Shown: piece by piece, positions 1-64,000 of the stretch
How positions within the stretch are numbered: position 1 is the stretch's first letter
Layout: every line of letters starts with the position of its first letter
Source: Bryobacterales bacterium
Lineage (GTDB): Bacteria > Acidobacteriota > Terriglobia > Bryobacterales > Bryobacteraceae
Reading direction: 5' to 3'
Assembly (NCBI GenBank): GCA_003164035.1
Contig: PLRS01000154.1
Span: 1 to 64,000 of the forward strand
DNA: 64,000 nucleotides
Notes under the pieces: generated by a model
What the model saw: the letters and a program-made list of their open reading frames with translations, nothing else
The model's database searches: none
Told to the model about the DNA's origin: nothing
Translations under genes and position numbers: made by a program

Positions 1-277
1 CGGCCAACAGATGGGGGTCATTAAACAGGACTTCGAAGTGCTGAGGGGTGTCTGGTTCGATCCAGGGTGGACGGTTCCAGACAAGGGTTTGGCCTGAAGT
101 GACCGATTCGCTTCCGGTGGCGGTGACGCCGTTGAGGGTGACTTCGCCGTTGTTCAGTTTTTGTTGCCAGGCTTGTGGGGTTGAGTGGGGGTAAAGGCTT
201 GCCAAGTGGGAGAGCAGGGTTTGTCCATAGTATTTGCTGCTGATGATTGTGGTGTAGGCATAGCCCCGGTTGAGCAT
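1..277 (-). CDS. RluA-family pseudouridine synthase, N-terminal part (runs off left edge)
   Basis: An open minus-strand frame begins with ATG at 277 (MLNRGYAYTT...) and stays open to the window edge, giving 92 codons. The reading resembles the N-terminus of RluA/RluD pseudouridine synthases: an S4-like RNA-binding segment (WQQKLNNGEVTLNG, then VTSGQTLVWNRPPW) followed by the start of the catalytic domain (HFEVLFNDPHLLA). The family isomerises uridine in rRNA or tRNA; the catalytic aspartate would lie beyond the edge. The base composition is visibly less GC-rich than everything downstream, and from memory the wording recalls cyanobacterial homologues, so transfer is possible. The family call is fairly safe; the RNA target is unknown. 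Confidence 0.8.
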   Translation of the reverse strand, partial: MLNRGYAYTTIISSKYYGQTLLSHLASLYPHSTPQAWQQKLNNGEVTLNGVTATGSESVTSGQTLVWNRPPWIEPDTPQHFEVLFNDPHLLA

Positions 278-756
278 GTAGTTTGAGTGTAAGCTATGGC
301 ATCTGCGGCGCGGCGGCCAGAAGGGTTTTTGCGATCCAATCGGCGCGAGGGAGCCCAGACTGGCCGAGTTCTTCTCGATTGGCGGCGCAGGCTTGCCGGC
401 AGTGCGCACAGTGCAATCGCAGGCATACTTCAAACAGACATCTTCCCCTGCCGCAACTCGTCGGTGTTGCGATCCTTGCGCGGCGGCAACGAGCGAAATA
501 TCACCAAGTCACTCGCCGACAGGTTCTGGGCGGATCACGCGCCACTCGGAGAATGCTCCACCGAACAGCCGGTGCACGACCTCTTTACGGATCGCCGACG
601 ATCCGGCCGACACCAAAGAGCACTTGCGACGCACGCGGGCGTTTGCAGCGGTTCACTTCGGGAAGAAGACGAGCGCGCTGATGCCGCGCGAGGACGGAAC
701 GCTGGAAGTGCGGCTTCCGAGCGGCGTGGAGTGCGGGGTCGTCTTCGGGTAGCGAA
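278..756. other. Gap without a supportable gene
   Basis: No reading frame here shows a recognisable family. A plus-strand frame ending at 752 has a protein-like tail (RTRAFAAVHFGKKTSALMPR, ending GVECGVVFG), which could be the last trace of a decayed gene, but its upstream half looks like random translation. The stretch separates the RluA-type gene from the GH2 remnant. Confidence 0.4.
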
Positions 757-1620
757 CTACCGCGCTACCGGCGGTACGGCCGGACGCGGCGGAACGGGAA
801 GGACCCGGATGGTTACCTCGGCTGGCGACAGGAACTCGGCGGTGGCGCGCAGCGTGAGCGTTCCGCTGCCTGCGTACGCCGATTGCGCGATCACTTGGGC
901 GAAGCCGTGGAAGACGCTATGCCGGTCACCCTTTTCGGGTTCATGGTTGCTCGGATTGCCGTCGTTCAGGCCAATGATTGCACCGGGACCGCTCAGTGTA
1001 AACCGGACCGGCAGGCTCGCTGTGGGTACGACGCGGCCTCGGGCATCGACGACCTCGACGGTGATGGGCTGCGCGTCGGCGCCGTCGCCGGCGAGGCTGT
1101 CGCGGTCGGCAACGAGTTTCAGGGCCGCGGGCGGGCCGGTGGTTTCCACCGCGAAGCGCGCGATCACCTTGCCACTATTGGAGGCGACCGCTTCCAGCTT
1201 TCCGGCCTGGTAAGGCACGTCGAAGGTGACCATGTCATACTTATCCACTAACTTCTCGCCGAGGGGTATGTCGTTGAGGGTAAGTGCGACTTTTTCGGCG
1301 TTGGATGCCGCCATCACCTTGATGGGTTTGCCTTCGCTGCCGGCCCAGTTCCAGTGCGGGACCAGGTGTAGGATCGGACGATCCCGAATCCACTGCGCCT
1401 GGCGAATATAGTAAGCGGCCTTGGGGAATCCGCACAGATCGAGGATGCCGAAAGAGGAGCCTGCGGAGGGCCACGCCAACGGCTGCGGCTCGCCGCGATA
1501 ATCGAAGCCGGTCCATGCCATGGTGGCGGCAACAAACGTGCGTGTCTCGACCTGCCGCCACGCGTCGCGATGCGACAGTCCCCAGAGGCGGAAGTACTTG
1601 CGATACCAGCCGATGCCGTT
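757..1620 (-). pseudogene. 3' remnant of a GH2 beta-galactosidase
   Basis: About 285 codons match the C-terminal half of large GH2 beta-galactosidases: the end of the TIM barrel (FVAATMAWTGFDYRGEP, then SSFGILDLCGFPKAAYY), the HLVPHWNWAGSEGKPIKV segment, and Ig-like C-terminal domains (GPPAALKLVADRDSLAGDG, GPGAIIGLNDGNP). The N-terminal sugar-binding domain and the acid/base part of the barrel are missing. The frame stays open upstream to about 2019 but the translation there is not GH2-like and overlaps the next gene on the other strand. This is best read as a 5'-deleted gene. The intact homologue would be secreted and hydrolyse plant or microbial galactosides. Confidence 0.75.
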
Positions 1621-1804
1621 GACGCGCCGACCAGACGAAGATCGGCGAATCGCGCGGCGCCGGGCTTGGTCGCTTTCGCCCAAGTTCCACCGCGAACCCT
1701 CAATATCCAAACGCTCGCCGAGGACCCGATCGACCCGGTGGGTTCTCCACCCGTTCTCGTGAGACGCACCAATAGTGCGCGTAGCGTGGGTGTAGAATTC
1801 CTCC

Positions 1805-3973
1805 ATGCGCATGAGGCGAAGAGATTTCATTGAGGGCGGCATTTTCCTGGCGGGAGTGGCCTTATCGGCTTTGAAGCCCGCTGCCGCGGTGCCGGATCCC
1901 TCGCGATGGTGGCTCAAACCAGTGCGCCTGTTCCATCCCAACATGCGGGAGTCGGAGTTGCGCGGTTTCGATACCGGGCGCTTTGTCGCGAGTTGCGCCG
2001 CCACGAATGCCGGCGGCATTGTGGTGAGCGCCGGCGGGATCGTGGCATTCTACCCTTCCAGGGTCTCCTACCACTATGTGAGCCCGCTTTTGAACGGGCG
2101 CGACGTCTTGAAGGAAGTAACGGCGCAGTTACATACCGCCGGAATGCGGTCGATCGCTCGGGTCGACTTTAGCAAGGCACGCGCAGACCTGTTCCGCGAA
2201 CATCCGGATTGGTTCGCGCGCCATTCGGACGGCTCGCCCCGAACGGCGGGCAAGTACTACAACGTATGCCCCAACAGTCCCTATGTCGGCGAGGGGTTCG
2301 CTTTCCCTGTGATCCGCGAGATTCTGACGGGTTACGATGTGGACGGGTTCCACCTCAACGCGGGCGGTTTTTCGGGACATTGCTACTGCGCCAATTGCCA
2401 GCAGACCTATGAGGCGCGGTTCGGCTCCAAACTTCCGGAGAGAATCGACTGGAAGGACCCGGCTTCAAAACAACTGGTCGCCTGGCGATACGAAGTGAGC
2501 ACCGAGTGCTTTGCGCGTCTGCAGAACGAAATCGAGACTATCCGGAAGGACGTGTTCTGGACCGGCGAGTTGGCCGGACTCGACAACCCCACCTGGGCTC
2601 GGGATAAGGCATTGGACATTGTCAGGCTATCCCGTTCCTTTTCCTCCTTGATGTCGACCGTCGATAATGCGGAACCCTATCCCGACCTGCGCTGGGTTTC
2701 GGGGATGACCGCCAGCTACGCGCGCTCGGTGGGCGAACGGCCCCCCATCATCAACCTGAAAGTCTCGATGCGGGCAGCCGGCTGGGCTCACGCCAGCATG
2801 CCGCCGGCCGAATACGCGCAGTGCGCCTGGCAGGCTATCGCTCACGGCGCCGGCTTGAAAATGCCGACATTCGGGCTCGCCGGTAATATCGAGGACGAGC
2901 GGAATATGCCGGTTATTGCGGAAACCTTGGGCGTGCTCAAGAAGCATGCCTGGGTATTTGACGATGCGCGAGCCGCCGCGCCCGTGGCACTGGTATGGTC
3001 GCAGCCGACCTTGGAACTGTACGGGCAGGACAATGCCAACGCCAGATACGCCGATTGCGTCTACGGCTTTCATGCCGCGCTGATGGAGAACCATATCCCC
3101 ACGGTCGTGATAAGTGACGAGGCGCTCACCTCCGGTCAACTAGCCGGTTTCCGGGCCATCGTACTGCCGAATCTGGCTTGCATGAGCGACGAGCAGGCGC
3201 GCTCGATTACCGAATTCGTACGCGGCGGCGGAGCGCTGGTTGCATCTCACGAAACATCGCTATACGACGCCGGCGGGAACAAGCGGACGAATCTCGCGCT
3301 GGCGGAGGTGCTGGGCGCCGAGTACGACCCGGCATCGCCCACGACCGCCGCCAAGAGCGCATATATGTGTCGCCGCCAGTTGCACGCGATCACGGCCTGG
3401 ATGCGGGATACGTCGGTGCTGCCATTCTCGGGTCGGATCACACCGGTTCGCCCGGCGGGCGTAGCCGCGGTACCGCTCGTATATGGATACACGCCCAGTC
3501 TGGTCGATCCAGAGGAAATGGAGAATCCCATACGGACAGAGCTGCCGCTATTGGTCGCTAACGTCTTTTCCGCGGGGAGAGCGATCTATTTGCCGTGCGA
3601 CCTGGATGGCTTTTACACTCGTGGCCGCCTGGACGATGCCCGGCGGTTGTTGGGTTCGGCCGTTGTTTGGGCCCTGGGCAAGGTTCCTCTGCTCGCTACC
3701 AACGCGCCTGCCGAAGTTGGCGTTGTACTCTCGGAGAAGCCAGGATTCACATTTGTCCACTTGATCAACACCATAGGCGGCCGGCCTTTGGGTGAAGTCG
3801 TTACGGTCCGAGACTTGCAGTTTCACCTCCCAATCAGGTCAAAGGTGAAGACCGTCCGTGCTCTGTTGCACGGAACTCCTCTAGGCTTCGAGGCTCGCGA
3901 CGGGCTCATCCGGTTCACGGTTCCCCAACTGGATGCTTACGAGGTGGCGGTAATCGAGAAGACGACTGCCTGA
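1805..3973 (+). CDS. Secreted GHL6-type glycoside hydrolase-like protein with GATase-like trimerisation domain
   Basis: A 722-residue exported protein. The N-terminus has a twin-arginine-like signal (MRMRRRDFIEGG plus a hydrophobic stretch ending near residue 30). Residues about 40-400 resemble the 'hypothetical glycosyl hydrolase 6' barrel, including DVDGFHLNAGG near residue 178 and the family's CYCANC cysteine cluster near 192. Residues about 430-500 (VVISDEALTSGQLAGFRAIV, then FVRGGGALVASHET) resemble the beta-galactosidase trimerisation / glutamine-amidotransferase-like fold. The role is probably polysaccharide side-chain hydrolysis, with unknown substrate. It lies head-to-head with the GH2 remnant, suggesting a former carbohydrate-degradation locus. 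A start six bases downstream (MRRRDF) is equally possible. Confidence 0.7.
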   Translation: MRMRRRDFIEGGIFLAGVALSALKPAAAVPDPSRWWLKPVRLFHPNMRESELRGFDTGRFVASCAATNAGGIVVSAGGIVAFYPSRVSYHYVSPLLNGRDVLKEVTAQLHTAGMRSIARVDFSKARADLFREHPDWFARHSDGSPRTAGKYYNVCPNSPYVGEGFAFPVIREILTGYDVDGFHLNAGGFSGHCYCANCQQTYEARFGSKLPERIDWKDPASKQLVAWRYEVSTECFARLQNEIETIRKDVFWTGELAGLDNPTWARDKALDIVRLSRSFSSLMSTVDNAEPYPDLRWVSGMTASYARSVGERPPIINLKVSMRAAGWAHASMPPAEYAQCAWQAIAHGAGLKMPTFGLAGNIEDERNMPVIAETLGVLKKHAWVFDDARAAAPVALVWSQPTLELYGQDNANARYADCVYGFHAALMENHIPTVVISDEALTSGQLAGFRAIVLPNLACMSDEQARSITEFVRGGGALVASHETSLYDAGGNKRTNLALAEVLGAEYDPASPTTAAKSAYMCRRQLHAITAWMRDTSVLPFSGRITPVRPAGVAAVPLVYGYTPSLVDPEEMENPIRTELPLLVANVFSAGRAIYLPCDLDGFYTRGRLDDARRLLGSAVVWALGKVPLLATNAPAEVGVVLSEKPGFTFVHLINTIGGRPLGEVVTVRDLQFHLPIRSKVKTVRALLHGTPLGFEARDGLIRFTVPQLDAYEVAVIEKTTA

Positions 3974-4036
3974 GCTGCCAAACGATAGCGGCGATGATGA
4001 CTTCGTTCTCAGTTTATTTGGCCTGTCCACGGTTCG

Positions 4037-4597
4037 TTACTTTGATGCGATTCCACCGGAGAAGTATAGGTAACGCCGGCCGTTAGGACCGGCCCGACAC
4101 GCGGAGCCTATTTCGTGGATTTCGCGGCTGCTGAGGGTCCGCACCGCCAGGGGACCGCTGCGGCTGAGATTAGTACCCGGCGTAAAACCTGGATTGTACG
4201 CGATGACGTGGAGACCCTGGGTCAGCGCTGAGGGCAAAGATGCGAGTGCGCGAGCGGTCAGGACATTGCAAAGCTTCGACCCCGGGTACGCCTGAATGCC
4301 CTCGATGAAGGGGCGTGATTTGCGCCCCGGCTCCGGCTGCGGGTGAGCCAAGCGGTGCGCGTCGGCATGGTATGACGGCGCAATAGGATTAGTCCCCGCA
4401 TCATGCATGTCGCTCGTCGTAAACAGGACAGTCGCCTCATTCGCGAGATGTGGCATCAGGAGCCGTGCCAAAAGGTAATGGGCAAGATGATTCACGGCGA
4501 AGATGGTCTCAAAACTATCTTCGGTGTTGCATGGTATTAGAACCTCCCGCGTGAACTTCGAGGCGTGCCAGACATAAGCGATCTGCAGGCTGGGCAC
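4037..4597 (-). pseudogene. Short-chain dehydrogenase/reductase fragment
   Basis: The middle of this frame reads like an SDR of the protochlorophyllide-reductase/retinol-dehydrogenase-like type: TEDSFETIFAVNHLAHYLL, VLFTTSDMHDAGTNPIAP, then AYPGSKLCNVLTARALA (the YxxxK-type catalytic region, Y-P-G-S-K) and VIAYNPGFTPGTNLSRSGP. The glycine-rich Rossmann motif expected at the N-terminus is absent, and the C-terminus ends abruptly. At roughly 180 residues it is far shorter than the usual 280-320. I read it as a doubly truncated relic rather than a working NAD(P)H oxidoreductase. Confidence 0.65.
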
Positions 4598-4832
4598 AAG
4601 GGCGAACGCCTCAGACCAGTCGGCGCATGGCTTCCAGTATATCCGTCGTGCCGCTGCAGCGCATTCGGCCGAAAACCGACGTCGGGCTGCCAGGCAGAAC
4701 CAAGGAGGAGTGGCGGGCGTTGGGCGCGGTGGGCATCGTCCTTATATGAAAACGAAATGTTGTCGTCTCAGGAAGACTGTCGACACGCGCGGAAAACGGT
4801 GGGCGGGGAAACGGTAAGTGTATGAAACGTTT

Positions 4833-4908
4833 TGGTGGACCTGGTGAGATTCGAACTCACGACCTCTTCCATGCCATGGAAGCGCGCTCCCAACTGCGCC
4901 ACAGGCCC
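4833..4908 (-). tRNA. tRNA-Ala (anticodon GGC)
   Basis: Read on the minus strand, 76 nt fold into a cloverleaf with acceptor stem GGGCCTG/CAGGTCC, including the G3-U70 pair that identifies alanine tRNAs. The anticodon stem CTTCC/GGAAG encloses the loop ATGGCAT (anticodon GGC, reading GCC codons). The T arm contains GTTCGAATC. Discriminator A is followed by an encoded CCA at 4833-4835. Confidence 0.95.
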
Positions 4909-5024
4909 ACAGGAGTGCCAATAAAGACTATATCACAAGACTGAGGATTACACCCGCGCCGCGCTCCTCTCTTCCACTCTTCCACCCCCTCAACGGCGGG
5001 ATGGTCGCTGCTGCATCGCCTTAT

Positions 5025-5492
5025 CTACGCGGGAAGCGGCGGCGGGTTGGGATGGAATGGGGTTGCGCCGCGGCCTGGGCTGGCGGGCTCGGGGCTTTCC
5101 AGATCCAGGTTCACCACCACCGGATCCCGACCGCTTCGGACGACGACGGCTTGGCAGGGTTCGTCGGCGAGAGCGTTGATCTCCTGGTGCGGTACGTAGG
5201 GCGGAACATAGATGAAGTCGCCTGGTCCCGCTTCTCCGCTGAATTCCAGGTGGTCGCCCCATCGCATGCGGGCCCGGCCGCGAACGATGTAGAGGACGGT
5301 TTCGAGCTCGCCGTGGTGGTGAGGTCCGGTCTTGGCGTTGGGCTGAACGACTACGGTGCCGGCCCACAGTTTGCTCGCTCCCGTTCGGGCGTGGGTGATG
5401 GCGGCGGCGCGAGCCATGCCGGGAGTCTGGGCGGTATTTGGGTCCAGGTCGTTGGCCGGAACGATTTTGACGCCGTTGTGCTGCCAGTCCAT
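5025..5492 (-). CDS. Cupin-domain protein
   Basis: A 155-residue single-domain cupin. The metal-binding motif 1 is visible (GPHHHGELETVLYIVRGRAR, with three histidines and a glutamate), and motif 2 is PGDFIYVPPYVPHQEIN, supplying the last histidine. Such small cupins bind a divalent metal and act as sugar or small-molecule isomerases, dioxygenases or sensors; nothing here fixes the substrate. It lies 91 bp downstream of the PIG-L deacetylase in the same orientation and may be co-transcribed. The start ATG has no clear Shine-Dalgarno sequence. The C-terminal tail is proline-rich. Confidence 0.8.
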   Translation of the reverse strand: MDWQHNGVKIVPANDLDPNTAQTPGMARAAAITHARTGASKLWAGTVVVQPNAKTGPHHHGELETVLYIVRGRARMRWGDHLEFSGEAGPGDFIYVPPYVPHQEINALADEPCQAVVVRSGRDPVVVNLDLESPEPASPGRGATPFHPNPPPLPA

Positions 5493-5583
5493 GATTTACA
5501 AGATAGACGTTTTTTTCGTCCACGGCATTGGTTCTTCGCCCATTCCCTTGCGCGCGCCAGGTTCGGCCGGCCCGCGGTTGGCG

Positions 5584-6483
5584 CTACTTTGGAAATAGCT
5601 TTTGCAGGTCTTCCAGATTCGGCTGGCGGCCGTACTCGCACAGTTCGAAAGCTTCCGCATGCCGGATCCGGCCGGCCTGCTCCGCACCGTAACGTTTCTC
5701 CAGCGCGGCCCGCAATGCCGGGTTGATGTGTCCCAGGCGCGACCCGGCAAGCCATTGCTTGCGCGCAACCGGGTCCTTGGGCACCTGGTCCAGGCGTCCA
5801 TCCACCCATGGCAGCCACTCATAAAACTGCGAAACCTGAGCGTCCAGAGCGTTGATCTTGGTCTCCCAGACATCGTCTATCGAGACTGCCACGTCGGGGC
5901 GGAAAGGGGCCGGCTTCTGGAAGTTGTCCTCAAAATAGAGAAATATCGGGTTTTTGCGCAATGGCGGGGTGTCCGAAACCACGTTCGGCACCACCACCAT
6001 GTACGCGGCGTCCTGGACCAGGACGCCCGTGTAGCGGTGATCGGGATGGTAGTCGTTGGGCCGCGGAGCCAGCACCAGGTCGGCGTTCCACTGGCGGATG
6101 GCACGGATGATCTGCCTACGCACCTCCACCGAGGGCATCAGTTCGCCGTCGTGGTTGTCCAACACCTGGTATTCGTCGATCCCCAGCCGGTGGGCGGATT
6201 CCTGGGCCTCCGCATAGCGGCGTTTGGCCAGCGAGGCGCCGCCCTCGGTCTGGTGACCGGCATCGCCGTTGGTGACCGAAACGAATTTGACAGCGTGCCC
6301 CGCTTTGGCAAACTTGGCGGCCGTGCCGCCGAACTTGAGGTCGCAGTCGTCCGGATGCGCCCCAAAGGCTATTACCCGAAGCTTAGTCTCTTGCGCCTGC
6401 CCCATCACGAGCCCTGGAACTGCCAAACCGGACACGACGACCGTCAAAACGGCCGCAACGTACCCAAGCCTGCGCTTTGACAC
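5584..6483 (-). CDS. Exported PIG-L (LmbE-like) family deacetylase
   Basis: This encodes a zinc-dependent N-acetylglucosaminyl-type deacetylase. The family's metal-binding motif AHPDD is at residues 42-46 and the second histidine motif is HPDH (YHPDHRYTG). A GTG start at 6483 is chosen because it follows a perfect AGGAGG at 6-nt spacing and opens a clean signal peptide (VSKRRLGYVAAV... to VMGQAQ). The ATG at 6513 would place extra residues before the signal and ignore the ribosome binding site. The product is probably periplasmic or lipoprotein-like. The substrate is not known; related proteins deacetylate GlcNAc conjugates, such as mycothiol or teichoplanin-type intermediates. Confidence 0.85.
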   Translation of the reverse strand: MSKRRLGYVAAVLTVVVSGLAVPGLVMGQAQETKLRVIAFGAHPDDCDLKFGGTAAKFAKAGHAVKFVSVTNGDAGHQTEGGASLAKRRYAEAQESAHRLGIDEYQVLDNHDGELMPSVEVRRQIIRAIRQWNADLVLAPRPNDYHPDHRYTGVLVQDAAYMVVVPNVVSDTPPLRKNPIFLYFEDNFQKPAPFRPDVAVSIDDVWETKINALDAQVSQFYEWLPWVDGRLDQVPKDPVARKQWLAGSRLGHINPALRAALEKRYGAEQAGRIRHAEAFELCEYGRQPNLEDLQKLFPK

Positions 6484-6594
6484 AATAAACCTCCTGTTGC
6501 CGATGTGAATCATCCGGCCGCCCGCAAGGTAAATAGGTAGCAGCCCTCACCTCCAAGTGCAAGCGCCGCCCAGCTCCGCTCGCCCCGAGCCCGG

Positions 6595-7749
6595 TCAGAC
6601 GGGGGCGGAAGGCGCCTTGGCGGTTCGTGTCTCCACCCACAAGTCCCGCGGACTGACGAACAGGATCTTCCAGGCGCAGGCGGCGGCCCATACCAGGACG
6701 GCAAAAGCCCTGGGAAGGCCAGTCAACTTCTTGACCATGCCGCCGTCGGCGACTAGCGGATCGAGCAGGGCCACCCCCCAAAAGGCCAACTGCGGAAGGG
6801 CGGCGAGCCAGCGCCACGGGGACGGCAGCCCGAACGAAGTCGCCAGAAGCGCCGCCAGCAAGAAGGGCAACAAGAGGCGCCCGATCTTCAAGCTGACGAA
6901 ATGGAACCGCATGCGATTGCGCCCGCCGAGCAGGCCCGGGAACGTGCCCAGGAGTTGGATGATGCCGGCTTGCGTGCGCACTTTACGGCGGAATTCGGCG
7001 GCCAGGTCGGTGGGCTCGTCGATGGCTACGGCGCCAGGCTCGATCACCAGACGGTACCCCTGCAAATGCACCGAAAGCGGCAGGAAGACATCGTCCAGCA
7101 GGGAGTTGGGCGGAATGGGCACATAGAAGGAACGCCTCACCAGGTATACGGGGCCGGTGGCGCCCAACATCGAATCTACCCGTGAAAGGTTGCCCCGAAT
7201 CCAGTTTTCATAGCGCCAGTAAAGCCCGGTATTGGCTTCTTCCTCGCTGGCGCCGCGGGCGATCCGCAAATCGCCGCTTACCACGCCGACGGTGGGATCG
7301 GCCATCGCCGCCACCAGGCGGCGCAGGCAATCGGGGCGTAACACCTGGCGGACGTCGGTAAAAAACAGGAGTTGGCCGGAAGCTTGCGGCACTGCCGCAT
7401 TCAGGGCCGCGGGTTTGCCGCCGAAAGGAACCCGCATCGTGCGCACGCGACGGCCCGCATAGGAGGCCGCGATTTGTTCGGTGGCGTCGGTGGACCCGTC
7501 GGAAACCACCAGCACGTCCATCGAATCCGCCGGATAATCCTGAGCCAGAACGCTGTCGAGCTTCCGGCGCAGCCAGCGCTCTCCGTTGCGCACGGCAATG
7601 ACGACCGTCACCGGGGCAACGTGTTCCCGGCGCTCCACCGGGCGTTCCCGCCAGCGGGCCAGTCCGGCCAGCAGCAGCGGATAGCCCACCAGAACATAAG
7701 CCACAGCCAGCGACGAAACCAGGAAAAGCGTCACCAAGAGCGGCGTCAT
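6595..7749 (-). CDS. Membrane glycosyltransferase family 2
   Basis: A 384-residue inverting GT2 enzyme. It has an N-terminal membrane helix (residues about 5-28), a GT-A domain with PVTVVIAVRNGE, the nucleotide-binding VVSDGSTDATE near residue 83 and LLDDVFLPL downstream, then C-terminal hydrophobic helices (about 285-365). It belongs to the class that elongates exopolysaccharide on the cytoplasmic membrane using NDP-sugars. It is the last gene of a minus-strand run (CAAX protease, EpsI, this gene) and starts 24 bp after the EpsI stop, so joint transcription is likely. The sugar specificity cannot be read from sequence. Confidence 0.85.
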   Translation of the reverse strand: MTPLLVTLFLVSSLAVAYVLVGYPLLLAGLARWRERPVERREHVAPVTVVIAVRNGERWLRRKLDSVLAQDYPADSMDVLVVSDGSTDATEQIAASYAGRRVRTMRVPFGGKPAALNAAVPQASGQLLFFTDVRQVLRPDCLRRLVAAMADPTVGVVSGDLRIARGASEEEANTGLYWRYENWIRGNLSRVDSMLGATGPVYLVRRSFYVPIPPNSLLDDVFLPLSVHLQGYRLVIEPGAVAIDEPTDLAAEFRRKVRTQAGIIQLLGTFPGLLGGRNRMRFHFVSLKIGRLLLPFLLAALLATSFGLPSPWRWLAALPQLAFWGVALLDPLVADGGMVKKLTGLPRAFAVLVWAAACAWKILFVSPRDLWVETRTAKAPSAPV

Positions 7750-7773
7750 GAACAGGCCAACGGGGTTGTGCCG

Positions 7774-8430
7774 CTATAACGGCATTTGTCGCAAAATGAC
7801 CGGGAACACAGCTTGAATGAAGGCCACGCCGGTATTTGTCGCGGTCCTCAAATCGCCTTCCCGCACCGGTACGATCACGCGCACCAGGGCGGTATCGCTG
7901 CGGCGGTAGCGCACGGCGTCGGCCACTAGCCAAAATTTGGCGGCGAATTCGCTGGCAATCACCCGGCGATGCCCCTGATACCAGTACAACGTCACGCTCT
8001 CGTCATCGCCATGTTGTACGGCGTAGCGATTCACCGTTATCGGGCGGTCCCATCCCGCTACGGAGATGGTCTGCCTGCCCACTTCCACCTCTTCCCAGCC
8101 CGAACCCGGCAGACAGTTCTTGGGAGAATGCGGCGACTGTCCGTACCGCTGGGTCTTGAAGTACGCCACGAACAGATTCACCGCCACCGCGTGCCCGCGA
8201 TCGACATAAACCCGATTGGTCACGTCGTCGGCTTTCAGCATCTGGAGCGTTTCCGGTTCGAGCGGCGCGTCCTGCACCATCGTCCAACTCCCTAGTACCG
8301 TCGGAAAAAGGCTCAGGGGGACGATCGGAGGGGCCAATTCGGGACGCGAAGCAACCGCGTACAGTGCGCCAGCCTGAACCAGCAGCACGACCGTCAGCGC
8401 TATGGCGTATCGATTCTTAAGCAAACTCAC
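7774..8430 (-). CDS. EpsI-like exosortase-associated protein (DUF3485)
   Basis: The family hallmark HSPKNCLPGSGWE is present, with an N-terminal membrane anchor (YAIALTVVLLVQAGALYAV) and a soluble domain ending VFPVILRQMPL. EpsI proteins accompany exosortases and exopolysaccharide loci; in some lineages the domain is fused to the exosortase. The GTG at 8430 follows AGGAG and is preferred; a GTG at 8460 would add ten residues. It lies between the CAAX protease and the GT2 gene on the same strand. No exosortase gene is seen beside it in this window. Confidence 0.85.
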   Translation of the reverse strand: MSLLKNRYAIALTVVLLVQAGALYAVASRPELAPPIVPLSLFPTVLGSWTMVQDAPLEPETLQMLKADDVTNRVYVDRGHAVAVNLFVAYFKTQRYGQSPHSPKNCLPGSGWEEVEVGRQTISVAGWDRPITVNRYAVQHGDDESVTLYWYQGHRRVIASEFAAKFWLVADAVRYRRSDTALVRVIVPVREGDLRTATNTGVAFIQAVFPVILRQMPL

Positions 8431-8491
8431 GGCTCTCCTGTCTTTCGGTAGGAACCTCACATCATGATAGCAACCGCCGACAGTGGCCGGA

Positions 8492-9166
8492 CTAAAGCCA
8501 ATATTGCCATTGGCCAGACCAGATCACGAACAGGCCGAGAGCCAGATTGGTGACGCCGTGCGCCAGGATGCAGTCGCCCAGGCTCCGGGTGCGAACCATC
8601 CACCAGTTGTAGGCAATGCCTGCCACCAGCCCAACCTCCCAATAGGGGCCGTGCTCGGCGGCGAAAAGGGCCGCGGTCACCCAAAACGCCAGTCGATCGT
8701 ATGTGCCCAAAGGGACCGTTTCGATGTTCGGCGAAATCACCCAACGCATCAGCCAGGCGCGCCAGAACAGCTCTTCGATAATCGGCACCAGCAGCGCCGA
8801 GCCACCGGTCCGGAGCACCAGAAATGCAACGTTGTGGCGCAGTTGGGTGGGGATGGAACTCACGGCAGCGCCGGTGAGTGCGCTCTCGAAGAGCCAATGA
8901 TGGCGATAGTTCCATAATTGGTCCGGCGCCACCCATAAGAGAAATACCGCGAACCCGGCGGCCAGGCTCGAGATCGGGTTTCGGACCTTAAACGAAATTG
9001 CATGGCGAGAGAATGCCAGGATCGCCACGAGGGTGAGACTGCAACGTAACGCATAGCCCCATCCACCGCCGATTCCCAGCAGCCGTTCCAGACCCATGGA
9101 GGCCACGTAAACGCAAAACGGGCCGACGTAGGCGAGCGTGGTACGCGATGGACGGTCGACAATCAT
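8492..9166 (-). CDS. CAAX/CPBP-family membrane protease, exosortase-associated type
   Basis: A 224-residue polytopic protein with about six hydrophobic segments and the CPBP/Abi glutamic protease motifs: EELFWRAWLMRW (EExxxR, near residue 130), AEHGPYWE and ILAHGVTNL, the last two supplying the histidine and asparagine of motifs 2 and 3. Size and context match the CAAX-like proteases found with exosortases and EpsI. It is divergent from the sugar transferase at 9422 across a 255-bp promoter region. It may process a surface protein or polysaccharide export component; the target is unknown. Confidence 0.8.
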   Translation of the reverse strand: MIVDRPSRTTLAYVGPFCVYVASMGLERLLGIGGGWGYALRCSLTLVAILAFSRHAISFKVRNPISSLAAGFAVFLLWVAPDQLWNYRHHWLFESALTGAAVSSIPTQLRHNVAFLVLRTGGSALLVPIIEELFWRAWLMRWVISPNIETVPLGTYDRLAFWVTAALFAAEHGPYWEVGLVAGIAYNWWMVRTRSLGDCILAHGVTNLALGLFVIWSGQWQYWL

Positions 9167-9373
9167 GGTACTCTACGAAAACCGGCCTTTCCCCCCGGCT
9201 GTCCGAAATAGTACCATGGCGCCTTCCGGCGCGCTTGCCTGCCATCGGTTCTGGCATTCTAACCTGTTGATTCTAAAATTCCTTCTTTCCCGCCTCATAG
9301 TCCGGCGCTGGGTTGGACATGGTTCTAGGCCTGAAGACACATGGGGGAGTGCGAATCGCCCGGGACGGGCGAG

Positions 9374-9379
9374 TATAAT
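9374..9379 (+). promoter_or_regulatory. Candidate -10 box for the exopolysaccharide sugar transferase
   Basis: A consensus TATAAT lies 43 bases before the sugar transferase ATG in the divergent intergenic region 9167-9421. No good -35 is seen at normal spacing (gcgaat occupies that place), so an activator may be needed. Nothing else in this region is recognisable. Confidence 0.4.
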
Positions 9380-9421
9380 GTGTAGTCGGAGTAGGCGTCC
9401 CGATCCTACTGATTTCTTTAC

Positions 9422-10813
9422 ATGATCCGCTTGTTTCGAGTATTCGTACCGGCTGGCACGCTGGCGCTCCTGGCGGCGGAAACCATCATCATGCTGACCG
9501 CTTTCGTGGTGGCCAGCTACATGGTTCTGGAGGTCGATCCAACCGACTACCTGCTGTACGACGGCGGCTTGGTACGTATCCTCGTCGTGCTCGGCAGCAT
9601 CGTGATCAGCCTTTATTTTCAAGATCTTTACTCCAATTACCTGATTGAATCCAGGATTCTGCTGCTGCAGCAGCTTTCCATGGCGGTCGGCACGGCCATT
9701 TTGATCCAAGGCATTTTCAGCTACGTCAGCCGCGATTTGCGGACGCCCTTGCGTCTGATGCTGACCGGGAGCTTTCTTTCGTTGGCCGGAGTCTTTGCCT
9801 GGCGGTTGGCGTTTAATTCCTATGCGTTGCACGTGGTGGGGCGTACCGGGTTACTGCTGGTGGGCGGGAGCGAACCGCTGGCCGATCTGGCACAGCACGT
9901 GACCGAGCATCCCGAATTGGGCCTGAGCGTACTGGGTTATGTCGACGATCTCCCGGCCGGCGAGTCTCCCTTGCCCGGGGGACGGGTGCTGGGGCCGGTA
10001 TCGGATTTACGGCGGATTGTGGAGCAGACGAATCCCAACTTGATCGTGGTCGGCATGTCCGAGCGGCGCAATCGCGTTCCGGTTGCCGAACTGCTGGAAT
10101 TGCGTTTTGGCGGCCACGCCATTGAAGAAGTGGCGTCGGCCTATGAGCGTGTCACAGGCCGGGTGAGTCTGAAAGAACTGCGCCCGTCGCAATTGATCTA
10201 TTCCGGCGAGTTGGGTCCGCAGCGGCAAACCCTTTCCTACCAGAGGGTTTTCAACCTGTTGGCGGCGACGGTGGGAATCGTTCTGGCATCGCCGCTGGTG
10301 CTGATCACGGCCCTGGCGGTACGCCTGAGTTCGTCCGGACCGGTGCTTTATCGGCAGCTTCGGGTCGGGTTGGACGGTCACCCGTTCACGGTATACAAAT
10401 TCCGCTCCATGCGGGCCAACGCGGAAGCGGCCACCGGCGCGGTCTGGGCGTCCCGGAACGATCCGCGGATTACGCCCGTGGGACGCATCATTCGCAAGAT
10501 TCGCTTCGACGAATTGCCGCAGCTTTTCAACGTGCTGAAGGGCGAAATGTCCCTGGTCGGCCCGCGCCCGGAACGGCCGGAATTTGTCAAGGCGCTGTCC
10601 GAGCGGATTCCCTATTACCGGCAGCGCCACTATGTTCGCCCGGGCATCACCGGCTGGGCGCAGATCAATCACAAGTACGGCGACACGCTGGAAGATACCG
10701 TCACCAAACTGGAATACGACTTGTATTACATCAAGAACATGTCGCTTAGTTTGGATGCCTATATCGTGTTCCACACCCTTAAAACGATGTTGCTTTCGCG
10801 AGGCGCGCAATGA
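9422..10813 (+). CDS. Polyprenyl glycosylphosphotransferase starting exopolysaccharide synthesis (EpsB/WcaJ-like)
   Basis: This 463-residue protein would transfer a sugar-1-phosphate from UDP-sugar to undecaprenyl phosphate at the inner membrane, the first step of repeat-unit assembly. Four N-terminal membrane helices (residues about 8-130) precede a Rossmann-like segment ([16 protein letters not shown], about 140-165), a fifth helix (near 280) and the catalytic bacterial sugar transferase domain. That domain is recognised from [37 protein letters not shown] and [10 protein letters not shown]. The architecture matches the TIGR03013/TIGR03025 group common in exosortase-linked loci. The barrel protein begins about 110 bp downstream. 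Confidence 0.9.
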
Positions 10814-10920
10814 TGGCTAGTCCGTGCGGTTCTTGACAGTTGGGGAGGGGCGCGTCAGACTTTAGTTTTGCAGGCTTGGCTTTGCGGATCTCGATCGTTC
10901 AAAGCGAAAAACGGAGGAAC

Positions 10921-12249
10921 ATGTATTTCGAATTGAGGCGTCTGGCCGCCATTTCTTGGTTGGCCGTCCCGGCGTTTGCGCAGTATGCCGGACCGGCGAT
11001 TCTGTCGCGCGGCGAAGCGCCGACGGCCATGGCGGCGGACCAGATCGACTTTCGGCCTTACCTGACCATTACCGGCGTTTACGACACCGGCTTGTCCGGC
11101 GTGTCGGTGAATTCCCAGGGCGAGATCGGCAACGTTTCCAGCCCCGGGGTGGAGTTCGCCGGAGGGGTTAGCGGCGTCCATAGCTGGAAACACACCAAAA
11201 TTGGCCTGGACTATCATGGCGATGTCCGCGAGTACTCCAAGGCCACCTACTACGACACCACCGACCAAACGCTGCTGCTCGGGATTACCCACCAGTTCAC
11301 CCGTCACGTCACCCTGGTGTTGAACGAGGGCGTGGGTATGTTTTCGCTGGACTACGGGGCGCTCGGCCTGCCGAGCTCGATACCGTTCGATCCCTCCACG
11401 CTGAACATCCCCGTCACCGACTTTTTCGATAACCGTACGATCTACGCCAGCACGCAGGGCAGCCTGATCTACCAGAGAACGGCGCGGCTTTCCTTTAGTT
11501 TTGGCGGCTCCGGCTATTTGAATCGCCGGCGGTCCACGGCGCTCTACGGCGTTACCGGAGCGACCGCGCGGGCCGACGTGGAATACCGGCTTTCGCGAAA
11601 CACCACCATCGGCGCCATGTACAACTACAACCATTACAGCTTCACCCGCATTCTGAGCGACGCCGACATGCATGGAGCGGCCGGCACGTTCGCCCACCGG
11701 TTTACGCCAACTCTGGAGCTCACCGTATATGGCGGTTTCCTCCGGGTGGAGACCGAAGGCGTGCAGGACGTTACCATCGACCCGGCGATCGCCGCGTTGT
11801 TGGGGATTTCCGCGACACAGCTCTCGGTGGCCTACAGCGTTCGTTACGTGCCTGACGCTAGCGGGCGTTTGTCGCAGACCTTCAAGAAAGGTGTCGCGTA
11901 CGTCTCGGGCGGCCGGACGGTCACTCCCGGCAACGGCCTCTTCCTGACATCGGAAATGACCAATATTACCGCTGGCTATACCTACACTGGAATCCGCCGC
12001 TGGAGCTTCAACGCGAGCGCGTCCCGCAACTGGGGCCTGTCGATCGGCAATATCGTCAATGGCGATTACCGGGACACCACGGGAACGGTGTCCGTCAGCC
12101 GGGACCTGACCCGGGCGCTGCACGTGGTCGCCGGCGGCTGGGTCCATCAGTACGGAAGCAACGATTTCAACCAGTACAACCGGCGTGTGTATGAAATCCG
12201 TATCGGGCTGCAGTTCGCTCCCGGTAACGTGCCGCTGCGGATCTTCTGA
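10921..12249 (+). CDS. Outer-membrane beta-barrel protein linked to the exopolysaccharide genes
   Basis: A 442-residue exported protein. ATG 10921 is preceded by GGAGG with good spacing; the longer frame from 10840 has no such signal. The signal peptide ends at AFAQ. The rest shows alternating aromatic/polar strands, for example RPYLTITGVYDTGLSG, SFGGSGYLNRRRS and TIGAMYNYNHYSF. It ends in an amphipathic strand but with IF after PGNVPLR. The lack of Cys, the many Tyr/Gly strands and the context suggest a barrel that exports or anchors the polymer, like other EPS-locus barrels. It is convergent with speA, 19 bp apart. Confidence 0.7.
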   Translation: MYFELRRLAAISWLAVPAFAQYAGPAILSRGEAPTAMAADQIDFRPYLTITGVYDTGLSGVSVNSQGEIGNVSSPGVEFAGGVSGVHSWKHTKIGLDYHGDVREYSKATYYDTTDQTLLLGITHQFTRHVTLVLNEGVGMFSLDYGALGLPSSIPFDPSTLNIPVTDFFDNRTIYASTQGSLIYQRTARLSFSFGGSGYLNRRRSTALYGVTGATARADVEYRLSRNTTIGAMYNYNHYSFTRILSDADMHGAAGTFAHRFTPTLELTVYGGFLRVETEGVQDVTIDPAIAALLGISATQLSVAYSVRYVPDASGRLSQTFKKGVAYVSGGRTVTPGNGLFLTSEMTNITAGYTYTGIRRWSFNASASRNWGLSIGNIVNGDYRDTTGTVSVSRDLTRALHVVAGGWVHQYGSNDFNQYNRRVYEIRIGLQFAPGNVPLRIF

Positions 12250-12268
12250 CCTTTCGCGGTCGGCAGCG

Positions 12269-14215
12269 CTAGCGCTCGTGCACGTCTTCCAAATAGGTGT
12301 AGCCGTGCAGGCCCTCTTCGTAATAGTGCAGCAGCGCTCCGGATTCCTCGTAGGTTAGCCGGTTGTCGCGGAGGGCCGTTTCCACGTCGCGGCGCAGTTT
12401 GGCCACCAACTGGTCGCTGGAAAACTGCACGTAGTTGAGGACCTCGCGCACCGTATCGCCCTTGATCACCGAGTCCAGAATCGTTTCCCCGGCCGGCCCC
12501 AGGCGGACGTGTACGGCATTGGTATCGCCGAATAGGTTGTGCAGATCGCCCAGGATCTCCTGGTAGGCGCCCAGCAGAAACGTGCCCAGGTAGTAATCGC
12601 CGCCGTCGAAGGGATGCAGCAGGAGGGTCCGCTTTACGTCCCGGCGGTCGATGAAGGCGTCCACCTTGCCGTCGGAATCGCAGGTGATGTCGCCCAGCAC
12701 GGCCGGCCGCGTCGGCTGCTCCTCCAGCCGGTGAATCGGCATGACCGGGAACAACTGCTTGATCGCCCAGCTATCCGGCATGCTCTGGAACAGCGAGAAA
12801 TTGCAGAAGTAGGTGTCGGAGAGCATGGCGTCGATGCCCTCCAGTTCTTCGGGGAAGTAGTCGAGCTCGCGCGCCTGCTTTTGAATCTTACGGGTGATGG
12901 CCCAATAGAGGTTTTCGGCCACGCAGCGCTGCTCGAGCGAAAGGTAGCCCAGGCTGAACAGGTTGAGCGCCTGGTCGAGCGCCTGCTGCGCGTCGTGATA
13001 GCTTTCGAGCAGGTTCTTGGCGGTGAGGCTGCGGTAGGTTTCCTGCAGATCGATGAGGGGCTGCTCGGCATCCGGGGGCGGCTCGGGCGGCGCATCCGTT
13101 TCGCCCATGCCCGACACCCCCAGTACATTGAACACCAGCACGCTGTGATAGGCAGCCACGGCGCGGCCGCTTTCAGTAACGATAGTGGGGTGCGGCACGC
13201 CGACTTCGTCGCACACGTTCTGGACGTGGTAAATCACGTCGTTGGCGTATTCCTGCAGGGTGTAATTGACGCTCGATTCGAAATCCGTCTGCGAGCCGTC
13301 GTAATCCACTCCAAGGCCGCCGCCCACGTCGAGATACTGCAATCCCGCCCCGGCCCGCGCCAGGTCCACATAGACCCGCACGGCCTCGTTCACCGCGCCC
13401 TTGATCTGGCGGATGTTGGTGATCTGGCTGCCCAGGTGGAAATGCGTCAGGTTCAGGCAGTCGGCCATGCCGAGATCTTTCAGCTCCTGCAGCGCCCGCA
13501 TAGCCTCGGTAACCGACAGGCCGAATTTGGAACGATAGCCGCCGGAAGATTTCCACCGGCCGGTTCCCCGGCTGGCCAGCTTCACCCGCAACCCGATCCG
13601 CGGCCGCACGCCCACTTTCTGGCTGTACTTCAAAATCAGGTGCAGCTCGGTGTATTTTTCAACCACCGGGATAATCTGGCGCCCGATCTTTTGCGCCAGC
13701 ATCGCCATTTCGATGTACTCGTCGTCCTTAAAGCCGTTACAGATGATGGGCGTATCGTTGTCGGCCAGCGCCATGACGGCGATCAACTCGGGCTTCGACC
13801 CGGCCTCCAGCCCGAATTTGTAGGGCTTGCCGAATTCCAGCACCTCTTCCACCACGTGGCGCTGCTGGTTCACCTTGATGGGGTAGACGCAGCAGTACTG
13901 GCCCTGGTAATGGTGCTCGTTGATGGCGGTCTCAAACGCCGCATGGATCTCGCCCAGGCGGTGGTTGAGGATGTCGGCGAAGCGGACCAGAATGGGCAGG
14001 TCGATGCCGCGAAGCACCAGCGTATCGACCAACTGTTTCAGGTCGATGGACCGCGCCGGGTCTTTTTCCGGGTGAACCAGCACGTGCCCGTTGCCGCCCA
14101 CCGAGAAATAGCCTTTGCCCCAACTGGGAACGTCGTAGAGATCACTGGCGAACTCAGGCGTCCACCGTTCTGTGGGCTCAACCACCATGGAACCTTTGCG
14201 GCCGTTTCTTTCCAA
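12269..14215 (-). CDS. speA: Biosynthetic arginine decarboxylase
   Basis: At 648 residues it is close to E. coli SpeA (658). It would decarboxylate arginine to agmatine with PLP, the first step of putrescine and spermidine synthesis. Visible landmarks are the PLP lysine region CVYPIKVNQQRHVVEEVLEF (near residue 110), GLEAGSKPEL, LTHFHLGSQITNIRQIKGAV, the glycine-rich phosphate clamp YLDVGGGLGVDYDGS, and the second-subunit motif DITCDSDGKVD. The start is apparently TTG at 14215, because AAGGAG lies about 11 nt upstream; the first in-frame ATG (14188) is 38 nt from it. The neighbours are unrelated. Confidence 0.93.
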   Translation of the reverse strand: MERNGRKGSMVVEPTERWTPEFASDLYDVPSWGKGYFSVGGNGHVLVHPEKDPARSIDLKQLVDTLVLRGIDLPILVRFADILNHRLGEIHAAFETAINEHHYQGQYCCVYPIKVNQQRHVVEEVLEFGKPYKFGLEAGSKPELIAVMALADNDTPIICNGFKDDEYIEMAMLAQKIGRQIIPVVEKYTELHLILKYSQKVGVRPRIGLRVKLASRGTGRWKSSGGYRSKFGLSVTEAMRALQELKDLGMADCLNLTHFHLGSQITNIRQIKGAVNEAVRVYVDLARAGAGLQYLDVGGGLGVDYDGSQTDFESSVNYTLQEYANDVIYHVQNVCDEVGVPHPTIVTESGRAVAAYHSVLVFNVLGVSGMGETDAPPEPPPDAEQPLIDLQETYRSLTAKNLLESYHDAQQALDQALNLFSLGYLSLEQRCVAENLYWAITRKIQKQARELDYFPEELEGIDAMLSDTYFCNFSLFQSMPDSWAIKQLFPVMPIHRLEEQPTRPAVLGDITCDSDGKVDAFIDRRDVKRTLLLHPFDGGDYYLGTFLLGAYQEILGDLHNLFGDTNAVHVRLGPAGETILDSVIKGDTVREVLNYVQFSSDQLVAKLRRDVETALRDNRLTYEESGALLHYYEEGLHGYTYLEDVHER

Positions 14216-14688
14216 CTTGCAAGTTTCTCCTTATATTTATCAGTGTCCTTCGAAAGCAAGGGACGTGGCAAGCGGAAACTGGTCACATTCGGGTGACCGG
14301 GGGCGGCTCGGGGAAAAGAGCAGCCATGATTTGATTTTTCAAAACCCCTTCGGGCCCGGCTGGAGCCGCCTGGTGCCTGTCTGTAAGTTATTGATTTCTG
14401 GTACAAAACCGGGACTTAGCAGGCAATTTCGGAATTGCGGCCACGGCCCAAGAAAACCGCTCCCTGGCGGTCACGGCTCGGTTTCGCTTGTTTCCGAGCC
14501 GCGACCGCCAGGAGTGCCATATGGGCCTGCGGCCAACCAAAAAGGGATGAAGACGCACGCGGCACTCCCTGGTGGGGCAGGCGGACGGCGCGAAATCAAC
14601 AACCCGGAGAGCGTCTTCAACGGAGCGGTTGCCCGGTGGGTTTGACTTTATCGAGGTCCCTGCGCAAACTGGAGAGAGAAGGCGGTAC
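14216..14688. other. Intergenic region dominated by a family A palindrome
   Basis: No gene is supported in these 470 bases. They hold the divergent 5' region of speA, a family A palindrome (14455-14516) and a detached right half-arm (GGAGCGGTTGCCC at 14625-14637) just before the toxin-antitoxin cluster. Confidence 0.6.
14455..14516. repeat. Palindromic repeat family A, copy 1
   Basis: Left arm AACCGCTCCCTGGCGGTCAC then GGCTCGG; right arm CCGAGCCGCGACCGCCAGG; short loop. The right arm lacks the terminal GGAGCGGTT seen in the other copies. The left flank (GGAATTGCGGCCACG... AAGAAAACCGC) is shared with copy 3, so the repeated unit is larger than the hairpin. Confidence 0.85.
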
Positions 14689-14925
14689 ATGACCACCGAC
14701 GAACGATTTGACCGCCTCGACCGCTCGGTCGAAACCCTGACCCGATACGTCCTGGACCTGCGCCAGGAAACGGCTGCCCGGCTTCAGACCATCGAGAACC
14801 GCCTCGACATGCTTGCCTCTACCGTTGCCAATATCGACTCAAGGTTGCCCGCCCTGACCAAAGCGCTGACCGGAGTGACAGGCCGCCTTGACTTATTTAA
14901 GTCTCCATGTCACAATGAAGCATGA
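14689..14925 (+). CDS. Small coiled-coil protein upstream of RHH/PIN pair
   Basis: A 78-residue hydrophilic protein made largely of heptad-like segments (ERFDRLDRSVETLTRYVLDL, LQTIENRLDMLASTVANID). No enzymatic motif is present. GGAGAGAGAAGG precedes the ATG. Its TGA overlaps the ATG of the ribbon-helix-helix antitoxin (ATGA), so it is probably the first cistron of a three-gene operon with the antitoxin and the PIN toxin. It may be a structural or sensing accessory, or simply an unrelated co-transcribed gene. A somewhat similar TM plus coiled-coil protein is at 55814. Confidence 0.65.
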   Translation: MTTDERFDRLDRSVETLTRYVLDLRQETAARLQTIENRLDMLASTVANIDSRLPALTKALTGVTGRLDLFKSPCHNEA

Positions 14926-15179
14926 GCCCGAAAGCCGACACCGTCCGAACCAGCCTGGACGTTCCCAGGAGCCTGCATCGCCAGGTCCACGAAGCGGCCG
15001 CCCGCAAGGGATGCTCGGCTCGCCAGCTCATTCTTGCCGCGATTGAAACCGCCGTGCGAGAGGCCCCGGCGAAGCCTGGCAAGCGCCTGGATCTGAGAAA
15101 CCGCCCGCTCCTGCCCCGCACTGGCAAGCCGATCGACCTTTCGAACGACCGGATTTATGACCTCATCCAGTTTCCCTGA
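14922..15179 (+). CDS. Ribbon-helix-helix antitoxin (VapB-like)
   Basis: An 85-residue protein whose first 45 residues read as a ribbon-helix-helix DNA-binding fold: TVRTSLDVPRSLHRQVHEAA (beta strand and helix 1) then KGCSARQLILAAIETAV (helix 2). The C-terminal half (RPLLPRTGKPIDLSNDRIYD) has the form of a toxin-neutralising tail. It overlaps the coiled-coil gene by 4 nt and the PIN toxin by 23 nt, the usual tight coupling of a type II toxin-antitoxin operon, which it would autoregulate. Confidence 0.8.
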   Translation: MSPKADTVRTSLDVPRSLHRQVHEAAARKGCSARQLILAAIETAVREAPAKPGKRLDLRNRPLLPRTGKPIDLSNDRIYDLIQFP

Positions 15180-15579
15180 TGTGAACGTGTGGTTGGCCCT
15201 GGCCTCGGCCGAGCACACGCACCGGGAAGCAGCTCTCCATTGGTGGGAAGCCCAAAACGAGCCCATTCTTTTCTGCCGGATCACCCAAATGGGCTTGCTG
15301 CGGCTGCTGACAACCTCCGGCGCGATGAATGGTAAACCATTGCAAATGAAACAGGCTTGGAGGGTCTACGACGAATTTACGACCGACGAGCGGGTGGTTT
15401 TCGCGCCGGAACCTGCCGGCGTCGAAGCTCGGTTCCGTCTCGCCGCGAAGAAGGCGAGCGCCTCCCCTAAACTGTGGACCGATGCCTACCTGCTTGCCTT
15501 TGCCGCCGAGGCCGAAGCGGAGATTGTCACCTTCGACGAAGCTCTGGCCGCGCGGGCAGGAGTCTCCACTTTACGCTAG
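15157..15579 (+). CDS. PIN-domain ribonuclease toxin (VapC-like)
   Basis: A 140-residue PIN protein with the acidic metal-binding residues in place: FPDVNVWLALA (first Asp), the E in the PAGVEARF region, KLWTDAYLLAFAAE (third) and IVTFDEAL (fourth). The variant TDAYLLAFA belongs to the TA-system VapC clade. It is expected to cleave RNA (tRNA or rRNA in characterised members) until bound by the antitoxin encoded just upstream. The ATG at 15157 lies inside the antitoxin gene. Confidence 0.88.
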   Translation: MTSSSFPDVNVWLALASAEHTHREAALHWWEAQNEPILFCRITQMGLLRLLTTSGAMNGKPLQMKQAWRVYDEFTTDERVVFAPEPAGVEARFRLAAKKASASPKLWTDAYLLAFAAEAEAEIVTFDEALAARAGVSTLR

Positions 15580-15643
15580 CGCCCGTCGTTCACGCTTCTT
15601 TCCCTGCCATTTAGCGACGCCTGCCCCCATTCGCCGCCTAATC

Positions 15644-15672
15644 TTGACTAAGAAGTATAGATTCGGTAATCT
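15644..15672 (+). promoter_or_regulatory. Promoter of the suf operon
   Basis: TTGACT (15644-15649), a 17-bp spacer and TAATCT (15667-15672), about 20 bp before the sufB start. The spacer holds AGTATAG, which with TTGACT makes a weak dyad where an Rrf2 repressor such as the one ending this operon could bind; the operator is speculative. Confidence 0.6.
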
Positions 15673-15692
15673 GGTGATGGGTAGGAGTTTAC

Positions 15693-17141
15693 GTGAGCGA
15701 TTCCACCAATACCATCGAAACCTTTGCAAAGCAGGAATATAAGTGGGGTTTTGTCAGCCCCATCGATTCGGATTCGATTCCGCGCGGGCTGAACGAGGAC
15801 GTCGTCCGGCTGATTTCGGCCAAGAAACAGGAACCGGAATGGCTGCTGGAATGGCGGCTGAAGGCTTACCGGCACTGGCTCACCATGACCGAGCCCACCT
15901 GGGCCAATATCCATTACCCCAAGATCGACTACCAGGACATTATTTATTACGCCGCGCCCAAGTCCGAGGCTGACGGCCCCAAGTCCCTCGCCGACGTCGA
16001 CCCGGAACTGCTTCGGACCTACGAGAAGCTGGGCATTCCGCTGGCGGAGCGCGCGGCGCTAGCCGGCGTCGCCGTGGACGCGGTGTTCGATTCGGTTTCC
16101 GTGGCCACCACCTTCAAGGCGAAATTGAAGGAGATGGGCGTGCTGTTCTGCTCGTTCTCCGAAGCCGTCCACGAGTATCCCGAGCTGGTGCAGAAGTATC
16201 TGGGCTCGGTGGTGCCGACTTCGGACAACTTCTTCGCGGCGCTGAATTCGGCGGTGTTTTCCGACGGCTCCTTCTGCTACGTGCCCAAGGGCGTTCGCTG
16301 TCCCATGGAGCTTTCCACCTATTTCCGCATCAACGCCAAAGACACCGGCCAGTTCGAGCGAACCCTGATCGTGGCCGACGAAGGCGCCTACGTGAGCTAC
16401 CTGGAAGGCTGCACCGCGCCCATGCGCGACACCAACCAGTTGCATGCCGCGGTGGTGGAACTGGTGGCGCTCGACAATGCCCAGATCAAGTATTCCACCG
16501 TGCAGAACTGGTATCCCGGCGACAAACAGGGCAAGGGCGGCATCTATAATTTCGTGACCAAGCGCGGGGCTTGCCGCGGCGTGAATTCGAAAATCTCCTG
16601 GACGCAGGTGGAAACCGGCTCGGCCATCACCTGGAAGTACCCGAGCTGCCTGCTCATTGGCGACCATTCGGTGGGTGAATTCTATTCGGTGGCGCTGGCC
16701 AACAATTACCAGCAGGCCGACACCGGAACGAAGATGATTCACATCGGGAAGAACACCACTTCCACGATTGTCTCGAAGGGCATTTCGGCCGGCCACGGAC
16801 AAAACACCTATCGCGGCGGCGTCAAAATTCTGAAGAACGCCACCGGCGCGCGGAATTATTCGCAGTGCGATTCGCTGCTGCTGGGCGACCAGTGCGGCGC
16901 GCATACGTTCCCATACCTGGAAGTGAAGAACACTTCGTCGCAGGTGGAACATGAGGCGTCCACCTCGAAAATCGGCGAGGACCAGATCTTCTATTGCCGG
17001 CAGCGCGGCATCTCCACCGAGGACGCGGTCTCGATGATCGTTCACGGCTTCTGCAAGGAAGTCTTCCGCGAGTTGCCCATGGAATTTGCCGTGGAAGCCC
17101 AGAAACTGCTCGGCGTAAGTTTGGAAGGCAGCGTAGGGTAG
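15693..17141 (+). CDS. sufB: Fe-S cluster scaffold protein SufB
   Basis: A 482-residue SufB, the core scaffold of the SufBCD complex on which Fe-S clusters are built. The GTG start follows TAGGAG. Clear family blocks include [80 protein letters not shown] and the C-terminal [20 protein letters not shown]. It is first in a seven-gene operon ending with an Rrf2 regulator. A family A palindrome separates it from sufC, the only sizeable gap in the operon. Confidence 0.97.
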
Positions 17142-17147
17142 GAGCGT

Positions 17148-17231
17148 GCAACCGCTCCCTCACGGTCGCGGCTCGGTAAGACCGGCGGAACCTCCGCGTT
17201 TCCGAGCCGCGACCGTAAGGGAGCGGTCGCT
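17148..17231. repeat. Palindromic repeat family A, copy 2 (between sufB and sufC)
   Basis: Left arm CAACCGCTCCCTCACGGTCG then CGGCTCGG; right arm CCGAGCCGCGACCGTAAGG then GAGCGGTCGC, with a loop of about 30 bases. Because it sits inside the operon, the RNA hairpin could reduce read-through or set the sufB:sufCDSU ratio. Confidence 0.9.
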
Positions 17232-17261
17232 GGAATAGTGTTTGATTTCGTTTGAGGACAC

Positions 17262-18038
17262 ATGTCATTACTGGAAATTAAGAACCTGCACGCCACCGTT
17301 GGCGATCGAGAAATTCTGAAGGGCATCGACCTCACTATCGACGCCGGCGAAGTCCACGCCATCATGGGGCCGAACGGCTCGGGAAAAAGCACGCTCGCCC
17401 AAGTGTTGGCGGGCCGCGACATCTATCGCGTCACCGAGGGCGAAATCGTCTACGACGGTCAGAATCTGCTCGATCTTTCTCCCGAGGACCGCGCCCGCGC
17501 CGGCATCTTCCTGGCGTTTCAGTATCCGGTCGAAATTCCCGGTGTCAGCAACATGTACTTCCTGAAAGCCGCTCTCAACACCGTGCGCAAGGCACGCGGC
17601 CTGGAAGAGCTGGACGCCATGGATTTCCTGGCCCTGGTCAAGGAAAAGCTCAAGATCATGGACGTCGACCAGAACTTGCTGAACCGCCCGGTGAACACCG
17701 GATTTTCGGGCGGCGAGAAAAAGCGCAACGAGATCTTTCAAATGGCCGTGCTGGAGCCCAAGCTGGCCGTGCTGGACGAAACCGATTCGGGCCTGGATAT
17801 CGACGCGCTGCGCATCGTGGCCGCCGGCGTCAACGCGTTGCGCGACCCACGGCGCTCCATGATCGTCGTCACCCACTATCAGCGCCTGCTGAATTACATC
17901 GTGCCGGACTTCGTACACGTGTTGTCCGAAGGCAGGATCGTGAAATCCGGCGGCAAAGAACTGGCCCTGGTGCTGGAAGAGAAGGGCTACGCCGGCCTGG
18001 GCATTGAAGACGCCGAAGAAGAGGTTGCACGGGTATGA
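17262..18038 (+). CDS. sufC: Suf system ATPase SufC
   Basis: A 258-residue ABC-type ATPase that drives conformational change of SufBD. Walker A is GPNGSGKST (near residue 35), the signature is FSGGEKKRNEIFQ, Walker B is LAVLDETDSGLDIDAL, and the H-loop lies in VVTHYQR. No membrane segments are present, as expected for the soluble Suf ATPase. A GAGG motif precedes the ATG; the TGA overlaps the sufD ATG. Confidence 0.97.
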   Translation: MSLLEIKNLHATVGDREILKGIDLTIDAGEVHAIMGPNGSGKSTLAQVLAGRDIYRVTEGEIVYDGQNLLDLSPEDRARAGIFLAFQYPVEIPGVSNMYFLKAALNTVRKARGLEELDAMDFLALVKEKLKIMDVDQNLLNRPVNTGFSGGEKKRNEIFQMAVLEPKLAVLDETDSGLDIDALRIVAAGVNALRDPRRSMIVVTHYQRLLNYIVPDFVHVLSEGRIVKSGGKELALVLEEKGYAGLGIEDAEEEVARV

Positions 18039-19288
18039 CAGCTGTGTCCGAACAGATCGGCAACTGGCTGGAGCTGTTCACCGCCCAGCCGCCGGCCGAG
18101 GCGTGGCGGAAGCAACTGCGCGACGGCGCGTTCGAGCGTTTCTGCGCCCTCGGCTTCCCGACGACGCGCGACGAAGAATGGCGCTTCACCAGCGTCGCGC
18201 CGATTGCTCGCACGCGGTGGTCCGAAGCGCCGGAAGCCATCGCCGGTTCGGAACGCGCCGCCGACGCGGTGGCGCCGTGGACTACCGGCGGCATTCGCCT
18301 GGTTTTCGTCAACGGCAGACTCACCGGCCCCGTTCCCGCCCTGCCCCAAGGCCTCGAAGCCGGCCTGCTCACCGAGCGCTCCGAGTTGAACCTCATCGTG
18401 CCGAAGACCGCATTTGTGGCGCTCAATACGGCTTTTTTGGGCGAGGTTGCCTGGGTGAAGGCCGCCCGTGGCGCCGTGGTGGAGACGCCCATCCATCTGG
18501 TCTACATCACCACCGCGGACGCTTACGTAGCGCCCCGCGTGCTGATCCAGGCGGGCGCGGACGCTCACCTCACCGTGGTCGAAAGCTTTGTCGGCACGGG
18601 CGCTTACTTCACCAACGCGGTGACCGAAATCGCGGCCGGCCAGGGCGCGGTGGTGGATCACTATAAAGTGCAGTGCGAATCGCTGGATGCGTATCATATA
18701 GCCGCGCTGGGGGCCAGGCTCGGCCAGAGCGCGAATTTCCGCACCCACTCCATTTCGCTCGGCGGCAAGCTGGTGCGCAACGATATTGGCGCGGTGCTTT
18801 CCGAAGGCACCGAAGCTACCCTCAACGGCCTCTATATCGTCAACGGCTCGCAACACGTCGATAACCACACCACCATCGACCACGCCAAGCCGCACGGCAC
18901 CAGCCACGAGCTTTATAAGGGCATACTGGACGGCGAGTCGGGCGCGGTCTTCAACGGCAAGATTATCGTCCGCCAGGATGCGCAAAAAACCGATTCCAAA
19001 CAGACCAACAAGAACCTGGTGCTGAGCGACAACTCCGTAGTGAATACTAAACCCGAATTGCAGATTTGGGCCGACGACGTTCGCTGCACCCACGGCGCCA
19101 CGATCGGCCAGTTGGACGCCGAAGCTTTGTTTTACCTGCAATCCCGCGGCATCGGCCGGAAGGAGGCGCGCAGCCTGTTAACCTACGCCTTCGCCGAGGA
19201 CATCGTCGACCGGATCAAGGTCGAGAGCCTGCGGGACTCGCTCGAAAAAGTCCTCTTCGAGAAATTCCATGAGCACGCTGACCAGTGA
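18035..19288 (+). CDS. sufD: Suf complex subunit SufD
   Basis: A 417-residue SufB paralogue that forms the SufBC2D complex. Recognisable features are the N-terminal helical part (TTRDEEWRFTSVAPI), the beta-helix core, GSQHVDNHTTIDHAKPH, SHELYKGILDGESGAVFNG and QDAQKTDSKQTNKNLVLSDN. The C-terminal block CTHGATIGQLDAEALFYLQS carries the conserved His. It overlaps sufC by 4 nt and sufS by 20 nt. Confidence 0.96.
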   Translation: MTAVSEQIGNWLELFTAQPPAEAWRKQLRDGAFERFCALGFPTTRDEEWRFTSVAPIARTRWSEAPEAIAGSERAADAVAPWTTGGIRLVFVNGRLTGPVPALPQGLEAGLLTERSELNLIVPKTAFVALNTAFLGEVAWVKAARGAVVETPIHLVYITTADAYVAPRVLIQAGADAHLTVVESFVGTGAYFTNAVTEIAAGQGAVVDHYKVQCESLDAYHIAALGARLGQSANFRTHSISLGGKLVRNDIGAVLSEGTEATLNGLYIVNGSQHVDNHTTIDHAKPHGTSHELYKGILDGESGAVFNGKIIVRQDAQKTDSKQTNKNLVLSDNSVVNTKPELQIWADDVRCTHGATIGQLDAEALFYLQSRGIGRKEARSLLTYAFAEDIVDRIKVESLRDSLEKVLFEKFHEHADQ

Positions 19289-20516
19289 AATCTTGACCAA
19301 TTTCGACGTGGAAAAGCTCCGGGAAGATTTCCCGGTGCTCAAACAGCAGATCCACGGCAAACCGCTGGTGTACCTGGATAGCGCCGCCACGGCGCAAAAA
19401 CCGTACGCGGTGATCGACGCCATCCGCCGCTTCCATGAAGTGGATTGCGCCAATATCCATCGCGGCGTCCACGAGCTCAGCCAGCGCTCCACCGCGGCCT
19501 ATGAGCAAACCCGCACCCGCGCCCGCCAGTTCCTGAACGCCGCCTCCGATGCCGAGATCGTTTTCGTGCGCGGCACCACCGAGGGCGTCAACCTGGTGGC
19601 GTCGAGCTGGGGCCATCGCCACCTGAAGGCCGGCGACGAAATCGTCATCTCGGCCATGGAGCACCACTCCAACATCGTCCCCTGGCAAATGCTGTGCGAG
19701 GCCCGGGACGCCCGGCTGCGCGTGATCCCCATGAACGATCGCGGCGAGCTGATTCTGGAGGAGTACGAGAAGCTGCTCAACCCGCGCACCAGGATGGTAG
19801 CGGTGGCGCATATTTCGAACGCGCTGGGCACGGTGAACCCGGTGGCGGAAATGATCGCCATGGCGCATCGCGCCGGCGCCCTGGCGCTGATCGACGGCGC
19901 CCAGGCGGCGCCGCATCTGCAGGTGGACGTGCGCGCGCTGGACGCCGATTTCTACGCTTTTTCCGGCCACAAGACGTTGGGACCGACCGGGATCGGCATC
20001 CTCTACGGCAAACAGGCGCTGCTCGAGAACATGCCGCCCTACCAGGGCGGCGGCGACATGATCCGCACGGTTACATTCGAGAAAACCACCTACGCCGATC
20101 TGCCCTACAAGTTCGAAGCGGGCACGCCCAATATCGCCGGCGGCATCGGCCTGGGCGCGGCTCTCGAATACATCGGCGGCATCGGTATCGAACGCATCGC
20201 CGCCTGGGAGCACGAACTGCTGCGCTACGGCACCGAGCAACTGGAGCGCATCCCCGGCCTGCGGATCATCGGCACGGCCAGGGAAAAAGCCGCCGTGATT
20301 TCTTTCGTGATCGAGGGCATTCACCCGCACGACATCGGCACGGTGCTCGACCTGGAGGGCATCGCCGTGCGCACCGGCCATCACTGCGCCCAACCCGTGA
20401 TGGATCGCTTCCACGTCCCGGCCACCACGCGCGCCTCGCTGGCGTTTTACAACACGTTTGCCGAGATCGACAAGCTGGTTGCTGGCATCTATAAGGTGAA
20501 GGAGGTATTCGCCTGA
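19269..20516 (+). CDS. sufS: Cysteine desulfurase SufS
   Basis: A 415-residue class V PLP enzyme that takes sulfur from cysteine as a persulfide for Fe-S assembly. The PLP lysine is in FSGHKTLGPTGIGILYG, the catalytic cysteine in VRTGHHCAQPVMDRF, and GVNLVASSW plus SAMEHHSNIVPWQ contribute to the cofactor site. The length and the RxGxHCA form mark group II desulfurases, which need an activator; here that is SufU, encoded next, with no sufE seen. Its start lies within the end of sufD. Confidence 0.97.
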   Translation: MSTLTSEILTNFDVEKLREDFPVLKQQIHGKPLVYLDSAATAQKPYAVIDAIRRFHEVDCANIHRGVHELSQRSTAAYEQTRTRARQFLNAASDAEIVFVRGTTEGVNLVASSWGHRHLKAGDEIVISAMEHHSNIVPWQMLCEARDARLRVIPMNDRGELILEEYEKLLNPRTRMVAVAHISNALGTVNPVAEMIAMAHRAGALALIDGAQAAPHLQVDVRALDADFYAFSGHKTLGPTGIGILYGKQALLENMPPYQGGGDMIRTVTFEKTTYADLPYKFEAGTPNIAGGIGLGAALEYIGGIGIERIAAWEHELLRYGTEQLERIPGLRIIGTAREKAAVISFVIEGIHPHDIGTVLDLEGIAVRTGHHCAQPVMDRFHVPATTRASLAFYNTFAEIDKLVAGIYKVKEVFA

Positions 20517-20953
20517 TGGTACACGAACTCTATCAGGAAACCATCCTGGACCACAGCAAGCGCCCGCGCAATTGCCACGCCATGGCGGATGCGGACCGGA
20601 AGGCGGAGGGCTACAACCCGCTTTGCGGCGACAAGTTGAAGCTCTACGTCAAGATGGAGGGCGACATCGTCCGGGACGCCAGCTTCGAAGGTTCGGGCTG
20701 CGCCATTTCAACTGCCTCCGCTTCCTTGATGACCGAAAGCCTGAAAGGCAAAACCCGCACCGAGGCTCTGGCCTTGCTCGAAAAATTTCACGACCTGCTC
20801 ACCAGCGACGCCGAGGTCGGCGACGGGCTGGGCAAACTGGTGGTGTTCTGCGGCGTGCGCGACTATCCCGCGCGCGTCAAGTGCGCCACCCTGGCTTGGC
20901 ACACCCTCAAGTCGGCGCTGAACGGGGCCGATCAACCGGTCTCCACCGAATGA
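20516..20953 (+). CDS. sufU: SufU zinc-dependent sulfurtransferase
   Basis: A 145-residue IscU-like protein of the SufU subgroup, which accepts persulfide from SufS through a zinc-bound site. The ligands are visible: NPLCGDKL, GSGCAISTAS and RVKCATLAW give the three cysteines, with D in CGD. The insertion between the second and third cysteines distinguishes SufU from scaffold IscU. The ATG overlaps the sufS stop and the TGA overlaps the ATG of the DUF59 gene. Confidence 0.93.
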   Translation: MVHELYQETILDHSKRPRNCHAMADADRKAEGYNPLCGDKLKLYVKMEGDIVRDASFEGSGCAISTASASLMTESLKGKTRTEALALLEKFHDLLTSDAEVGDGLGKLVVFCGVRDYPARVKCATLAWHTLKSALNGADQPVSTE

Positions 20954-21294
20954 CGCTCGAATCCCAGATCGTGGCCGCGCTGAAGCGGGTCTACGACCCG
21001 GAAATGCCGGTCAACGTGTACGACTTGGGTCTGATTTACGGCATCCAAACCGATGCGGACGGGCGCGTCGCCATTCGCATGACGCTGACCGCGCCCAACT
21101 GCCCGGTGGCCGGCTCGCTGCCGGCCGAAGTGGAACGCGCCGCCCGCGCGGTGCCGGGTGTTGCCGACGTCAAAGTCGAGCTGGCGTTCGATCCCCCCTG
21201 GTCTAAGAACAGTATGTCGGAAGCCGCCAAGCTGGCGCTGGGAATCGAGGACATCATTCCGGTCGGCAGGCTGGGTTCGGTGAGAAGGCCATGA
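20950..21294 (+). CDS. DUF59/MIP18-family Fe-S maturation protein (SufT-like)
   Basis: A 114-residue protein with the family signature: RVYDPEMPVNVYDLGLIYGI, MTLTAPNCPVAGSLPAEVE (bearing the conserved Cys) and VKVELAFDPPWSKNSMSEAA. DUF59 proteins of suf operons help mature Fe-S proteins. ATG 20950 overlaps the sufU stop, and its own stop overlaps the Rrf2 gene, so the last part of the operon is translationally coupled. SufT is the usual name for such genes, but subgroup assignment would need alignment. Confidence 0.9.
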   Translation: MTLESQIVAALKRVYDPEMPVNVYDLGLIYGIQTDADGRVAIRMTLTAPNCPVAGSLPAEVERAARAVPGVADVKVELAFDPPWSKNSMSEAAKLALGIEDIIPVGRLGSVRRP

Positions 21295-21767
21295 AGCTCA
21301 GCGCGCACGAAGAATACGGTGTACGCTGCCTGGTGCGGCTGGCCTATGCGGGTTTCGAAGGCCAGGGTCTGACCATCCCCGAAATCAGCCTGGCCGAAGG
21401 CGTCTCCAGCGCCTATGCGGCGAAAATCCTACGCGTGCTGCGCAAGGGCGGTTTTGTGAAAGCCGCGCGCGGCAAGGACGGCGGCTACACGCTGGCCCGG
21501 CCCGCCGCCGAGATTCGTCTCGGCCATGTCATGGAAGCTCTGGGCGGGCGCTTGTTTGAAACTAATTTCTGCGACAGCCACGCCGGCCAGGCGGCCATCT
21601 GTACCCGCTCGGTGGATTGTTCCGTACGTTCGCTGTGGCGCGCCGTGCAGGTCTCCGTGGACCAGGTGCTGGATAAAATTACGCTGAGCGATCTATTGCA
21701 AAATGAACAGGATATGAATTCCTGGGTCAAGACGATTCCGGGCCCCGTCACGATCCGGCTGAACTAG
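21291..21767 (+). CDS. Rrf2-family transcriptional regulator of the suf operon (IscR/SufR-like)
   Basis: A 158-residue winged-helix regulator: MKLSAHEEYGVRCLVRLAYA, TIPEISLAEGVSSAYAAKIL, and the wing KGGFVKAARGKDGGYTLARP. Three cysteines (C-x9-C-x5-C in FCDSHAGQAAICTRSVDC) occupy the place where Rrf2 sensors ligate an Fe-S cluster, so it plausibly represses sufB when the cluster is present. Being last in the operon and overlapping the previous gene fits autoregulation. The partner operator may lie near 15644-15672. Confidence 0.9.
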   Translation: MKLSAHEEYGVRCLVRLAYAGFEGQGLTIPEISLAEGVSSAYAAKILRVLRKGGFVKAARGKDGGYTLARPAAEIRLGHVMEALGGRLFETNFCDSHAGQAAICTRSVDCSVRSLWRAVQVSVDQVLDKITLSDLLQNEQDMNSWVKTIPGPVTIRLN

Positions 21768-21831
21768 GAATCCCGCAGCCGCATGGTAAGCTGGTAAAGT
21801 TGGACCATTATTTCATATTGGGGTTCTTTAT

Positions 21832-22611
21832 CTGAATCACCGCGCACTCATACTCGCCGTTTTGATGGCCGCCGCCGCGCTTGCCGACGTGCCCGAGCCT
21901 TCTCCGGACGCGATTCTCCACAACTACTCGGCCGCGCTGGGGAACCAGGCCCGCACCGGTCAGCGCATGGAAGTAAGCATTTACGGCTCGCTGCCGAATC
22001 TCAAGAAAAGCGGCCGTCTGCGGGCCCGGCGCCACATCTCCAGGCTGGGCCGGATCACCTACCAGGTTTTGGGATTCGAGGGCGACAACACGGTGAAGAA
22101 GGAAGTCATCGCCCGGTATCTGGCGGCCGAAATGGATGCCGCTCAGGCCCCCCGGAAAGACGATACCCGTCCGCGCCCGTCGGTGGCCGTCACGCCCGAT
22201 AACTACCGGTTTCAATACAAAGGGCGCGCCCAGCGCGATGGCCGCGATACGTTCCTGTTTCAGGTGGCGCCGAAACGGCAGCGGTCGCTCTCCGGCAGCA
22301 CCGTCGATTTCTTCCGCCGCCTGGTCGGCCTCCCAACCGCGCCGGCCGCCGCCGGCTTGTTCAAGGGCCAGATCTGGATCGACTGCGCAACCTGGCTGCC
22401 GGTGGAGGAATCCGGCACTCTGGCCAGCGTGGCCTCGATCTGGGTCAAACGCATCGACTTTGTTCGCAAATACGAAATCCGCGACGGGCGCTCGCTTCCC
22501 CTGCGCCTGGAGAGCGTGGCGGATACCCGCGTGGTGGGCCGCGCCGAGCTGACCATCGATTACAGCAACGTCACCCTGGACGATAGCGACGCGGACATGG
22601 AGTTTGAATGA
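21832..22611 (+). CDS. Exported protein of unknown function preceding hpnJ
   Basis: About 250 residues: a signal peptide (RALILAVLMAAAALA, then DVPEP) and a soluble body (SPDAILHNYSAALGNQARTG, YQVLGFEGDNTVKKEVIARY, GQIWIDCATWLPVEESG). The organisation recalls outer-membrane lipoprotein-sorting or DUF-type lipid-handling proteins, but I do not recognise the family. The start is uncertain: CTG 21832 gives the best signal peptide, while TTG 21862 and ATG 21865 cut into it. The stop overlaps the hpnJ ATG (ATGA), so the two are coupled, and a role in hopanoid or lipid handling is possible. Confidence 0.65.
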   Translation: MNHRALILAVLMAAAALADVPEPSPDAILHNYSAALGNQARTGQRMEVSIYGSLPNLKKSGRLRARRHISRLGRITYQVLGFEGDNTVKKEVIARYLAAEMDAAQAPRKDDTRPRPSVAVTPDNYRFQYKGRAQRDGRDTFLFQVAPKRQRSLSGSTVDFFRRLVGLPTAPAAAGLFKGQIWIDCATWLPVEESGTLASVASIWVKRIDFVRKYEIRDGRSLPLRLESVADTRVVGRAELTIDYSNVTLDDSDADMEFE

Positions 22612-24071
22612 GAACGTTATTTCTAAATCCACCATCGTTTGAAGGATTCGACGGAGGCGCCAGCTCCCGTTGGCCGGCGTCCCGCGAAATCGAATCCTAC
22701 TGGTATCCGGTCTGGCTCTGCTATCCGGCCGGTATGTTGCCCGACAGCAAAGTGGTGGATGCGCCGCCGCATAAGATTTCCATTGAACAGACCGTCCAGA
22801 TGGGCAAGGATTTCGAGCTTCTCGTGCTCTACACTTCGACTCCAGGATTTCACGTGGATGTCAAGATGGCCGAGATGATGAAGGATTCGAACCCCAAGCT
22901 CCAGGTGGCCTTCGTCGGCCCGCCCGTCACCATTGAGCCGGAAAAAACCCTCCTCAACAACAAAGCCATCGATTTCGTGGTGCGCCGCGAGTTCGATTAC
23001 CAGATCGCCGATTACGCCAAGGGCAAGCCTCTCGACGAGATTCCCGGCGTGAGCTTCCGCAAGAACGGCGCCGTGGTGCACAACCCCGAAGCGCCCGCCA
23101 TCGAGGATCTGGACGCGCTGCCGTGGGTGACCAAAGTCTACAAACGCGATCTCGACATCACCCGCTACAACGTGCCGTTCCTGCTCAACCCGTTCATTTC
23201 GTTTTACAGTTCGCGCGGCTGCCCGGCGCTGTGTACCTTCTGCCTCTGGCCGCAGACCCACTCCGGACACCGCTGGCGCCTGCGCTCGTCCGACGACATG
23301 GCCAACGAGGTTCGCTACGCGCTCGATGCGTTCCCCAACGTCAAGGAAATCTTCTTCGACGACGATACCTTCAATTACCGCAAGGACCGCACCATCGAGC
23401 TTTCGAAAAAGCTCAAGCCGCTGAACTTCACCTGGTCCTGCACCTCGCGCGTCACCACCGACTACGACACACTGAAGGCCATGAAGGAAGCCGGCTGCCG
23501 GCTGCTGATCGTGGGCTACGAATCGGGCGATCCGCAGATCCTCAAGAACATCAAAAAGGGCGCCACCGTGGATATGGCCGAGCGCTTCACCGCCAACTGC
23601 AAGAAGCTGGGCCTTGCGGTGCATGGCGATTTCATCATCGGCCTGCCCGGGGAAACCCGCGAGAGCATCCGCAAAACCATCGATTTCGCCAAGCGGCTGG
23701 ACACCCACACCATTCAGGTTTCCATCGCCCATCCCTATCCCGGCACGGAATTCTACGAATACGTCAAGCGCAACAACCTCATCACCATCGATTCGATGAC
23801 CGACGACGTCGGCCATCAGCTTCCCAATATCGTCTATCCCGGGCTGGACCGCGCCGAGCTGGTCGACTGGGTGGAACGCTTCTACGGCGAGTACTTCTTC
23901 CGCCCGCGCGTGATCTGGCGCATCGTCCGCAAGGCCATTTTCAATAACGACGAGCGGCGGCGGCTGACCAAGGAAGCCCGCGAGTACATGGCCCTGCGCT
24001 CCAAACGCAAGAAATTCGTCGCCGACAATACCGCCAAACCCGCGCCCGCCGCGGCCAGCTCCGGCGACTAA
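22608..24071 (+). CDS. hpnJ: Hopanoid biosynthesis radical SAM protein HpnJ
   Basis: A 487-residue B12-binding-type radical SAM protein. The Rossmann-like N-terminal half carries VVDAPPHKISIEQTV, and the SAM motif CPALCTFC (C-x3-C-x2-C) is near residue 203, followed by EIFFDDDTFNYRKDR, GCRLLIVGYESGDPQILKNI and GDFIIGLPGETRESI. The sequence as a whole, including WPASREIESYWYPVWLCYP at the N-terminus, fits HpnJ, which acts on the ribosyl side chain of hopanoids toward cyclitol ether. The gene for an HpnI-like glycosyltransferase follows, supporting the call. Confidence 0.92.
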   Translation: MRTLFLNPPSFEGFDGGASSRWPASREIESYWYPVWLCYPAGMLPDSKVVDAPPHKISIEQTVQMGKDFELLVLYTSTPGFHVDVKMAEMMKDSNPKLQVAFVGPPVTIEPEKTLLNNKAIDFVVRREFDYQIADYAKGKPLDEIPGVSFRKNGAVVHNPEAPAIEDLDALPWVTKVYKRDLDITRYNVPFLLNPFISFYSSRGCPALCTFCLWPQTHSGHRWRLRSSDDMANEVRYALDAFPNVKEIFFDDDTFNYRKDRTIELSKKLKPLNFTWSCTSRVTTDYDTLKAMKEAGCRLLIVGYESGDPQILKNIKKGATVDMAERFTANCKKLGLAVHGDFIIGLPGETRESIRKTIDFAKRLDTHTIQVSIAHPYPGTEFYEYVKRNNLITIDSMTDDVGHQLPNIVYPGLDRAELVDWVERFYGEYFFRPRVIWRIVRKAIFNNDERRRLTKEAREYMALRSKRKKFVADNTAKPAPAAASSGD

Positions 24072-24075
24072 GGTA

Positions 24076-24097
24076 GGACAGGCCTCCTGGCCTGTCC
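24076..24097. repeat. Perfect hairpin after hpnJ
   Basis: GGACAGGCC-tcct-GGCCTGTCC, a 9-bp perfect stem six bases past the hpnJ stop, without a U-run. It could be a weak terminator or RNA 3'-end protector, or another short extragenic palindrome. Confidence 0.6.
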
Positions 24098-24190
24098 AAG
24101 GCGTCCCGATGCCGTCAAGTTTTTCGGATTCTGTGGCCTTCTCGCTATATTACAGCCCGTCAGATTCCTTTCCCGCCGCGACAGTTTCTT

Positions 24191-24235
24191 GTGGAGCGGA
24201 CTCTCAGTCTGCCACGCCGGGACTCCTCCCGGCGC
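24191..24235 (+). repeat. REP family B, dispersed copy (B1)
   Basis: Begins GTGGAGCGGACTCTCAGTCT and ends in the hairpin GCCGGGACTCCTCCCGGC. It is the same unit that flanks the RAYT gene at 41 kb. It sits between hpnJ and hpnI and is followed by TTTGGCTGCGGCTATGCTGC and a family D hairpin, an order echoed at 39.9 kb. Confidence 0.9.
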
Positions 24236-24313
24236 TTGCCTCACATAAGGCACCGGGCTTCCCCGGCAGCGCGCCGGCAACCCGGGAATTTGGCTGCGGC
24301 TATGCTGCTCCGT

Positions 24314-24343
24314 GCGGCAGACCATCGTTTTCCGTGGTCTGCC
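24314..24343. repeat. Palindromic repeat family D, copy 1
   Basis: GCGGCAGACCATCG then TTTTCCGTGGTCTGCC: the arms CAGACCA and TGGTCTG pair. The same core (CAGACCATCGTCTTTCGTGG) is found at 53.7 kb. Confidence 0.75.
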
Positions 24344-24401
24344 CTATACCAGACGCTCCACTCCATCAAGAAACACCCCGAATCGGCATGCTGGTCTCTC
24401 C

Positions 24402-25502
24402 GTGATCTGGCTGGCCCTGCCGGCGCTGGCCGCGGCAGCCTACTACGCGCTGGCGGTGGTCGCCGCGGCGCGCTGGCCCCGATCCTCACCTTCCGCCCCC
24501 GCGCCCTCGCCGCCCGTCTCCATTCTCAAACCCGTGCGCGGCCGCGACCCCCGCTTTTGGGAAGCCATTCGTTCCCACGCCGAGCAACCGTATCCGGAAT
24601 TCGAAATTCTGTTCGGGGTGGCCGATGCCGCCGATCCCGCCCTCGTTGATATCCGCCGCCTGGAACGCGAATACCCTGCCCTGCCGATCCGCACGCATGT
24701 CGTCTCCACTACCGCGCCCAATGCCAAGGCGGGCGTGCTGGCCGAACTCGCACGCCAGGCCCGTCACCCCGTGCTACTGGTGAACGACAGCGACATTCGC
24801 GTTCCGCCCGGTTATCTGGCCGCCGTCGTCGGGCCGCTCGCCGATCCCGAAGTCGGCCTGGTGACGTGCCTCTACCGCGCCGCCGCCGAATCCTGGCCGG
24901 CGCGCGCCGAGGCCCTCGGCATCGCCACCGAATTCGCTCCCAGCGTGCTCGTGGCTCGTTTGTTGGGTGTGGCCGAATTCGCTCTCGGTTCCACCATGGT
25001 TTTCCGCTCCTCCACCCTGGCCGAAATCGGCGGTTTCGAGGCTATTTTCGATTACCTGGCCGACGATTACCAGTTAGGCAGCCGCATCCACCAGCGCGGC
25101 TACCATATCCGCTTCGCCCAGGTGGTAGTAGAAACCAACCTGGGCGCCGGAGGATGGGCCGACGTCTGGCGCCACCAGTTGCGATGGTCGCGCACCATCC
25201 GCGTTTCCCGCCCGTCCGGCTATTTCGGATACGTCGTCACCCACGCCACCTTTTGGGCCGCCGTCGCGCTCGCCGCCGGCTACTGGCCCATCGCGCTGGT
25301 GGCGCTGGCCCTCCGCCTGTGGGCCGGCATCTGGATCGGCGCCGGCATCCTAGGCGACCCCAAAACCGCGCGCGATTTCTGGCTCATCCCCTTCCGCGAT
25401 CTGTTCGGTTTCGCCGTCTGGCTGGCGGGCCTCTTCGGCGATACCGTGGACTGGCGAGGCCAGAAGCTGCGGCTATCGCGTAGTGGAATAATAAGGTCCT
25501 AA
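24402..25502 (+). CDS. hpnI: Hopanoid-associated glycosyltransferase HpnI
   Basis: A 366-residue ceramide-glucosyltransferase-like GT2 enzyme, predicted to add GlcNAc to bacteriohopanetetrol. An N-terminal helix (VIWLALPALAAAAYYALAVV) precedes PPVSILKPVRGRDPRFWEAI (D1 region), LLVNDSDIRVPPGYL (DxD-like), FDYLADDYQLGSRI, and the Q/RxxRW motif RHQLRWSRTIRVSRP, with C-terminal membrane helices. The GTG at 24402 is chosen because upstream in-frame sequence is repeat DNA; the open frame from ATG 24312 would add 30 repeat-encoded residues. Adjacency to hpnJ supports the name. Confidence 0.85.
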   Translation: MIWLALPALAAAAYYALAVVAAARWPRSSPSAPAPSPPVSILKPVRGRDPRFWEAIRSHAEQPYPEFEILFGVADAADPALVDIRRLEREYPALPIRTHVVSTTAPNAKAGVLAELARQARHPVLLVNDSDIRVPPGYLAAVVGPLADPEVGLVTCLYRAAAESWPARAEALGIATEFAPSVLVARLLGVAEFALGSTMVFRSSTLAEIGGFEAIFDYLADDYQLGSRIHQRGYHIRFAQVVVETNLGAGGWADVWRHQLRWSRTIRVSRPSGYFGYVVTHATFWAAVALAAGYWPIALVALALRLWAGIWIGAGILGDPKTARDFWLIPFRDLFGFAVWLAGLFGDTVDWRGQKLRLSRSGIIRS

Positions 25503-25558
25503 TCGGGCCAACGAAGAGCTTAGCACCCGATTGCGGAATTACGGCCACGTATAAAGAA

Positions 25559-25628
25559 AACCGCTCCCTGGCGGTCGCGGCTCGGTTTCGCGCGTTACCG
25601 AGCCGCGACCGCCAGGGAGCGGTTGCCC
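25559..25628. repeat. Palindromic repeat family A, copy 3
   Basis: Nearly perfect arms: AACCGCTCCCTGGCGGTCGC then GGCTCGG, loop TTTCGCGCGTTA, CCGAGCCGCGACCGCCAGGG then AGCGGTT. The preceding GGAATTACGGCCACGTATAA is shared with copy 1 and, inverted, with copy 5. Confidence 0.92.
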
Positions 25629-25677
25629 GGAAATACGTTAGCGAACTTATGAAGTCGTGTACTTAGTTAGCGACCGC

Positions 25678-25706
25678 TTGCCGGCATAATACGAGTGGCG
25701 TAATAT
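25678..25706 (+). promoter_or_regulatory. Candidate promoter for a small RNA
   Basis: TTGCCG (25678-25683), exactly 17 bp, then TAATAT (25701-25706). Transcription would begin near 25713 and run into the terminator at 25865-25887. No open reading frame on this strand fits. Confidence 0.45.
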
Positions 25707-25712
25707 GAGAAG

Positions 25713-25887
25713 CGTATGATCCGTTCCTGCCGGGACAAGAAATCAAAACGCCTTCAGCCGCTTCATCTGACCGATGCGGGATTGACTGGCAGCGGCGCAT
25801 TACGGGCGACACATCTCTGTCCCCGCTGTCCCGCATCAATTGTGGGGCGGGCAATTCTGCCCGCAGCCGCCTTTTAGGCGGCTTTTT
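25713..25887 (+). ncRNA. Candidate structured small RNA (about 175 nt) downstream of glnII
   Basis: Between the hpnI and glnII 3' ends is a non-coding unit bracketed by a promoter-like pair and an intrinsic terminator. Inside it GATGCGGGA (25773-25781) pairs with TCCCGCATC (25829-25837), and CAGCGG (25790-25795) with CCGCTG (25823-25828); the two 3' strands are contiguous while the 5' strands are separated by an 8-nt bulge. A second hairpin, GCGGGCA-attc-TGCCCGC (25847-25864), abuts the terminator. Length and isolated transcription suit a trans-acting sRNA or a 6S-like RNA, but I cannot assign a family. It could also be an extra repeat array after hpnI. Confidence 0.5.
25865..25887 (+). terminator. 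Intrinsic terminator
   Basis: AGCCGCC-tttta-GGCGGCT followed by TTTT: a 7-bp GC-rich stem with a U-run on the plus strand. On the minus strand there is no U-run after the stem, so it serves the upstream plus-strand transcript rather than glnII. Confidence 0.85.
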
Positions 25888-25897
25888 CGGAGTCTAA

Positions 25898-26953
25898 CTA
25901 AGCCATGACTGCCGCCGTCAACGGTAAGTCGGATGTCCTCGGCTTCGGGACGCTATTGATCGTCTTTAGAATGCGTGAGACGATCTGGTAGGGATCGCCT
26001 TCGGAGTTCGGGCGGCGATCTTCCAGATAGCCCCTGTAACCGTTCTTGATGAAGTGAATCGGCATTCGGATCGAAGCACCGCGATCGGATAGACCATAGC
26101 TGAACTTATCGATGGCCTGCGTTTCGTGCAAGCCCGTCAAACGCAGATGGTTATCCGGGCCGTACACGGCGATATGTTCGGCGACGTTATCGGCGAATGC
26201 CTTCATGAGGGCTTCAAAGTAATCCTTGCCGCCCACTTCGCGGAGGTATTTCGTCGAGAAGTTGCAGTGCATGCCCGATCCATTCCAGTCGCCCTTAATG
26301 GGTTTGCAGTGTAACTGGACGTCCACTTCGTATTTCTCACACAGACGCATCAGAAGGTAGCGGGCAATCCAGGTGTCATCGGCGGCCTTGGCGGAGCCTT
26401 TGGCGAAGATCTGGAATTCCCACTGGCCTTTCGCGACTTCAGCGTTGATGCCTTCGTGATTGATGCCGGCGGCAAGACAGAGCTCCCAGTGTTCATCCAC
26501 GATGCGGCGGGCCAGGCTCCCCATGTTTCTGTAGCCAACACCGCAGTAATATGGTCCCTGGGGCGTAGTAGGGTGACCGTCTTTCGGAAAGCCGAGAGGG
26601 CGCCCGTCGTGGTAAAGAAAGTACTCCTGCTCCAGACCAACCCAGAAGTGCGGGTCATCCTCGATCGTAGCGCGCGCGTTGGTGGAATGCGGCGTGCCAT
26701 CGGCGTGCATGACTTCGCTTAGAACGATATACGCGTCCTTGCGGGCTCCATCGGGATACAAAGCCACGGGCTTTAGCACGCAGTCGGAGCTCTTGCCCTC
26801 GGCCTGCATGGTGGAACTGCCATCAAAACCCCAATTGGGTATATCGGCCAGGGTGGGTGGATGCTCAAAAGCTTTTAATAGGCTCTTGCCTCGCAAATCG
26901 GGAACGGGCTTCTTGCCGTCGAGCCAGATGTATTCAAGCTTGTATTTGGTCAT
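25898..26953 (-). CDS. glnII: Type II (eukaryotic-like) glutamine synthetase
   Basis: A 351-residue GSII, the short octa/decameric form known from rhizobia, streptomycetes and eukaryotes; it makes glutamine from glutamate, ammonia and ATP. Signature blocks: YIWLDGKKPVPDLRGKS, WGFDGSSTMQAEGKSSDCVL, GLEQEYFLYHDGRPLGFP, AGINHEGINAEVAKGQWEFQ, GDWNGSGMHCNFST and RGASIRMP. Residues DGSST and SSDCVLKP are typical of GSII rather than GlnA type I. It lacks the adenylylation-site region of GSI. The 213-bp upstream region carries a possible promoter and a perfect dyad. Confidence 0.95.
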   Translation of the reverse strand: MTKYKLEYIWLDGKKPVPDLRGKSLLKAFEHPPTLADIPNWGFDGSSTMQAEGKSSDCVLKPVALYPDGARKDAYIVLSEVMHADGTPHSTNARATIEDDPHFWVGLEQEYFLYHDGRPLGFPKDGHPTTPQGPYYCGVGYRNMGSLARRIVDEHWELCLAAGINHEGINAEVAKGQWEFQIFAKGSAKAADDTWIARYLLMRLCEKYEVDVQLHCKPIKGDWNGSGMHCNFSTKYLREVGGKDYFEALMKAFADNVAEHIAVYGPDNHLRLTGLHETQAIDKFSYGLSDRGASIRMPIHFIKNGYRGYLEDRRPNSEGDPYQIVSRILKTINSVPKPRTSDLPLTAAVMA

Positions 26954-26989
26954 AGTTTCTCGCGGGAACGGTGGATTGCGGAATCTTCG

Positions 26990-27005
26990 CCAACTCCTGA
27001 GTTGG
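26990..27005. promoter_or_regulatory. Perfect inverted repeat 5' of glnII
   Basis: CCAACTC-CT-GAGTTGG, a 7-bp perfect dyad about 36 bases before the glnII ATG. It could be an operator or a leader hairpin controlling glutamine synthetase; no regulator is identified. Confidence 0.35.
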
Positions 27006-27070
27006 AATAGGTGAAGCGGGCTCCCGCGGACCGGGCAGGGGCGGACGGGTTTGCTTTCCTGTAATATCAG

Positions 27071-27100
27071 AGTCTAGCCGCACCCCACCCTGGGGTCCAA
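27071..27100 (-). promoter_or_regulatory. Candidate glnII promoter
   Basis: On the minus strand TTGGAC (27100-27095) and TAGACT (27076-27071) are 18 bp apart and lead toward glnII. The match to consensus is moderate. Confidence 0.35.
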
Positions 27101-27166
27101 TCAAATCTTTTGATCGACTCACAAACATTCCTGGATGGCGAGTAGCGGCGGACCGTCCCGCTAAGC

Positions 27167-29650
27167 TTATTCCTCCCGCAGCGCCGAATTCGGATCGAGG
27201 CCGGCTGCCCGGCGTGCGGGGATCCAACTCGCTACCGCGGCAATCGCCAGGAACAGCGCCGCCATTGCCACATAGGTCAGCGGATCGCCGGGCTTGGTGC
27301 CCACCAGCATGCTCTTGATAAGGCGCGTCAGGAACACGGCGAACACGCAGCCGACGGCCACACCCGCCAGGCTCAGGCGCATTCCCTGCCCCACCACCAG
27401 GCGGAAGATTCGGGCCGGCGCGGCGCCCAGGGCCACGCGCACGCCGATTTCCGCGGTACGCTGCCGCACCACTGTAGCCAGTACGCCGTAGAGGCCCACC
27501 CCGGCCAGCATCGCCGCCAGCGTTGCGAAAACGCCGATCAGCAGCAGCGAAAAACGCGTCTGCGATTGGGCCTTCTCCACCAGTTGCTCCATCGGTTGGA
27601 CTTCGCTCAGCAGGAGTTTCCGGTCGATAGTGGCGATGGCCGCACGCGCGGGAGCGGCGACGGAAAGCGGGTCGCCAGCAGTGCGTAACACCCAGCGGAA
27701 TGCGAGGCCGCGGCCCACAAAGCCGTCGGTGAAATAGACCTGCTCGCGCCCCGGCTCGGCCAGCGAGTTGCCGCGGATGTGACGCGCCACGCCCACGATT
27801 CGCACCCACTCCGGCTCCGGCGTGCGAACGCGAATCAGGATGCGTTTATCGATGGGGCGTTCCGCGCCGAAGGCTCTGCGTGCCAGGAATTCGTCCACCA
27901 CCACCACGTTCTGGTCGGGCGCGTTGTCGGCCTCGGTGAAGGCGCGGCCTTCCAGTATGGGGGTGCGGACGGTTTGGAAATAGCCGGGCAGCACGACCAG
28001 GCTATCCACCGCCTGAAACTTGCTGGGGTCGGCCAGCGCCGGCTCCAGGCCCCAGCGGATGGGATAGAAGTCGCCGCCCAAAGCCAGGGGGTTGGTCGCG
28101 GCCACCGCCGTCACCCCCGGCAAAGCGCTCAACCGTTCCGAGATTTGCCGGACAAGCGCGGCGCGCTGCTCCGGCTTGGGACGCCCCTGACCGTCGCCGA
28201 GCAGGCTGAAGGTGAGCAAACCATGCGGGTCGAAGCCGGGATCGATGCGGGTCAGCGCCAGGAAGCTGCGGAACATCAGCCCGGAGCCGATCAACAGCAC
28301 GAAGCACAGCGCCACTTCGGCCACCACCACCACGTCACGCAGCAGCCGGCCGCCGCCCAGGGCCGAAGTTCGCCCGCTCGAGCGCAGCACCTGCGCGATG
28401 TCGGGACGCGAAGCGCGCAGCGCCGGGACGATGCCGAACAGTGCCGCCGCGGCCAGCCCGGCCAGGGCCGAAAATATCGTCACGGCGGGGTCGATGCGAA
28501 TGCTGTCCAGCCGCGGCAGGTTGGCCGGCCCGATGGCTGCCAGCTCGCGTAACCCGATCCACGCCAAGCCCACGCCGAGCACGGTTCCCGCCATGGCCAC
28601 CAGCAGGGCTTCCGCCAGAATCTGCCGCACCAGCCGCCAGCGGTTACCGCCCAGCGCCGTGCGCACGGCCAGTTCGCGCTCCCGAAGCGAAGCCCGCACC
28701 AGCATCAGGTTGGCGACGTTGGCGCAGGCGATCAGCAGCAGAAAGATCACCGCGCCCATCAGCGCCAGAATGGCCGGCCGCGAACGCTCCACCAGGTACT
28801 TTTGCATGGGCTCGACGCGGAGGTGATACCCGGCGGTTCGCTCGATCACGAAATCGCGCCTGGCCGCGTCGGCCACATGCGACACCTCAGCTTGGGCGCG
28901 TTCCAGGGTCACCCCATCGCGCAGCCTGCCGATGGGCTGCAGCCAGAAGGAATTGCGCGTCTTGGGATCGTAGCGCAACCGCGCCGCAATCCAGAAATCG
29001 GGCTTGGCCGTGGCGTTGAACTGCGGCGGCAAAAGCAGCTCGAAGCCGGGCTGCAACACGCCAATCACCACGCTGCCCTGAAAGGGATTCCGCAATGGGC
29101 GGTTCAGGACGTCGCGGCGTCCGCCGAATCGCCGTTGCCAGAACTCGTAACTCAAAATCACCATTTGGGGCACGGCGGGTGCGGCGGCCGGCTGGCCCGC
29201 CTCGGGCTGCTGCGCGGAGGGCTGGCCGTCGGCGTCGTTAAAAGCGCGCCCCGCCGCCATGCGCGCGCCCAACAGGTGGAAAAAGTTGGGCGTCACGGCG
29301 CCAAAATGAATCTGCTCGCTGGTGCCGTCGTCCCGTTCCAGCACCCCGCGATCGGTGTACACCGCCGTCAGATCCTCAAACGCGCCGCGCGTGCCGTTGC
29401 GGAGATCCATGAAATCCGGCGTCGACATGGGGATATCTCGCACGTTGCGCTGGCGCATGTCTTCGCACGCCAGCACCAGCCGTTCCGGATTCCGGTACGG
29501 CAATGGCTGCAGCAACACCGCGTGGGTGACGCTGAAAATCGCCGCCGCGGCGCCGATCCCCAGCGCGATCGTCACAACCGCGGTAATCAGAAATAATGGG
29601 CTCTTGCGCAGAGTGCGCGCCGCATAAGCCAGTTCCGCGAAAGTCGCCAT
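27167..29650 (-). CDS. Orphan MacB/FtsX-type ABC permease (ADOP family)
   Basis: An 827-residue permease with two copies of the MacB periplasmic core plus FtsX unit. An N-terminal helix (LFLITAVVTIALGIGAAAAIF) is followed by a periplasmic domain, then LMGAVIFLLLIACANVANLMLVRASLRERE near residue 290 and further helices to about 440. The second half ends with IGVFATLAAMLAGVGLYGVL, VRQRTAEIGVRVALGAAPARI and the terminal helix before ARRAAGLDPNSALREE. Acidobacteria carry many such duplicated permeases without an adjacent ATPase, and none is seen here. The usual N-terminal PadR-like extension is absent. The transported substrate is unknown. GGGGAG precedes the ATG. Confidence 0.88.
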   Translation of the reverse strand: MATFAELAYAARTLRKSPLFLITAVVTIALGIGAAAAIFSVTHAVLLQPLPYRNPERLVLACEDMRQRNVRDIPMSTPDFMDLRNGTRGAFEDLTAVYTDRGVLERDDGTSEQIHFGAVTPNFFHLLGARMAAGRAFNDADGQPSAQQPEAGQPAAAPAVPQMVILSYEFWQRRFGGRRDVLNRPLRNPFQGSVVIGVLQPGFELLLPPQFNATAKPDFWIAARLRYDPKTRNSFWLQPIGRLRDGVTLERAQAEVSHVADAARRDFVIERTAGYHLRVEPMQKYLVERSRPAILALMGAVIFLLLIACANVANLMLVRASLRERELAVRTALGGNRWRLVRQILAEALLVAMAGTVLGVGLAWIGLRELAAIGPANLPRLDSIRIDPAVTIFSALAGLAAAALFGIVPALRASRPDIAQVLRSSGRTSALGGGRLLRDVVVVAEVALCFVLLIGSGLMFRSFLALTRIDPGFDPHGLLTFSLLGDGQGRPKPEQRAALVRQISERLSALPGVTAVAATNPLALGGDFYPIRWGLEPALADPSKFQAVDSLVVLPGYFQTVRTPILEGRAFTEADNAPDQNVVVVDEFLARRAFGAERPIDKRILIRVRTPEPEWVRIVGVARHIRGNSLAEPGREQVYFTDGFVGRGLAFRWVLRTAGDPLSVAAPARAAIATIDRKLLLSEVQPMEQLVEKAQSQTRFSLLLIGVFATLAAMLAGVGLYGVLATVVRQRTAEIGVRVALGAAPARIFRLVVGQGMRLSLAGVAVGCVFAVFLTRLIKSMLVGTKPGDPLTYVAMAALFLAIAAVASWIPARRAAGLDPNSALREE

Positions 29651-29670
29651 TGAAGCTCCCCTCTCACCAA

Positions 29671-29699
29671 AGAACCGCTCCTTGACAGTCGCGGCTCGG
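29671..29699. repeat. Family A half-copy (single arm)
   Basis: AGAACCGCTCCTTGACAGTC then GCGGCTCGG: one diverged left arm without a partner, just upstream of the permease start. Confidence 0.65.
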
Positions 29700-29804
29700 A
29701 CTCGAACATAAGGTCCTTCATGGCGCCAGTTCCGTCGGGTCCGATGTTATTGTAGACGGACCTTCCCAGACAATCGTTAGCTCCGTCTACTCATGGCGCA
29801 GCGC

Positions 29805-30962
29805 CTACCGCCGAAGCCGCACCACCGTTTCCAGGTGATACGTCTGAGGAAACAAATCCACCAGAGTCATGCGCTCGATGGCATAGCCGCCCGCCGTCAG
29901 CCCCGCCAGATCCCGAGCTAAAGTAGACGGATCGCAAGAGACAATGGTTAGCCTCGGTGGCGTAAGTTTGACAAGGCGATCGACCACTATCTTCCCCAGG
30001 CCGGCGCAAGGAGGGTCCAGCAGCACGAAATCGGGCGCGGTTTCGAGACTGGCCAGGTAGGATTCCACGCTGGCCTGCTCGGCCGTCACATTCGAGATTC
30101 CGGCGCGCTCGGCGTTAAACTGCAAGTCGCGCACCGCCGCGCCGCCGGTCTCTACCGCGACCACGCGTTCGAACCGCCGAGCCAGCGGCAGCGTGAACAA
30201 GCCCACTCCGGCATATAGATCGAGCGCCGCCGAGCCCGCGCCGTCGCCCAGCGCGGTTTCGATCAGCTCGTCGACCAGAAACCGGTTTACCTGAAAAAAC
30301 GAATTGCGGCTCACCCGAAAGCGGCCCTGATAATCCAGCGCGCCATCCGCCAGGCCCGGAATGCGCTCGCCGCACCATTCGAAGAACCGGCGGGAGATGG
30401 GCCGCGCGGCTTCGAGCACGTTCAACTGCACGCGCTCTTCGTCGGTGAACACTTCGAGGGTCTGGAGGAAGTTCGGCCAGCGGCGGTCGCGAGCCATCTC
30501 GGCGAATGTGGCGACGATCTGGTTCAGCCTGGGCGATGCCACCGGGCACCGTTCGATGGCACAGAGCCGGTGCGAGCGCGCCTCCCTGTAGCCCAGCGTG
30601 CCGCCATCCGCGTGCAACTGGACGCGGTTGCGGTAGCCGAACGGCTCGCCCGTCAGCAGGCCGATCTCATTCGGCGGAGCCATCTTGCCCACCCGCTCGA
30701 TCACTTCGGCGAGGATTGCGCGCTTGGCCGCGAGCTGCGCGGGGTACGGCAAGTGCTGGTAATGGCAACCGCCGCAGCGGCCGAAATACGGGCATTCCGC
30801 CGCCACGCGTTCCGCCGCCGGCTGGAGGATTTCGACGGTGCGCCCCTCCAGAAGCCCGCGCCGCTCCCGTTGCACCTCGACGCGCACGCGCTCGCCCGCC
30901 GCTACGTAAGGTGCCAGCACCACCCGGCCGTCCAGCCGCCCCAGCCCATCGCCGCCATACAC
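29805..30962 (-). CDS. 23S rRNA (uracil-5-)-methyltransferase, RlmD/RumA-like
   Basis: A class I SAM-dependent RNA m5U methyltransferase of about 385 residues. A TRAM-like N-terminus (GGDGLGRLDGRVVLAPYVAAGE) is followed by the Fe-S cysteines CPYFGRCGGCHYQ and a further Cys in CAIERCPVA. SAM motif I is ALDLYAGVGLFTLPLA; the catalytic Cys region is LTIVSCDPSTLARDL. The GTG at 30962 is the first conventional start, yet the TRAM strand appears to begin about ten codons earlier (ENQIEVSIEKLVYGG) where only CTG and AUC-type codons occur; the true start may be non-canonical. Confidence 0.85.
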   Translation of the reverse strand: MYGGDGLGRLDGRVVLAPYVAAGERVRVEVQRERRGLLEGRTVEILQPAAERVAAECPYFGRCGGCHYQHLPYPAQLAAKRAILAEVIERVGKMAPPNEIGLLTGEPFGYRNRVQLHADGGTLGYREARSHRLCAIERCPVASPRLNQIVATFAEMARDRRWPNFLQTLEVFTDEERVQLNVLEAARPISRRFFEWCGERIPGLADGALDYQGRFRVSRNSFFQVNRFLVDELIETALGDGAGSAALDLYAGVGLFTLPLARRFERVVAVETGGAAVRDLQFNAERAGISNVTAEQASVESYLASLETAPDFVLLDPPCAGLGKIVVDRLVKLTPPRLTIVSCDPSTLARDLAGLTAGGYAIERMTLVDLFPQTYHLETVVRLRR

Positions 30963-31126
30963 CAGCTTCTCGATCGAAACTTCGATTTGGTTTTCGATTG
31001 CGTTCCGCCCCTAACCATCAGATCACGAATCGCGCCGCCAGCGCTCTCGGGTTAGGGTGGCTTATGGCCTATGCTAAATCTGAGGGAGTGCGCCGGCCAC
31101 GAAACCGCACCAGCCCCCGATCCGAT

Positions 31127-33904
31127 ATGGGTTCATTTGGCGGTCGCTTGAAAAGGGGGATGGGATTATTCGGCCTGGTGCTGGCTGCGGCCGCTGGGGT
31201 GCTTCGGGCGCAGGAGCCGAGCGGCGAAATCCGGCTCGAGGTGAGAGACCCTTCGGGGGCCGCGGTGGAAGCCTCGGGGCGGCTGCGGAACCTGGCCGGC
31301 GGAGCGGCACGGACCTTTCAGACCGACAAGCAGGGCACGTACAAATCCCCCGCCCTAGCTTATGGCCGCTACCGCCTGGAGATTTCGAAAGGCGGATTCG
31401 CCACCCTGGTGGCGAGGATCGATGTGCGGTCTCCCATTCCCGTTTCGAGGACCGTAACGATGGCGTTGGCGCACGCCGAAAGCAGACTCGATGTGGTCGG
31501 GACTACTCCCCTGGCCGGAACCGATCTCGCTTCCGGCCAGATTGCCGCCCCCGTCCAAACCGCCGTGGCGGCCGATGTGGAATTGAGCGGCGCGCTCGAT
31601 CTGGCGGATTTCATGAACCGCCGCCTGAATGGCGTGTATCTCAGCGAAATGCAGGGGAACCCGTTCCAGCCGGATGTAAATTTCCGCGGCTACACGGCTT
31701 CTCCACTGCTCGGAACGCCCGAGGGGATTTCAGTCTACCTGGACGGCGTACGGCAGAATCAGCCGTTTGGCGACGTCGTAAGCTGGGATTTGATCCCCAG
31801 GAACGCAATCTCAGAGATCGCGCTGGTACCGGGATCGGACCCTCTGTTCGGGCTGAACACCCTGGGAGGCGCGCTTACGGTCCAGACCAAAGACGGCGCC
31901 GCCAATCCCGGGCTGGACGGGACCCTGACCTACGGCAGCAGCGGCCGAAAAGCGGTTCAGGCCGAGTACGGTGGGGGCAAAGCGACGGGCTTCAACTGGT
32001 TTCTTGCCGGTAACGTCTTTCACGAATCCGGATGGCGCTTCGATTCGCCCTCGGACGTCCGCCAGGCGTTCGCCCGCCTCGGCTGGCGCAGGGGCAGGAC
32101 AGACCTCGCGCTCACCATGTCTTATGCCTATAACACCCTGATCGGCAATGGACTGCAGGACTATCGCCTGCTCGAAAGTAACTACGCGAGCGTCTATTCG
32201 ATCCCAGACAGCACCGCCGACCGCTCCCCATCCTTCAATTTCATCGCACGGCACAGTTTCAGCGATGCGCTCGCGTTTTCCGGTAACGCCTGGTACCGGA
32301 ACATCCGCACCGAAACCATCGACGCCAATTTCAACACGGACGCGCTCACTCAATCGATCTATCAGCCGACTGCGGAACAACAGGCACTCCTGAGTGCCGC
32401 GGGTTATAGCGGTGTCCCGGCGAGCGGCGCCAACATCGCGACCACACCCTTTCCGAAATGGAGCTGCATCGCCGAAGCGCTGCAGTTGGGCGACCCGGAC
32501 CAGACCTGCGATGGCGTCGACATCTACTCTAAGGAAGTGCAGAACGAGTATGGGTTTTCCGGGCAATTGACGTGGGTCTCCGCGCCTAAGATCGGGCGCA
32601 ACCATTTCGCGGCCGGAGCGGCTTTGGACCGGGGCAGCATCGACTATACCCAGAACACGGGCTACGCTTATGTCAATCCCAATTACACCCTTACCAGCGT
32701 TCCGGCATGGCAGGACGGATCGACCAGCGCGAATGGCGCTCCGGTCGACTCACGCGTCGACTTACATGGCATAACTCCCAACTGGAGCCTGTATCTTACC
32801 GACACGCTCACGATTGCGAAAAACTTGAATGTCACTGCCTCGGGACGCTATAACCGGTTTACCGTCGATAATACCGACAGGATCAACCCTATTGCCGGAC
32901 CGGGCTCGCTCGACGGCGACTATGTGTTTCAACGGTTCAACCCCGCCATTGCGATTACCTGGAGCCCGGTCTCCACGGTAAATGCCTACGCGAGATACTC
33001 CCAGGGCAGCCGCGCCCCGACGGCCATTGAGCTTGGGTGCGCCGATCCGAATGACCCCTGCAGCCTGCCCAATGCGCTCGCCAGCGATCCGCCGCTCCAG
33101 CAGGTAGTCACCGTCACTTGGGAAGCCGGACTGCGCGGGAAGCCGGAAGTCTCCTTCCTGCGCAGTCTGAACTGGAATGCCGGTGCCTTCCGGGCGGAAA
33201 ACCGCAACGATATCCTTTTTGTCTCGTCTGAAGTGTTAGGCACCGGCTATTTCCAGAACTTCGCCAAAACGCGCCGGGAGGGCTTCGATGCCGATCTCGA
33301 TGGCCGCGTCGGTCGCCTCACCTGGGGGCTCGATTACACTTATCTGGTAGCCACCTATCAAAGCACCGAAACGCTGGATGGCTCGGCCAATAACACCAAC
33401 AACCTCGCACTGGAGGGATATCCGGGACTCGGCGGCGTCATCACCGTCCAGCCCGGGGATCGAATGCCGCTCATTCCGAAGCAAACCGGCAAGGCTTATG
33501 CGAGCTTCGGGGTTACTTCGAAACTCGCACTCAATCTCGACGAGGTAGCCGTGTCCAGCTCCTACGCGCGCGGCAACGAGAACAATGCCTACAAGGCCGA
33601 TGGCATCTACTATCTCGGACCCGGAGTCTCACCCGGCTATGGGGTCACCAACTTTCTGGCTCATTACGACCTGACCAGGCATTTCCAATTGAGTGTCCAG
33701 GTCGACAATTTGTTCAACCTGCATTACTACACAGCCGCGCAACTCGCCAATACGGCGCTGACCAGCCAGGGTGCAATCCAGGCGCAGCCCTACCCGGCCT
33801 ACACCACCGGCTCCTACGCCGGAAGTTACCCGGCCCAGAGCGCGACTTTCTTCGCTCCCGGCGCCCCAAGGAGGGCCTGGGTGGAACTGCGGCTCAGGTT
33901 TTAG
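31127..33904 (+). CDS. TonB-dependent receptor with carboxypeptidase-like regulatory domain
   Basis: A 925-residue outer-membrane receptor. A signal peptide (RLKRGMGLFGLVLAAAAGVLRAQ) leads into a CarboxypepD_reg-like domain (GEIRLEVRDPSGAAVEASGR, GTYKSPALAYGRYRLEISK), then the plug (DLADFMNRRLNGVYLSEMQG, ISVYLDGVRQNQPFGD, GSDPLFGLNTLGGALTVQTK) and a 22-strand type barrel ending RAWVELRLRF with terminal Phe. Conserved RAPTAIELGC lies in the barrel. Its ligand is unknown; no TonB box or transport partner is identifiable nearby. The start could also be ATG 31160 (preceded by GGGGG) or 31064; the long upstream open frame is antisense to the methyltransferase and is not credited. Confidence 0.88.
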   Translation: MGSFGGRLKRGMGLFGLVLAAAAGVLRAQEPSGEIRLEVRDPSGAAVEASGRLRNLAGGAARTFQTDKQGTYKSPALAYGRYRLEISKGGFATLVARIDVRSPIPVSRTVTMALAHAESRLDVVGTTPLAGTDLASGQIAAPVQTAVAADVELSGALDLADFMNRRLNGVYLSEMQGNPFQPDVNFRGYTASPLLGTPEGISVYLDGVRQNQPFGDVVSWDLIPRNAISEIALVPGSDPLFGLNTLGGALTVQTKDGAANPGLDGTLTYGSSGRKAVQAEYGGGKATGFNWFLAGNVFHESGWRFDSPSDVRQAFARLGWRRGRTDLALTMSYAYNTLIGNGLQDYRLLESNYASVYSIPDSTADRSPSFNFIARHSFSDALAFSGNAWYRNIRTETIDANFNTDALTQSIYQPTAEQQALLSAAGYSGVPASGANIATTPFPKWSCIAEALQLGDPDQTCDGVDIYSKEVQNEYGFSGQLTWVSAPKIGRNHFAAGAALDRGSIDYTQNTGYAYVNPNYTLTSVPAWQDGSTSANGAPVDSRVDLHGITPNWSLYLTDTLTIAKNLNVTASGRYNRFTVDNTDRINPIAGPGSLDGDYVFQRFNPAIAITWSPVSTVNAYARYSQGSRAPTAIELGCADPNDPCSLPNALASDPPLQQVVTVTWEAGLRGKPEVSFLRSLNWNAGAFRAENRNDILFVSSEVLGTGYFQNFAKTRREGFDADLDGRVGRLTWGLDYTYLVATYQSTETLDGSANNTNNLALEGYPGLGGVITVQPGDRMPLIPKQTGKAYASFGVTSKLALNLDEVAVSSSYARGNENNAYKADGIYYLGPGVSPGYGVTNFLAHYDLTRHFQLSVQVDNLFNLHYYTAAQLANTALTSQGAIQAQPYPAYTTGSYAGSYPAQSATFFAPGAPRRAWVELRLRF

Positions 33905-33913
33905 CCCACGGAT

Positions 33914-33940
33914 GTGGCGCACGCACTCTTGCGTGCCGTG
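33914..33940. repeat. Palindromic repeat family E, copy 1
   Basis: GTGGCGCACGCACTCTTGCG then TGCCGTG; the stem GCACGCA/TGCGTGC (33919-33936) is perfect. It lies just after the TonB receptor stop and has a relative after the DUF4175 gene at 51704. Confidence 0.7.
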
Positions 33941-34037
33941 TCGAGGCAATCCCGGATAAGGTCGCCCGGGTGATTGGGATTCTTCATCGGCACGATCCGT
34001 ACTCCTTTCCTCCAGTTTCCCAGTGATAGACTGGGGC

Positions 34038-34313
34038 ATGCAAATTTCCGTCGAGGTCCCCGACGAACTGGTTGCCTCCCTCGCTCCCTCCGGCCAGGAC
34101 CCCTCCCGCGCCGTTCTCGAAGCGGTGGGGCTGGAGGCCTTTCGCCAGCGCCGTATCTCCGCCTACCAGCTTCGCAGGCTTCTCGGCATCCCCTCCCGCT
34201 GGGATCTGGATGCCTTCCTGAAGGAGCGTCGGGTCGAATCGTATACCGCCGAAGATTTTGAGCACGACCTGACCACCCTGGAGGAAATCCGGAAAGCCGA
34301 ACGGCGCGCATGA
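34038..34313 (+). CDS. UPF0175-family antitoxin
   Basis: A 91-residue protein with the UPF0175 pattern: ISVEVPDELVASLAPSG, AVLEAVGLEAFRQRRISAYQ, LRRLLGIPSRWDLDAFLKER. This family pairs with DUF3368 PIN-like toxins and would bind DNA and the toxin. Its stop overlaps the start of the toxin gene by 4 nt. ATG 34038 is preferred; a GTG five codons earlier is possible. Confidence 0.85.
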   Translation: MQISVEVPDELVASLAPSGQDPSRAVLEAVGLEAFRQRRISAYQLRRLLGIPSRWDLDAFLKERRVESYTAEDFEHDLTTLEEIRKAERRA

Positions 34314-34789
34314 TCGTCGTGGCCGATGCAGGTCCCCTCCATTACCTCGTGCTGGTAGGCGCCGTGGACGTGTTGCCAACCCTATACAGTCGCGTGCTCG
34401 TGCCGGAAACGGTCGCCGGGGAACTCCAAGACGCGAACACCCCGCCGGCCGTGCGGGCCTGGATCGCTCAGCCGCCGCACTGGTGTGAGATTCGACCGGA
34501 CCCACCCTCCGACCCGGCCCTTGGCTTCCTCGATGCCGGTGAGCATGCGGCCATCATGCTCGCCCTCTCCGTCAACGCCGACCGTCTCCTGATTGATGAG
34601 CAGGCCGGCCGCGCCGAGGCCGAGCGTCGGCATCTGCTGGTGACCGGTACGCTGGGCGTCCTGGCCGAAGCGCATCGCGCCAGGCTGCTCGATTTTGAGG
34701 TTGCACTCGCGCAACTCCGTCAGACGAATTTCTACGTGTCAGCCGATCTCGTCGCTCGCGTTCGGCGGCGGCTGTCCAGCGGGACGTAG
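34310..34789 (+). CDS. DUF3368 PIN-like toxin
   Basis: A 159-residue PIN-fold nuclease of the DUF3368 group. Acidic residues are visible in IVVADAGPLHYLVLVGAVDV, LDAGEHAAIMLAL (DxGE motif), RLLIDEQAGRAEAERR and TGTLGVLAEAHRARLL (the family's G-T-L-G-V-L block). It is paired with the UPF0175 antitoxin immediately upstream and translationally coupled to it. Such toxins are presumed ribonucleases. Confidence 0.87.
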   Translation: MIVVADAGPLHYLVLVGAVDVLPTLYSRVLVPETVAGELQDANTPPAVRAWIAQPPHWCEIRPDPPSDPALGFLDAGEHAAIMLALSVNADRLLIDEQAGRAEAERRHLLVTGTLGVLAEAHRARLLDFEVALAQLRQTNFYVSADLVARVRRRLSSGT

Positions 34790-34880
34790 GATCATTGAGT
34801 TCGGTCGCTTGCACGGCCGCCTCGGGCAAGTCGAGCCCGGTGAATAGAGCCGCCACCGGCAGAGCGGTCGGCTCCCGCCG

Positions 34881-35930
34881 CTACTTCAGTTTGTTTACGA
34901 TTTCCTCGGTGACAGCCTTGACCAGCGCGTCGATTTCCTCCGGCGTCAGATCGGCGCTGGCAATAGTAGCGCAGGGAGCGCCTCCGCCGGGAGCAATGGC
35001 GATCTGGCCCGGCTTGGTGGGCAGGTCGCAGATCTCGCATGAGGGGCTGTCGATGCGAGGGTCGGGCAGGCCGAGTTTCTTCTTGATGGCCAGCAGATCG
35101 GCGGCCTTCTCGCCGGTGAAATGAGTGATGGGCGTGCCTAGCTGCGCGGCCAGCATCAGCGTCCAGCAGTAAGTGTCGGTAACCTCGACGTACCATTCGG
35201 CGTGGGTGACGGTATCGCCCCAGCAGACGATGCCGTGGTTCGACAGCAGGATGGTGTTGTGCGTCTTGACGAAAGGGATGACGGTGCGGGCGAATGCCGG
35301 CGTGCCGGGCGTCTCGTACGGGGAAACTGCGATCTTGCCGATGAAGACGTCGAATTCCGGAATGATGCAGGTGGGCGGCACCTTGCCGGTGATGGCGTAG
35401 GCGGTGGCGTGGGGCGGATGGCAGTGCACCACCGATTTGGCCTCCGGCACTTCCTTGTAAATCTCCATGTGCATCAGGATTTCGCTGGTGCGCGGTTTGC
35501 CGCCGGCCAGTTGATTCCCCTCCAGGTCCACCAGGCACATATCCTGGGGGCGAAGGTCGTACTTGCTGATCAGGGTGGGGGTGCAGATCACCTCGTTCGG
35601 GCCGAGGCGATAGGAAATGTTGCCGCCGTTGCCATCCACGAACTGGCGCATCCAGAGCTTCCTGCCCACGGCGCAGATCTCTTCCTTGACCGCTTCGGCT
35701 TGGGGCGAGTTGAACAGCGCCAGCCGCGCCGGATCGGCGCCGCTTGCGGCCGTCTCCGGGACGGGCGAGCCGCTAGTGGCCGCCAACTTCCTCTCGGCCA
35801 GAGCTTCCCTGGCGGAAGGAGTCAGAATGGCGCCGGGGGCGATGCGGATTTCAGTAGCGGATTCGCGCACGGCGGCGTCGATGTCTGAGAGCGTGACGAC
35901 TTTGAGATGCGAAAGGTCGGTTACCTTCAT
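34881..35930 (-). CDS. Class II aldolase of microcompartment type, with N-terminal extension
   Basis: A 349-residue zinc aldolase. The aldolase/adducin domain starts near residue 80: GNGGNISYRLGPNEVICTPT, VVHCHPPHATAYAITG (two zinc histidines), LLSNHGIVCWGDTVTHAEWY (third). It would split L-fuculose- or rhamnulose-1-phosphate-like substrates to DHAP and lactaldehyde. Residues 1-60 are an extra domain with IRIAPGAILTPSAREALAER, which resembles the LTPSAR segment at the start of EutQ/EutT-type microcompartment proteins and may target it to a shell. It begins 18 bp after the aldehyde dehydrogenase stop, in one operon. Confidence 0.85.
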   Translation of the reverse strand: MKVTDLSHLKVVTLSDIDAAVRESATEIRIAPGAILTPSAREALAERKLAATSGSPVPETAASGADPARLALFNSPQAEAVKEEICAVGRKLWMRQFVDGNGGNISYRLGPNEVICTPTLISKYDLRPQDMCLVDLEGNQLAGGKPRTSEILMHMEIYKEVPEAKSVVHCHPPHATAYAITGKVPPTCIIPEFDVFIGKIAVSPYETPGTPAFARTVIPFVKTHNTILLSNHGIVCWGDTVTHAEWYVEVTDTYCWTLMLAAQLGTPITHFTGEKAADLLAIKKKLGLPDPRIDSPSCEICDLPTKPGQIAIAPGGGAPCATIASADLTPEEIDALVKAVTEEIVNKLK

Positions 35931-35948
35931 TTCGGTCCAATATCCTAT

Positions 35949-37364
35949 TTACACTACCCGCAGCGCCCCGCCCCCCATCACGATGCGCCGCTCGCGGGTA
36001 AAAGTGAGCGGCGTGGTGACTCCTTCCCCGGTGGGCGTGGCGATGCTATGGCTCGAGTAGCCGGGGCTGCCGATGCCGAGCGAACCATAGCACGGCGCAT
36101 TCTGCACGAACAGCGTGCAATTCATGGCGCGGCCCATTTTGGTGACGTTCTCCACGTTGCGGGAATGAATGATGGCGGTGTGCCGGTAGCCGTGCTCGGC
36201 CTTCACGGAGGCGGCGATGGCGGCATCCACATCGGCGAACCGCACCACCGGGAGGAAAGGCATCATCTGTTCTTCCTGCACGAAGGGGTGGTTTTCTTCC
36301 GTTTCGCCGAACAACAGATCGGTTGGGGAAAGCAGCGAAATCCCGGCGGCGCGGGCCAGCACGGCGGTGTCTTTGCCGACGTAATCCTTATTGACGTGAG
36401 GGGTCCCGTCGGGGTCGAAACGGAAAGCCGCCTTGGTGAGGCGGTCGATGGCGCCGCGATCGAGTTCCAGGGCGCCGGCGCGGCGCATGGCGTCGATGAA
36501 TGCATCGGCCACGCGTTCCAGTACGAAGATTTCCTTTTCGGCGATACAGAGAATGTTGTTGTCGAAGCCGGCGCCGAGGATGATGGAGCTGGCGGCGAGG
36601 TCGAGATCGGCGGTCTCATCCACCACTACCGGCGGATTGCCGGGGCCGGCGGCGATCACGCGCTTGCCGAAACGGCTGGCGGCCTTCACCACCCCCGGAC
36701 CGCCGGTGACGCACAGCAGCGCGACGCCGGGGTGGGCGAAAATCTCCTCCGCGGCCTGGATGGTGGGTTCGGCCATGGTGGTCAGCACATTGGCCACGCC
36801 CAACTCGCGCTCGATTTCGCGGTTGAACATCTGCAGCCCAAGCGCGGTGACTTTGGCGCCGGCCGGATGCGGGCTGAAAACGGCGGTATTGCCGGCGGCC
36901 AGGATATTGATGGCGTTGCTGGCCAGGGTCGGGACGCAGTGCGTGGCCGGCAGCACCATGCCGATGACGCCCCAGGGGGCGTGCTCGATCACGCACAGGC
37001 CGGTCGAATCGCTCATGGCCTGGCTGGTCATGGCTTCCGTCCCCAGGATGTAGCGGATGTTCTGCAGCTTGACGATTTTGTGATCGACGCGGCCCAGCCC
37101 GGTTTCGGCCAGCTCGATGCGCGCCAGCTCGGGAGCGTTGTCGGCGCAGACGCGCCTGACAATGGCGCACATGCGCCCACGGTCGGCCAGGCTCATCGCG
37201 GCGACCCGCTTCTGGGCCACGCCGGCGGCGGCAACAGCCTCATCCACGGTGGCGAAAACGCCGTCGCCGGGCGCGGGCCGTGCGGCAGCGGCCGGCTCCC
37301 CGGCGAGACGCGCTACCACCTCCCGAGTGATGCGCGCGATCAGTTCCTCCCGGTCTACAACCAT
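35949..37364 (-). CDS. CoA-acylating aldehyde dehydrogenase, PduP/EutE-like
   Basis: A 471-residue dehydrogenase converting an aldehyde (propionaldehyde or acetaldehyde in characterised relatives) to acyl-CoA. The catalytic Cys is in NNILCIAEKEIF. Other landmarks are VIEHAPWGVIGMVLPATHCV, NTAVFSPHPAGAKVT, CVTGGPGVVKAASR, AAGPGNPPVVVDETAD and TFTRERRIVMGGGALRV. ATG 37364 follows GGAAG. The N-terminal MVVDREELIARITREVVARL then a linker resembles the amphipathic encapsulation helix of PduP. With the aldolase this suggests fucose/rhamnose-type degradation in a bacterial microcompartment; no shell genes are in the window. Confidence 0.9.
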   Translation of the reverse strand: MVVDREELIARITREVVARLAGEPAAAARPAPGDGVFATVDEAVAAAGVAQKRVAAMSLADRGRMCAIVRRVCADNAPELARIELAETGLGRVDHKIVKLQNIRYILGTEAMTSQAMSDSTGLCVIEHAPWGVIGMVLPATHCVPTLASNAINILAAGNTAVFSPHPAGAKVTALGLQMFNREIERELGVANVLTTMAEPTIQAAEEIFAHPGVALLCVTGGPGVVKAASRFGKRVIAAGPGNPPVVVDETADLDLAASSIILGAGFDNNILCIAEKEIFVLERVADAFIDAMRRAGALELDRGAIDRLTKAAFRFDPDGTPHVNKDYVGKDTAVLARAAGISLLSPTDLLFGETEENHPFVQEEQMMPFLPVVRFADVDAAIAASVKAEHGYRHTAIIHSRNVENVTKMGRAMNCTLFVQNAPCYGSLGIGSPGYSSHSIATPTGEGVTTPLTFTRERRIVMGGGALRVV

Positions 37365-37605
37365 GAATCTTCCAAGGTACCATCCTGCGCGGGGAGGAGG
37401 GCGGCGCAACGGGCGTCCACCCCGGCCACGCGCCCGGCACGAATGAGCCCTCGCGACGGTGCCGCCCGCGCGTGCTATGCTTTCGACATACGAGGGCATG
37501 CTAGAATTGCGGGCCGCGGCGCAAGTTTCCCTCAACCCGGAAAAGCCGGAAACTGCCTCCCACCACCCGCGCGTCTACCGACTTATGCGCCTCTGACGTG
37601 GCCCC

Positions 37606-39870
37606 ATGTTCGAATTCCTATTCAAATACCCGGCGGCGCTTTTTCATAAAGGCCAATTTGTGTTTCTGACCCCATGGCCATTGTGGCTGCTGGGGGTGAC
37701 TATCGCGGCGGCGGCCGGGCTGTTGCTCTGGCACGTACGGCGCAACCACGGCCTGTTGAGCGGGCTGAGGCCGCTCGGGATCTGGCTGCTGGAATCCGGG
37801 TTGGTGGCGCTGATTCTGTTGCTTTTGTGGCATCCGGCGCTGAGCGTGGCCACGCTGCGGCCGCAGCAGAACGTCGTCGCGGTGCTGGTGGACGATTCGC
37901 GCAGCATGGCGATTCGCGACGAAGCTGGATCCACCCGCGAAGCCGCCGCCAAAGCCGTGCTGTCGGACGGCCTGCTGAAGAGCCTGGCCGGCCGCTTTCA
38001 GGTGCGGCTTTACCGCTTCGGCAAGGACCTGGAGCGGGTGCCCCAGCCCGACGCGCTGAATCCCACCGAACCGGCCACGCGCATTGGCGACACGCTGGAG
38101 CGGGTGCTGGCCGAATCGTCCTCGCTGCCGCTGGGCGCGATCGTGGTATTGAGCGACGGCGCCGACAATTCCGGCGGCTTGAATCTGGAGACTGTGGCGG
38201 CCATCCGCCGGTCGCGTATTCCGGTCGATACCGTCGGCTTTGGCCAGGAGCATCCTGACCGCGACACCGAAGTGGTTGATGCGGTGGTGGCGCCGCGCGC
38301 GCTGCCCCAATCGCGGCTTTCGGCCGTGGTTACGCTGCAGAGCTACGGGCTTTCGGGGACGCGAGCCAAGCTTAGCGTACGGGACGGCGGGAAGGTTCTG
38401 GCCGGGCAGGACATCACCCTCAAGGGCGATGGCGCGCTCCAGACCGAAACGCTGGTCTTCAATTGCGGCGACGCCGGCGCCAAGACGCTCCAGATCGGCG
38501 TCGATCCGCTGCCCGGCGAGGCCAACCAGGCCAATAACCGCCTGGCTCGCCTGGTCAATGTGGAATCCCGTAAACCCCGCATTCTGTACATGGAAGGCGA
38601 ACCGCGTTGGGAGTATAAGTTCATCCGCCGCTCGCTGCCGTTCCTCCCGGGAGACGACCACGCCGAACAGGAAATCTTCAGCATGCTCCGCACTACCCAG
38701 AACAAAATGTACATGCAGGGGCAAAAGGATCCCAAGGAACTGGCCGATGGCTTCCCCTCCAAGGCGGAAGACCTGTTCGCGTTCCAGGGGTTGATTATCG
38801 GCAGCGTGGAGGCCAATTACTTCTCGGTCACCCAGCAGCAATTGATTCGCGATTTCGTGGACCGGCGCGGCGGCGGCGTGCTGTTCCTGGGCGGCCGGGC
38901 CACCCTCTCCGATGGCGGCTGGGTGAGTTCGCCTCTGGCCGATCTGGTTCCGGTCAACCTGCCGAATACGCGCCCCACTTTTCACCGCGATTTTACCGGC
39001 GAGGAATTGACGCCCGAAGGAGCGCAGTCGAGCATCTGCCGGCTCGACGACGACCCCGCGCGCAACGCCGAACGCTGGAAGAAGATGCCTCAAATGGCCA
39101 ATTACCAGGAAGTGGGCGACGCCAAACCCGGCGCCACCGTGCTGCTCGAATCCACGCCCCCCAAGCGCAAGTTCCCGCTGCTGGTCACCGAAAATTACGG
39201 CCGCGGGCGAACCGTGCTGTTCGCCACCGAGGGAAGCTGGCGCTGGAAAATGTGGCTGCCGCACGACGACCACACCCAGGAAACCTTCTGGCAGCAAATG
39301 CTGCGCTTCCTGGTGACGGATACGCCGGGGCAGGTGGTGGCGTCCACGCCCAAACAGGTGCTCGACGACGAAAGCAATTTGCCGCTGCGGGTGGAAGTCC
39401 GCGACAAGGCCTACAAGCCGGTCACGGACGCCAAAGTTCAGGCGCGGATATTGAAGCCGGACGGCACCAGCGTGACGGTGGAGTTGACGCCGAAGCCTCT
39501 CGAGGAAGGCATCTACTCGGGTGAGTGGACGGCAGAGGCGCCGGGGTCGTACGTGGCCGAGATCATCGCCGGGCACGAGCAGGAAGAGATCGGGCAGGAC
39601 GTGCTGAGTTTCCGGCGCGAGGATGGCATCGCTGAGAATTTTCATACCGGACAGAACAAGGAACTGCTGCGGAAGCTCGCGAACGAGACCGGCGGCCGAT
39701 ACTATCGTCCCGATCAGGCGTCAAAATTAGGAGAAGAGATTGCCTACTCCGAAGCCGGCATCACAGCACGGGAGACGCGCGATTTGTGGGATATGCCGGC
39801 GGTGTTTCTACTGGCGCTGGGTTTGAAGGCCGCCGAATGGCTGCTGCGGCGAAACTGGGGGGTGGTGTAA
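37606..39870 (+). CDS. VWA-domain membrane protein with glutamine-amidotransferase-like region
   Basis: A 754-residue membrane protein. Two N-terminal helices (LTPWPLWLLGVTIAAAAGLL; LESGLVALILLLLWHPALS) precede a von Willebrand A domain with MIDAS motif VLVDDSRSMAI (DxSxS) and VVLSDGADNSGG. Residues about 390-440 (FQGLIIGSVEANYFSVTQQQ, RRGGGVLFLGGR) resemble a class I amidotransferase fold. Ig-like sequence and a last helix (FLLALGLKAAEWLL) end it. It begins a cluster with MoxR, DUF58 and other VWA genes, in which such proteins form membrane complexes of unknown role. No clear Shine-Dalgarno precedes the ATG. Confidence 0.8.
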   Translation: MFEFLFKYPAALFHKGQFVFLTPWPLWLLGVTIAAAAGLLLWHVRRNHGLLSGLRPLGIWLLESGLVALILLLLWHPALSVATLRPQQNVVAVLVDDSRSMAIRDEAGSTREAAAKAVLSDGLLKSLAGRFQVRLYRFGKDLERVPQPDALNPTEPATRIGDTLERVLAESSSLPLGAIVVLSDGADNSGGLNLETVAAIRRSRIPVDTVGFGQEHPDRDTEVVDAVVAPRALPQSRLSAVVTLQSYGLSGTRAKLSVRDGGKVLAGQDITLKGDGALQTETLVFNCGDAGAKTLQIGVDPLPGEANQANNRLARLVNVESRKPRILYMEGEPRWEYKFIRRSLPFLPGDDHAEQEIFSMLRTTQNKMYMQGQKDPKELADGFPSKAEDLFAFQGLIIGSVEANYFSVTQQQLIRDFVDRRGGGVLFLGGRATLSDGGWVSSPLADLVPVNLPNTRPTFHRDFTGEELTPEGAQSSICRLDDDPARNAERWKKMPQMANYQEVGDAKPGATVLLESTPPKRKFPLLVTENYGRGRTVLFATEGSWRWKMWLPHDDHTQETFWQQMLRFLVTDTPGQVVASTPKQVLDDESNLPLRVEVRDKAYKPVTDAKVQARILKPDGTSVTVELTPKPLEEGIYSGEWTAEAPGSYVAEIIAGHEQEEIGQDVLSFRREDGIAENFHTGQNKELLRKLANETGGRYYRPDQASKLGEEIAYSEAGITARETRDLWDMPAVFLLALGLKAAEWLLRRNWGVV

Positions 39871-39871
39871 C

Positions 39872-40960
39872 GTGTGGAGCGGACTCTCAGTCTGCCACGC
39901 CGGGACTCCTCCCGGCGCGTTTGGTTGCGGCTACGCTGCTTTGTGGGGCAGGTTGGTAACCTGCGAACCGATTGTTAATCGGTTCCGCCGGGCGCCAGCC
40001 CGGCAACTCCTCGACAAGCCCAAGAGTTGGCCCACTCCGCGAGTACGGAGCCTGATCTGGGCCCTGCTGGCCTGTGCCTTTTCCGCCCATGCTGCCACCT
40101 ACTACGTCGCGATCTCCGGTCTTGGCGGCGAGCCGGATTACGACCAGCGCTTCAAAATGTGGGCCGAAGATATCGATGGCAGCATCAAAAAGGCCGGGGG
40201 CAACCCGATCACTCTAATCGCTCCGAACCGGGACCAGATCCGCGCGCGGCTGGAGGAGCTTTCCCGCACCGCGAAACCCGACGATGCGCTGGTCTTGATG
40301 CTGATCGGCCACGGCAGTTACGACGGGGTGGACTACAAGTTCAATATTCCCGGGCCGGATATCACGGCGGGGGAACTGGCGGCGGCGCTGGACCGGATTC
40401 CGGCTACGCGGCAGTGCGTGGTGGTGATGACCAGCTCGAGCGGCGGGGCCATTGCCGCCCTGCGCAAGGAGGGCCGCGTGGTGATCGCCTCCACCAAGAG
40501 CGGCACGGAGAAGAACGCGTCCATGTTCGCGCGCTATTGGGCCGAGGCCCTGCGCGACCCGGCGGCCGATAGCGACAAGAACGAAGCGGTGACGGCGCTG
40601 GAAGCGTTTCTGTTCGCCCAGCACAAAGTGGCCGAATACTTCGATTCCCAAAAGCGGCTGGCCACCGAGCACGCCGTTCTGGAAGATACCGGCAAGGGCG
40701 AAGGCGAGCGCACCCCATCGGTGGAAAACGGAGAAGGGAAACTCGCCGGCAGCTTCACCGTGGTTCGCCTGGGCGCCAACGCCGCCGCCGCGCGCGACCC
40801 CGCCAAACGCGAACTGCTAGCCAAGAAGGAAGCCCTGGAGCAGGCCATCGACAAGCTGAAATACGATAAAGCCGCCCTCGCCGCCGCGGAGTACAAACGT
40901 CAATTGACCGGCCTGCTGCTGGAACTGGCCCGTACCCAGGAGGCGCTGGATAAGCCATGA
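39872..40960 (+). CDS. Legumain/caspase-like (C13-type) protein, probably catalytically altered
   Basis: The conserved part begins near 40057 with a signal-like LIWALLACAFSAHAATYYVA, then GLGGEPDYDQRF, ALVLMLIGHGSYDGVDYKFN (His-Gly of peptidase clan CD), and CVVVMTSSSGGAIAALRKEG, where a C13 catalytic cysteine would be expected but serines stand; RVVIASTKSGTEKNAS follows. A C-terminal coiled coil (LLAKKEALEQAIDKLKYDKA) ends it. The 5' 180 bases are REP family B and C repeats, so the coordinate given is the first GTG of the frame; no conventional start lies downstream of the repeats. Probably exported and a binder or pseudo-enzyme in the MoxR/VWA system. Confidence 0.65.
   Translation: MWSGLSVCHAGTPPGAFGCGYAALWGRLVTCEPIVNRFRRAPARQLLDKPKSWPTPRVRSLIWALLACAFSAHAATYYVAISGLGGEPDYDQRFKMWAEDIDGSIKKAGGNPITLIAPNRDQIRARLEELSRTAKPDDALVLMLIGHGSYDGVDYKFNIPGPDITAGELAAALDRIPATRQCVVVMTSSSGGAIAALRKEGRVVIASTKSGTEKNASMFARYWAEALRDPAADSDKNEAVTALEAFLFAQHKVAEYFDSQKRLATEHAVLEDTGKGEGERTPSVENGEGKLAGSFTVVRLGANAAAARDPAKRELLAKKEALEQAIDKLKYDKAALAAAEYKRQLTGLLLELARTQEALDKP
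39874..39918 (+). repeat. REP family B, dispersed copy (B2)
   Basis: Starts GTGGAGCGGACTCTCAGTCT, four bases past the VWA stop codon, and ends with the GCCGGGACTCCTCCCGGC hairpin. It is followed by TTTGGTTGCGGCTACGCTGC and then family C. Confidence 0.9.
39961..40015. repeat. Palindromic repeat family C, copy 1
   Basis: Two hairpins in series: GAACCGATTGTTAATCGGTTC and GCCGGGCGCCAGCCCGGC. The same pair of hairpins occurs at 51.9 kb. It encodes part of the apparent N-terminus of the C13-like protein. Confidence 0.85.
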
Positions 40961-40967
40961 AGCGCTC

Positions 40968-41012
40968 GTGGAGCGGACTCTCAGTCTGCCACGCCGGGAC
41001 TCGTCCCGGCGC
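40968..41012 (+). repeat. REP family B, RAYT-flanking copy (B3, outer left)
   Basis: GTGGAGCGGACTCTCAGTCT head and GCCGGGACTCGTCCCGGC hairpin, 7 bases past the stop of the C13-like gene. Confidence 0.92.
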
Positions 41013-41105
41013 GTTTCCCTGCGGTCTCTGGCAGGTGGCGAGAGGTCTGCACGTAGACGCGGTCGGCGCCGAGTGCGGAGTACCCGACAGGGTCGAGCCG
41101 GGCAA

Positions 41106-41150
41106 GCGCCGGGACGAGTCCCGGCGCGGCAGACTAGGAGTCCGCTCCAC
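41106..41150 (-). repeat. REP family B, RAYT-flanking copy (B4, inverted)
   Basis: Inverse of B3: hairpin GCCGGGACGAGTCCCGGC first, then GAGTCCGCTCCAC. B3 and B4 form an inverted pair about 95 bp apart. B4 overlaps the 3' end of the RAYT gene. Confidence 0.92.
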
Positions 41151-41694
41151 CGGCGCGCTCTCCCGCCGCCGCACTCGACCACGGATACTCCTCAGGGCGC
41201 CCGACCAACCCAGCCTTCACCGGGTTGGACTCGATATACGCGACAATGCGGTCGAACTCGTCCGCATTCCGCACCCAATGGTCGTAGCTCTCGGCTTGCC
41301 AGAAGGACTCTCCGGTACGGCCCAGTATCCGGTTCGCTTCGCGGGCGGTGGCGCCCTTCAGCGATCCGAGCAATCGGGAGGGCGAAACCAGCGGGAGCAG
41401 CAGCGCATGGACGTGATTCGCCATTACAACCCAAGACCTGAGCTCATAATGCCCCAGTTCCACCCCGCGCCGCAGCGAGGCCACGATGGTTCTGGCGATC
41501 GGTTCCTGACGCAGGTACAGCGGTCCGTCTTGGGTCGTGTCGAGGTAACGATCCATCCACACGAAAGCCCCGCCCGCACTGAGATGGGCCGGTGGAGGAT
41601 ACCTGTTGTGGGGAAGGCTGCCGTGCAAATGCCAGGTGACGAAGAGCCAACGCCCCAGCGGGTAGCGGTGGGGGAGACGGCGCGAATCCTGCAT
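41134..41694 (-). mobile_element. RAYT: REP-associated tyrosine transposase (IS200/Y1 family)
   Basis: A 186-residue single-strand transposase. The HUH motif is VMANHVHALLLP (His-Val-His) near residue 91, and the catalytic tyrosine is in FWQAESYDHWVRN, followed by FDRIVAYIESNPVKAGLVGR and EYPWSSA, all typical of RAYT/TnpA-REP proteins. ATG 41694 (MQDSRRLPHRYPLGRW) is preferred because the longer frame to 41955 translates REP DNA. The gene is flanked on both sides by inverted REP family B pairs, whose GTGG head resembles the tetranucleotide that RAYTs recognise next to a hairpin. It interrupts the MoxR/VWA cluster on the opposite strand. Confidence 0.93.
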
Positions 41695-41735
41695 AGAGTT
41701 AGAGTCGATTCCGATCGCGGATTTCTCGACAAAAT

Positions 41736-41780
41736 GTGGAGCGGACTCCCAGTCTGCCACGCCGGGACTTATCCCGGCGC
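41736..41780 (+). repeat. REP family B, RAYT-flanking copy (B5)
   Basis: GTGGAGCGGACTCCCAGTCT head and GCCGGGACTTATCCCGGC hairpin, 41 bases from the RAYT start codon. Confidence 0.92.
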
Positions 41781-41850
41781 GTTTTCCCGGTCGGCGGCGA
41801 AAGCTCTGCATCCGGATACAGTCGCTACCGACTCGGGAGTTCTCGACAAA

Positions 41851-43965
41851 ATGGCGCGGCCCACGCGCCGGGATGAGTCCCGGCGTGGCAGACTGAGAGT
41901 CCGCTCCACGATAATCGCCGCCTTGCTGGCTTTCTGTCTCCCCCTTTCCGCCCAAACCCTCGATCAGGCCGAAGCCTTATGGAAGGCCCGACGCTACCAG
42001 GAGGCCAACGAAGTTTTCAAAACGCTGGTCGCCGCCCATCCCGAGAATGCCCACTACCGCGTCCGTTGGGGCAGGATGTACCTGGACCATTGGCAGGCAC
42101 CGGACGCCGAGGGGCTTTTCGACGAGGCGCTGAAGCTCGATCCGAAATCCGCCGAAGCCGCACTGGGCAAGGCGCTGGTGGCATCGGAATCTTTCGCGGG
42201 TGCGGCCGCCGAGCTGGCGCGACGCGCGCTCGAGCTCGATCCGAAGCTGGTGGAAGCGCAGGAACTGCTGGCGCGGCTGGCTCTCGAAGACGGCGATCGG
42301 GAGAAAGCGGCGGTGGAAGCGCACCGGGCGTTGGCTCTCGATCCCCAGTCCGTCCAAGCCAAGGCGATTCTCGCGTCCATCGACTGGCTCGACGACAAGA
42401 AAGATTCACCCTGGGATCCCAAAGCCGCGCGCGGCTATGAAACCGCCGGGCATTTCTTCATGCTCAATCGGCGCTACCTGGAATGCGTGGCCTTTTATCG
42501 CAAGGCGCTGGCTCTCGATCCGAGCTTGTACTCCGCGCAGTCGCAGCTCGCCATCAACCTCATGCGCCTGGGCCAGGACCAGGAAGCTCAGTCGCTGCTG
42601 AAAGATTGCTGGGATCACGATTTTCAGGACTACGCCACCGCCAATTCGCTCAAGCTGCTCGATACCTTCAAAGACTACGTCACCTTTCGCACCGCCCGCA
42701 CGATTTTGAAGCTTCAAAAGAAGGAAGCCGACTTACTGCATCCCTACTTCGAAACCGAGATGGAGCGCGTCATCGCCACCTACGAAAAGAAATACCGGTT
42801 TCATTTGCCGGGGCCGGTGCAGGTTGAGGTCTATCCCAATCACGACGACTTCGCCGTGCGAACCGCGGGCATGCCTGGGCTGGGCATCCTGGGCGTGACG
42901 TTCAACATGGTGGTCGCGATGGACAGCCCGTCGGGCCGGCCGCCGGGCAGTTTCCATTGGGCCTCCACTCTATGGCACGAAATGAGCCATGTCTTTACCC
43001 TGACCATGACTCAATCCCACGTGCCTCGCTGGTTTACCGAGGGCATCGCGGTACATGAGGAGACGGCGGCCTCGCCGGAGTGGGGCGACCGGCTGGGGCC
43101 GGAGGAAATCGCCGCCATCGAGCACAAACAACTTCTGCCGGTGGCGGATCTCGATCGCGGCTTCGTGCATCCTAAAAGCGACAGCCAGGTGGTCGTGAGC
43201 TATTTCCAGGCCGGCAAGATCTGCGACTTCATCACCGAGAAGTGGGGATGGGATACGATCCTGGCCATGCTGGCCGATTTCGCGCACAACCAGGAAACCG
43301 GCGCAGTGATTCAAAAAGAACTCAAAATCCCGCCCGAAGAGTTCGACAAACAGTTTCTGGCCAAGCTGGAAGGCGAGACCCGGAAAATCGCCGAGAACTT
43401 CGATCGCTGGCGCGCGGCGGCTCGCCAGGTCAACGAAATGGAGAAGAACAAAGATTACGACGGCGCCATCAAGCTCGGGACCCAGTTTCGCGACGTCTAT
43501 CCGGAATTCGTGGAAACCGGCAGCCTGTACGAGGCGCTGGCGGAAGCCGACATGGCCAAACTGGACAAGCCGGCGGCCATCGGCGAATGGGAGCGCTACG
43601 TACACATGGGCGGGCGCAATCCCGAGACTTTCGAAAAGCTGGCCGGTGCCCTGATGGAATCGGGCAAGGGCAAGGAAGCCGCCGACATACTCAATCGCTT
43701 GAACTGGATCTACCCGGAAGACAACCTGCTGCACCAGCGCCTGGGCGGATTGTGGCTGGACGAAGGGAACGCCGCGGGAGCAGTGACGGAATTCCGCGCG
43801 CTGGTGAGCAACCACCCGGTGGACCGCGCCGAGGCCCATTACGAGCTGGCCCGCGCCTACAACCAGAACCGCCAGCGCGATCAGGCGCGCGACGAAGTGC
43901 TGGCGGCGCTCGAGATCGCTCCGGACTTCAAACCGGCGCAGAAGCTGTTTCTGGAACTGCAATAA
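41851..43965 (+). CDS. Exported TPR protein with gluzincin-type (HExxH) metalloprotease domain
   Basis: About 704 residues. After a signal-like segment (STIIAALLAFCLPLSAQ, near 41905) come tetratricopeptide repeats (LDQAEALWKARRYQEANEVF, AAALGKALVASESFAGAAA-like units) to about residue 240. A peptidase domain follows with LWHEMSHVFTLTMTQSHVPR (HExxH near residue 375) and WFTEGIAVHEE (third ligand Glu), and C-terminal TPRs end it. It may act in the periplasm with the MoxR/VWA proteins. ATG 41851 lies just before REP copy B6 and would give a repeat-encoded, Arg-rich n-region (MARPTRRDESRRGRLRVR). The open frame continues upstream to 40957 through repeats and antisense RAYT, which I do not credit. 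Confidence 0.75.
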   Translation: MARPTRRDESRRGRLRVRSTIIAALLAFCLPLSAQTLDQAEALWKARRYQEANEVFKTLVAAHPENAHYRVRWGRMYLDHWQAPDAEGLFDEALKLDPKSAEAALGKALVASESFAGAAAELARRALELDPKLVEAQELLARLALEDGDREKAAVEAHRALALDPQSVQAKAILASIDWLDDKKDSPWDPKAARGYETAGHFFMLNRRYLECVAFYRKALALDPSLYSAQSQLAINLMRLGQDQEAQSLLKDCWDHDFQDYATANSLKLLDTFKDYVTFRTARTILKLQKKEADLLHPYFETEMERVIATYEKKYRFHLPGPVQVEVYPNHDDFAVRTAGMPGLGILGVTFNMVVAMDSPSGRPPGSFHWASTLWHEMSHVFTLTMTQSHVPRWFTEGIAVHEETAASPEWGDRLGPEEIAAIEHKQLLPVADLDRGFVHPKSDSQVVVSYFQAGKICDFITEKWGWDTILAMLADFAHNQETGAVIQKELKIPPEEFDKQFLAKLEGETRKIAENFDRWRAAARQVNEMEKNKDYDGAIKLGTQFRDVYPEFVETGSLYEALAEADMAKLDKPAAIGEWERYVHMGGRNPETFEKLAGALMESGKGKEAADILNRLNWIYPEDNLLHQRLGGLWLDEGNAAGAVTEFRALVSNHPVDRAEAHYELARAYNQNRQRDQARDEVLAALEIAPDFKPAQKLFLELQ
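41865..41909 (-). repeat. REP family B, RAYT-flanking copy (B6, inverted; inside the TPR-protease start)
   Basis: GCGCCGGGATGAGTCCCGGC then GTGGCAGACTGAGAGTCCGC and TCCAC. B5 and B6 form the second inverted pair. This copy is read through as codons of the putative signal peptide. Confidence 0.92.
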
Positions 43966-45002
43966 TGATGGGAACTCAAATGTCGACTACCGCGACCCAG
44001 CTTGACCCGGAAGTATTGAAGACGCGCATCGAGCGTTTCCGCCAGGTGCAATCCGACATCGTGACGCAGGTGCGGCGCGTGATCGTGGGGCAGGAGGAGG
44101 TGCTGGAACAGGTCATGATCGGCCTGTTCGTGGGCGGCCATTGCCTCATCACCGGCTTGCCCGGCACCGCCAAAACCCTGCTGGTGCGCACGCTCGCGCA
44201 AACCCTCGGCCTGGTGTTCAAACGCATTCAGTTCACCCCCGACCTGATGCCCAGCGACATCACCGGCACCGACATCATCGAAGAAGACCCGGCCACGGGC
44301 CGCCGCACCTGGACCTTCGTGGAAGGGCCGATTTTCGGCAACATTCTGCTGGCCGACGAAATCAACCGCACCCCGCCCAAGACGCAAAGCGCCCTGCTCG
44401 AAGCCATGCAGGAACGCGCCTGCACCGTGCGCGGCCATAACTACCTGCTGCCGGCGCCGTTCTTCGTGCTGGCCACCCAGAACCCCATCGAGCTGGAGGG
44501 TACCTATCCGCTGCCCGAGGCGCAGCTCGACCGCTTCCTGTTCAATACCGTGCTGGATTACCTCAGCGCCGACGAGGAGCTCGAAGTCGTCGACCTGACC
44601 ACCGTCACCACCATCCCCCACGCCGACCCCGTCACCAACGCCGAAGAGATCCTGGCGTTCCAGCAACTGGTGCGCATGGTGCCGATCGGCGAGAGCGTGG
44701 CGCGCTACGCGGTGGAGCTGGTTCGGGCCACCCGCCAGAAAGATCCATCGGCGCCCGATTTCGTCCAAAAATATGTCAACTACGGCGCCAGCGTGCGCGC
44801 CGCCCAGTTCCTGGTGCTGGCCGCCAAGGCCCGGGCGCTCATGAAGCGGCGCTATCACGTGACCTATGAAGATCTGCGGGCGCTGTATACGCCCGTTCTC
44901 CGGCACCGCATTCTGCTCAACTTCCACGCCGAATCGGACCGGGTGACGCAAGACGACATTCTGAAACGCCTGCTGGAGTGGAAGGGTACTCCGCGGGAAT
45001 AG
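43965..45002 (+). CDS. MoxR-family AAA+ ATPase
   Basis: A 345-residue MoxR ATPase: Walker [15 protein letters not shown], Walker [21 protein letters not shown] (with the MoxR-typical sensor-like NRTPPKTQ), sensor 1 [20 protein letters not shown], and LDRFLF. MoxR proteins act as chaperones that remodel or activate the VWA proteins encoded with them. The ATG at 43965 overlaps the TAA of the upstream gene; ATG 43968 or 43980 could also be used. It is followed after 10 bp by the DUF58 gene. Confidence 0.95.
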
Positions 45003-45012
45003 CCGGGCCCCC

Positions 45013-45906
45013 ATGCTGCAGCGATTTCTCGACCCCGCCACTCTCGCTTCCATTTCCGGGCTGGACCTTGTAGCCAAGACCGTGGTGGACGGGTTCGTGG
45101 CCGGATTGCACCGTTCGCCGGACTTCGGCTTTTCCCAGGAATTCGCCGAGTACCGCGCCTACACTCAGGGCGACGATTTGCGCCACGTGGATTGGAACGT
45201 GTTCGCGCGCACCGACCGTTGCTATCTGAAGCGTTACCGCGGCGAAACCAACACGCGCCTGCTGGTGCTGCTCGATACTTCCGGGTCGATGGGATACGGT
45301 TCGGGCAGCATCACCAAGATCGACTACGCCCGCTACGTGGCGGCCTCGCTGGTGTATATGGCCAGCTCGCTGCAGCGCGATGCCGCCGGGCTGATCGTGT
45401 TCGATGAAGACGTGGCCGATTACGTCGCGCCTTCCACCCGCCAGGGCCAGCTCTTCCGCCTGTTGCATGCCATCGAAAAGGTCCAGCCCAGCGCGCGCAC
45501 CGATTTCACCAAGCCTTTTATCCACTTTCAGAATTTCCTCCATCGCCGCGGCATCGTGGTGGTGATTTCCGATTTTTACGCCGACCCGGATTCCATTGTC
45601 CGCACCATCGAGCCGCTCCGCTACCGGGGCAACGAAGTGATCCTGTTTCATACCTTGGACCCGCAGGAAATCGCCCCCAAATTCCGCCAGCCGGTGCTCT
45701 TGGTGGACATGGAAAACGCAGCCGAGCAAATGGAAGTCTCGCCCGAGTACGCGCGCCACGAATACCGGGCGCGAGTGGACGCGCACCTTTCGAACCTGCG
45801 GGACAAGGCGCGCGGGGCGGGCCTGGATTATTTCCTGATGGATACGGGCCGGCCGCTCGATGAAGGCTTGCGCGAATACCTGGCCATCCGTAGGAGGATG
45901 CTGTAA
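45013..45906 (+). CDS. DUF58 protein with VWA-like fold
   Basis: A 297-residue protein. The DUF58 signature is FSQEFAEYRAYTQGDDLRHV followed by DWNVFARTDRCYLKRYR; LLVLLDTSGSMGYGSGSITK (DxSxS MIDAS) and GIVVVISDFYADPDSIVRTI follow. DUF58 proteins pair almost invariably with MoxR, encoded just upstream. The product is soluble by sequence. Its stop abuts the next ATG (45907) directly. Confidence 0.95.
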   Translation: MLQRFLDPATLASISGLDLVAKTVVDGFVAGLHRSPDFGFSQEFAEYRAYTQGDDLRHVDWNVFARTDRCYLKRYRGETNTRLLVLLDTSGSMGYGSGSITKIDYARYVAASLVYMASSLQRDAAGLIVFDEDVADYVAPSTRQGQLFRLLHAIEKVQPSARTDFTKPFIHFQNFLHRRGIVVVISDFYADPDSIVRTIEPLRYRGNEVILFHTLDPQEIAPKFRQPVLLVDMENAAEQMEVSPEYARHEYRARVDAHLSNLRDKARGAGLDYFLMDTGRPLDEGLREYLAIRRRML

Positions 45907-47913
45907 ATGGGCTTTCTCACGCCATGGTTTCTGGGCGGGATGGTGGCGGTGGGGCTGCCCGTGTGGCTGCACCTGCTGCGCAAGCACCGCTCCACGCCGC
46001 TGCCCTTCAGCTCGCTGATGTTCTTCGAGCGGCGGACGCAGAGCTCCATCAAGCACCGGCGGCTGCGGTACCTGGTTCTGTTTTCGCTGCGCGCGGCGCT
46101 GGTGGCGCTGCTGGTGCTGGCGTTCGCGCATCCGTATATAGAGCAAAAGCTGGTGCCGCAATCGCGCGCCGGCGAAGTGGCCGTGGTGGCGATCGATAAT
46201 TCGCTGAGCATGCGCGCGGCGGACCGGCTGGCGCAGGCAAAGTCGATGGCCAAATCGGTAGTGCGCGGAATGCGCCTTGGCCAGCGCGGGCAGGTGCTCG
46301 CGTTCGGCGCGCGAGTGGAGGCGTTGAGCGAAGTCACCGACGACAAAAGCGCCCTCGGTGCGGCCATCGACGCGGTGCGCCCATCGGATACGCGCACCTC
46401 GTTCGCCGAGCTGGTGCGGGCGGTGAAGTCGATCGCGCAATCGCTCGCCGTGCCGCTCGACGTGCACCTCTATTCCGACATGCAGCAGACCGGCATGCCG
46501 GCCAATTTCAACGATCTGCGTTTGGGCGACCGCGTACGCCTGGAGCCGCATCCGCTGGTTTCCGGCGCGACAGCCAACTTCGCGGTGGAAAACGTGGTGG
46601 CGCCGCATCGCGTCTACGATGGCAACAAGAACCGCGTGCTGGCCACGGTGATCGGCTACGGCACAAGCAGGGCCCTCCGCACGGTTACGCTGGAGCTCAA
46701 CGGGCGCGCCATCGAATCGAAGCGCGTCGAAGTTCCCGAAAACGGCCGCGCCACGGTGGAATTCGCTTCGCTCGAAGTGCCTTACGGGTACAACAAAGGC
46801 GACGTGCACATCGATGGCGCCGACGCGCTGGCGGCTGACGACGTTTTTTACTTTTCCGTGGAGCGATCCGACGCCCGCCATATCCTGTTCGTCCACGCGC
46901 CCGATAACACTCGCGGACTGCTGTATTTTCAGGCTGCGCTGGAGGCCAACGGCCAGCACGGTTTCGCCGTCGACCCGGCCACCCCGGACCAGGCCGCCAA
47001 TTTGTCGCCGGACAAATACGCCTTCGTCGCGATCTCCGATGCGGGCGTGCTGCCGGCCGGTTTCGAAACCGCGCTGAAGGAATACGTAAACCGCGGCGGC
47101 GCGGTGCTGGTGGTGCTGGGACACACTTATACGGCTCGCGACAAAGTGCCGGTGGGCGGATTGACCATTACCGGAACGCGCTATGCCCCAAGGGAAGGCG
47201 ACCGCTTCCAGACGGCGGCGGCGCTCGATACGTCCCACCCCGCCATTCAGCAGGACAATCGCTGGGACGACGTGAAATTTTACCGCGCCATCGGCGTGGA
47301 CCCGGCCGGGGCGCGCGTCGCGGCGCGGCTCACCGACGATACGCCGCTGGTCATCGACCGGCAGCAGGGAAGCGGCCACGTGCTGGTGTTCGCTTCCACT
47401 TTCGACAACCTGGACAACGATTTTCCGCTGCACGCGTCGTTCGTTCCCTTCATCCAGCAGACGGCCAATTACCTGGGCCGTATGGATAGCGGGCAGGCCA
47501 GCGTAACGGTCGGGTCGTTCGCCGAATTGAGGGAAGCGGAGGCGAAGGGCGCAGCGGTGGAGGTGCTCGATCCCACCGGCGAGCGCGCGCTTTCCCTCGC
47601 CGAGGCGGTCAAAGCGCGGAACATCCAATTCCTGATGATGGGCTTCTACGACATTCGCCGGCCCAACGGCCGCAACGAAATGGTAGCCGTGAATGGCGAT
47701 CGCCGCGAGAGCGATCTGAGGCCGGCACCCCAGGAGACCCTCGGTTTGTGGCAGAATACAGCCAACGGCAATGTGGAGGCCGGGAGCGCGGCGGCGTCCG
47801 GGCAGAAGCCGCTTTCCCTGTGGTGGTACGTGATGCTGGCGGTGTTGGCGGTGTCGATTGCGGAAACCCTGTTGGGCAACCGGCACCTGTCGGTGGATCA
47901 GGAGGCGGGATGA
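45907..47913 (+). CDS. BatA-type membrane protein with VWA domain
   Basis: A 668-residue protein. The BatA N-terminal double-anchor domain is clear (FLTPWFLGGMVAVGLPVWLH, RSTPLPFSSLMFFERRTQSS, LVLFSLRAALVALLVLAFAH), then a VWA domain with MIDAS VVAIDNSLSMRAADRLAQAK. A further segment (FAVDPATPDQAANLSPDKYA, YVNRGGAVLVVLGH) resembles the amidotransferase-like part of the gene at 37606, and a C-terminal helix (LWWYVMLAVLAVSIAETLL) ends it. Both VWA proteins are probably periplasmic-facing partners of the MoxR ATPase. The stop overlaps the DUF4175 start (ATGA). Confidence 0.88.
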   Translation: MGFLTPWFLGGMVAVGLPVWLHLLRKHRSTPLPFSSLMFFERRTQSSIKHRRLRYLVLFSLRAALVALLVLAFAHPYIEQKLVPQSRAGEVAVVAIDNSLSMRAADRLAQAKSMAKSVVRGMRLGQRGQVLAFGARVEALSEVTDDKSALGAAIDAVRPSDTRTSFAELVRAVKSIAQSLAVPLDVHLYSDMQQTGMPANFNDLRLGDRVRLEPHPLVSGATANFAVENVVAPHRVYDGNKNRVLATVIGYGTSRALRTVTLELNGRAIESKRVEVPENGRATVEFASLEVPYGYNKGDVHIDGADALAADDVFYFSVERSDARHILFVHAPDNTRGLLYFQAALEANGQHGFAVDPATPDQAANLSPDKYAFVAISDAGVLPAGFETALKEYVNRGGAVLVVLGHTYTARDKVPVGGLTITGTRYAPREGDRFQTAAALDTSHPAIQQDNRWDDVKFYRAIGVDPAGARVAARLTDDTPLVIDRQQGSGHVLVFASTFDNLDNDFPLHASFVPFIQQTANYLGRMDSGQASVTVGSFAELREAEAKGAAVEVLDPTGERALSLAEAVKARNIQFLMMGFYDIRRPNGRNEMVAVNGDRRESDLRPAPQETLGLWQNTANGNVEAGSAAASGQKPLSLWWYVMLAVLAVSIAETLLGNRHLSVDQEAG

Positions 47914-50900
47914 AACCTTTGGATCGCTTGTCCGGCTATTTGAGCGCACTGGAACGGCGGCTTCGGCTGCTGGCGGTGGCGCGAGGGGTTGCGGAGTGCG
48001 CCGCGGCGGCATTGGTGCTGACCGTGGTCGCGGTACTGGCCGCCAATCATTTTTCCTTTTCCGCGCCGAGCGTCACCGGCGCCCGCGTCTTCCTGTTCCT
48101 GGGGCTGGCCGTCGCCCTGGCCGCGGCCTTGATCGTGCCGCTGATCCAGCTCAACCGGCGGCGTGCCGCGCGAACCGCCGAGCGGCGCTACCCGCAGTTC
48201 GAGGAACGCCTCCTCACCTTCACCGAGCGTCTGGAACATAACGACCAGGATCCGTTTCTGCCCTTGCTGGCCGCCGATACGCTGCGCGTGGCCGAACAGG
48301 CGCAGCCGCGCGAAGTAGCGCGCACGTCCTGGATTTTCAGTTTCTCCTCGGCCGCCGCGGCATCCGCGCTGGTACTGATCTGGCTGGCCACCTCCGGGCC
48401 GGGTTTCCTCGGCTATGGCACTTCGCTGCTCTGGGGCGGCCTGCCGAAGGGCTCCATGAAGCCGTTCTACGCCATCCAGGTGGATCCCGGAAATCGCACC
48501 ATCCGCAAACGTGCCGACCAGGTGATCTCCGCGAACTTGACCGGTTTCAGCTCGCCCAAAGTACGCCTGTTCGCCAAGTACGGCAGCGCATCGGCGTGGG
48601 AGCAGACCGAAATGTCGCCGCAACCGGGCGGCGCCGGCTACCAGTTCCTGCTTGCGGGTGTGCCGGAATCGCTGGATTATTACGTGGAAGCGGGCGGGGT
48701 CCGCTCGGAGACGTACAAACTCAAGGTGGTGGACCTGCCGGCGGTGAAAAGCATTCGCGTGACCTATCGTTTCCCGGCGTGGATCGGCATCGGCGACGTG
48801 GTGGAAGACCCCGGCGGCGACCTGCGGGCGGTTGCCGGAACCAGGGCGGATGTGGTGGTGCGCACGGATCGGCCGCTCTCGAGCGGTGTCATCCTGCTCG
48901 ACGATGGCACCAAACTGGAGCTGAAGCCCGCGCCCGATGGAACAGCGGTGGCGACGGTGGCAATTGACAAGGACGGCATGTATCACGTGGCCGCCATCGA
49001 GGGCGGCGAGGATGTTCGCCTCGGCGAGGATTATTTCATCGAAGCGCAGAAGGATCAGCCGCCGGAAGTCGCCATCACCCGTCCGGGCCGCGATTTCAAG
49101 GCTAGCCCGATTGAAGAAGTCACCGTCGCGGTAAACGCCAAAGACGATTTCGGCCTCAAGGCCGTGGACCTGCACTATTCGGTGAACGGCGGCGCGGAGA
49201 AAACTCTGCCCCTGCTCAATAGCAAAGACGGCAAGACCTCCGCCGGCACAACTACGCTGGCCCTGGAGGATTTCAAAGCCGTGCCGGGCGACGTGATCAG
49301 CGTGTACGCCACGGCCAAGGACGCGCGGCAGTCTTCCTCCACGGATATGTTCTTTATCGAGGCCCAGCCGTTCGAGAAGAACTATACCCAATCGCAGCAA
49401 ATGGGCGGCGGTGGCGCCGGCGGCGATCAGGGCGACCCGCAGAGCCAGATCTCCGAGCGGCAGAAGGAAATCGTCACCGCGACCTTCAATCAGCTCAAAG
49501 GGAACGGCGCCAAAGGGACGGACGCCGAGAACGCCGCCTTCCTGTCTTCGGTGCAATCGAAGCTGCGCGACCAGACCAAGTCGCTGAGCGACCGCATGAG
49601 GGCGCGCCAGTTGGAAGAGGCCGGCGATTCGTTCAAGAGTTTTGTGACCGACATGGACAAGGCCGTGGAGGCCATGGGACCGGCGGCCGAAAACCTGAAA
49701 GGCCGGAAATGGCAGGGTGCGCTGGCGCCGGAGCAGCAGGCGCTGCAATATCTGCTGCGCGCCGAAGCCACCTTCCGCGATATTCAGGTGGCTTTCGGGC
49801 AACAGGGCGGCAGGGGCGGCGGCGGTGGGAATAGCGCCTCCCGCGATATGGAAGGCTTGTTCGACCTGGAGCTCGATACCGAAAAGAACCAATACGAAAC
49901 CGGCTCTTCCGCGGCTCAAGCCGCCGATCAACGGCAGAAACAGATCGACGAAGCGCTCGAAAAGCTCAAACAGTTGGCCAGGCGCCAGCAGGAACTGGCC
50001 GAACAGCAGCGCCAGAATCCGCAACAGACTTCCGAGCGGCGCTGGCAGCAGGAGATGCTGCGGCGCGAGGCCGAACAATTACAGCAGCAGATGCAGCAAC
50101 TGGCGCAGAACCAGGGCAGCCAGCTCAGCCGTAACGGCCAGCAGGGGCAGCAACAGCAAGGCCAGCAGGGGCAATCGGGTCAACAGGGACAACAAGGCCA
50201 ACAAGGCCAACAGGGGCAGCAAGGGCAATCCGGGCAATCCGGGCAATCCGGGCAATCCGGGCAATCCGGACAGCAAGGGCAGCAGGGACAGCCTGGCAAA
50301 CCGGGCCAGCAAGGTCAATCGGCACAATCGGGCCAATCCGGCCAGCAGCAGGGCAATGACTCACGCACGCGCGGCGCGGATGCCCAGCAACTCCGGCAGA
50401 CCATCGACCGTCTGCAGCAGGCGCTCGAGGATATGCGGCAATCGGCCGATTCGCGAACCGCCGGAACGCCGCAGGGCGAAGCCGGAGCCAAGCGCGCCGC
50501 CGACCGGCTGCAGGAAGCCGAACAGATGTTGAATGGTCTGCGCAGCCAGCAATCCAGCAGCGAAGTCGGCGACCTGGCCCAACAGGCCGGGGAGTTGGCT
50601 CGCAAGCAGCAGGAATTCGAAGGCCAGATGCGGCGCAGTTTTGGGCCGCAGAACACCGGCGTGACGCGCCAGCAGGCCGAACAACTGGCCGGCCGGAAAG
50701 ACGCCGAACTGGAGGATCTCAAGCGGCTGGAACAGCAGATGCAAAGCTCCGTGCGCAGCCTGATGAGCGGTAACCGGCCGGCTTCCACCAAGATGCGGGA
50801 CGCGTTGGCAGGAGTGCAGCAGCAGGACGTAGAACGCGCCATGCAGCGCAATTCCGGCTGGATCCGCAACGGCATGGGCGAGTACGCCGCCATGAGCGAG

Positions 50901-51674
50901 GCGCAGATTACCTCGGCATTGAACGACTTGCACGACCAGTTGAACAAGCTTCAGCAATCGGTGGGACAAGCTCAGCAGGGCAAGGCCGGTCAGGACGGCC
51001 AGTCGGTGGAAGACGCCTTGAACCGGGTGGAACAACTGCACCGCCAGATGGAACAATTGCAGGCCAACGCGGCCGGACAGCGCGGCCAACGGCAGGGGCA
51101 ACAGGGGCAGCCCTCACAAGCGGGTCAGGGTAGCCAACAAAGTCAGTCTGGGCAACCGGGGCAATCTTCGCAATCGGGACAAGCAGGCCAGCAGGGCGGC
51201 GGACAACAGGGTTCGGCGGGCAATCCAGGCGGACAATGGCAGGCGGCCGGACCGAGGGGAGGCGCATCGGGCGGACCTGGCGGCGCCAACTGGATAGACA
51301 ACGGCGTCCGCGGCCGCGATTACACCGGCCCCATCCGTCCGGAGGATGTGGACGCGTCGGCGCGCCAAACCGAGGCCAGCCTGCAGCAATTGCAGCAGCA
51401 ACTGAAAGACGATCCGAATACCGCCCGGGATATCCAGGGCCTGATCCGGGATTTGCGCCAATTCGATCCAACGGTTTACGCTAGCGATCCCTTGCTGCTG
51501 CTGCAACGGATTCAAGCGGCGATGGGTTCGGTCGAGCAGGTGGAGATCGAGCTGCGGCGCAAATTGGACCAGTCCGGCGGAGGCGCGGTGCGCAGCCCGG
51601 GAAGCGAACCGGTGCCGCAGGGCTATTCCGACGCAGTTGCGGACTACTTCCGTAAGCTCAGCAAGCAGAAGTAG
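47910..51674 (+). CDS. Giant DUF4175-like membrane protein with Gln/Gly/Ser-rich region
   Basis: About 1254 residues. Two N-terminal helices (AAAALVLTVVAVLAANHF; VFLFLGLAVALAAALIVPLI) and a third (ASALVLIWLATSGPGF) precede Ig-like periplasmic domains (KSIRVTYRFPAWIGIGD, EVAITRPGRDFKASPIEEVT) to about residue 490. A long coiled-coil, Gln-rich region follows, with repeats of Gly-Gln-Gln, Gly-Gln-Ser and Gly-Gln-Pro (roughly residues 730-830 and again near 1060-1120), ending SGGGAVRSPGSEPVPQGYSD. GGAGGCGGG precedes the ATG. It is last in the MoxR/VWA cluster; DUF4175 proteins occupy the same place in other bacteria, with unknown function. Confidence 0.85.
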   Translation: MKPLDRLSGYLSALERRLRLLAVARGVAECAAAALVLTVVAVLAANHFSFSAPSVTGARVFLFLGLAVALAAALIVPLIQLNRRRAARTAERRYPQFEERLLTFTERLEHNDQDPFLPLLAADTLRVAEQAQPREVARTSWIFSFSSAAAASALVLIWLATSGPGFLGYGTSLLWGGLPKGSMKPFYAIQVDPGNRTIRKRADQVISANLTGFSSPKVRLFAKYGSASAWEQTEMSPQPGGAGYQFLLAGVPESLDYYVEAGGVRSETYKLKVVDLPAVKSIRVTYRFPAWIGIGDVVEDPGGDLRAVAGTRADVVVRTDRPLSSGVILLDDGTKLELKPAPDGTAVATVAIDKDGMYHVAAIEGGEDVRLGEDYFIEAQKDQPPEVAITRPGRDFKASPIEEVTVAVNAKDDFGLKAVDLHYSVNGGAEKTLPLLNSKDGKTSAGTTTLALEDFKAVPGDVISVYATAKDARQSSSTDMFFIEAQPFEKNYTQSQQMGGGGAGGDQGDPQSQISERQKEIVTATFNQLKGNGAKGTDAENAAFLSSVQSKLRDQTKSLSDRMRARQLEEAGDSFKSFVTDMDKAVEAMGPAAENLKGRKWQGALAPEQQALQYLLRAEATFRDIQVAFGQQGGRGGGGGNSASRDMEGLFDLELDTEKNQYETGSSAAQAADQRQKQIDEALEKLKQLARRQQELAEQQRQNPQQTSERRWQQEMLRREAEQLQQQMQQLAQNQGSQLSRNGQQGQQQQGQQGQSGQQGQQGQQGQQGQQGQSGQSGQSGQSGQSGQQGQQGQPGKPGQQGQSAQSGQSGQQQGNDSRTRGADAQQLRQTIDRLQQALEDMRQSADSRTAGTPQGEAGAKRAADRLQEAEQMLNGLRSQQSSSEVGDLAQQAGELARKQQEFEGQMRRSFGPQNTGVTRQQAEQLAGRKDAELEDLKRLEQQMQSSVRSLMSGNRPASTKMRDALAGVQQQDVERAMQRNSGWIRNGMGEYAAMSEAQITSALNDLHDQLNKLQQSVGQAQQGKAGQDGQSVEDALNRVEQLHRQMEQLQANAAGQRGQRQGQQGQPSQAGQGSQQSQSGQPGQSSQSGQAGQQGGGQQGSAGNPGGQWQAAGPRGGASGGPGGANWIDNGVRGRDYTGPIRPEDVDASARQTEASLQQLQQQLKDDPNTARDIQGLIRDLRQFDPTVYASDPLLLLQRIQAAMGSVEQVEIELRRKLDQSGGGAVRSPGSEPVPQGYSDAVADYFRKLSKQK
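50223..50267 (+). repeat. 9-bp in-frame tandem repeat (5 x GGGCAATCC)
   Basis: Five perfect consecutive copies of GGGCAATCC, each one Gly-Gln-Ser, inside a longer impure array (about 50150-50350) of GGCCAACAA/GGGCAGCAA-type units. Slippage would change length by three residues without shifting the frame. Confidence 0.95.
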
Positions 51675-51703
51675 CAACCGCATTTGTCACGTTGCGAGCC
51701 ACC

Positions 51704-51730
51704 GTGGCGCAGGCATTCGTGCATGCCGCG
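51704..51730. repeat. Palindromic repeat family E, copy 2
   Basis: GTGGCGCAGGCATTCGTGCA then TGCCGCG, with stem GGCAT/ATGCC; it parallels copy 1 (33914) in sequence and in its position just after a stop codon. Confidence 0.65.
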
Positions 51731-51903
51731 TAGAGAGTCCGAACTGAAGTCGCCCCCGGCATTTCGCGCCGTGAAGGAAAATGAGGTGACCTGTTTTCCG
51801 TGGGGCAACCTGTTTCCATGAGCGCGGGGCGCACAGAGGGTGGGGATGAAAGTGCCGTCCGTCCCTCCACGAGTTTTCAATAATATACGTGGCACTTTCG
51901 AGA

Positions 51904-51953
51904 GTGCGGACCGATTGTCAATCGGTCCAGCCGGGCGTCTGCCCGGCTGTCCT
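51904..51953. repeat. Palindromic repeat family C, copy 2
   Basis: GGACCGATTGTCAATCGGTCC followed by GCCGGGCGTCTGCCCGGC, the same two-hairpin order as copy 1 at 39961. Confidence 0.85.
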
Positions 51954-52159
51954 CCGGCGAGATCGAAACCGGGCTCAACCCAAATACCTCTGTGAGAAAT
52001 GCGAGGTAGTTCCTGAATAGGAGTGCGTATCCGTTGGACTCAGATGCCGTCATCGACCCGGATAGCTCAATGGAACCGGGGGACATGACTCGTAGGGCGA
52101 GGAGTGGGTCCAGGGGAGAACCCTCGCAGACCCAGTAGGTCCGCGCCACAAATTCCTGC

Positions 52160-52579
52160 TTACGCCAGATCCGTTTCGGGTGCGATGCGCCGGACGAAGA
52201 CCAGAAGCACATCGCTCATTTCAGCCAGAGCGCGTCTTGCAAACTCCGGGGCAATCGTCCTGGTCACCCAATACCAGTACTGCAGTATCCGATAGTCTAG
52301 AACGAGTAGCCGATCTTCCACTGATCGCAAACCCATTCCGGCCGCATGGTCATGCAAATAGACCAGTAGACGATAGTCGCGCTCCAGAAGTATTTGAAGC
52401 GGTTCCAGTTCCGGCGCCGTAAAGACCTGCTGTCGAATCTGTTCCACCGCGAATCGGGGATCGGCTTCCGCCATGCGTGAAGGCGCTTCCGAATTGCGCA
52501 AGATCAGCACGCAACTATAACGGAACCAATACGCTAACAGGATAAGTGAGCAGCCGATGATTAAGAAACTAGCAAGCAT
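52160..52579 (-). CDS. Small membrane-anchored protein of unknown function
   Basis: A 139-residue protein: one N-terminal membrane helix (LASFLIIGCSLILLAYWFRY), then a mostly alpha-helical soluble part (FAVEQIRQQVFTAPELEPLQ, LLERDYRLLVYLHDHAAGMG, YRILQYWYWVTRTI). I do not recognise the family. Codon use is GC-neutral and the composition is clearly protein-like. No partner gene is adjacent; the epimerase at 52790 is divergent. Confidence 0.6.
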   Translation of the reverse strand: MLASFLIIGCSLILLAYWFRYSCVLILRNSEAPSRMAEADPRFAVEQIRQQVFTAPELEPLQILLERDYRLLVYLHDHAAGMGLRSVEDRLLVLDYRILQYWYWVTRTIAPEFARRALAEMSDVLLVFVRRIAPETDLA

Positions 52580-52789
52580 CCGGGATCTACTCCGCTACAC
52601 GGTCCGATCAAGAACTGCGACAACAGCCGTACTAGGACCGCTACATCAGTCTATCATCGGTTTGGAAATCAGTGCAAGCGGCAATTTTAGGCAATTTTTC
52701 GGCACGGCTGGAGGTTTTTTCGGTCCGGGCTGCGGTGGACCACCGATGGGGCGCGAAAGAGCCGATGATTAGATAAGGAGGCGAAAAAC

Positions 52790-53707
52790 GTGCATGTCGC
52801 GATCACGGGGGCGTCCGGCCTGATTGGCCGGCGGCTAGTGGAAACTCTGCTGGCACATGGACATAGCGTGAATTTGCTAAGCCGCAAGGGGAGCCTGGAA
52901 CGGGCAGGCGCCCAATCTTCGATTTGGAATCCGGAAGATGGTCCGCCATCCGCCGGGAAACTGAGCGGAGCTGATGCCGTGATCCACCTGGCGGGCGAGC
53001 CGGTGGCACAGCGATGGACGGCGACGGCGAAACGGCGCATCCACGACAGCCGGATCGTGGGAACGCGGCGCTTGGTGGAGGGGCTGGCTGGCCTGGAGCG
53101 CCGGCCGGCGATACTGATTGCGGCGTCGGCGATCGGCTACTACGGTTCCCGCGGAGATGAAATATTGGATGAATCCGCCCGGCCTGGCGGCGGTTACCTG
53201 GCGGAACTGTGTGTGGAGTGGGAGCGGGAGGCGGCCGCGGCGGAGAAGCTGGGAATACGCGTGGCGCGAATTCGCATCGGGGTAGTGCTCGATGCGGGCG
53301 GAGGGGCGCTCGGCCGCATGCTGCCGGCGTTTCGGTGGGGCGTTGGCGGGCGATTGGGCGATGGCAAGCAATGGTTGTCCTGGATTCACATAGCGGACCT
53401 GGCGGAGCTGTTCCGCCATGTGCTGGAGAATTCACTCGGAGGAGCGTGGAACGGGGTGGCACCAAACCCGGTAACGAACGCGGAGTTCACGCGCGTACTG
53501 GGGCGGGCGTTACGGCGCCCAGCGATGCTGCCGGTGCCGGCCGTGGTGTTGCGGCTTCTTTTCGGTGAGATGTCGGAAATGCTGATGGCCGGCCAGCGCG
53601 TGGTTCCCGGCGCTGCCGAAGCGGCCGGCTTCCGTTTTCTTTATCCCGAATTGGCGCCGGCGTTGAGCGACCTGTTGGATCGTGGCGCAGGCTGTCCAGC
53701 CTCCTGA
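52790..53707 (+). CDS. TIGR01777-family NAD(P)-dependent epimerase (YfcH/SulA-like)
   Basis: A 305-residue atypical SDR. The nucleotide-binding VAITGASGLIGRRLVETLLA is at the start, followed by DAVIHLAGEPVAQRWTATAK and RRIHDSRIVGTRRLVEGLAG (family landmarks), SAIGYYGSRGDEILDE (Y-G-S in place of the usual YxxxK), WLSWIHIADLAELFRHVLEN and APNPVTNAEFTRVLGRAL. The GTG start follows AAGGAGG. The family's substrate is undetermined. A long inverted repeat follows the stop. Confidence 0.92.
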   Translation: MHVAITGASGLIGRRLVETLLAHGHSVNLLSRKGSLERAGAQSSIWNPEDGPPSAGKLSGADAVIHLAGEPVAQRWTATAKRRIHDSRIVGTRRLVEGLAGLERRPAILIAASAIGYYGSRGDEILDESARPGGGYLAELCVEWEREAAAAEKLGIRVARIRIGVVLDAGGGALGRMLPAFRWGVGGRLGDGKQWLSWIHIADLAELFRHVLENSLGGAWNGVAPNPVTNAEFTRVLGRALRRPAMLPVPAVVLRLLFGEMSEMLMAGQRVVPGAAEAAGFRFLYPELAPALSDLLDRGAGCPAS

Positions 53708-53716
53708 GCTGAGAAA

Positions 53717-53805
53717 GGTGGGACAGACCATCGTCTTTCGTGGTCTGTCAGCCCCGTGCCAGGCCACAACCGCTTGACAGACGACAAACGATCATCTGTC
53801 CCACC
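53717..53805. repeat. Long inverted repeat, family D (copies 2 and 3 as a pair)
   Basis: Left arm GGTGGGACAGACCATCGTCT..., right arm ending ...ACGATCATCTGTCCCACC; the outer 11 bases are perfect and an inner hairpin CAGACCA/TGGTCTG matches the core at 24.3 kb. It sits between the convergent epimerase and GAF-ANTAR genes, where it could terminate both. Confidence 0.88.
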
Positions 53806-53835
53806 TCTGGGTCAGCCCACGCCTGTGGGAATTCG

Positions 53836-54585
53836 CTACGTAGTCGCCGTTTCTCCCTGGCGATCGATTTCCTCGCTCAGGATGATGGCTTCAGCCAGCT
53901 CTTTCATGGGACGGCGCAGACGGCGGCTCTGGTCCCGAAGCTTCAGATAGGCCTCTTCCTCGGTCAGCCCGTGGCGCAGTTGCAAGATACCCTTGGCGCG
54001 CTCCACCAGCTTGCGCGTCTCCAGTTCGCGCCGCATTTCGAGGGTCTGCTCCAGCAGGCGGGCATTTTCCTCCAGCAGCGAAGCTTTGGAAATAGCCACT
54101 CCGAGCTGCTCGCCAATGAAAACCGCCATGCCGATTTCTTCCGGACTGTGTTCGTGCGATTCGCGGTGGTGAACGTTGACCACCCCGATCACGTCGCCGC
54201 TCGACACCAGCGGCACCGAGAGCAACGCCTCATAGGTATCTTCCACCAGGCCCTGAAACATCTTGAAACGGGCGTCGCTGGTAGCGTGCGAAGACAGGGC
54301 CACCACCGATTTGTGCTCCGCCACCCAACCGGTGATGCCCTCGCCCATCTTCATGCGCAGGTTTCCCAAAGCTCCCGCGTGCGGTACCTGCGACGCACGC
54401 AGCACAACCTCCTGGCTTACCGGATCGAGCAGATAGACCAGGCAGGCATCGCACGAAGTGGCCAGGACGGTGAGGCCGACCACCTCACCCAGAATCTCGT
54501 CCAACGACCGGTTCGAGCTGACGATGCTGCTGACCTGATGGAGAATCGATACTGATGTTTTCGGCGGCGTATCCTTTTTCCCCAT
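53836..54585 (-). CDS. GAF-ANTAR RNA-binding antitermination regulator
   Basis: A 249-residue protein. The GAF sensor domain (residues about 15-165: SLDEILGEVVGLTVLATSCD, CLVYLLDPVSQEVVLRAS, GEGITGWVAEHKSVVALSS, VPLVSSGDVIGVVNVHHRES) is joined by a coiled coil (LLEENARLLEQTLEMRRELE) to a C-terminal ANTAR helix bundle (LVERAKGILQLRHGLTEEEA, YLKLRDQSRRLRRPMKELAE). ANTAR proteins bind twin hairpins in leader RNAs and prevent termination. The GAF ligand is unknown. The window's many paired hairpins make a local target conceivable but none is shown. Confidence 0.92.
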   Translation of the reverse strand: MGKKDTPPKTSVSILHQVSSIVSSNRSLDEILGEVVGLTVLATSCDACLVYLLDPVSQEVVLRASQVPHAGALGNLRMKMGEGITGWVAEHKSVVALSSHATSDARFKMFQGLVEDTYEALLSVPLVSSGDVIGVVNVHHRESHEHSPEEIGMAVFIGEQLGVAISKASLLEENARLLEQTLEMRRELETRKLVERAKGILQLRHGLTEEEAYLKLRDQSRRLRRPMKELAEAIILSEEIDRQGETATT

Positions 54586-54643
54586 TTATACAACCTAGCT
54601 GTGGGTGTGTACAGGGTCCAATCAATAATTTTTATCGAGGCAA

Positions 54644-55615
54644 TCAGCGAACCGCATTCATCAGCGCGGCGGCGCCGGCGATTCCGGCATCGGCGCCGTA
54701 GCAGGCCATGACCAGCGGGATTTCACCGGCGCGGGGATTGATCGACCATTGGGGCAGATCCGCCAGGATATCGGGAAACAGTCCGCTCATCAATTGCGCC
54801 ACGCCGCCGCCCACCACCAGGACGTCGGGATCGAGAATATCGACGACGTTGCCCAACCAGATGGCGAGCAGGTGCGCCGTCTCCCGGAGGATTTCTCCGG
54901 CCAGCGGATCGCCCTCGCGCCAGGCCTCGCCGACGTGCTCGGTCTTCACCGCCGCGGCCGCGCCCCCGGCCAGCTCGATCAGCCGCCGTCCGGCTGTCCC
55001 GGCCGTAGCCAGTTTTTCCTGCGCCCGCCGCGCAATGGCGGTGCCGGAGCACAGGGCTTCGATGCAGCCGTGCTTGCCGCAGCCGCAGACAGGGCCGTGG
55101 TAGTCGATGACGATGTGACCGCCCTCGGCCGCGCTCCCGGTGTGGCCGTGGTAGATTTGCCCGTCCAGCACAATCCCGCTTCCGATGCCGGTACCCAGGG
55201 TGGCGTAGAAGACATAGCGATATCCCCGCGCGGCGCCCCACAGCACTTCGGCCAGGCCAGCGGCGTTGGCGTCGTTATCCACGCGGGCCGGAATTCCGAA
55301 CGCCCGCCGGGTTTCGTCGGCTAAAGGGAAATTGCGCCAGCAGGGGACGTTAGGAGGGTTGAGCACCACGCCGCTGGAGGGATCGAGCGGCCCCGGCGAG
55401 CAGATTCCAATGCCGGCGACAGCCCCGCGCGCACCGGGCTCGGCCGCAAACACGGCTTCCACCGCTTCCCGCACGCCGGAAAACCCCGTCGCTGCGTCAC
55501 CTGTGGAAATCATCGGCACCCGCGTCTTCGCGGTGATGACTCCGGCGGCATCCACCAGCCCGGCGGCGACCTTGGTGCCGCCGATATCCACTCCAATGGT
55601 CATGGTTTCCGGCAT
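54644..55615 (-). CDS. ROK-family sugar kinase (glucokinase-like)
   Basis: A 323-residue ROK protein: phosphate-binding IGVDIGGTKVAAGLVD, VDNDANAAGLAEVLWGAARG (catalytic Asp in the N-D-A-N block), GTGIGSGIVLDGQIYHGHTG, GHIVIDYHG with the ROK zinc motif VCGCGKHGCIEALCSG (CxCGxxGCxE), and VLVVGGGVAQLMSG. It lacks a DNA-binding domain, so it is a kinase, probably of glucose or a related hexose. ATG 55615 (MPETMTIG) is chosen; the frame opens further upstream at 55660. Confidence 0.92.
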   Translation of the reverse strand: MPETMTIGVDIGGTKVAAGLVDAAGVITAKTRVPMISTGDAATGFSGVREAVEAVFAAEPGARGAVAGIGICSPGPLDPSSGVVLNPPNVPCWRNFPLADETRRAFGIPARVDNDANAAGLAEVLWGAARGYRYVFYATLGTGIGSGIVLDGQIYHGHTGSAAEGGHIVIDYHGPVCGCGKHGCIEALCSGTAIARRAQEKLATAGTAGRRLIELAGGAAAAVKTEHVGEAWREGDPLAGEILRETAHLLAIWLGNVVDILDPDVLVVGGGVAQLMSGLFPDILADLPQWSINPRAGEIPLVMACYGADAGIAGAAALMNAVR

Positions 55616-55748
55616 GTTTCCGTATTCCCAGCAACGAGCATGGTAACACCAAGGGAACAAACAGGCAAGGTGCGTCTGGTCAGCGAGTTACAGGGAATGC
55701 GTGGCACCTTGGGATGGGCTGGATCCCGTCGGCCAAGGGCAGACAACC

Positions 55749-55767
55749 ATGCACAAAAATGCACAAC
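55749..55767. repeat. 19-bp direct repeat, left copy
   Basis: TGCACAAAAATGCACAACG, itself made of two TGCACAA units; an identical sequence occurs at 56104-56122. Confidence 0.85.
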
Positions 55768-55813
55768 GGAGCCGCTCCGATTCGAAACCAAGAAGTAGAG
55801 CGTATGGATTACA

Positions 55814-56056
55814 ATGAAGGCAGAGATGAAACCGGAATATGTTTCCTTGCTTCTCGGGTTCGCGACGTTTCTTGGGACGCTCGCGGTTGTTGTGATCGGT
55901 TTCCTCTACAGTAATTCTCGCATCAGCGATCTTCGCGCGCACGTCGATACCCGCATCGGCGACCTGCGCCAGCACTTCGACGACCGCCTGGAACGGCTCG
56001 AAGAAGTCTTCGACGCCCGGCTGACCCGCATCGAAGAGCATCTTAGCCTGAGGTAA
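55814..56056 (+). CDS. Small TM plus coiled-coil protein
   Basis: An 80-residue protein: one membrane helix (YVSLLLGFATFLGTLAVVVI) and a heptad-patterned coiled coil (ISDLRAHVDTRIGDLRQHFD, RLERLEEVFDARLTRIEEHL). It has no known domain; small proteins of this build are frequent in acidobacterial genomes. It is flanked by two identical 19-bp direct repeats about 355 bp apart, suggesting it moved or duplicated as a unit. Confidence 0.65.
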   Translation: MKAEMKPEYVSLLLGFATFLGTLAVVVIGFLYSNSRISDLRAHVDTRIGDLRQHFDDRLERLEEVFDARLTRIEEHLSLR

Positions 56057-56103
56057 TCCCCCTCTAGCCGCCAAACAACTTTGGGTGGCAAAACCCCTGA
56101 CCT

Positions 56104-56122
56104 TGCACAAAAATGCACAACG
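56104..56122. repeat. 19-bp direct repeat, right copy
   Basis: TGCACAAAAATGCACAACG, identical to 55749-55767, on the same strand. Confidence 0.85.
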
Positions 56123-56281
56123 CCATGGGGTTGGGTTCTGCACTAATGATCGCAACTAATTTGTTTTCTAGTGCTTATCATGTGGGCAAATGGAGGGCTA
56201 ATGGGGTCAGGCTCCCGCCTGCTACGTTGTTGGGCTACCATACTCTGAAGACGCAGGCACCAATTGGACATAGGGGCGAGG

Positions 56282-58285
56282 ATGCAGGGAACGGATCGGG
56301 TGCGCAGCAACGGCATGCTGCTGGCGGCGGAATGTTGCGCGCTGGCACTGGTGACGGCGATTCTGATCTGGCCGCTGTTCCGGATCGAATACCTGGACAA
56401 CTGGGGGTCCATCGACTGCACCTTCATCGCCGCCGCGCGGTTCCTGAGGGCACATTGGCCGCATCCCCGCTGGATGCCGCTGTGGTACTGCGGGACGCGG
56501 TTCGACTACCTCTATCCACCGGCTTTACCCTATGGAACCGCGCTGCTCTCGGCTCTGTTCCGGGTCTCGACGGCGCGCGCGTATCATCTGTATACGGCGC
56601 TGTTCTACTGCCTGGGGACGGCGGGAACTTACGCGCTGGTCCGGGTGGCGAGCGGGTCGCGAGCATGGGCGGCGATCTCAGCGGCGGGTACGGCGCTGGT
56701 TTCGCCCTCTTACCTGTTCCTGAAATCGTTTCGCGACGATTCGTTTCTGCACATGCCGCAACGGCTGAACGTGCTGGTCAAATGGGGCGAAGGGCCGCAC
56801 ATGACGGCGCTCGCCTGCCTGCCGTTCGCGCTGCTGTTCTCGTGGCTGGGGATTCGAAACGGCGACCGGCGGTGGCTGGGGCTGGCGGCGGTTTCCTCCG
56901 CGCTGGTGGTGTCGAATAACTTTTACGGCGCCACGGCGCTGGCGCTGATGTTCCCGCCGCTGGCGTGGGCCTTGTGGATCACGCACCGGGATGGGCGGAT
57001 GTGGCGGCGGGCGGCGGCCATCGCGGCAATGGCATACGGGCTGACCGCCTTCTGGTTGACGCCTTCCTATCTGCGCATCACCATGGACAATCTGAAGTAC
57101 GTGGCGCTGCCTGGCGACGCCCGCTCGCGCTGGGTGGCGCTGGGGGTAGCGGTGGCGTTCGCGCTGGCGAGCGCCAAGATCGCCTACCGCAGGAAAGATC
57201 TAGCCTACCGGGTATTCGTTTGCGGCACCGCGCTCGGCGTGGCATTGAACGTGGTGGGCAATTATTACTTTGGCTTCCGCGTCAGCGGGGAGCCCCATCG
57301 CCTGGTCCCCGAGTTGGACCTGGTGCTGATTCTGCTGGCGACGGAAACGCTGCGAACCCTGGCGGATACCCGCAAACAATGGCTGCGGGTAGTAGCGTTC
57401 GCGATCGCGGCGGCTGGGCTGGCGGCGGGTTATCCATACCTGCGGAGCCCGTGGAAGGTATTTCGGGCCGATGCGGATTACCGCCGGAGAGTGGAGTACC
57501 GGGCCACGGACTGGATCGCCCGCAATCTGCCCGGCGCGCGCGTATTCGCGGCCGGCTCGATGCGGCTTTGGTACGACGCATGGCGCGGCGGCGAACAGGT
57601 GGGCGGCGGTTCCGAACAGGGGCTGGAAAACGACATGCTGGTGCTGGCGCAGTGGCAGGTGATCCACGACGGCGATGCCGACGCCGCGCGGGACATCGCC
57701 TGGCTGCAGGGGGTGGGCGCGGACGCGATTCTGATGAGCCGGGCCGACTCTCCCGAGATTTACCACGACTACCCCACGCCGGTGAAATTCGCCGGGGTCT
57801 TGCCGGCGATTTACGACGACGGGCAGGGCGACACCTTGTACCGGGTGCCGCGGCGGGCGCCGGCCCACGCACGCGTGGTGGAAACGCGGCGCATGGCTGG
57901 CCTCGCCGCGATTCCAGTCACCAACTACGATGAACCGCAGATCGAGGCGTACGCGGACGCGGTCGAACACGGGCCGGATACGCCGGTGGAGATGCGGTGG
58001 GAGGGAACGGACCAGGTCCGGGTGGGGGCGCATTTCGGCGAGGGCGAGAGCCTCGTGGTGCAGGAAAGTTTCGACCCCGCGTGGCGCGCCTGGTGCGACG
58101 GAAAACGGCTGGCGATTCGCAGGGACGTGGCCGGGAATATGCTGGTGGACGTTCCGCCGGGTGATCGGGAAGTGCGCCTGGAGTTCGCGCTGCCGTTCGA
58201 AAATGCTGTTGGTGCGGGGTTGACCGGGGTGTCGCTGGCGATGTTGCTGTTTTGTTTTTTCAGGCGAAAGCCGGGCGCCAGGTGA
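56282..58285 (+). CDS. Large polytopic membrane protein (YfhO / GT-C-like)
   Basis: About 667 residues with roughly ten to twelve membrane helices in the first 390 (for example AAECCALALVTAILIWPLFR, WLGLAAVSSALVVSNNFYG, WVALGVAVAFALASAKI) followed by a soluble beta-rich domain (IARNLPGARVFAAGSMRLWY onward, then WEGTDQVRVGAHFGEGESLV) and a last helix (GAGLTGVSLAMLLFCFF). The layout and the C-terminal Ig/YfhO-like part resemble GT-C superfamily or YfhO proteins, which transfer sugars from lipid carriers. No catalytic motif is certain. ATG 56282 is preferred over the TTG at 56264. Confidence 0.7.
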   Translation: MQGTDRVRSNGMLLAAECCALALVTAILIWPLFRIEYLDNWGSIDCTFIAAARFLRAHWPHPRWMPLWYCGTRFDYLYPPALPYGTALLSALFRVSTARAYHLYTALFYCLGTAGTYALVRVASGSRAWAAISAAGTALVSPSYLFLKSFRDDSFLHMPQRLNVLVKWGEGPHMTALACLPFALLFSWLGIRNGDRRWLGLAAVSSALVVSNNFYGATALALMFPPLAWALWITHRDGRMWRRAAAIAAMAYGLTAFWLTPSYLRITMDNLKYVALPGDARSRWVALGVAVAFALASAKIAYRRKDLAYRVFVCGTALGVALNVVGNYYFGFRVSGEPHRLVPELDLVLILLATETLRTLADTRKQWLRVVAFAIAAAGLAAGYPYLRSPWKVFRADADYRRRVEYRATDWIARNLPGARVFAAGSMRLWYDAWRGGEQVGGGSEQGLENDMLVLAQWQVIHDGDADAARDIAWLQGVGADAILMSRADSPEIYHDYPTPVKFAGVLPAIYDDGQGDTLYRVPRRAPAHARVVETRRMAGLAAIPVTNYDEPQIEAYADAVEHGPDTPVEMRWEGTDQVRVGAHFGEGESLVVQESFDPAWRAWCDGKRLAIRRDVAGNMLVDVPPGDREVRLEFALPFENAVGAGLTGVSLAMLLFCFFRRKPGAR

Positions 58286-58327
58286 GGGGTGATTAACCGA
58301 TCTGGGGACTTCGAAGTTCGGGCATGG

Positions 58328-58414
58328 CAACCGCTCCCTGACGGTCGCGGCTCGGTTAAGAATGCCGCGAGTTTTCAGTCACTTACCGAGCCGCGACCGT
58401 AAGGGAGCGGTTGC
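58328..58414. repeat. Palindromic repeat family A, copy 4
   Basis: Left arm CAACCGCTCCCTGACGGTCG then CGGCTCGG; right arm CCGAGCCGCGACCGTAAGGG then AGCGGTTG; loop about 33 bases, longest of the set. Confidence 0.92.
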
Positions 58415-58487
58415 CACGCCCCAGGTGAGTCCAGTCCGCTGAGTGTCACGCATTTGTGTATAGTCATTGTGTAGGCATCCAGAGGCT

Positions 58488-58691
58488 ATGGCGGATATGG
58501 GAGCAAAGGAAACAACGGCGCGCGGCGAGACGATCAACGTCAGGGAAGCCGAATCGGTGCTGCTGGATCGGCGCTATTTCGCACTGTCCGAAGAGGCGTT
58601 CCAGCGGTTCACTAAGGTCCTCGATAGCCCGCCGAAGGACAACCCGAAGCTGCGGCGCCTGCTTCAGACGAAAGCGCCCTGGGACCGATGA
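58488..58691 (+). pseudogene. Truncated DUF1778 (TacA-type) antitoxin
   Basis: This 67-residue frame contains the C-terminal half of DUF1778 antitoxins: VLLDRRYFALSEEAFQRFTK and DSPPKDNPKLRRLLQTKAPW. That part wraps the GNAT toxin in TacAT systems. The N-terminal ribbon-helix-helix DNA-binding half (about 45 residues) is missing and replaced by a short hydrophilic lead. Its stop overlaps the next ATG by 4 nt, the normal TacA-TacT junction. It is the degraded 5' half of a broken system, although a free toxin-binding tail could still act as an anti-toxin peptide. Confidence 0.8.
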
Positions 58692-58822
58692 GTGGCGTCG
58701 GCGGGATCGGCCGGGCGAAACGATTCTACGAAAAGTACGATTTTGTCGCCTCGCCGGTCGATCCCATGACCGTCATGATTAGCGTGGCCGAAGCGGCGAG
58801 ATGGACGGGGCCGGGGGAATAG
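58688..58822 (+). pseudogene. C-terminal remnant of a GNAT (TacT-type) toxin
   Basis: A 44-codon frame not listed as a separate gene of normal size. AKRFYEKYDFVASPVDPMTV and the following MISVAEA match the end of TacT acetyltransferases (typically RFYERFGFxPSPxDPxxL). The acetyl-CoA-binding core is absent, so it cannot acetylate aminoacyl-tRNA. It overlaps the truncated antitoxin (ATGA) as in intact loci. Confidence 0.75.
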
Positions 58823-58902
58823 GGGGAGTTTCTGACGAGGCTAGTACCTTAGATTAGATCGCGTCTCGATCTTGCCTCACCGCTTTGGTGCATAATGGTG
58901 TA

Positions 58903-59160
58903 ATGAGGACGGCGAGCGGCACGGTGCGGCAAAGCGTTAGCTTGCCGGCGGGTGTCGCCACCCAGGTTCGCAGCCTGGCAAAGGCGCGCAGGCTCAGCGC
59001 CAATCGGATGCTGCTGGAACTGATCGAGAACGGCATAGCCGCCGAGAAGCGGAAGCAGCAGGAATTCTTCGACCTCGCCGAACGATTCCGGAGCGCCACC
59101 GACGCGGAAGAGGTCAAGCGCCTGGGCGACCAGATGGGCCGAATGGTTTTTGGCGGCTAA
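58903..59160 (+). CDS. Ribbon-helix-helix antitoxin candidate
   Basis: An 85-residue protein with a ribbon-helix-helix-like N-terminus: SGTVRQSVSLPAGVATQVRS (strand, helix 1), AKARRLSANRMLLELIENGI (helix 2). The C-terminal half is helical (FFDLAERFRSATDAEEVKRL). TAA overlaps the ATG of the 81-residue gene (TAATG). This is the arrangement of a two-gene toxin-antitoxin module. ATG 58903 is preferred to an upstream TTG at 58885. Confidence 0.75.
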   Translation: MRTASGTVRQSVSLPAGVATQVRSLAKARRLSANRMLLELIENGIAAEKRKQQEFFDLAERFRSATDAEEVKRLGDQMGRMVFGG

Positions 59161-59405
59161 TGCCACGAATCGAGACGTGGGGCAATATGCCGCCCGGCGT
59201 CCGTCAACACCTGATAGACCGGATGCGCGACAGGGCGATCGGCATTGCCGATCTGAACCAACTGCGGCTCTGGATTGACTCTCATCCGGAGGTGCCGGAG
59301 GGCGACTGGTACAAGGACTTCGGTTCTTTCAAGATCTGCGGTAGTGGCTCGGTGCCGAAAACATTTCTACTGCGTGGGCAAGCCGCCAAGGGAACGGCCG
59401 TCTAA
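59160..59405 (+). CDS. Small partner of the RHH protein (candidate toxin of unknown family)
   Basis: An 81-residue protein: MPRIETWGNMPPGVRQHLID, RMRDRAIGIADLNQLRLWID, EGDWYKDFGSFKICGSGSVP, then KTFLLRGQAAKGTAV. I do not recognise a named domain; from memory similar small genes follow RHH genes in other bacteria. No PIN, RelE or HicA motif is visible, though K-D-F-G-S-F-K-I and the Trp/Tyr-rich centre could be a compact beta fold. Translational coupling with the RHH gene is the main evidence for a toxin role. Confidence 0.6.
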   Translation: MPRIETWGNMPPGVRQHLIDRMRDRAIGIADLNQLRLWIDSHPEVPEGDWYKDFGSFKICGSGSVPKTFLLRGQAAKGTAV

Positions 59406-59578
59406 CTTGCCGGGGTGCGACCGATCCGACCGCTGCGCCGTTGGCGGGTTCCTGGCCCGCCGGTCGAAGAACGCCTTTGGCGATGAGACCACGCACCGGT
59501 GGCGCCGCTCCAATGACATGTGCTACAACGCGCGTGTGTAACGGACGCTTTCTCAGTCAATGCGGGAGGGACTATTTG

Positions 59579-61825
59579 ATGGTACGGACAGCGCGCGTCC
59601 TCGGCCTGGTTTCCATGCTGAGTCTCGCCGGGTGGGCACAACAGCGGAAGGAGCCGGTGGATTACGTCAATCCGAACATTGGCACGATCGGGCATCTGCT
59701 GACTGCTACCGCGCCCACGGTGCAGTATCCCTATGGCATGGTACGCGTTGCGCCGATCACGACGCCGAGCGTTCGGGACCGATTCCTGGCGGACAAAATC
59801 TACGGGTTTCCGGCGGGTAGCGCCATGCTCATGGCCACTACCGGGGCCATCGAGACGGATTCCGCCAGGAATGCTTCCAGGTTCGATCACGACTTCGAAA
59901 CGGTTTCGCCGTACTACTACGCCGCGCTGCTCGAGGATTACGACATTCAGGCCGAATTCACCGCGACCGGGCACGCATCCTATTACCGCTTCACCTTTCC
60001 GGCGAATGCCCATTCGCACCTTGTACTTTCGTCACGCGACAACGCCGAACTGGAAGTGGTGGGACCGGCCGCGGTTGCCGGACGCGGCGCGGAGGGCGGC
60101 GTGGCAATTTATTTCTACGCCGAGTTCTCGAAGCCACTGGGCGCGTACAGCACCTGGACCGGCGGCCAGGTTTCGGCCCAGACGGCTAAACTGTCGGGCA
60201 CAAACATCGGCTTCGAGACCGATGGCGCCACCACCAAGGGCGAGCGGATCGGGGTGCGCATTGGGGTCTCTTACATCGGCATCGACCAAGCTCGCAAGAA
60301 CCTCCGGAAGGAAATTCCCGCCTGGGGTTTTGACCAGGTGAAGGCCAAGGGGCGCGCGGTCTGGAACCAGGCGCTGGGCAAGATCGCCGTGAAGGGCGGC
60401 ACCGAAAAACAGCGCACGATCTTCTACACGGCGCTCTACCGCTCGCTGGGGCGCATGACCGATCATACCGAAGACGGCAGGTATTACAGCGGATACGACG
60501 GGCAGGTACACGACGCGGGCGGCCACGATTTCTACGCGGGCGATGGCCTTTGGGACACTTATCGCTCGATGCACCCTCTTCAGTTGATCCTCGATCCGGC
60601 GCGGCAGGTGGACATGGTAAACTCCTACGTCCGCATGTACGAGCAAAGCGGCTGGATGCCTTCGTTCCCGTCGATTGGCGGGGATGGGGCGGTGATGATC
60701 GGCCATCACTCCACGGCCTTCATCACCGACACCTATTTGAAAGGCTATCGCGATTTCGACGTGGAGAAGGCTTACGCCGGGATGAAGAAAAACGCCATGG
60801 AAGCTACCCTTCTTCCGTGGCGCCGCGGACCGCTGACCGCGCTGGACCGGGTCTACCAGGAGAAGGGGTTCTTCCCGGCGCTTGCCAAGGGGGAGAAAGA
60901 GACGGTGGCGGAAGTGCATCCGTTCGAGCGCCGCCAGGCCGTTTCGGTGACACTGGAAAACTGCTACGACGATTGGTGCGTGGCGCAGATGGCGAAGGCG
61001 CTGAAAAAAGACGACGACTACGCCTATTTCATGAAGCGCGCCCATAATTACGCCAACGTGTTCGATGGGCGGATCGGCATGATGGCGCCGAAGACCGCCG
61101 ATGGACAATGGGTGGAAAGCTTCGACCCCACGCGGGGAGGCGGCCAGGGCGGGCGCGACTATTTTGCCGAGTGCAACTCCTGGGTCTACACCTGGCACGT
61201 ACAGCACGACGTGGCCGGCCTGATGGCGCTGATGGGCGGGCGCGAGCAGTTCGCGGCCAAACTGGACCAGTTGTTCGTCGAACAGTACGGCACGTCCAAG
61301 TACGCTTTCCTCGGCCAGTTCCCGGATATGACCGGTTTGATCGGCAACTACGCGCAGGGCGACGAGCCGAGCTTCCACATCCCCTACCTTTATAACTACT
61401 GCGGGCAGCCATGGAAGGCGCAGCGCCTGCTGCGGCAGATCATGGAAGTCTGGTACGGCGACGGTCCGCTTGGCATTTGCGGCGACGAGGACGGAGGCGC
61501 GATGTCGTCCTGGTACGTGCTGAGCGCGATGGGTTTCTACCCGGTTTGCCCGGGGCGCCCGGTTTACGACATCGGCAGCCCGCTGTTCCAGGAGGTGAAA
61601 ATCGCGCTGGCCGGCGGCAGGACATTCACCGTCTCCGCCCCGGGCGCATCGGCAGGGAACAAGTACGTGCAATCGGCCACGCTGAACGGAAAGCCGCTCG
61701 ACAAACCCTGGTTCACGCACGACGAACTGGCTGCCGGGGGGACGCTGGTGCTGCGGATGGGTCCGCGCCCGAACAGGAAATGGGGAAGTTCTCCGGAAGC
61801 GGCTCCGCCGTCCATGTCGCGGTAG
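59579..61825 (+). CDS. GH92 alpha-mannosidase, exported
   Basis: A 748-residue GH92 enzyme, expected to trim alpha-mannosides outside the cytoplasm with calcium. A signal peptide (TARVLGLVSMLSLAGWAQQR) leads into the beta-sandwich (DYVNPNIGTIGHLLTATAPT, QYPYGMVRVAPITTP) and then the helical barrel: FYTALYRSLGRMTDHTEDGR, GLWDTYRSMHPLQLILDPAR, GWMPSFPSIGGDGAVMIGHH, EPSFHIPYLYNYCGQPWKAQ, and GICGDEDGGAMSSWYVLSAM (catalytic acidic residues). ATG 59579 follows GGGAGG. The nearest glycosidases are at the far left of the window, so no glycan locus is apparent here. Confidence 0.94.
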   Translation: MVRTARVLGLVSMLSLAGWAQQRKEPVDYVNPNIGTIGHLLTATAPTVQYPYGMVRVAPITTPSVRDRFLADKIYGFPAGSAMLMATTGAIETDSARNASRFDHDFETVSPYYYAALLEDYDIQAEFTATGHASYYRFTFPANAHSHLVLSSRDNAELEVVGPAAVAGRGAEGGVAIYFYAEFSKPLGAYSTWTGGQVSAQTAKLSGTNIGFETDGATTKGERIGVRIGVSYIGIDQARKNLRKEIPAWGFDQVKAKGRAVWNQALGKIAVKGGTEKQRTIFYTALYRSLGRMTDHTEDGRYYSGYDGQVHDAGGHDFYAGDGLWDTYRSMHPLQLILDPARQVDMVNSYVRMYEQSGWMPSFPSIGGDGAVMIGHHSTAFITDTYLKGYRDFDVEKAYAGMKKNAMEATLLPWRRGPLTALDRVYQEKGFFPALAKGEKETVAEVHPFERRQAVSVTLENCYDDWCVAQMAKALKKDDDYAYFMKRAHNYANVFDGRIGMMAPKTADGQWVESFDPTRGGGQGGRDYFAECNSWVYTWHVQHDVAGLMALMGGREQFAAKLDQLFVEQYGTSKYAFLGQFPDMTGLIGNYAQGDEPSFHIPYLYNYCGQPWKAQRLLRQIMEVWYGDGPLGICGDEDGGAMSSWYVLSAMGFYPVCPGRPVYDIGSPLFQEVKIALAGGRTFTVSAPGASAGNKYVQSATLNGKPLDKPWFTHDELAAGGTLVLRMGPRPNRKWGSSPEAAPPSMSR

Positions 61826-61923
61826 GGGCGGGAGTCCGGGTACTAGTTACCGGAATTACCGGATGAAGTACCTTCAGGACTATCGGCTTTAGCTGCACGG
61901 GCCGATGATGACGGTAGTACAGT

Positions 61924-62301
61924 ATGGCGCACCAAGAACTTATTTACGGCGACCGGCGCACGGACCGGCGCTATACGTTCCAACTGTCGCTTCGCTTCAG
62001 CTACCGGAAGTGCGGCGTGGCGGCGGCGGGGAGCGGCGCTACCGAAGACTTGAGCAGAGGCGGCATCCGTTTCACGACGGACGATCCGCCGCCAGTGGGC
62101 GTGGAAATCGAGTTGCGGATCGAATGGCCGTTTCTTTTGCAGAACGTCTGCCCGCTCGAACTGCTGGTGCGAGGGAAAGTGCTGAGGAGCGACGCGCAAC
62201 GGACAGTGGCGAGCATGTACAGTTACGAGTTTCGGACGCGAGGCGCGAGGTCCTTCGAACAGGCGGCGGTGACGACGAGCAGTTGCAATTTTGTGGCGTA
62301 G
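61924..62301 (+). CDS. PilZ-domain protein (c-di-GMP binding)
   Basis: A 125-residue protein with the PilZ pattern: an RRxxR-like loop (GDRRTDRRYTFQLSLRF) and the second motif EDLSRGGIRFTTDDPPPVG (D/NxSxxG), then VEIELRIEWPF and VRGKVLRSDAQRTVASMY. The tail has cysteine and Ser/Thr-rich residues. It would bind cyclic di-GMP and modulate a partner; the flagellar-type genes to the right make motility control a possibility. Confidence 0.88.
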   Translation: MAHQELIYGDRRTDRRYTFQLSLRFSYRKCGVAAAGSGATEDLSRGGIRFTTDDPPPVGVEIELRIEWPFLLQNVCPLELLVRGKVLRSDAQRTVASMYSYEFRTRGARSFEQAAVTTSSCNFVA

Positions 62302-62395
62302 CGAGCGATCGGCAGTCAGCGGTCGGCCCACCCCGCCTTCGCTTTGGGGCAGGGGTGGCTGCTGGTAAGTACACCATTTCGGAAGTTCGCTAGTG

Positions 62396-62464
62396 CAACC
62401 GCTCCCTTACGGTCGCGGCTCTGAAAGGCGCGAGACCGAGCCGCGACCGTAAGGGAGCGGTTGC
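62396..62464. repeat. Palindromic repeat family A, copy 5
   Basis: Left arm CAACCGCTCCCTTACGGTCG then CGGCTC; right arm GAGCCGCGACCGTAAGGGAG then CGGTT. It is followed by ATACGTGACCGTAATTGCGA, the inverse of the left flank of copies 1 and 3. Confidence 0.92.
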
Positions 62465-62497
62465 GGGATACGTGACCGTAATTGCGAATTCGAGGAG

Positions 62498-62824
62498 TCA
62501 GGCCGCGCCGACGAGGGACATTTGGAAGCTGGCGGAACCGCGGGCCAGAATATTGGACAGACAGCCGGTTGCGGATTGTCCTTCGAGCAGGCAACGCTGG
62601 GAACCGTTCCAGCCTTCCACGCGGACCGAGTTGCCGCGGCGGACGACGCGATAGACGGCGGCGGCGCCGTATTCGGCGGCCAGAGCCGGGAGCGACCATC
62701 CGGCCGGGTCCAACATGCGCAAGCCGCCCTGGCGATCGAGGACGAGAGCGGTGTCGCCGCCCGCGGAATTCCCGGTGGTTGCAATCTGCAGAATCTCTTC
62801 GGCCCGGCGGAAGAATTCGCTCAC
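62498..62824 (-). CDS. Small protein of unknown function downstream of lytic transglycosylase
   Basis: About 108 residues: RRAEEILQIATTGNSAGGDT, LVLDRQGGLRMLDPAGWSLP, AVYRVVRRGNSVRVEGWNGS, CLLEGQSATGCLSNILARGS. No membrane segment or known motif is present. GTG 62824 is the best conventional start; the same frame is open upstream (to 62995) but overlaps the transglycosylase. It is in the same orientation, about 50 bp downstream, and may be co-transcribed. Confidence 0.5.
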   Translation of the reverse strand: MSEFFRRAEEILQIATTGNSAGGDTALVLDRQGGLRMLDPAGWSLPALAAEYGAAAVYRVVRRGNSVRVEGWNGSQRCLLEGQSATGCLSNILARGSASFQMSLVGAA

Positions 62825-62876
62825 AAACTGCTTATCGGCGAGCGGGCCGATTCTTTCCTGGAAATTTAAAGAAAAA

Positions 62877-63599
62877 CTACGGTTGTTTGGCGGGCAGACT
62901 GGACATGATTTTCCGCACGTAATCCTGGGTTTCCGGGATCGGTGGTACCGCCTCGGCGGCATCCACCGTGGCGGCGCCCGCATTGTAGGCGCCAAGCGCC
63001 AGGGCCAGATCGCCGTTGTAGCGAGAGAGCAAATCTTTCAACAACTTAGCGCCGGCTTCCACGTTTTCGGCGGGATCGAAAGGGTGCTTCACGCGCAACT
63101 GACTGGCGGTGGCGGGCATGAGTTGCATCAAGCCCATGGCGCCTTTGGAGGAAACCGCGCAGGGGCGGAAGGCGGATTCCTGCCGTATCACCCCGCGGAG
63201 CACGTCCTCCTCTAAGTGCTGCCGTTTGGCGGCTTCATCGATCAAGGTGTCCACCTGGGCGGAGGGCAGGGGGTCGCAATCGGCAAAAGTCCCGGGCAAA
63301 GCCGCCGCAGGTACGGTGGCCCCAAGCGGCAGCGGAGGCGGCAGAATGAAGAAGTTGCCGGTGGCTGTTTGGGCGAGCTGTTGGTTGACGGACGCCCGCT
63401 GCCGGGCCAGGGACTCCTCCATGGCCGTGGCCGCGAGGCGCTGACGGGTCGCCGCGGGTTCCATTTGGGCACGGGCGTCCGCGGAAGAAGGCGCCGGCTG
63501 GCCTGAGTGTGGGGCGGGCGGCTGGGCAGAGAGCGCCCGAAGCAGGAAAACGGCGGCGGCGAGGGCACGAAGACCGAGGGGAAGGTTTCGTTTTGGCAT
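62877..63599 (-). CDS. Exported lytic transglycosylase (SLT domain)
   Basis: A 240-residue peptidoglycan lytic transglycosylase. A signal peptide (LGLRALAAAVFLLRALSAQP) and a low-complexity linker precede the SLT domain from about residue 130: LRGVIRQESAFRPCAVSSKG (catalytic Glu in Q-E-S), AMGLMQLMPATASQL, FDPAENVEAGAKLLKDLLSR, ALGAYNAGAATVDAAEAVPP and TQDYVRKIM. ATG 63599 with AAGGA upstream is preferred to the open frame beginning at 63728. Closeness to flagellar-type genes suggests a wall-opening role in flagellum assembly, but it could be a general housekeeping enzyme. Confidence 0.92.
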   Translation of the reverse strand: MPKRNLPLGLRALAAAVFLLRALSAQPPAPHSGQPAPSSADARAQMEPAATRQRLAATAMEESLARQRASVNQQLAQTATGNFFILPPPLPLGATVPAAALPGTFADCDPLPSAQVDTLIDEAAKRQHLEEDVLRGVIRQESAFRPCAVSSKGAMGLMQLMPATASQLRVKHPFDPAENVEAGAKLLKDLLSRYNGDLALALGAYNAGAATVDAAEAVPPIPETQDYVRKIMSSLPAKQP

Positions 63600-63668
63600 G
63601 TAAGTATCCTTAGAAGATTCGGGCGAAAACACCGATATGTAAAGTGAGAGCGGAAAGGCAGCTCCAAG

Positions 63669-63941
63669 ATGGGCATTGGGTCTCTCAACGGCATATCCAT
63701 GAGCGCCGCGGTCGGCGGGTTCGGGCAAGACAACCTGGTCCCGATCGAGGAACTGGTGGCAGCCATCCGGGCAGTGAACCGGGGCGAGTTGGAAGCTCGC
63801 GGCCGGGTATGGAAATTGCGCCGGGGTGCGGGCAAGCCCGTAATCGTGGAATTAGTGGAGCAAGATAGCGGCGATGTCATCGACCTGCTCCTGCCCGAGG
63901 AAGTCGTACGGATGGCGGCGGGACTGGAGAAAGAGCGGTAA
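63669..63941 (+). CDS. FlaG-like protein
   Basis: A 90-residue protein divergent from the transglycosylase. The C-terminal half has the FlaG form: GRVWKLRRGAGKPVIVELVE, then QDSGDVIDLLLPEEVVRMAA (usual: IVDxxTGEVIRQIPPEExLxLA). The N-terminal GGFGQDNLVPIEELVAAIRA is less conserved. FlaG affects flagellar filament length and is typically encoded beside fliD and fliS; the next start codon opens a FliS-like frame, overlapping the TAA by 1 nt. Call is moderate. Confidence 0.6.
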   Translation: MGIGSLNGISMSAAVGGFGQDNLVPIEELVAAIRAVNRGELEARGRVWKLRRGAGKPVIVELVEQDSGDVIDLLLPEEVVRMAAGLEKER

Positions 63942-64000
63942 TGCAAGCAACGGAGAACATGCGTAGATATAGCTATCTGGAGAGCCGAATCCTGGCCGCG
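63941..64000 (+). CDS. FliS-like flagellin chaperone, first 20 codons (runs off right edge)
   Basis: The TAATG junction opens a frame reading MQATENMRRYSYLESRILAA. FliS proteins typically start with a short lead and YLExxVLxA, matching YLESRILAA. Only 20 residues are available, so the call rests on this motif and on the FlaG-like gene upstream. Confidence 0.55.
   Translation, partial: MQATENMRRYSYLESRILAA

Follow-up and report, generated by a model that had tools for sequence, protein, structure and literature searches.

How REPs spread is an unsolved question, and RAYT genes are described in two studies as showing no mobility of their own (PMC3116915, PMC8266576). A locus in the genome of a Bryobacterales bacterium (8.01 Mb, 169 contigs) raises the question of whether such a gene can move together with its repeats. 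In the stretch of 64,000 nucleotides analyzed here (the window), positions 40968-41909 hold a 942-nt REPtron, i.e., a RAYT gene between two inverted REP pairs. The initial annotation had described this arrangement, and all of its parts are in place at the following coordinates:

40957-40967, plus strand: first codons of an interrupted gene, ATG AAG CGC TC (TPR/peptidase-like by eye)
40968-41909, minus strand: whole REPtron unit, outer ends GTGG...CCAC, RAYT on the minus strand; excision restores the gene start and the spacing seen in relatives
40968-41011, plus strand: double-hairpin REP 1 (GTGG 40968-40971, hairpin 1 40973-40989, hairpin 2 40992-41011; z -2.98)
41106-41150, minus strand: double-hairpin REP 2 (GTGG 41147-41150, hairpin 1 41129-41145, hairpin 2 41106-41127; z -4.20)
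41134-41694, minus strand: RAYT gene P0001, an open frame of 186 aa with HUH motif NHVH and the tyrosine in WQAESYDHW
41736-41779, plus strand: double-hairpin REP 3 (GTGG 41736-41739, hairpin 1 41741-41757, hairpin 2 41760-41779; z -3.92)
41792-41852, minus strand: REP3/REP4 spacer, resembling 41678-41735 (5' leader and initial codons of RAYT)
41866-41909, minus strand: double-hairpin REP 4 (GTGG 41906-41909, hairpin 1 41888-41904, hairpin 2 41866-41885; z -4.16)
41910-43965, plus strand: remainder of the interrupted gene (G ATA ATC GCC ...), with homologues in 111 of 121 family genomes

The GTGG tags of the four REP copies start at 40968 (+), 41150 (-), 41736 (+) and 41909 (-); they are outermost at both ends of the unit, and the unit ends are inverted repeats. 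The RAYT stop codon falls within REP 2 (41129-41150). The two REP pairs are in direct orientation and are 74% alike over 117 nt. The similarity of the REP3/REP4 spacer to the RAYT leader reached a score of 44, as compared to 23 or less in 200 shuffles, and a direct test of the REP1/REP2 spacer against the same leader found no similarity.

P0001 has the HUH-Y1 fold with the HUH motif and the tyrosine intact; among 23 aligned homologues, residues N93, H96 and Y137 are invariant and H94 is nearly so. The protein scored 31.2 bits against Pfam Y1_Tnp (cut-off 23) and 76.3 bits (E 2.2e-21) against NCBIfam REP_Tyr_transpos (NF047646), just below the curated cut-off of 80. Despite this near miss, fold and PDB matches point to a RAYT: the best solved match both by sequence and by fold is the E. 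coli RAYT (PDB 4er8), and Foldseek ranks 2-30 are Y1 transposases, including those of ISDra2, IS608 and IS200. Assignment to the RAYT-type HUH/Y1 proteins, made initially from NHVH and the tyrosine in AESYDHW, is thus borne out by 4er8, Y1_Tnp and the conserved residues.

The REPs of the window differ from the usual single hairpin (a short one, or a longer one with a bulge) in having two tandem hairpins. Each consists of GTGG, 1 nt, a 7-bp hairpin (hairpin 1), 1-2 nt and a GCCGGGA hairpin (hairpin 2). The initial annotation had placed GTGG beside the GCCGGGAC-GTCCCGGC hairpin; the same GTGG is indeed present on each REP, but it stands at the foot of hairpin 1, formed by the REP "head" itself (GCGGACT-CTC-AGTCTGC), and the GCCGGGAC-GTCCCGGC palindrome lies 21 nt away from it. 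A tag at a hairpin foot, in copies flanking the gene, is in keeping with the GTRG tag of REPtrons. When the flanks of 162 of 180 RAYT loci (12 near-duplicates among these) were scanned, GTGG-tagged tandem hairpins were found in the outer orientation in 107 of 324 flanks and in the opposite orientation in 19 of 324, as compared to 2 of 966 shuffled flanks. A search of literature text gave nothing relevant to two-hairpin REPs among 15 of its 49 matches.

Across 30 distinct REPs, whose rows had been chosen as paired, 11 of 16 base pairs were changed on both sides, including 7 of 9 pairs in hairpin 2. Pairing was not a selection criterion for the 40 listed genome copies that had one or more mismatches; in these, 16 hairpin-1 pairs were altered on both sides and still paired, 12 were altered on one side and still paired, and 8 were broken. 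One variant accounts for 14 of the 16, so that this covariation may reflect few events. These 40 copies replace a compensation count in 71 copies that was set aside because they had been picked with the GGACC/GGTCT variant in view. The loops of hairpins 1 and 2 were identical in 20 of 68 RAYTs (permuted mean 4.0, maximum 11), a match that is partly due to shared ancestry, as it amounts to no more than 6 independent contrasts (median p 0.06 for the commonest loop type, 0.5 for the three others).

The initial annotation had also taken enzyme and repeat to be linked, and regarded a different repeat beside the closest homologues as evidence to the contrary. Such repeats were formally found, as those of the closest P0001 homologues are of other sequence, but the GTGG/two-hairpin design is the same and the linkage is also present in the homologues. 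Repeat sequences vary between RAYTs, with compensatory changes. PMC6006769 assigns a separate REP family to every RAYT, so that the differing repeats of homologues favor cognate pairs rather than argue against them. A well-supported branch (100/96) separates 85 rows, 65 of them with double-hairpin REPs, from 65 rows of which 3 have such REPs; judged from these sequences, the double-hairpin architecture characterizes a RAYT clade within Acidobacteriota (Bryobacterales). A phylum-wide covariance-model search of 199 genomes, in which 31 candidates were scored per genome, gave hits in 2, both from the same family; absence elsewhere in the phylum is thus weak evidence. Homologues of P0001 (E 1e-15) occur in only 52 of 121 family genomes; each positive genome has 1 to 10 matches, some of which are partial or have internal stops. 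Of 37 two-sided units, 29 measured 651-711 nt, the full range being 550-942 nt.

The genome-wide count of the REP head that the initial annotation had proposed as a check yielded 61 exact copies and 105 with up to 3 mismatches, as compared to none for the reversed pattern; the cognate repeat is thus dispersed in high copy, as in REPtrons. Within the window, the 27-nt head has 6 copies within 3 mismatches (0 expected; 100 shuffles). Hairpin 2 is also present in dispersed copies. Among window-family copies with context, 67 of 71 are single, the other 4 being taken as those of the REPtron. Further REPs of the window are as follows:

24191-24234, plus strand: single REP of the window family
39874-39917, plus strand: single REP of the window family, just 3' of a stop codon
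39943-39985, plus strand: double-hairpin REP of another family (GTGGGGCAGGTT...), beside the 39874-39917 copy (locus L031, 307-349)

A strict target dinucleotide was considered and found not to be general: the base before GTGG was C in 56 and T in 11 of 71 window-family copies, which share contexts, but T in 27, C in 20, A in 17 and G in 10 over the 74 ends of 37 units. Similarity between REPIN spacers and RAYT was good at L262 (0 of 300 shuffles as high), weaker at L263 (2 of 300), weaker also between the L256 spacer and the middle of the RAYT gene (0 of 300), and absent for L255, L257, L050, L054 and L058. The notion that REPIN spacers in general are RAYT remnants thus held in part, clearly for the REP3/REP4 spacer of the window, the several tests being uncorrected for their number.

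Excising exactly 942 nt restores MKRSIIAALLAFCLPLSAQ, and the joined start reads MKRSIIAALLAFCLPLSAQTLDQ. The flanking genes are 956 nt apart here as compared to 2-133 nt in 29 relatives; subtracting 942 nt leaves 14 nt. On this evidence from sequence comparison, the entire unit splits a gene shortly after the start, a feature missed in the first reading. In a relative (G036, locus L274), this gene start holds a GTGG...CCAC stretch without RAYT; by eye, its double-hairpin REP is good at one side and degenerate at the other. Another relative (G037) has two units at different sites that are 92% identical over 745 nt; these also share the 43 nt preceding GTGG and the 17 nt following CCAC, so that in this genome the ends of the moving unit do not coincide exactly with the tags. 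In DNA, the window RAYT is only approx. 70% like its closest relatives from its own genome, and movement of the window REPtron in its own genome is therefore old or has left no remaining copy. Joined flanks of 36 units gave spanning open frames in 10, no excess over the 27% of random joins; gene interruption is thus claimed for the window unit alone. Palindromic target sites were dropped as a candidate feature of units, as L061 (17 matching bases) was the only one of 36 to stand out.

Overall, these data suggest that a RAYT element, usually thought immobile, can move as one piece, and the locus probably represents an insertion-sequence-like RAYT element with short repeats as its non-autonomous derivatives. 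Alternatively, a short REP pair (REPIN) could have entered the gene start first, and RAYT could have been added afterwards through recombination involving another REP pair, without transposing itself; we consider this possible but doubtful. Such stepwise assembly would fit the pair-RAYT-pair layout with its direct orientation and related spacers, the RAYT-less stretch in G036, and the published view of RAYTs as single-copy and not self-mobile (PMC3116915, PMC8266576), but the two pairs are only 74% alike, the 29 of 37 other units with 651-711 nt are too short for two REP pairs and the gene, and G037 has a second copy at a different site.

It seems unlikely that this is an ordinary REPtron in which GTGG and hairpin 1 alone matter, hairpin 2 being a transcription terminator or insulating stem carried along. 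By eye, single-hairpin REPs of same-family RAYTs do resemble hairpin 1, and the arms of many second-family REP pairs share hairpin 1 and differ in hairpin 2; against this stand the compensatory changes in hairpin 2 (in rows chosen as paired), its retention in dispersed copies, and the tendency of its loop to match that of hairpin 1, in part by shared ancestry. Domestication, with REPs in a host role and RAYT kept as a housekeeping gene, has been proposed for RAYTs in general (PMC8266576), but is highly improbable here given the patchy and sometimes broken homologues in the family and a unit inserted in a gene.

Under the preferred reading of a mobile RAYT element, the enzyme would bind the GTGG strand in single-stranded form, and its tyrosine would cut and rejoin beside the tag. 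GTGG together with hairpin 1 would be what these REPs have in common with ordinary ones. Hairpin 2 could offer another binding site, perhaps contacted by a second subunit. Occasionally the enzyme may move the whole unit, short REPs or REP pairs representing non-autonomous derivatives. More tentatively, and with some doubt, such elements might be living autonomous RAYT transposons equivalent to the self-moving ancestor of REPINs reportedly postulated by Bertels and Rainey (2011), with bipartite ends of two loop-matched hairpins read by two RAYT subunits, and with dispersed REPs and REP pairs as miniature derivatives, some still retaining part of the RAYT leader. The question of REP spread becomes testable in a clade where units are defined, relatives have uninterrupted sites, copies occur within the same genome, and several RAYT/repeat families are present in one genome. 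The two-hairpin substrate, with its covarying stems, also supplies naturally matched and mismatched combinations of enzyme and substrate.

Among known systems, the class 3 TnpAY1 of Solibacter usitatus shares the bacterial group and high-copy hairpins near the gene, but is described with a CnGA tag and a Y----Q motif (PMC6006769), as compared to GTGG and YIESNP in the window. TIRtrons (TIRYT; PMC3733652) likewise have a RAYT-like gene between inverted, sometimes self-complementary ends, and include "double palindromic TIRs", with cases in Koribacter, Terriglobus and other Acidobacteria. Their long inverted ends are described as unrelated to GTAG REPs and as carrying the motif GGGGWSAS (PMC3733652), which by eye is absent from the window REP, whereas the window ends, also inverted, are GTGG-tagged at the foot of hairpin 1; the window design may overlap with that of the double palindromic TIRs. 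The window element resembles IS200/IS605 (IS608, ISDra2) in its Y1 fold and compact one-gene design. Elements of IS200/IS605 have non-inverted subterminal hairpins at both ends, and the ends of IS608 and ISDra2 are not known to be inverted repeats; the window ends, in contrast, are inverted, and P0001 matches RAYT 4er8 best in both sequence and fold. With the REPtrons of E. coli, Pseudomonas and Stenotrophomonas (RAYT, TnpAREP), the element shares the HUH-Y1 transposase, a 5' GTRG tag at the hairpin foot, dispersed cognate repeats and inverted pairs. Immobility of RAYT as a unit, a descriptive trait of REPtrons, is spoken against by the gene-start insertion and the two G037 copies, with stepwise assembly as the remaining rival. 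The window element further departs from REPtrons in its two tandem hairpins per REP, in dispersed copies that are mostly single rather than paired, and in the evidence for whole-unit insertion, with several diverged units per genome.

The RAYT gene of the window lies between two inverted REP pairs, as the initial annotation had claimed:

41134-41694, minus strand, RAYT gene (186 aa)
40968/41150 and 41736/41909, inverted REP pairs of the REPtron, on either side of the RAYT gene

In profile searches, the encoded protein scored over the cut-off of Pfam Y1_Tnp and slightly under that of NCBIfam REP_Tyr_transpos. E. coli TnpArep (4er8) was its sole PDB match at E 0.01 in a sequence search (E = 2.5e-06), and the same entry, a RAYT with bound REP hairpin, was the first-ranked fold (E = 1.4e-08) for an AlphaFold2 model (mean pLDDT 83.3).

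When folded as single-stranded DNA, each of the four window REPs formed two tandem hairpins (z -2.98 to -4.20), in the order GTGG, a single unpaired base, a 7-bp stem closed by a loop of 3 nt (hairpin 1, H1), 1-2 nt, and a stem of 8 or 9 bp closed by a loop of 4 nt (hairpin 2, H2). H1 contains a G.T pair whose opposite-strand counterpart is an unpaired A.C, as seen on folding both strands of one REP; the G.T pair could aid strand choice, and it was present at the same position in only 6/30 REPs of the covariation set. Strand choice, like cleavage and any function of H2, is inferred for these REPs. The flanks (within approx. 300 nt) of 162 full-length RAYT loci, out of 180 with a match, were also surveyed for tandem hairpins. 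GTGG preceded tandem hairpins by 0-2 nt in the outer orientation in 107/324 flanks, as compared to 19/324 in the opposite orientation and 2/966 shuffled control flanks; these counts include 12 near-duplicate loci. Among the 150 loci left after their removal, double hairpins tagged with GTGG or GTAG were found on both sides of 37 and on one side only of 31 (for 3 of these the other side was off the contig), while 40 showed single hairpins only and 42 had none found or were not judgeable.

Of 130 double-hairpin REPs, 43 were in one register, and the 30 distinct 46-nt sequences among them made up the covariation set. Both-side changes were observed at 11 of the 16 pairs and 99.6% of cells pair, a result that is circular by itself because the rows were selected as paired. 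A check free of this selection used genome copies retrieved by head sequence, 40 of which carried at least one mismatch among the 100 listed (of 105). In H1 of these 40 copies, 16 pairs were changed on both sides and 12 on one side and still paired; pairing was broken by a one-sided change in 7 cases and by a two-sided change in 1. As 14 of the 16 two-sided changes are identical (closing T-A to C-G), they may represent few events.

The H1 and H2 loops were identical in 20 of 68 RAYTs (one REP each; mean 4.0 and maximum 11 over 2000 permutations), and outside the CTCR type the loops were likewise more alike than permuted pairs (39 RAYTs, 0/2000). This match hints at a single protein surface reading both hairpins. 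Shared descent may account for much of it, since few independent contrasts remain on the tree (at most 6 for CT-type loops, median p 0.06; too few for other loop types, median p 0.5).

In a tree of the 150 RAYTs (careful search, with a bootstrap still short of convergence at 0.989 and a single very long row, L041), a 100/96 branch separated 85 rows, of which 65 had double hairpins, 4 had single ones and 16 had none, from the 65 rows on its other side, where double hairpins occurred in 3, single ones in 36 and none in 26. The latter side holds rows from other phyla as well as single-hairpin RAYTs of the same family, and both hairpin types therefore coexist in the window's own genome (14 RAYT matches at 13 loci; double hairpins near L031-L034, L036 and L038, single ones near L035, L037 and L040). 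The three double-hairpin loci on this side (L094, L096, L097) have GTAG tags, with 3-5 nt linkers in L096 and L097 and a 5-bp second stem in L094. Over the whole tree the double-hairpin label requires no fewer than 18 changes (mean of 49.4 after shuffling); it is thus clustered, yet often missing or undetected. Close relatives with names were Bryobacterales, Bryobacteraceae and Solibacteraceae genomes. A distant RAYT-like match in the window's genome (L039, contig C46) lies amid tandem repeats of the CCGTTCGCTGCCGACC type and long repeats in both direct and inverted orientation.

The genes flanking the REPtron are conserved neighbours. The distance from the end of the upstream gene to the equivalent of 41911 is 956 nt in the window and 2-133 nt in all 29 relatives with the locus (spacings extrapolated from tblastn matches). 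Subtracting 942 nt, exactly GTGG at 40968 to CCAC at 41909, leaves 14 nt, and the flanks joined without these 942 nt read ATG AAG CGC TCG ATA ATC ..., MKRSIIAALLAFCLPLSAQTLDQ, a putative signal-peptide start that by eye resembles those of relatives. The longest spacing (133 nt, relative G036) holds a GTGG...CCAC REP stretch of its own, likewise located where this gene begins and with one arm degenerate. Homologues of the interrupted gene (first codons at 40957-40967, remainder from 41910, plus strand) were found in 111 of 121 family genomes. As the insert's length is divisible by three and this gene's frame stays open across it, a 1002-aa ORF (40957-43965) spans the REPtron, and an annotation pipeline could call a false fusion protein from it.

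Two RAYT units on different contigs of another relative (G037) are 91.9% identical over 745 nt; beyond this stretch, the flank sequence compared showed no further similarity except REPs. Because identity extends 43 nt past GTGG and 17 nt past CCAC, the cut sites of these units may lie outside the tags. In two older same-genome pairs, similarity ends at CCAC+2 (L045/L049, 82%) and GTGG-4 (L159/L173, 76%), the other end being uninformative in each. Two-sided units measured 651-711 nt in 29/37 cases (range 550-942). One RAYT unit in a Bryobacteraceae genome (L061) sits within a palindrome that has 17 matching bases per side.

The proposal that the window REP is a genome-wide repeat was borne out by 61 exact copies of its 27-nt head; allowing up to 3 mismatches, 105 copies were found (54 forward, 51 reverse), and none of the reversed pattern. 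The genome also contains GTGGGGC-type heads (140; control 0) and GTGGCGC-type REPs (at least 150 covariance-model matches, from 150 of 9943 candidates scored). The window family differs in pairing behaviour from the GTGGCGC type. All 20 neighbouring inverted GTGGCGC-type pairs, chosen because they were already listed as pairs, were GTGG...CCAC units (113-114 nt in 15), whereas only 4 of 71 window-family copies examined with context had an inverted partner within 320 nt. These 4 are taken to be the REPtron's own REPs, as they formed the only such pairs among the 100 of 105 head copies listed. For 30 window-family loci, a search of the surrounding 900 nt that allowed up to 7 mismatches found no partner of the family in inverted orientation. 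DNA similarity between the REPtron interior and dispersed copies covered one REP, mostly 44-56 nt, and did not include the RAYT gene (40 of 177 candidates scored).

Several arrangements of REPs were also observed. Another family's head lies 15-50 nt downstream of 18/71 window-family REPs, with a shared leader like TTGGYTGCGGCTAYGCTGC (e.g., L005, L012, L016, L022, L211, L239, L243; 39874-39985 in the window). GTGGCGCACGCA-family REP pairs are nested in a larger inverted repeat, both arms of which are GAAATAACCATGCCA-like, as an element within an element (L251-L254, L260, L261, L264, L266-L268, L270). Nine REP copies of the window's genome approx. 130-510 nt from contig ends (C1, C24, C29, C49, C52, C97, C129, C140, C159) share context, and a longer multi-copy repeat beside them thus probably broke the assembly.

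The spacer of the REP3/REP4 pair (41736/41909) is similar to the 5' leader and first codons of the RAYT gene, scoring 44 as compared to at most 23 in 200 shuffles, and the pair therefore looks like a REPtron minus its gene. The REP1/REP2 spacer is similar to that of REP3/REP4 (score 24, 0/200) and showed no likeness to the RAYT leader directly (71/200). The same test for RAYT remnants was positive or borderline for 3 of 5 long second-family pairs; three REP pairs from relatives gave a negative result.

According to PMC8266576, there is no evidence that tnpAREP is mobile, and in one system from Marinomonas, GTGG replacing GTAG led to cleavage at CC and, with lower efficiency, at CA. PMC3116915 supposes that an IS200-like ancestor gave rise to REPINs from its ends and that present-day RAYTs are unable to mobilize themselves; double palindromic TIRs are mentioned for a figure of PMC3733652. 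Among the titles and abstract beginnings listed by open-access literature searches on REPtrons, RAYT/REPIN with Acidobacteria and two-hairpin REPs, none described this design. Overall, the RAYT family membership and REPtron layout of the window unit are ordinary; what sets it apart is the two-hairpin REP of the Bryobacterales RAYT clade together with the probable insertion of the whole unit.
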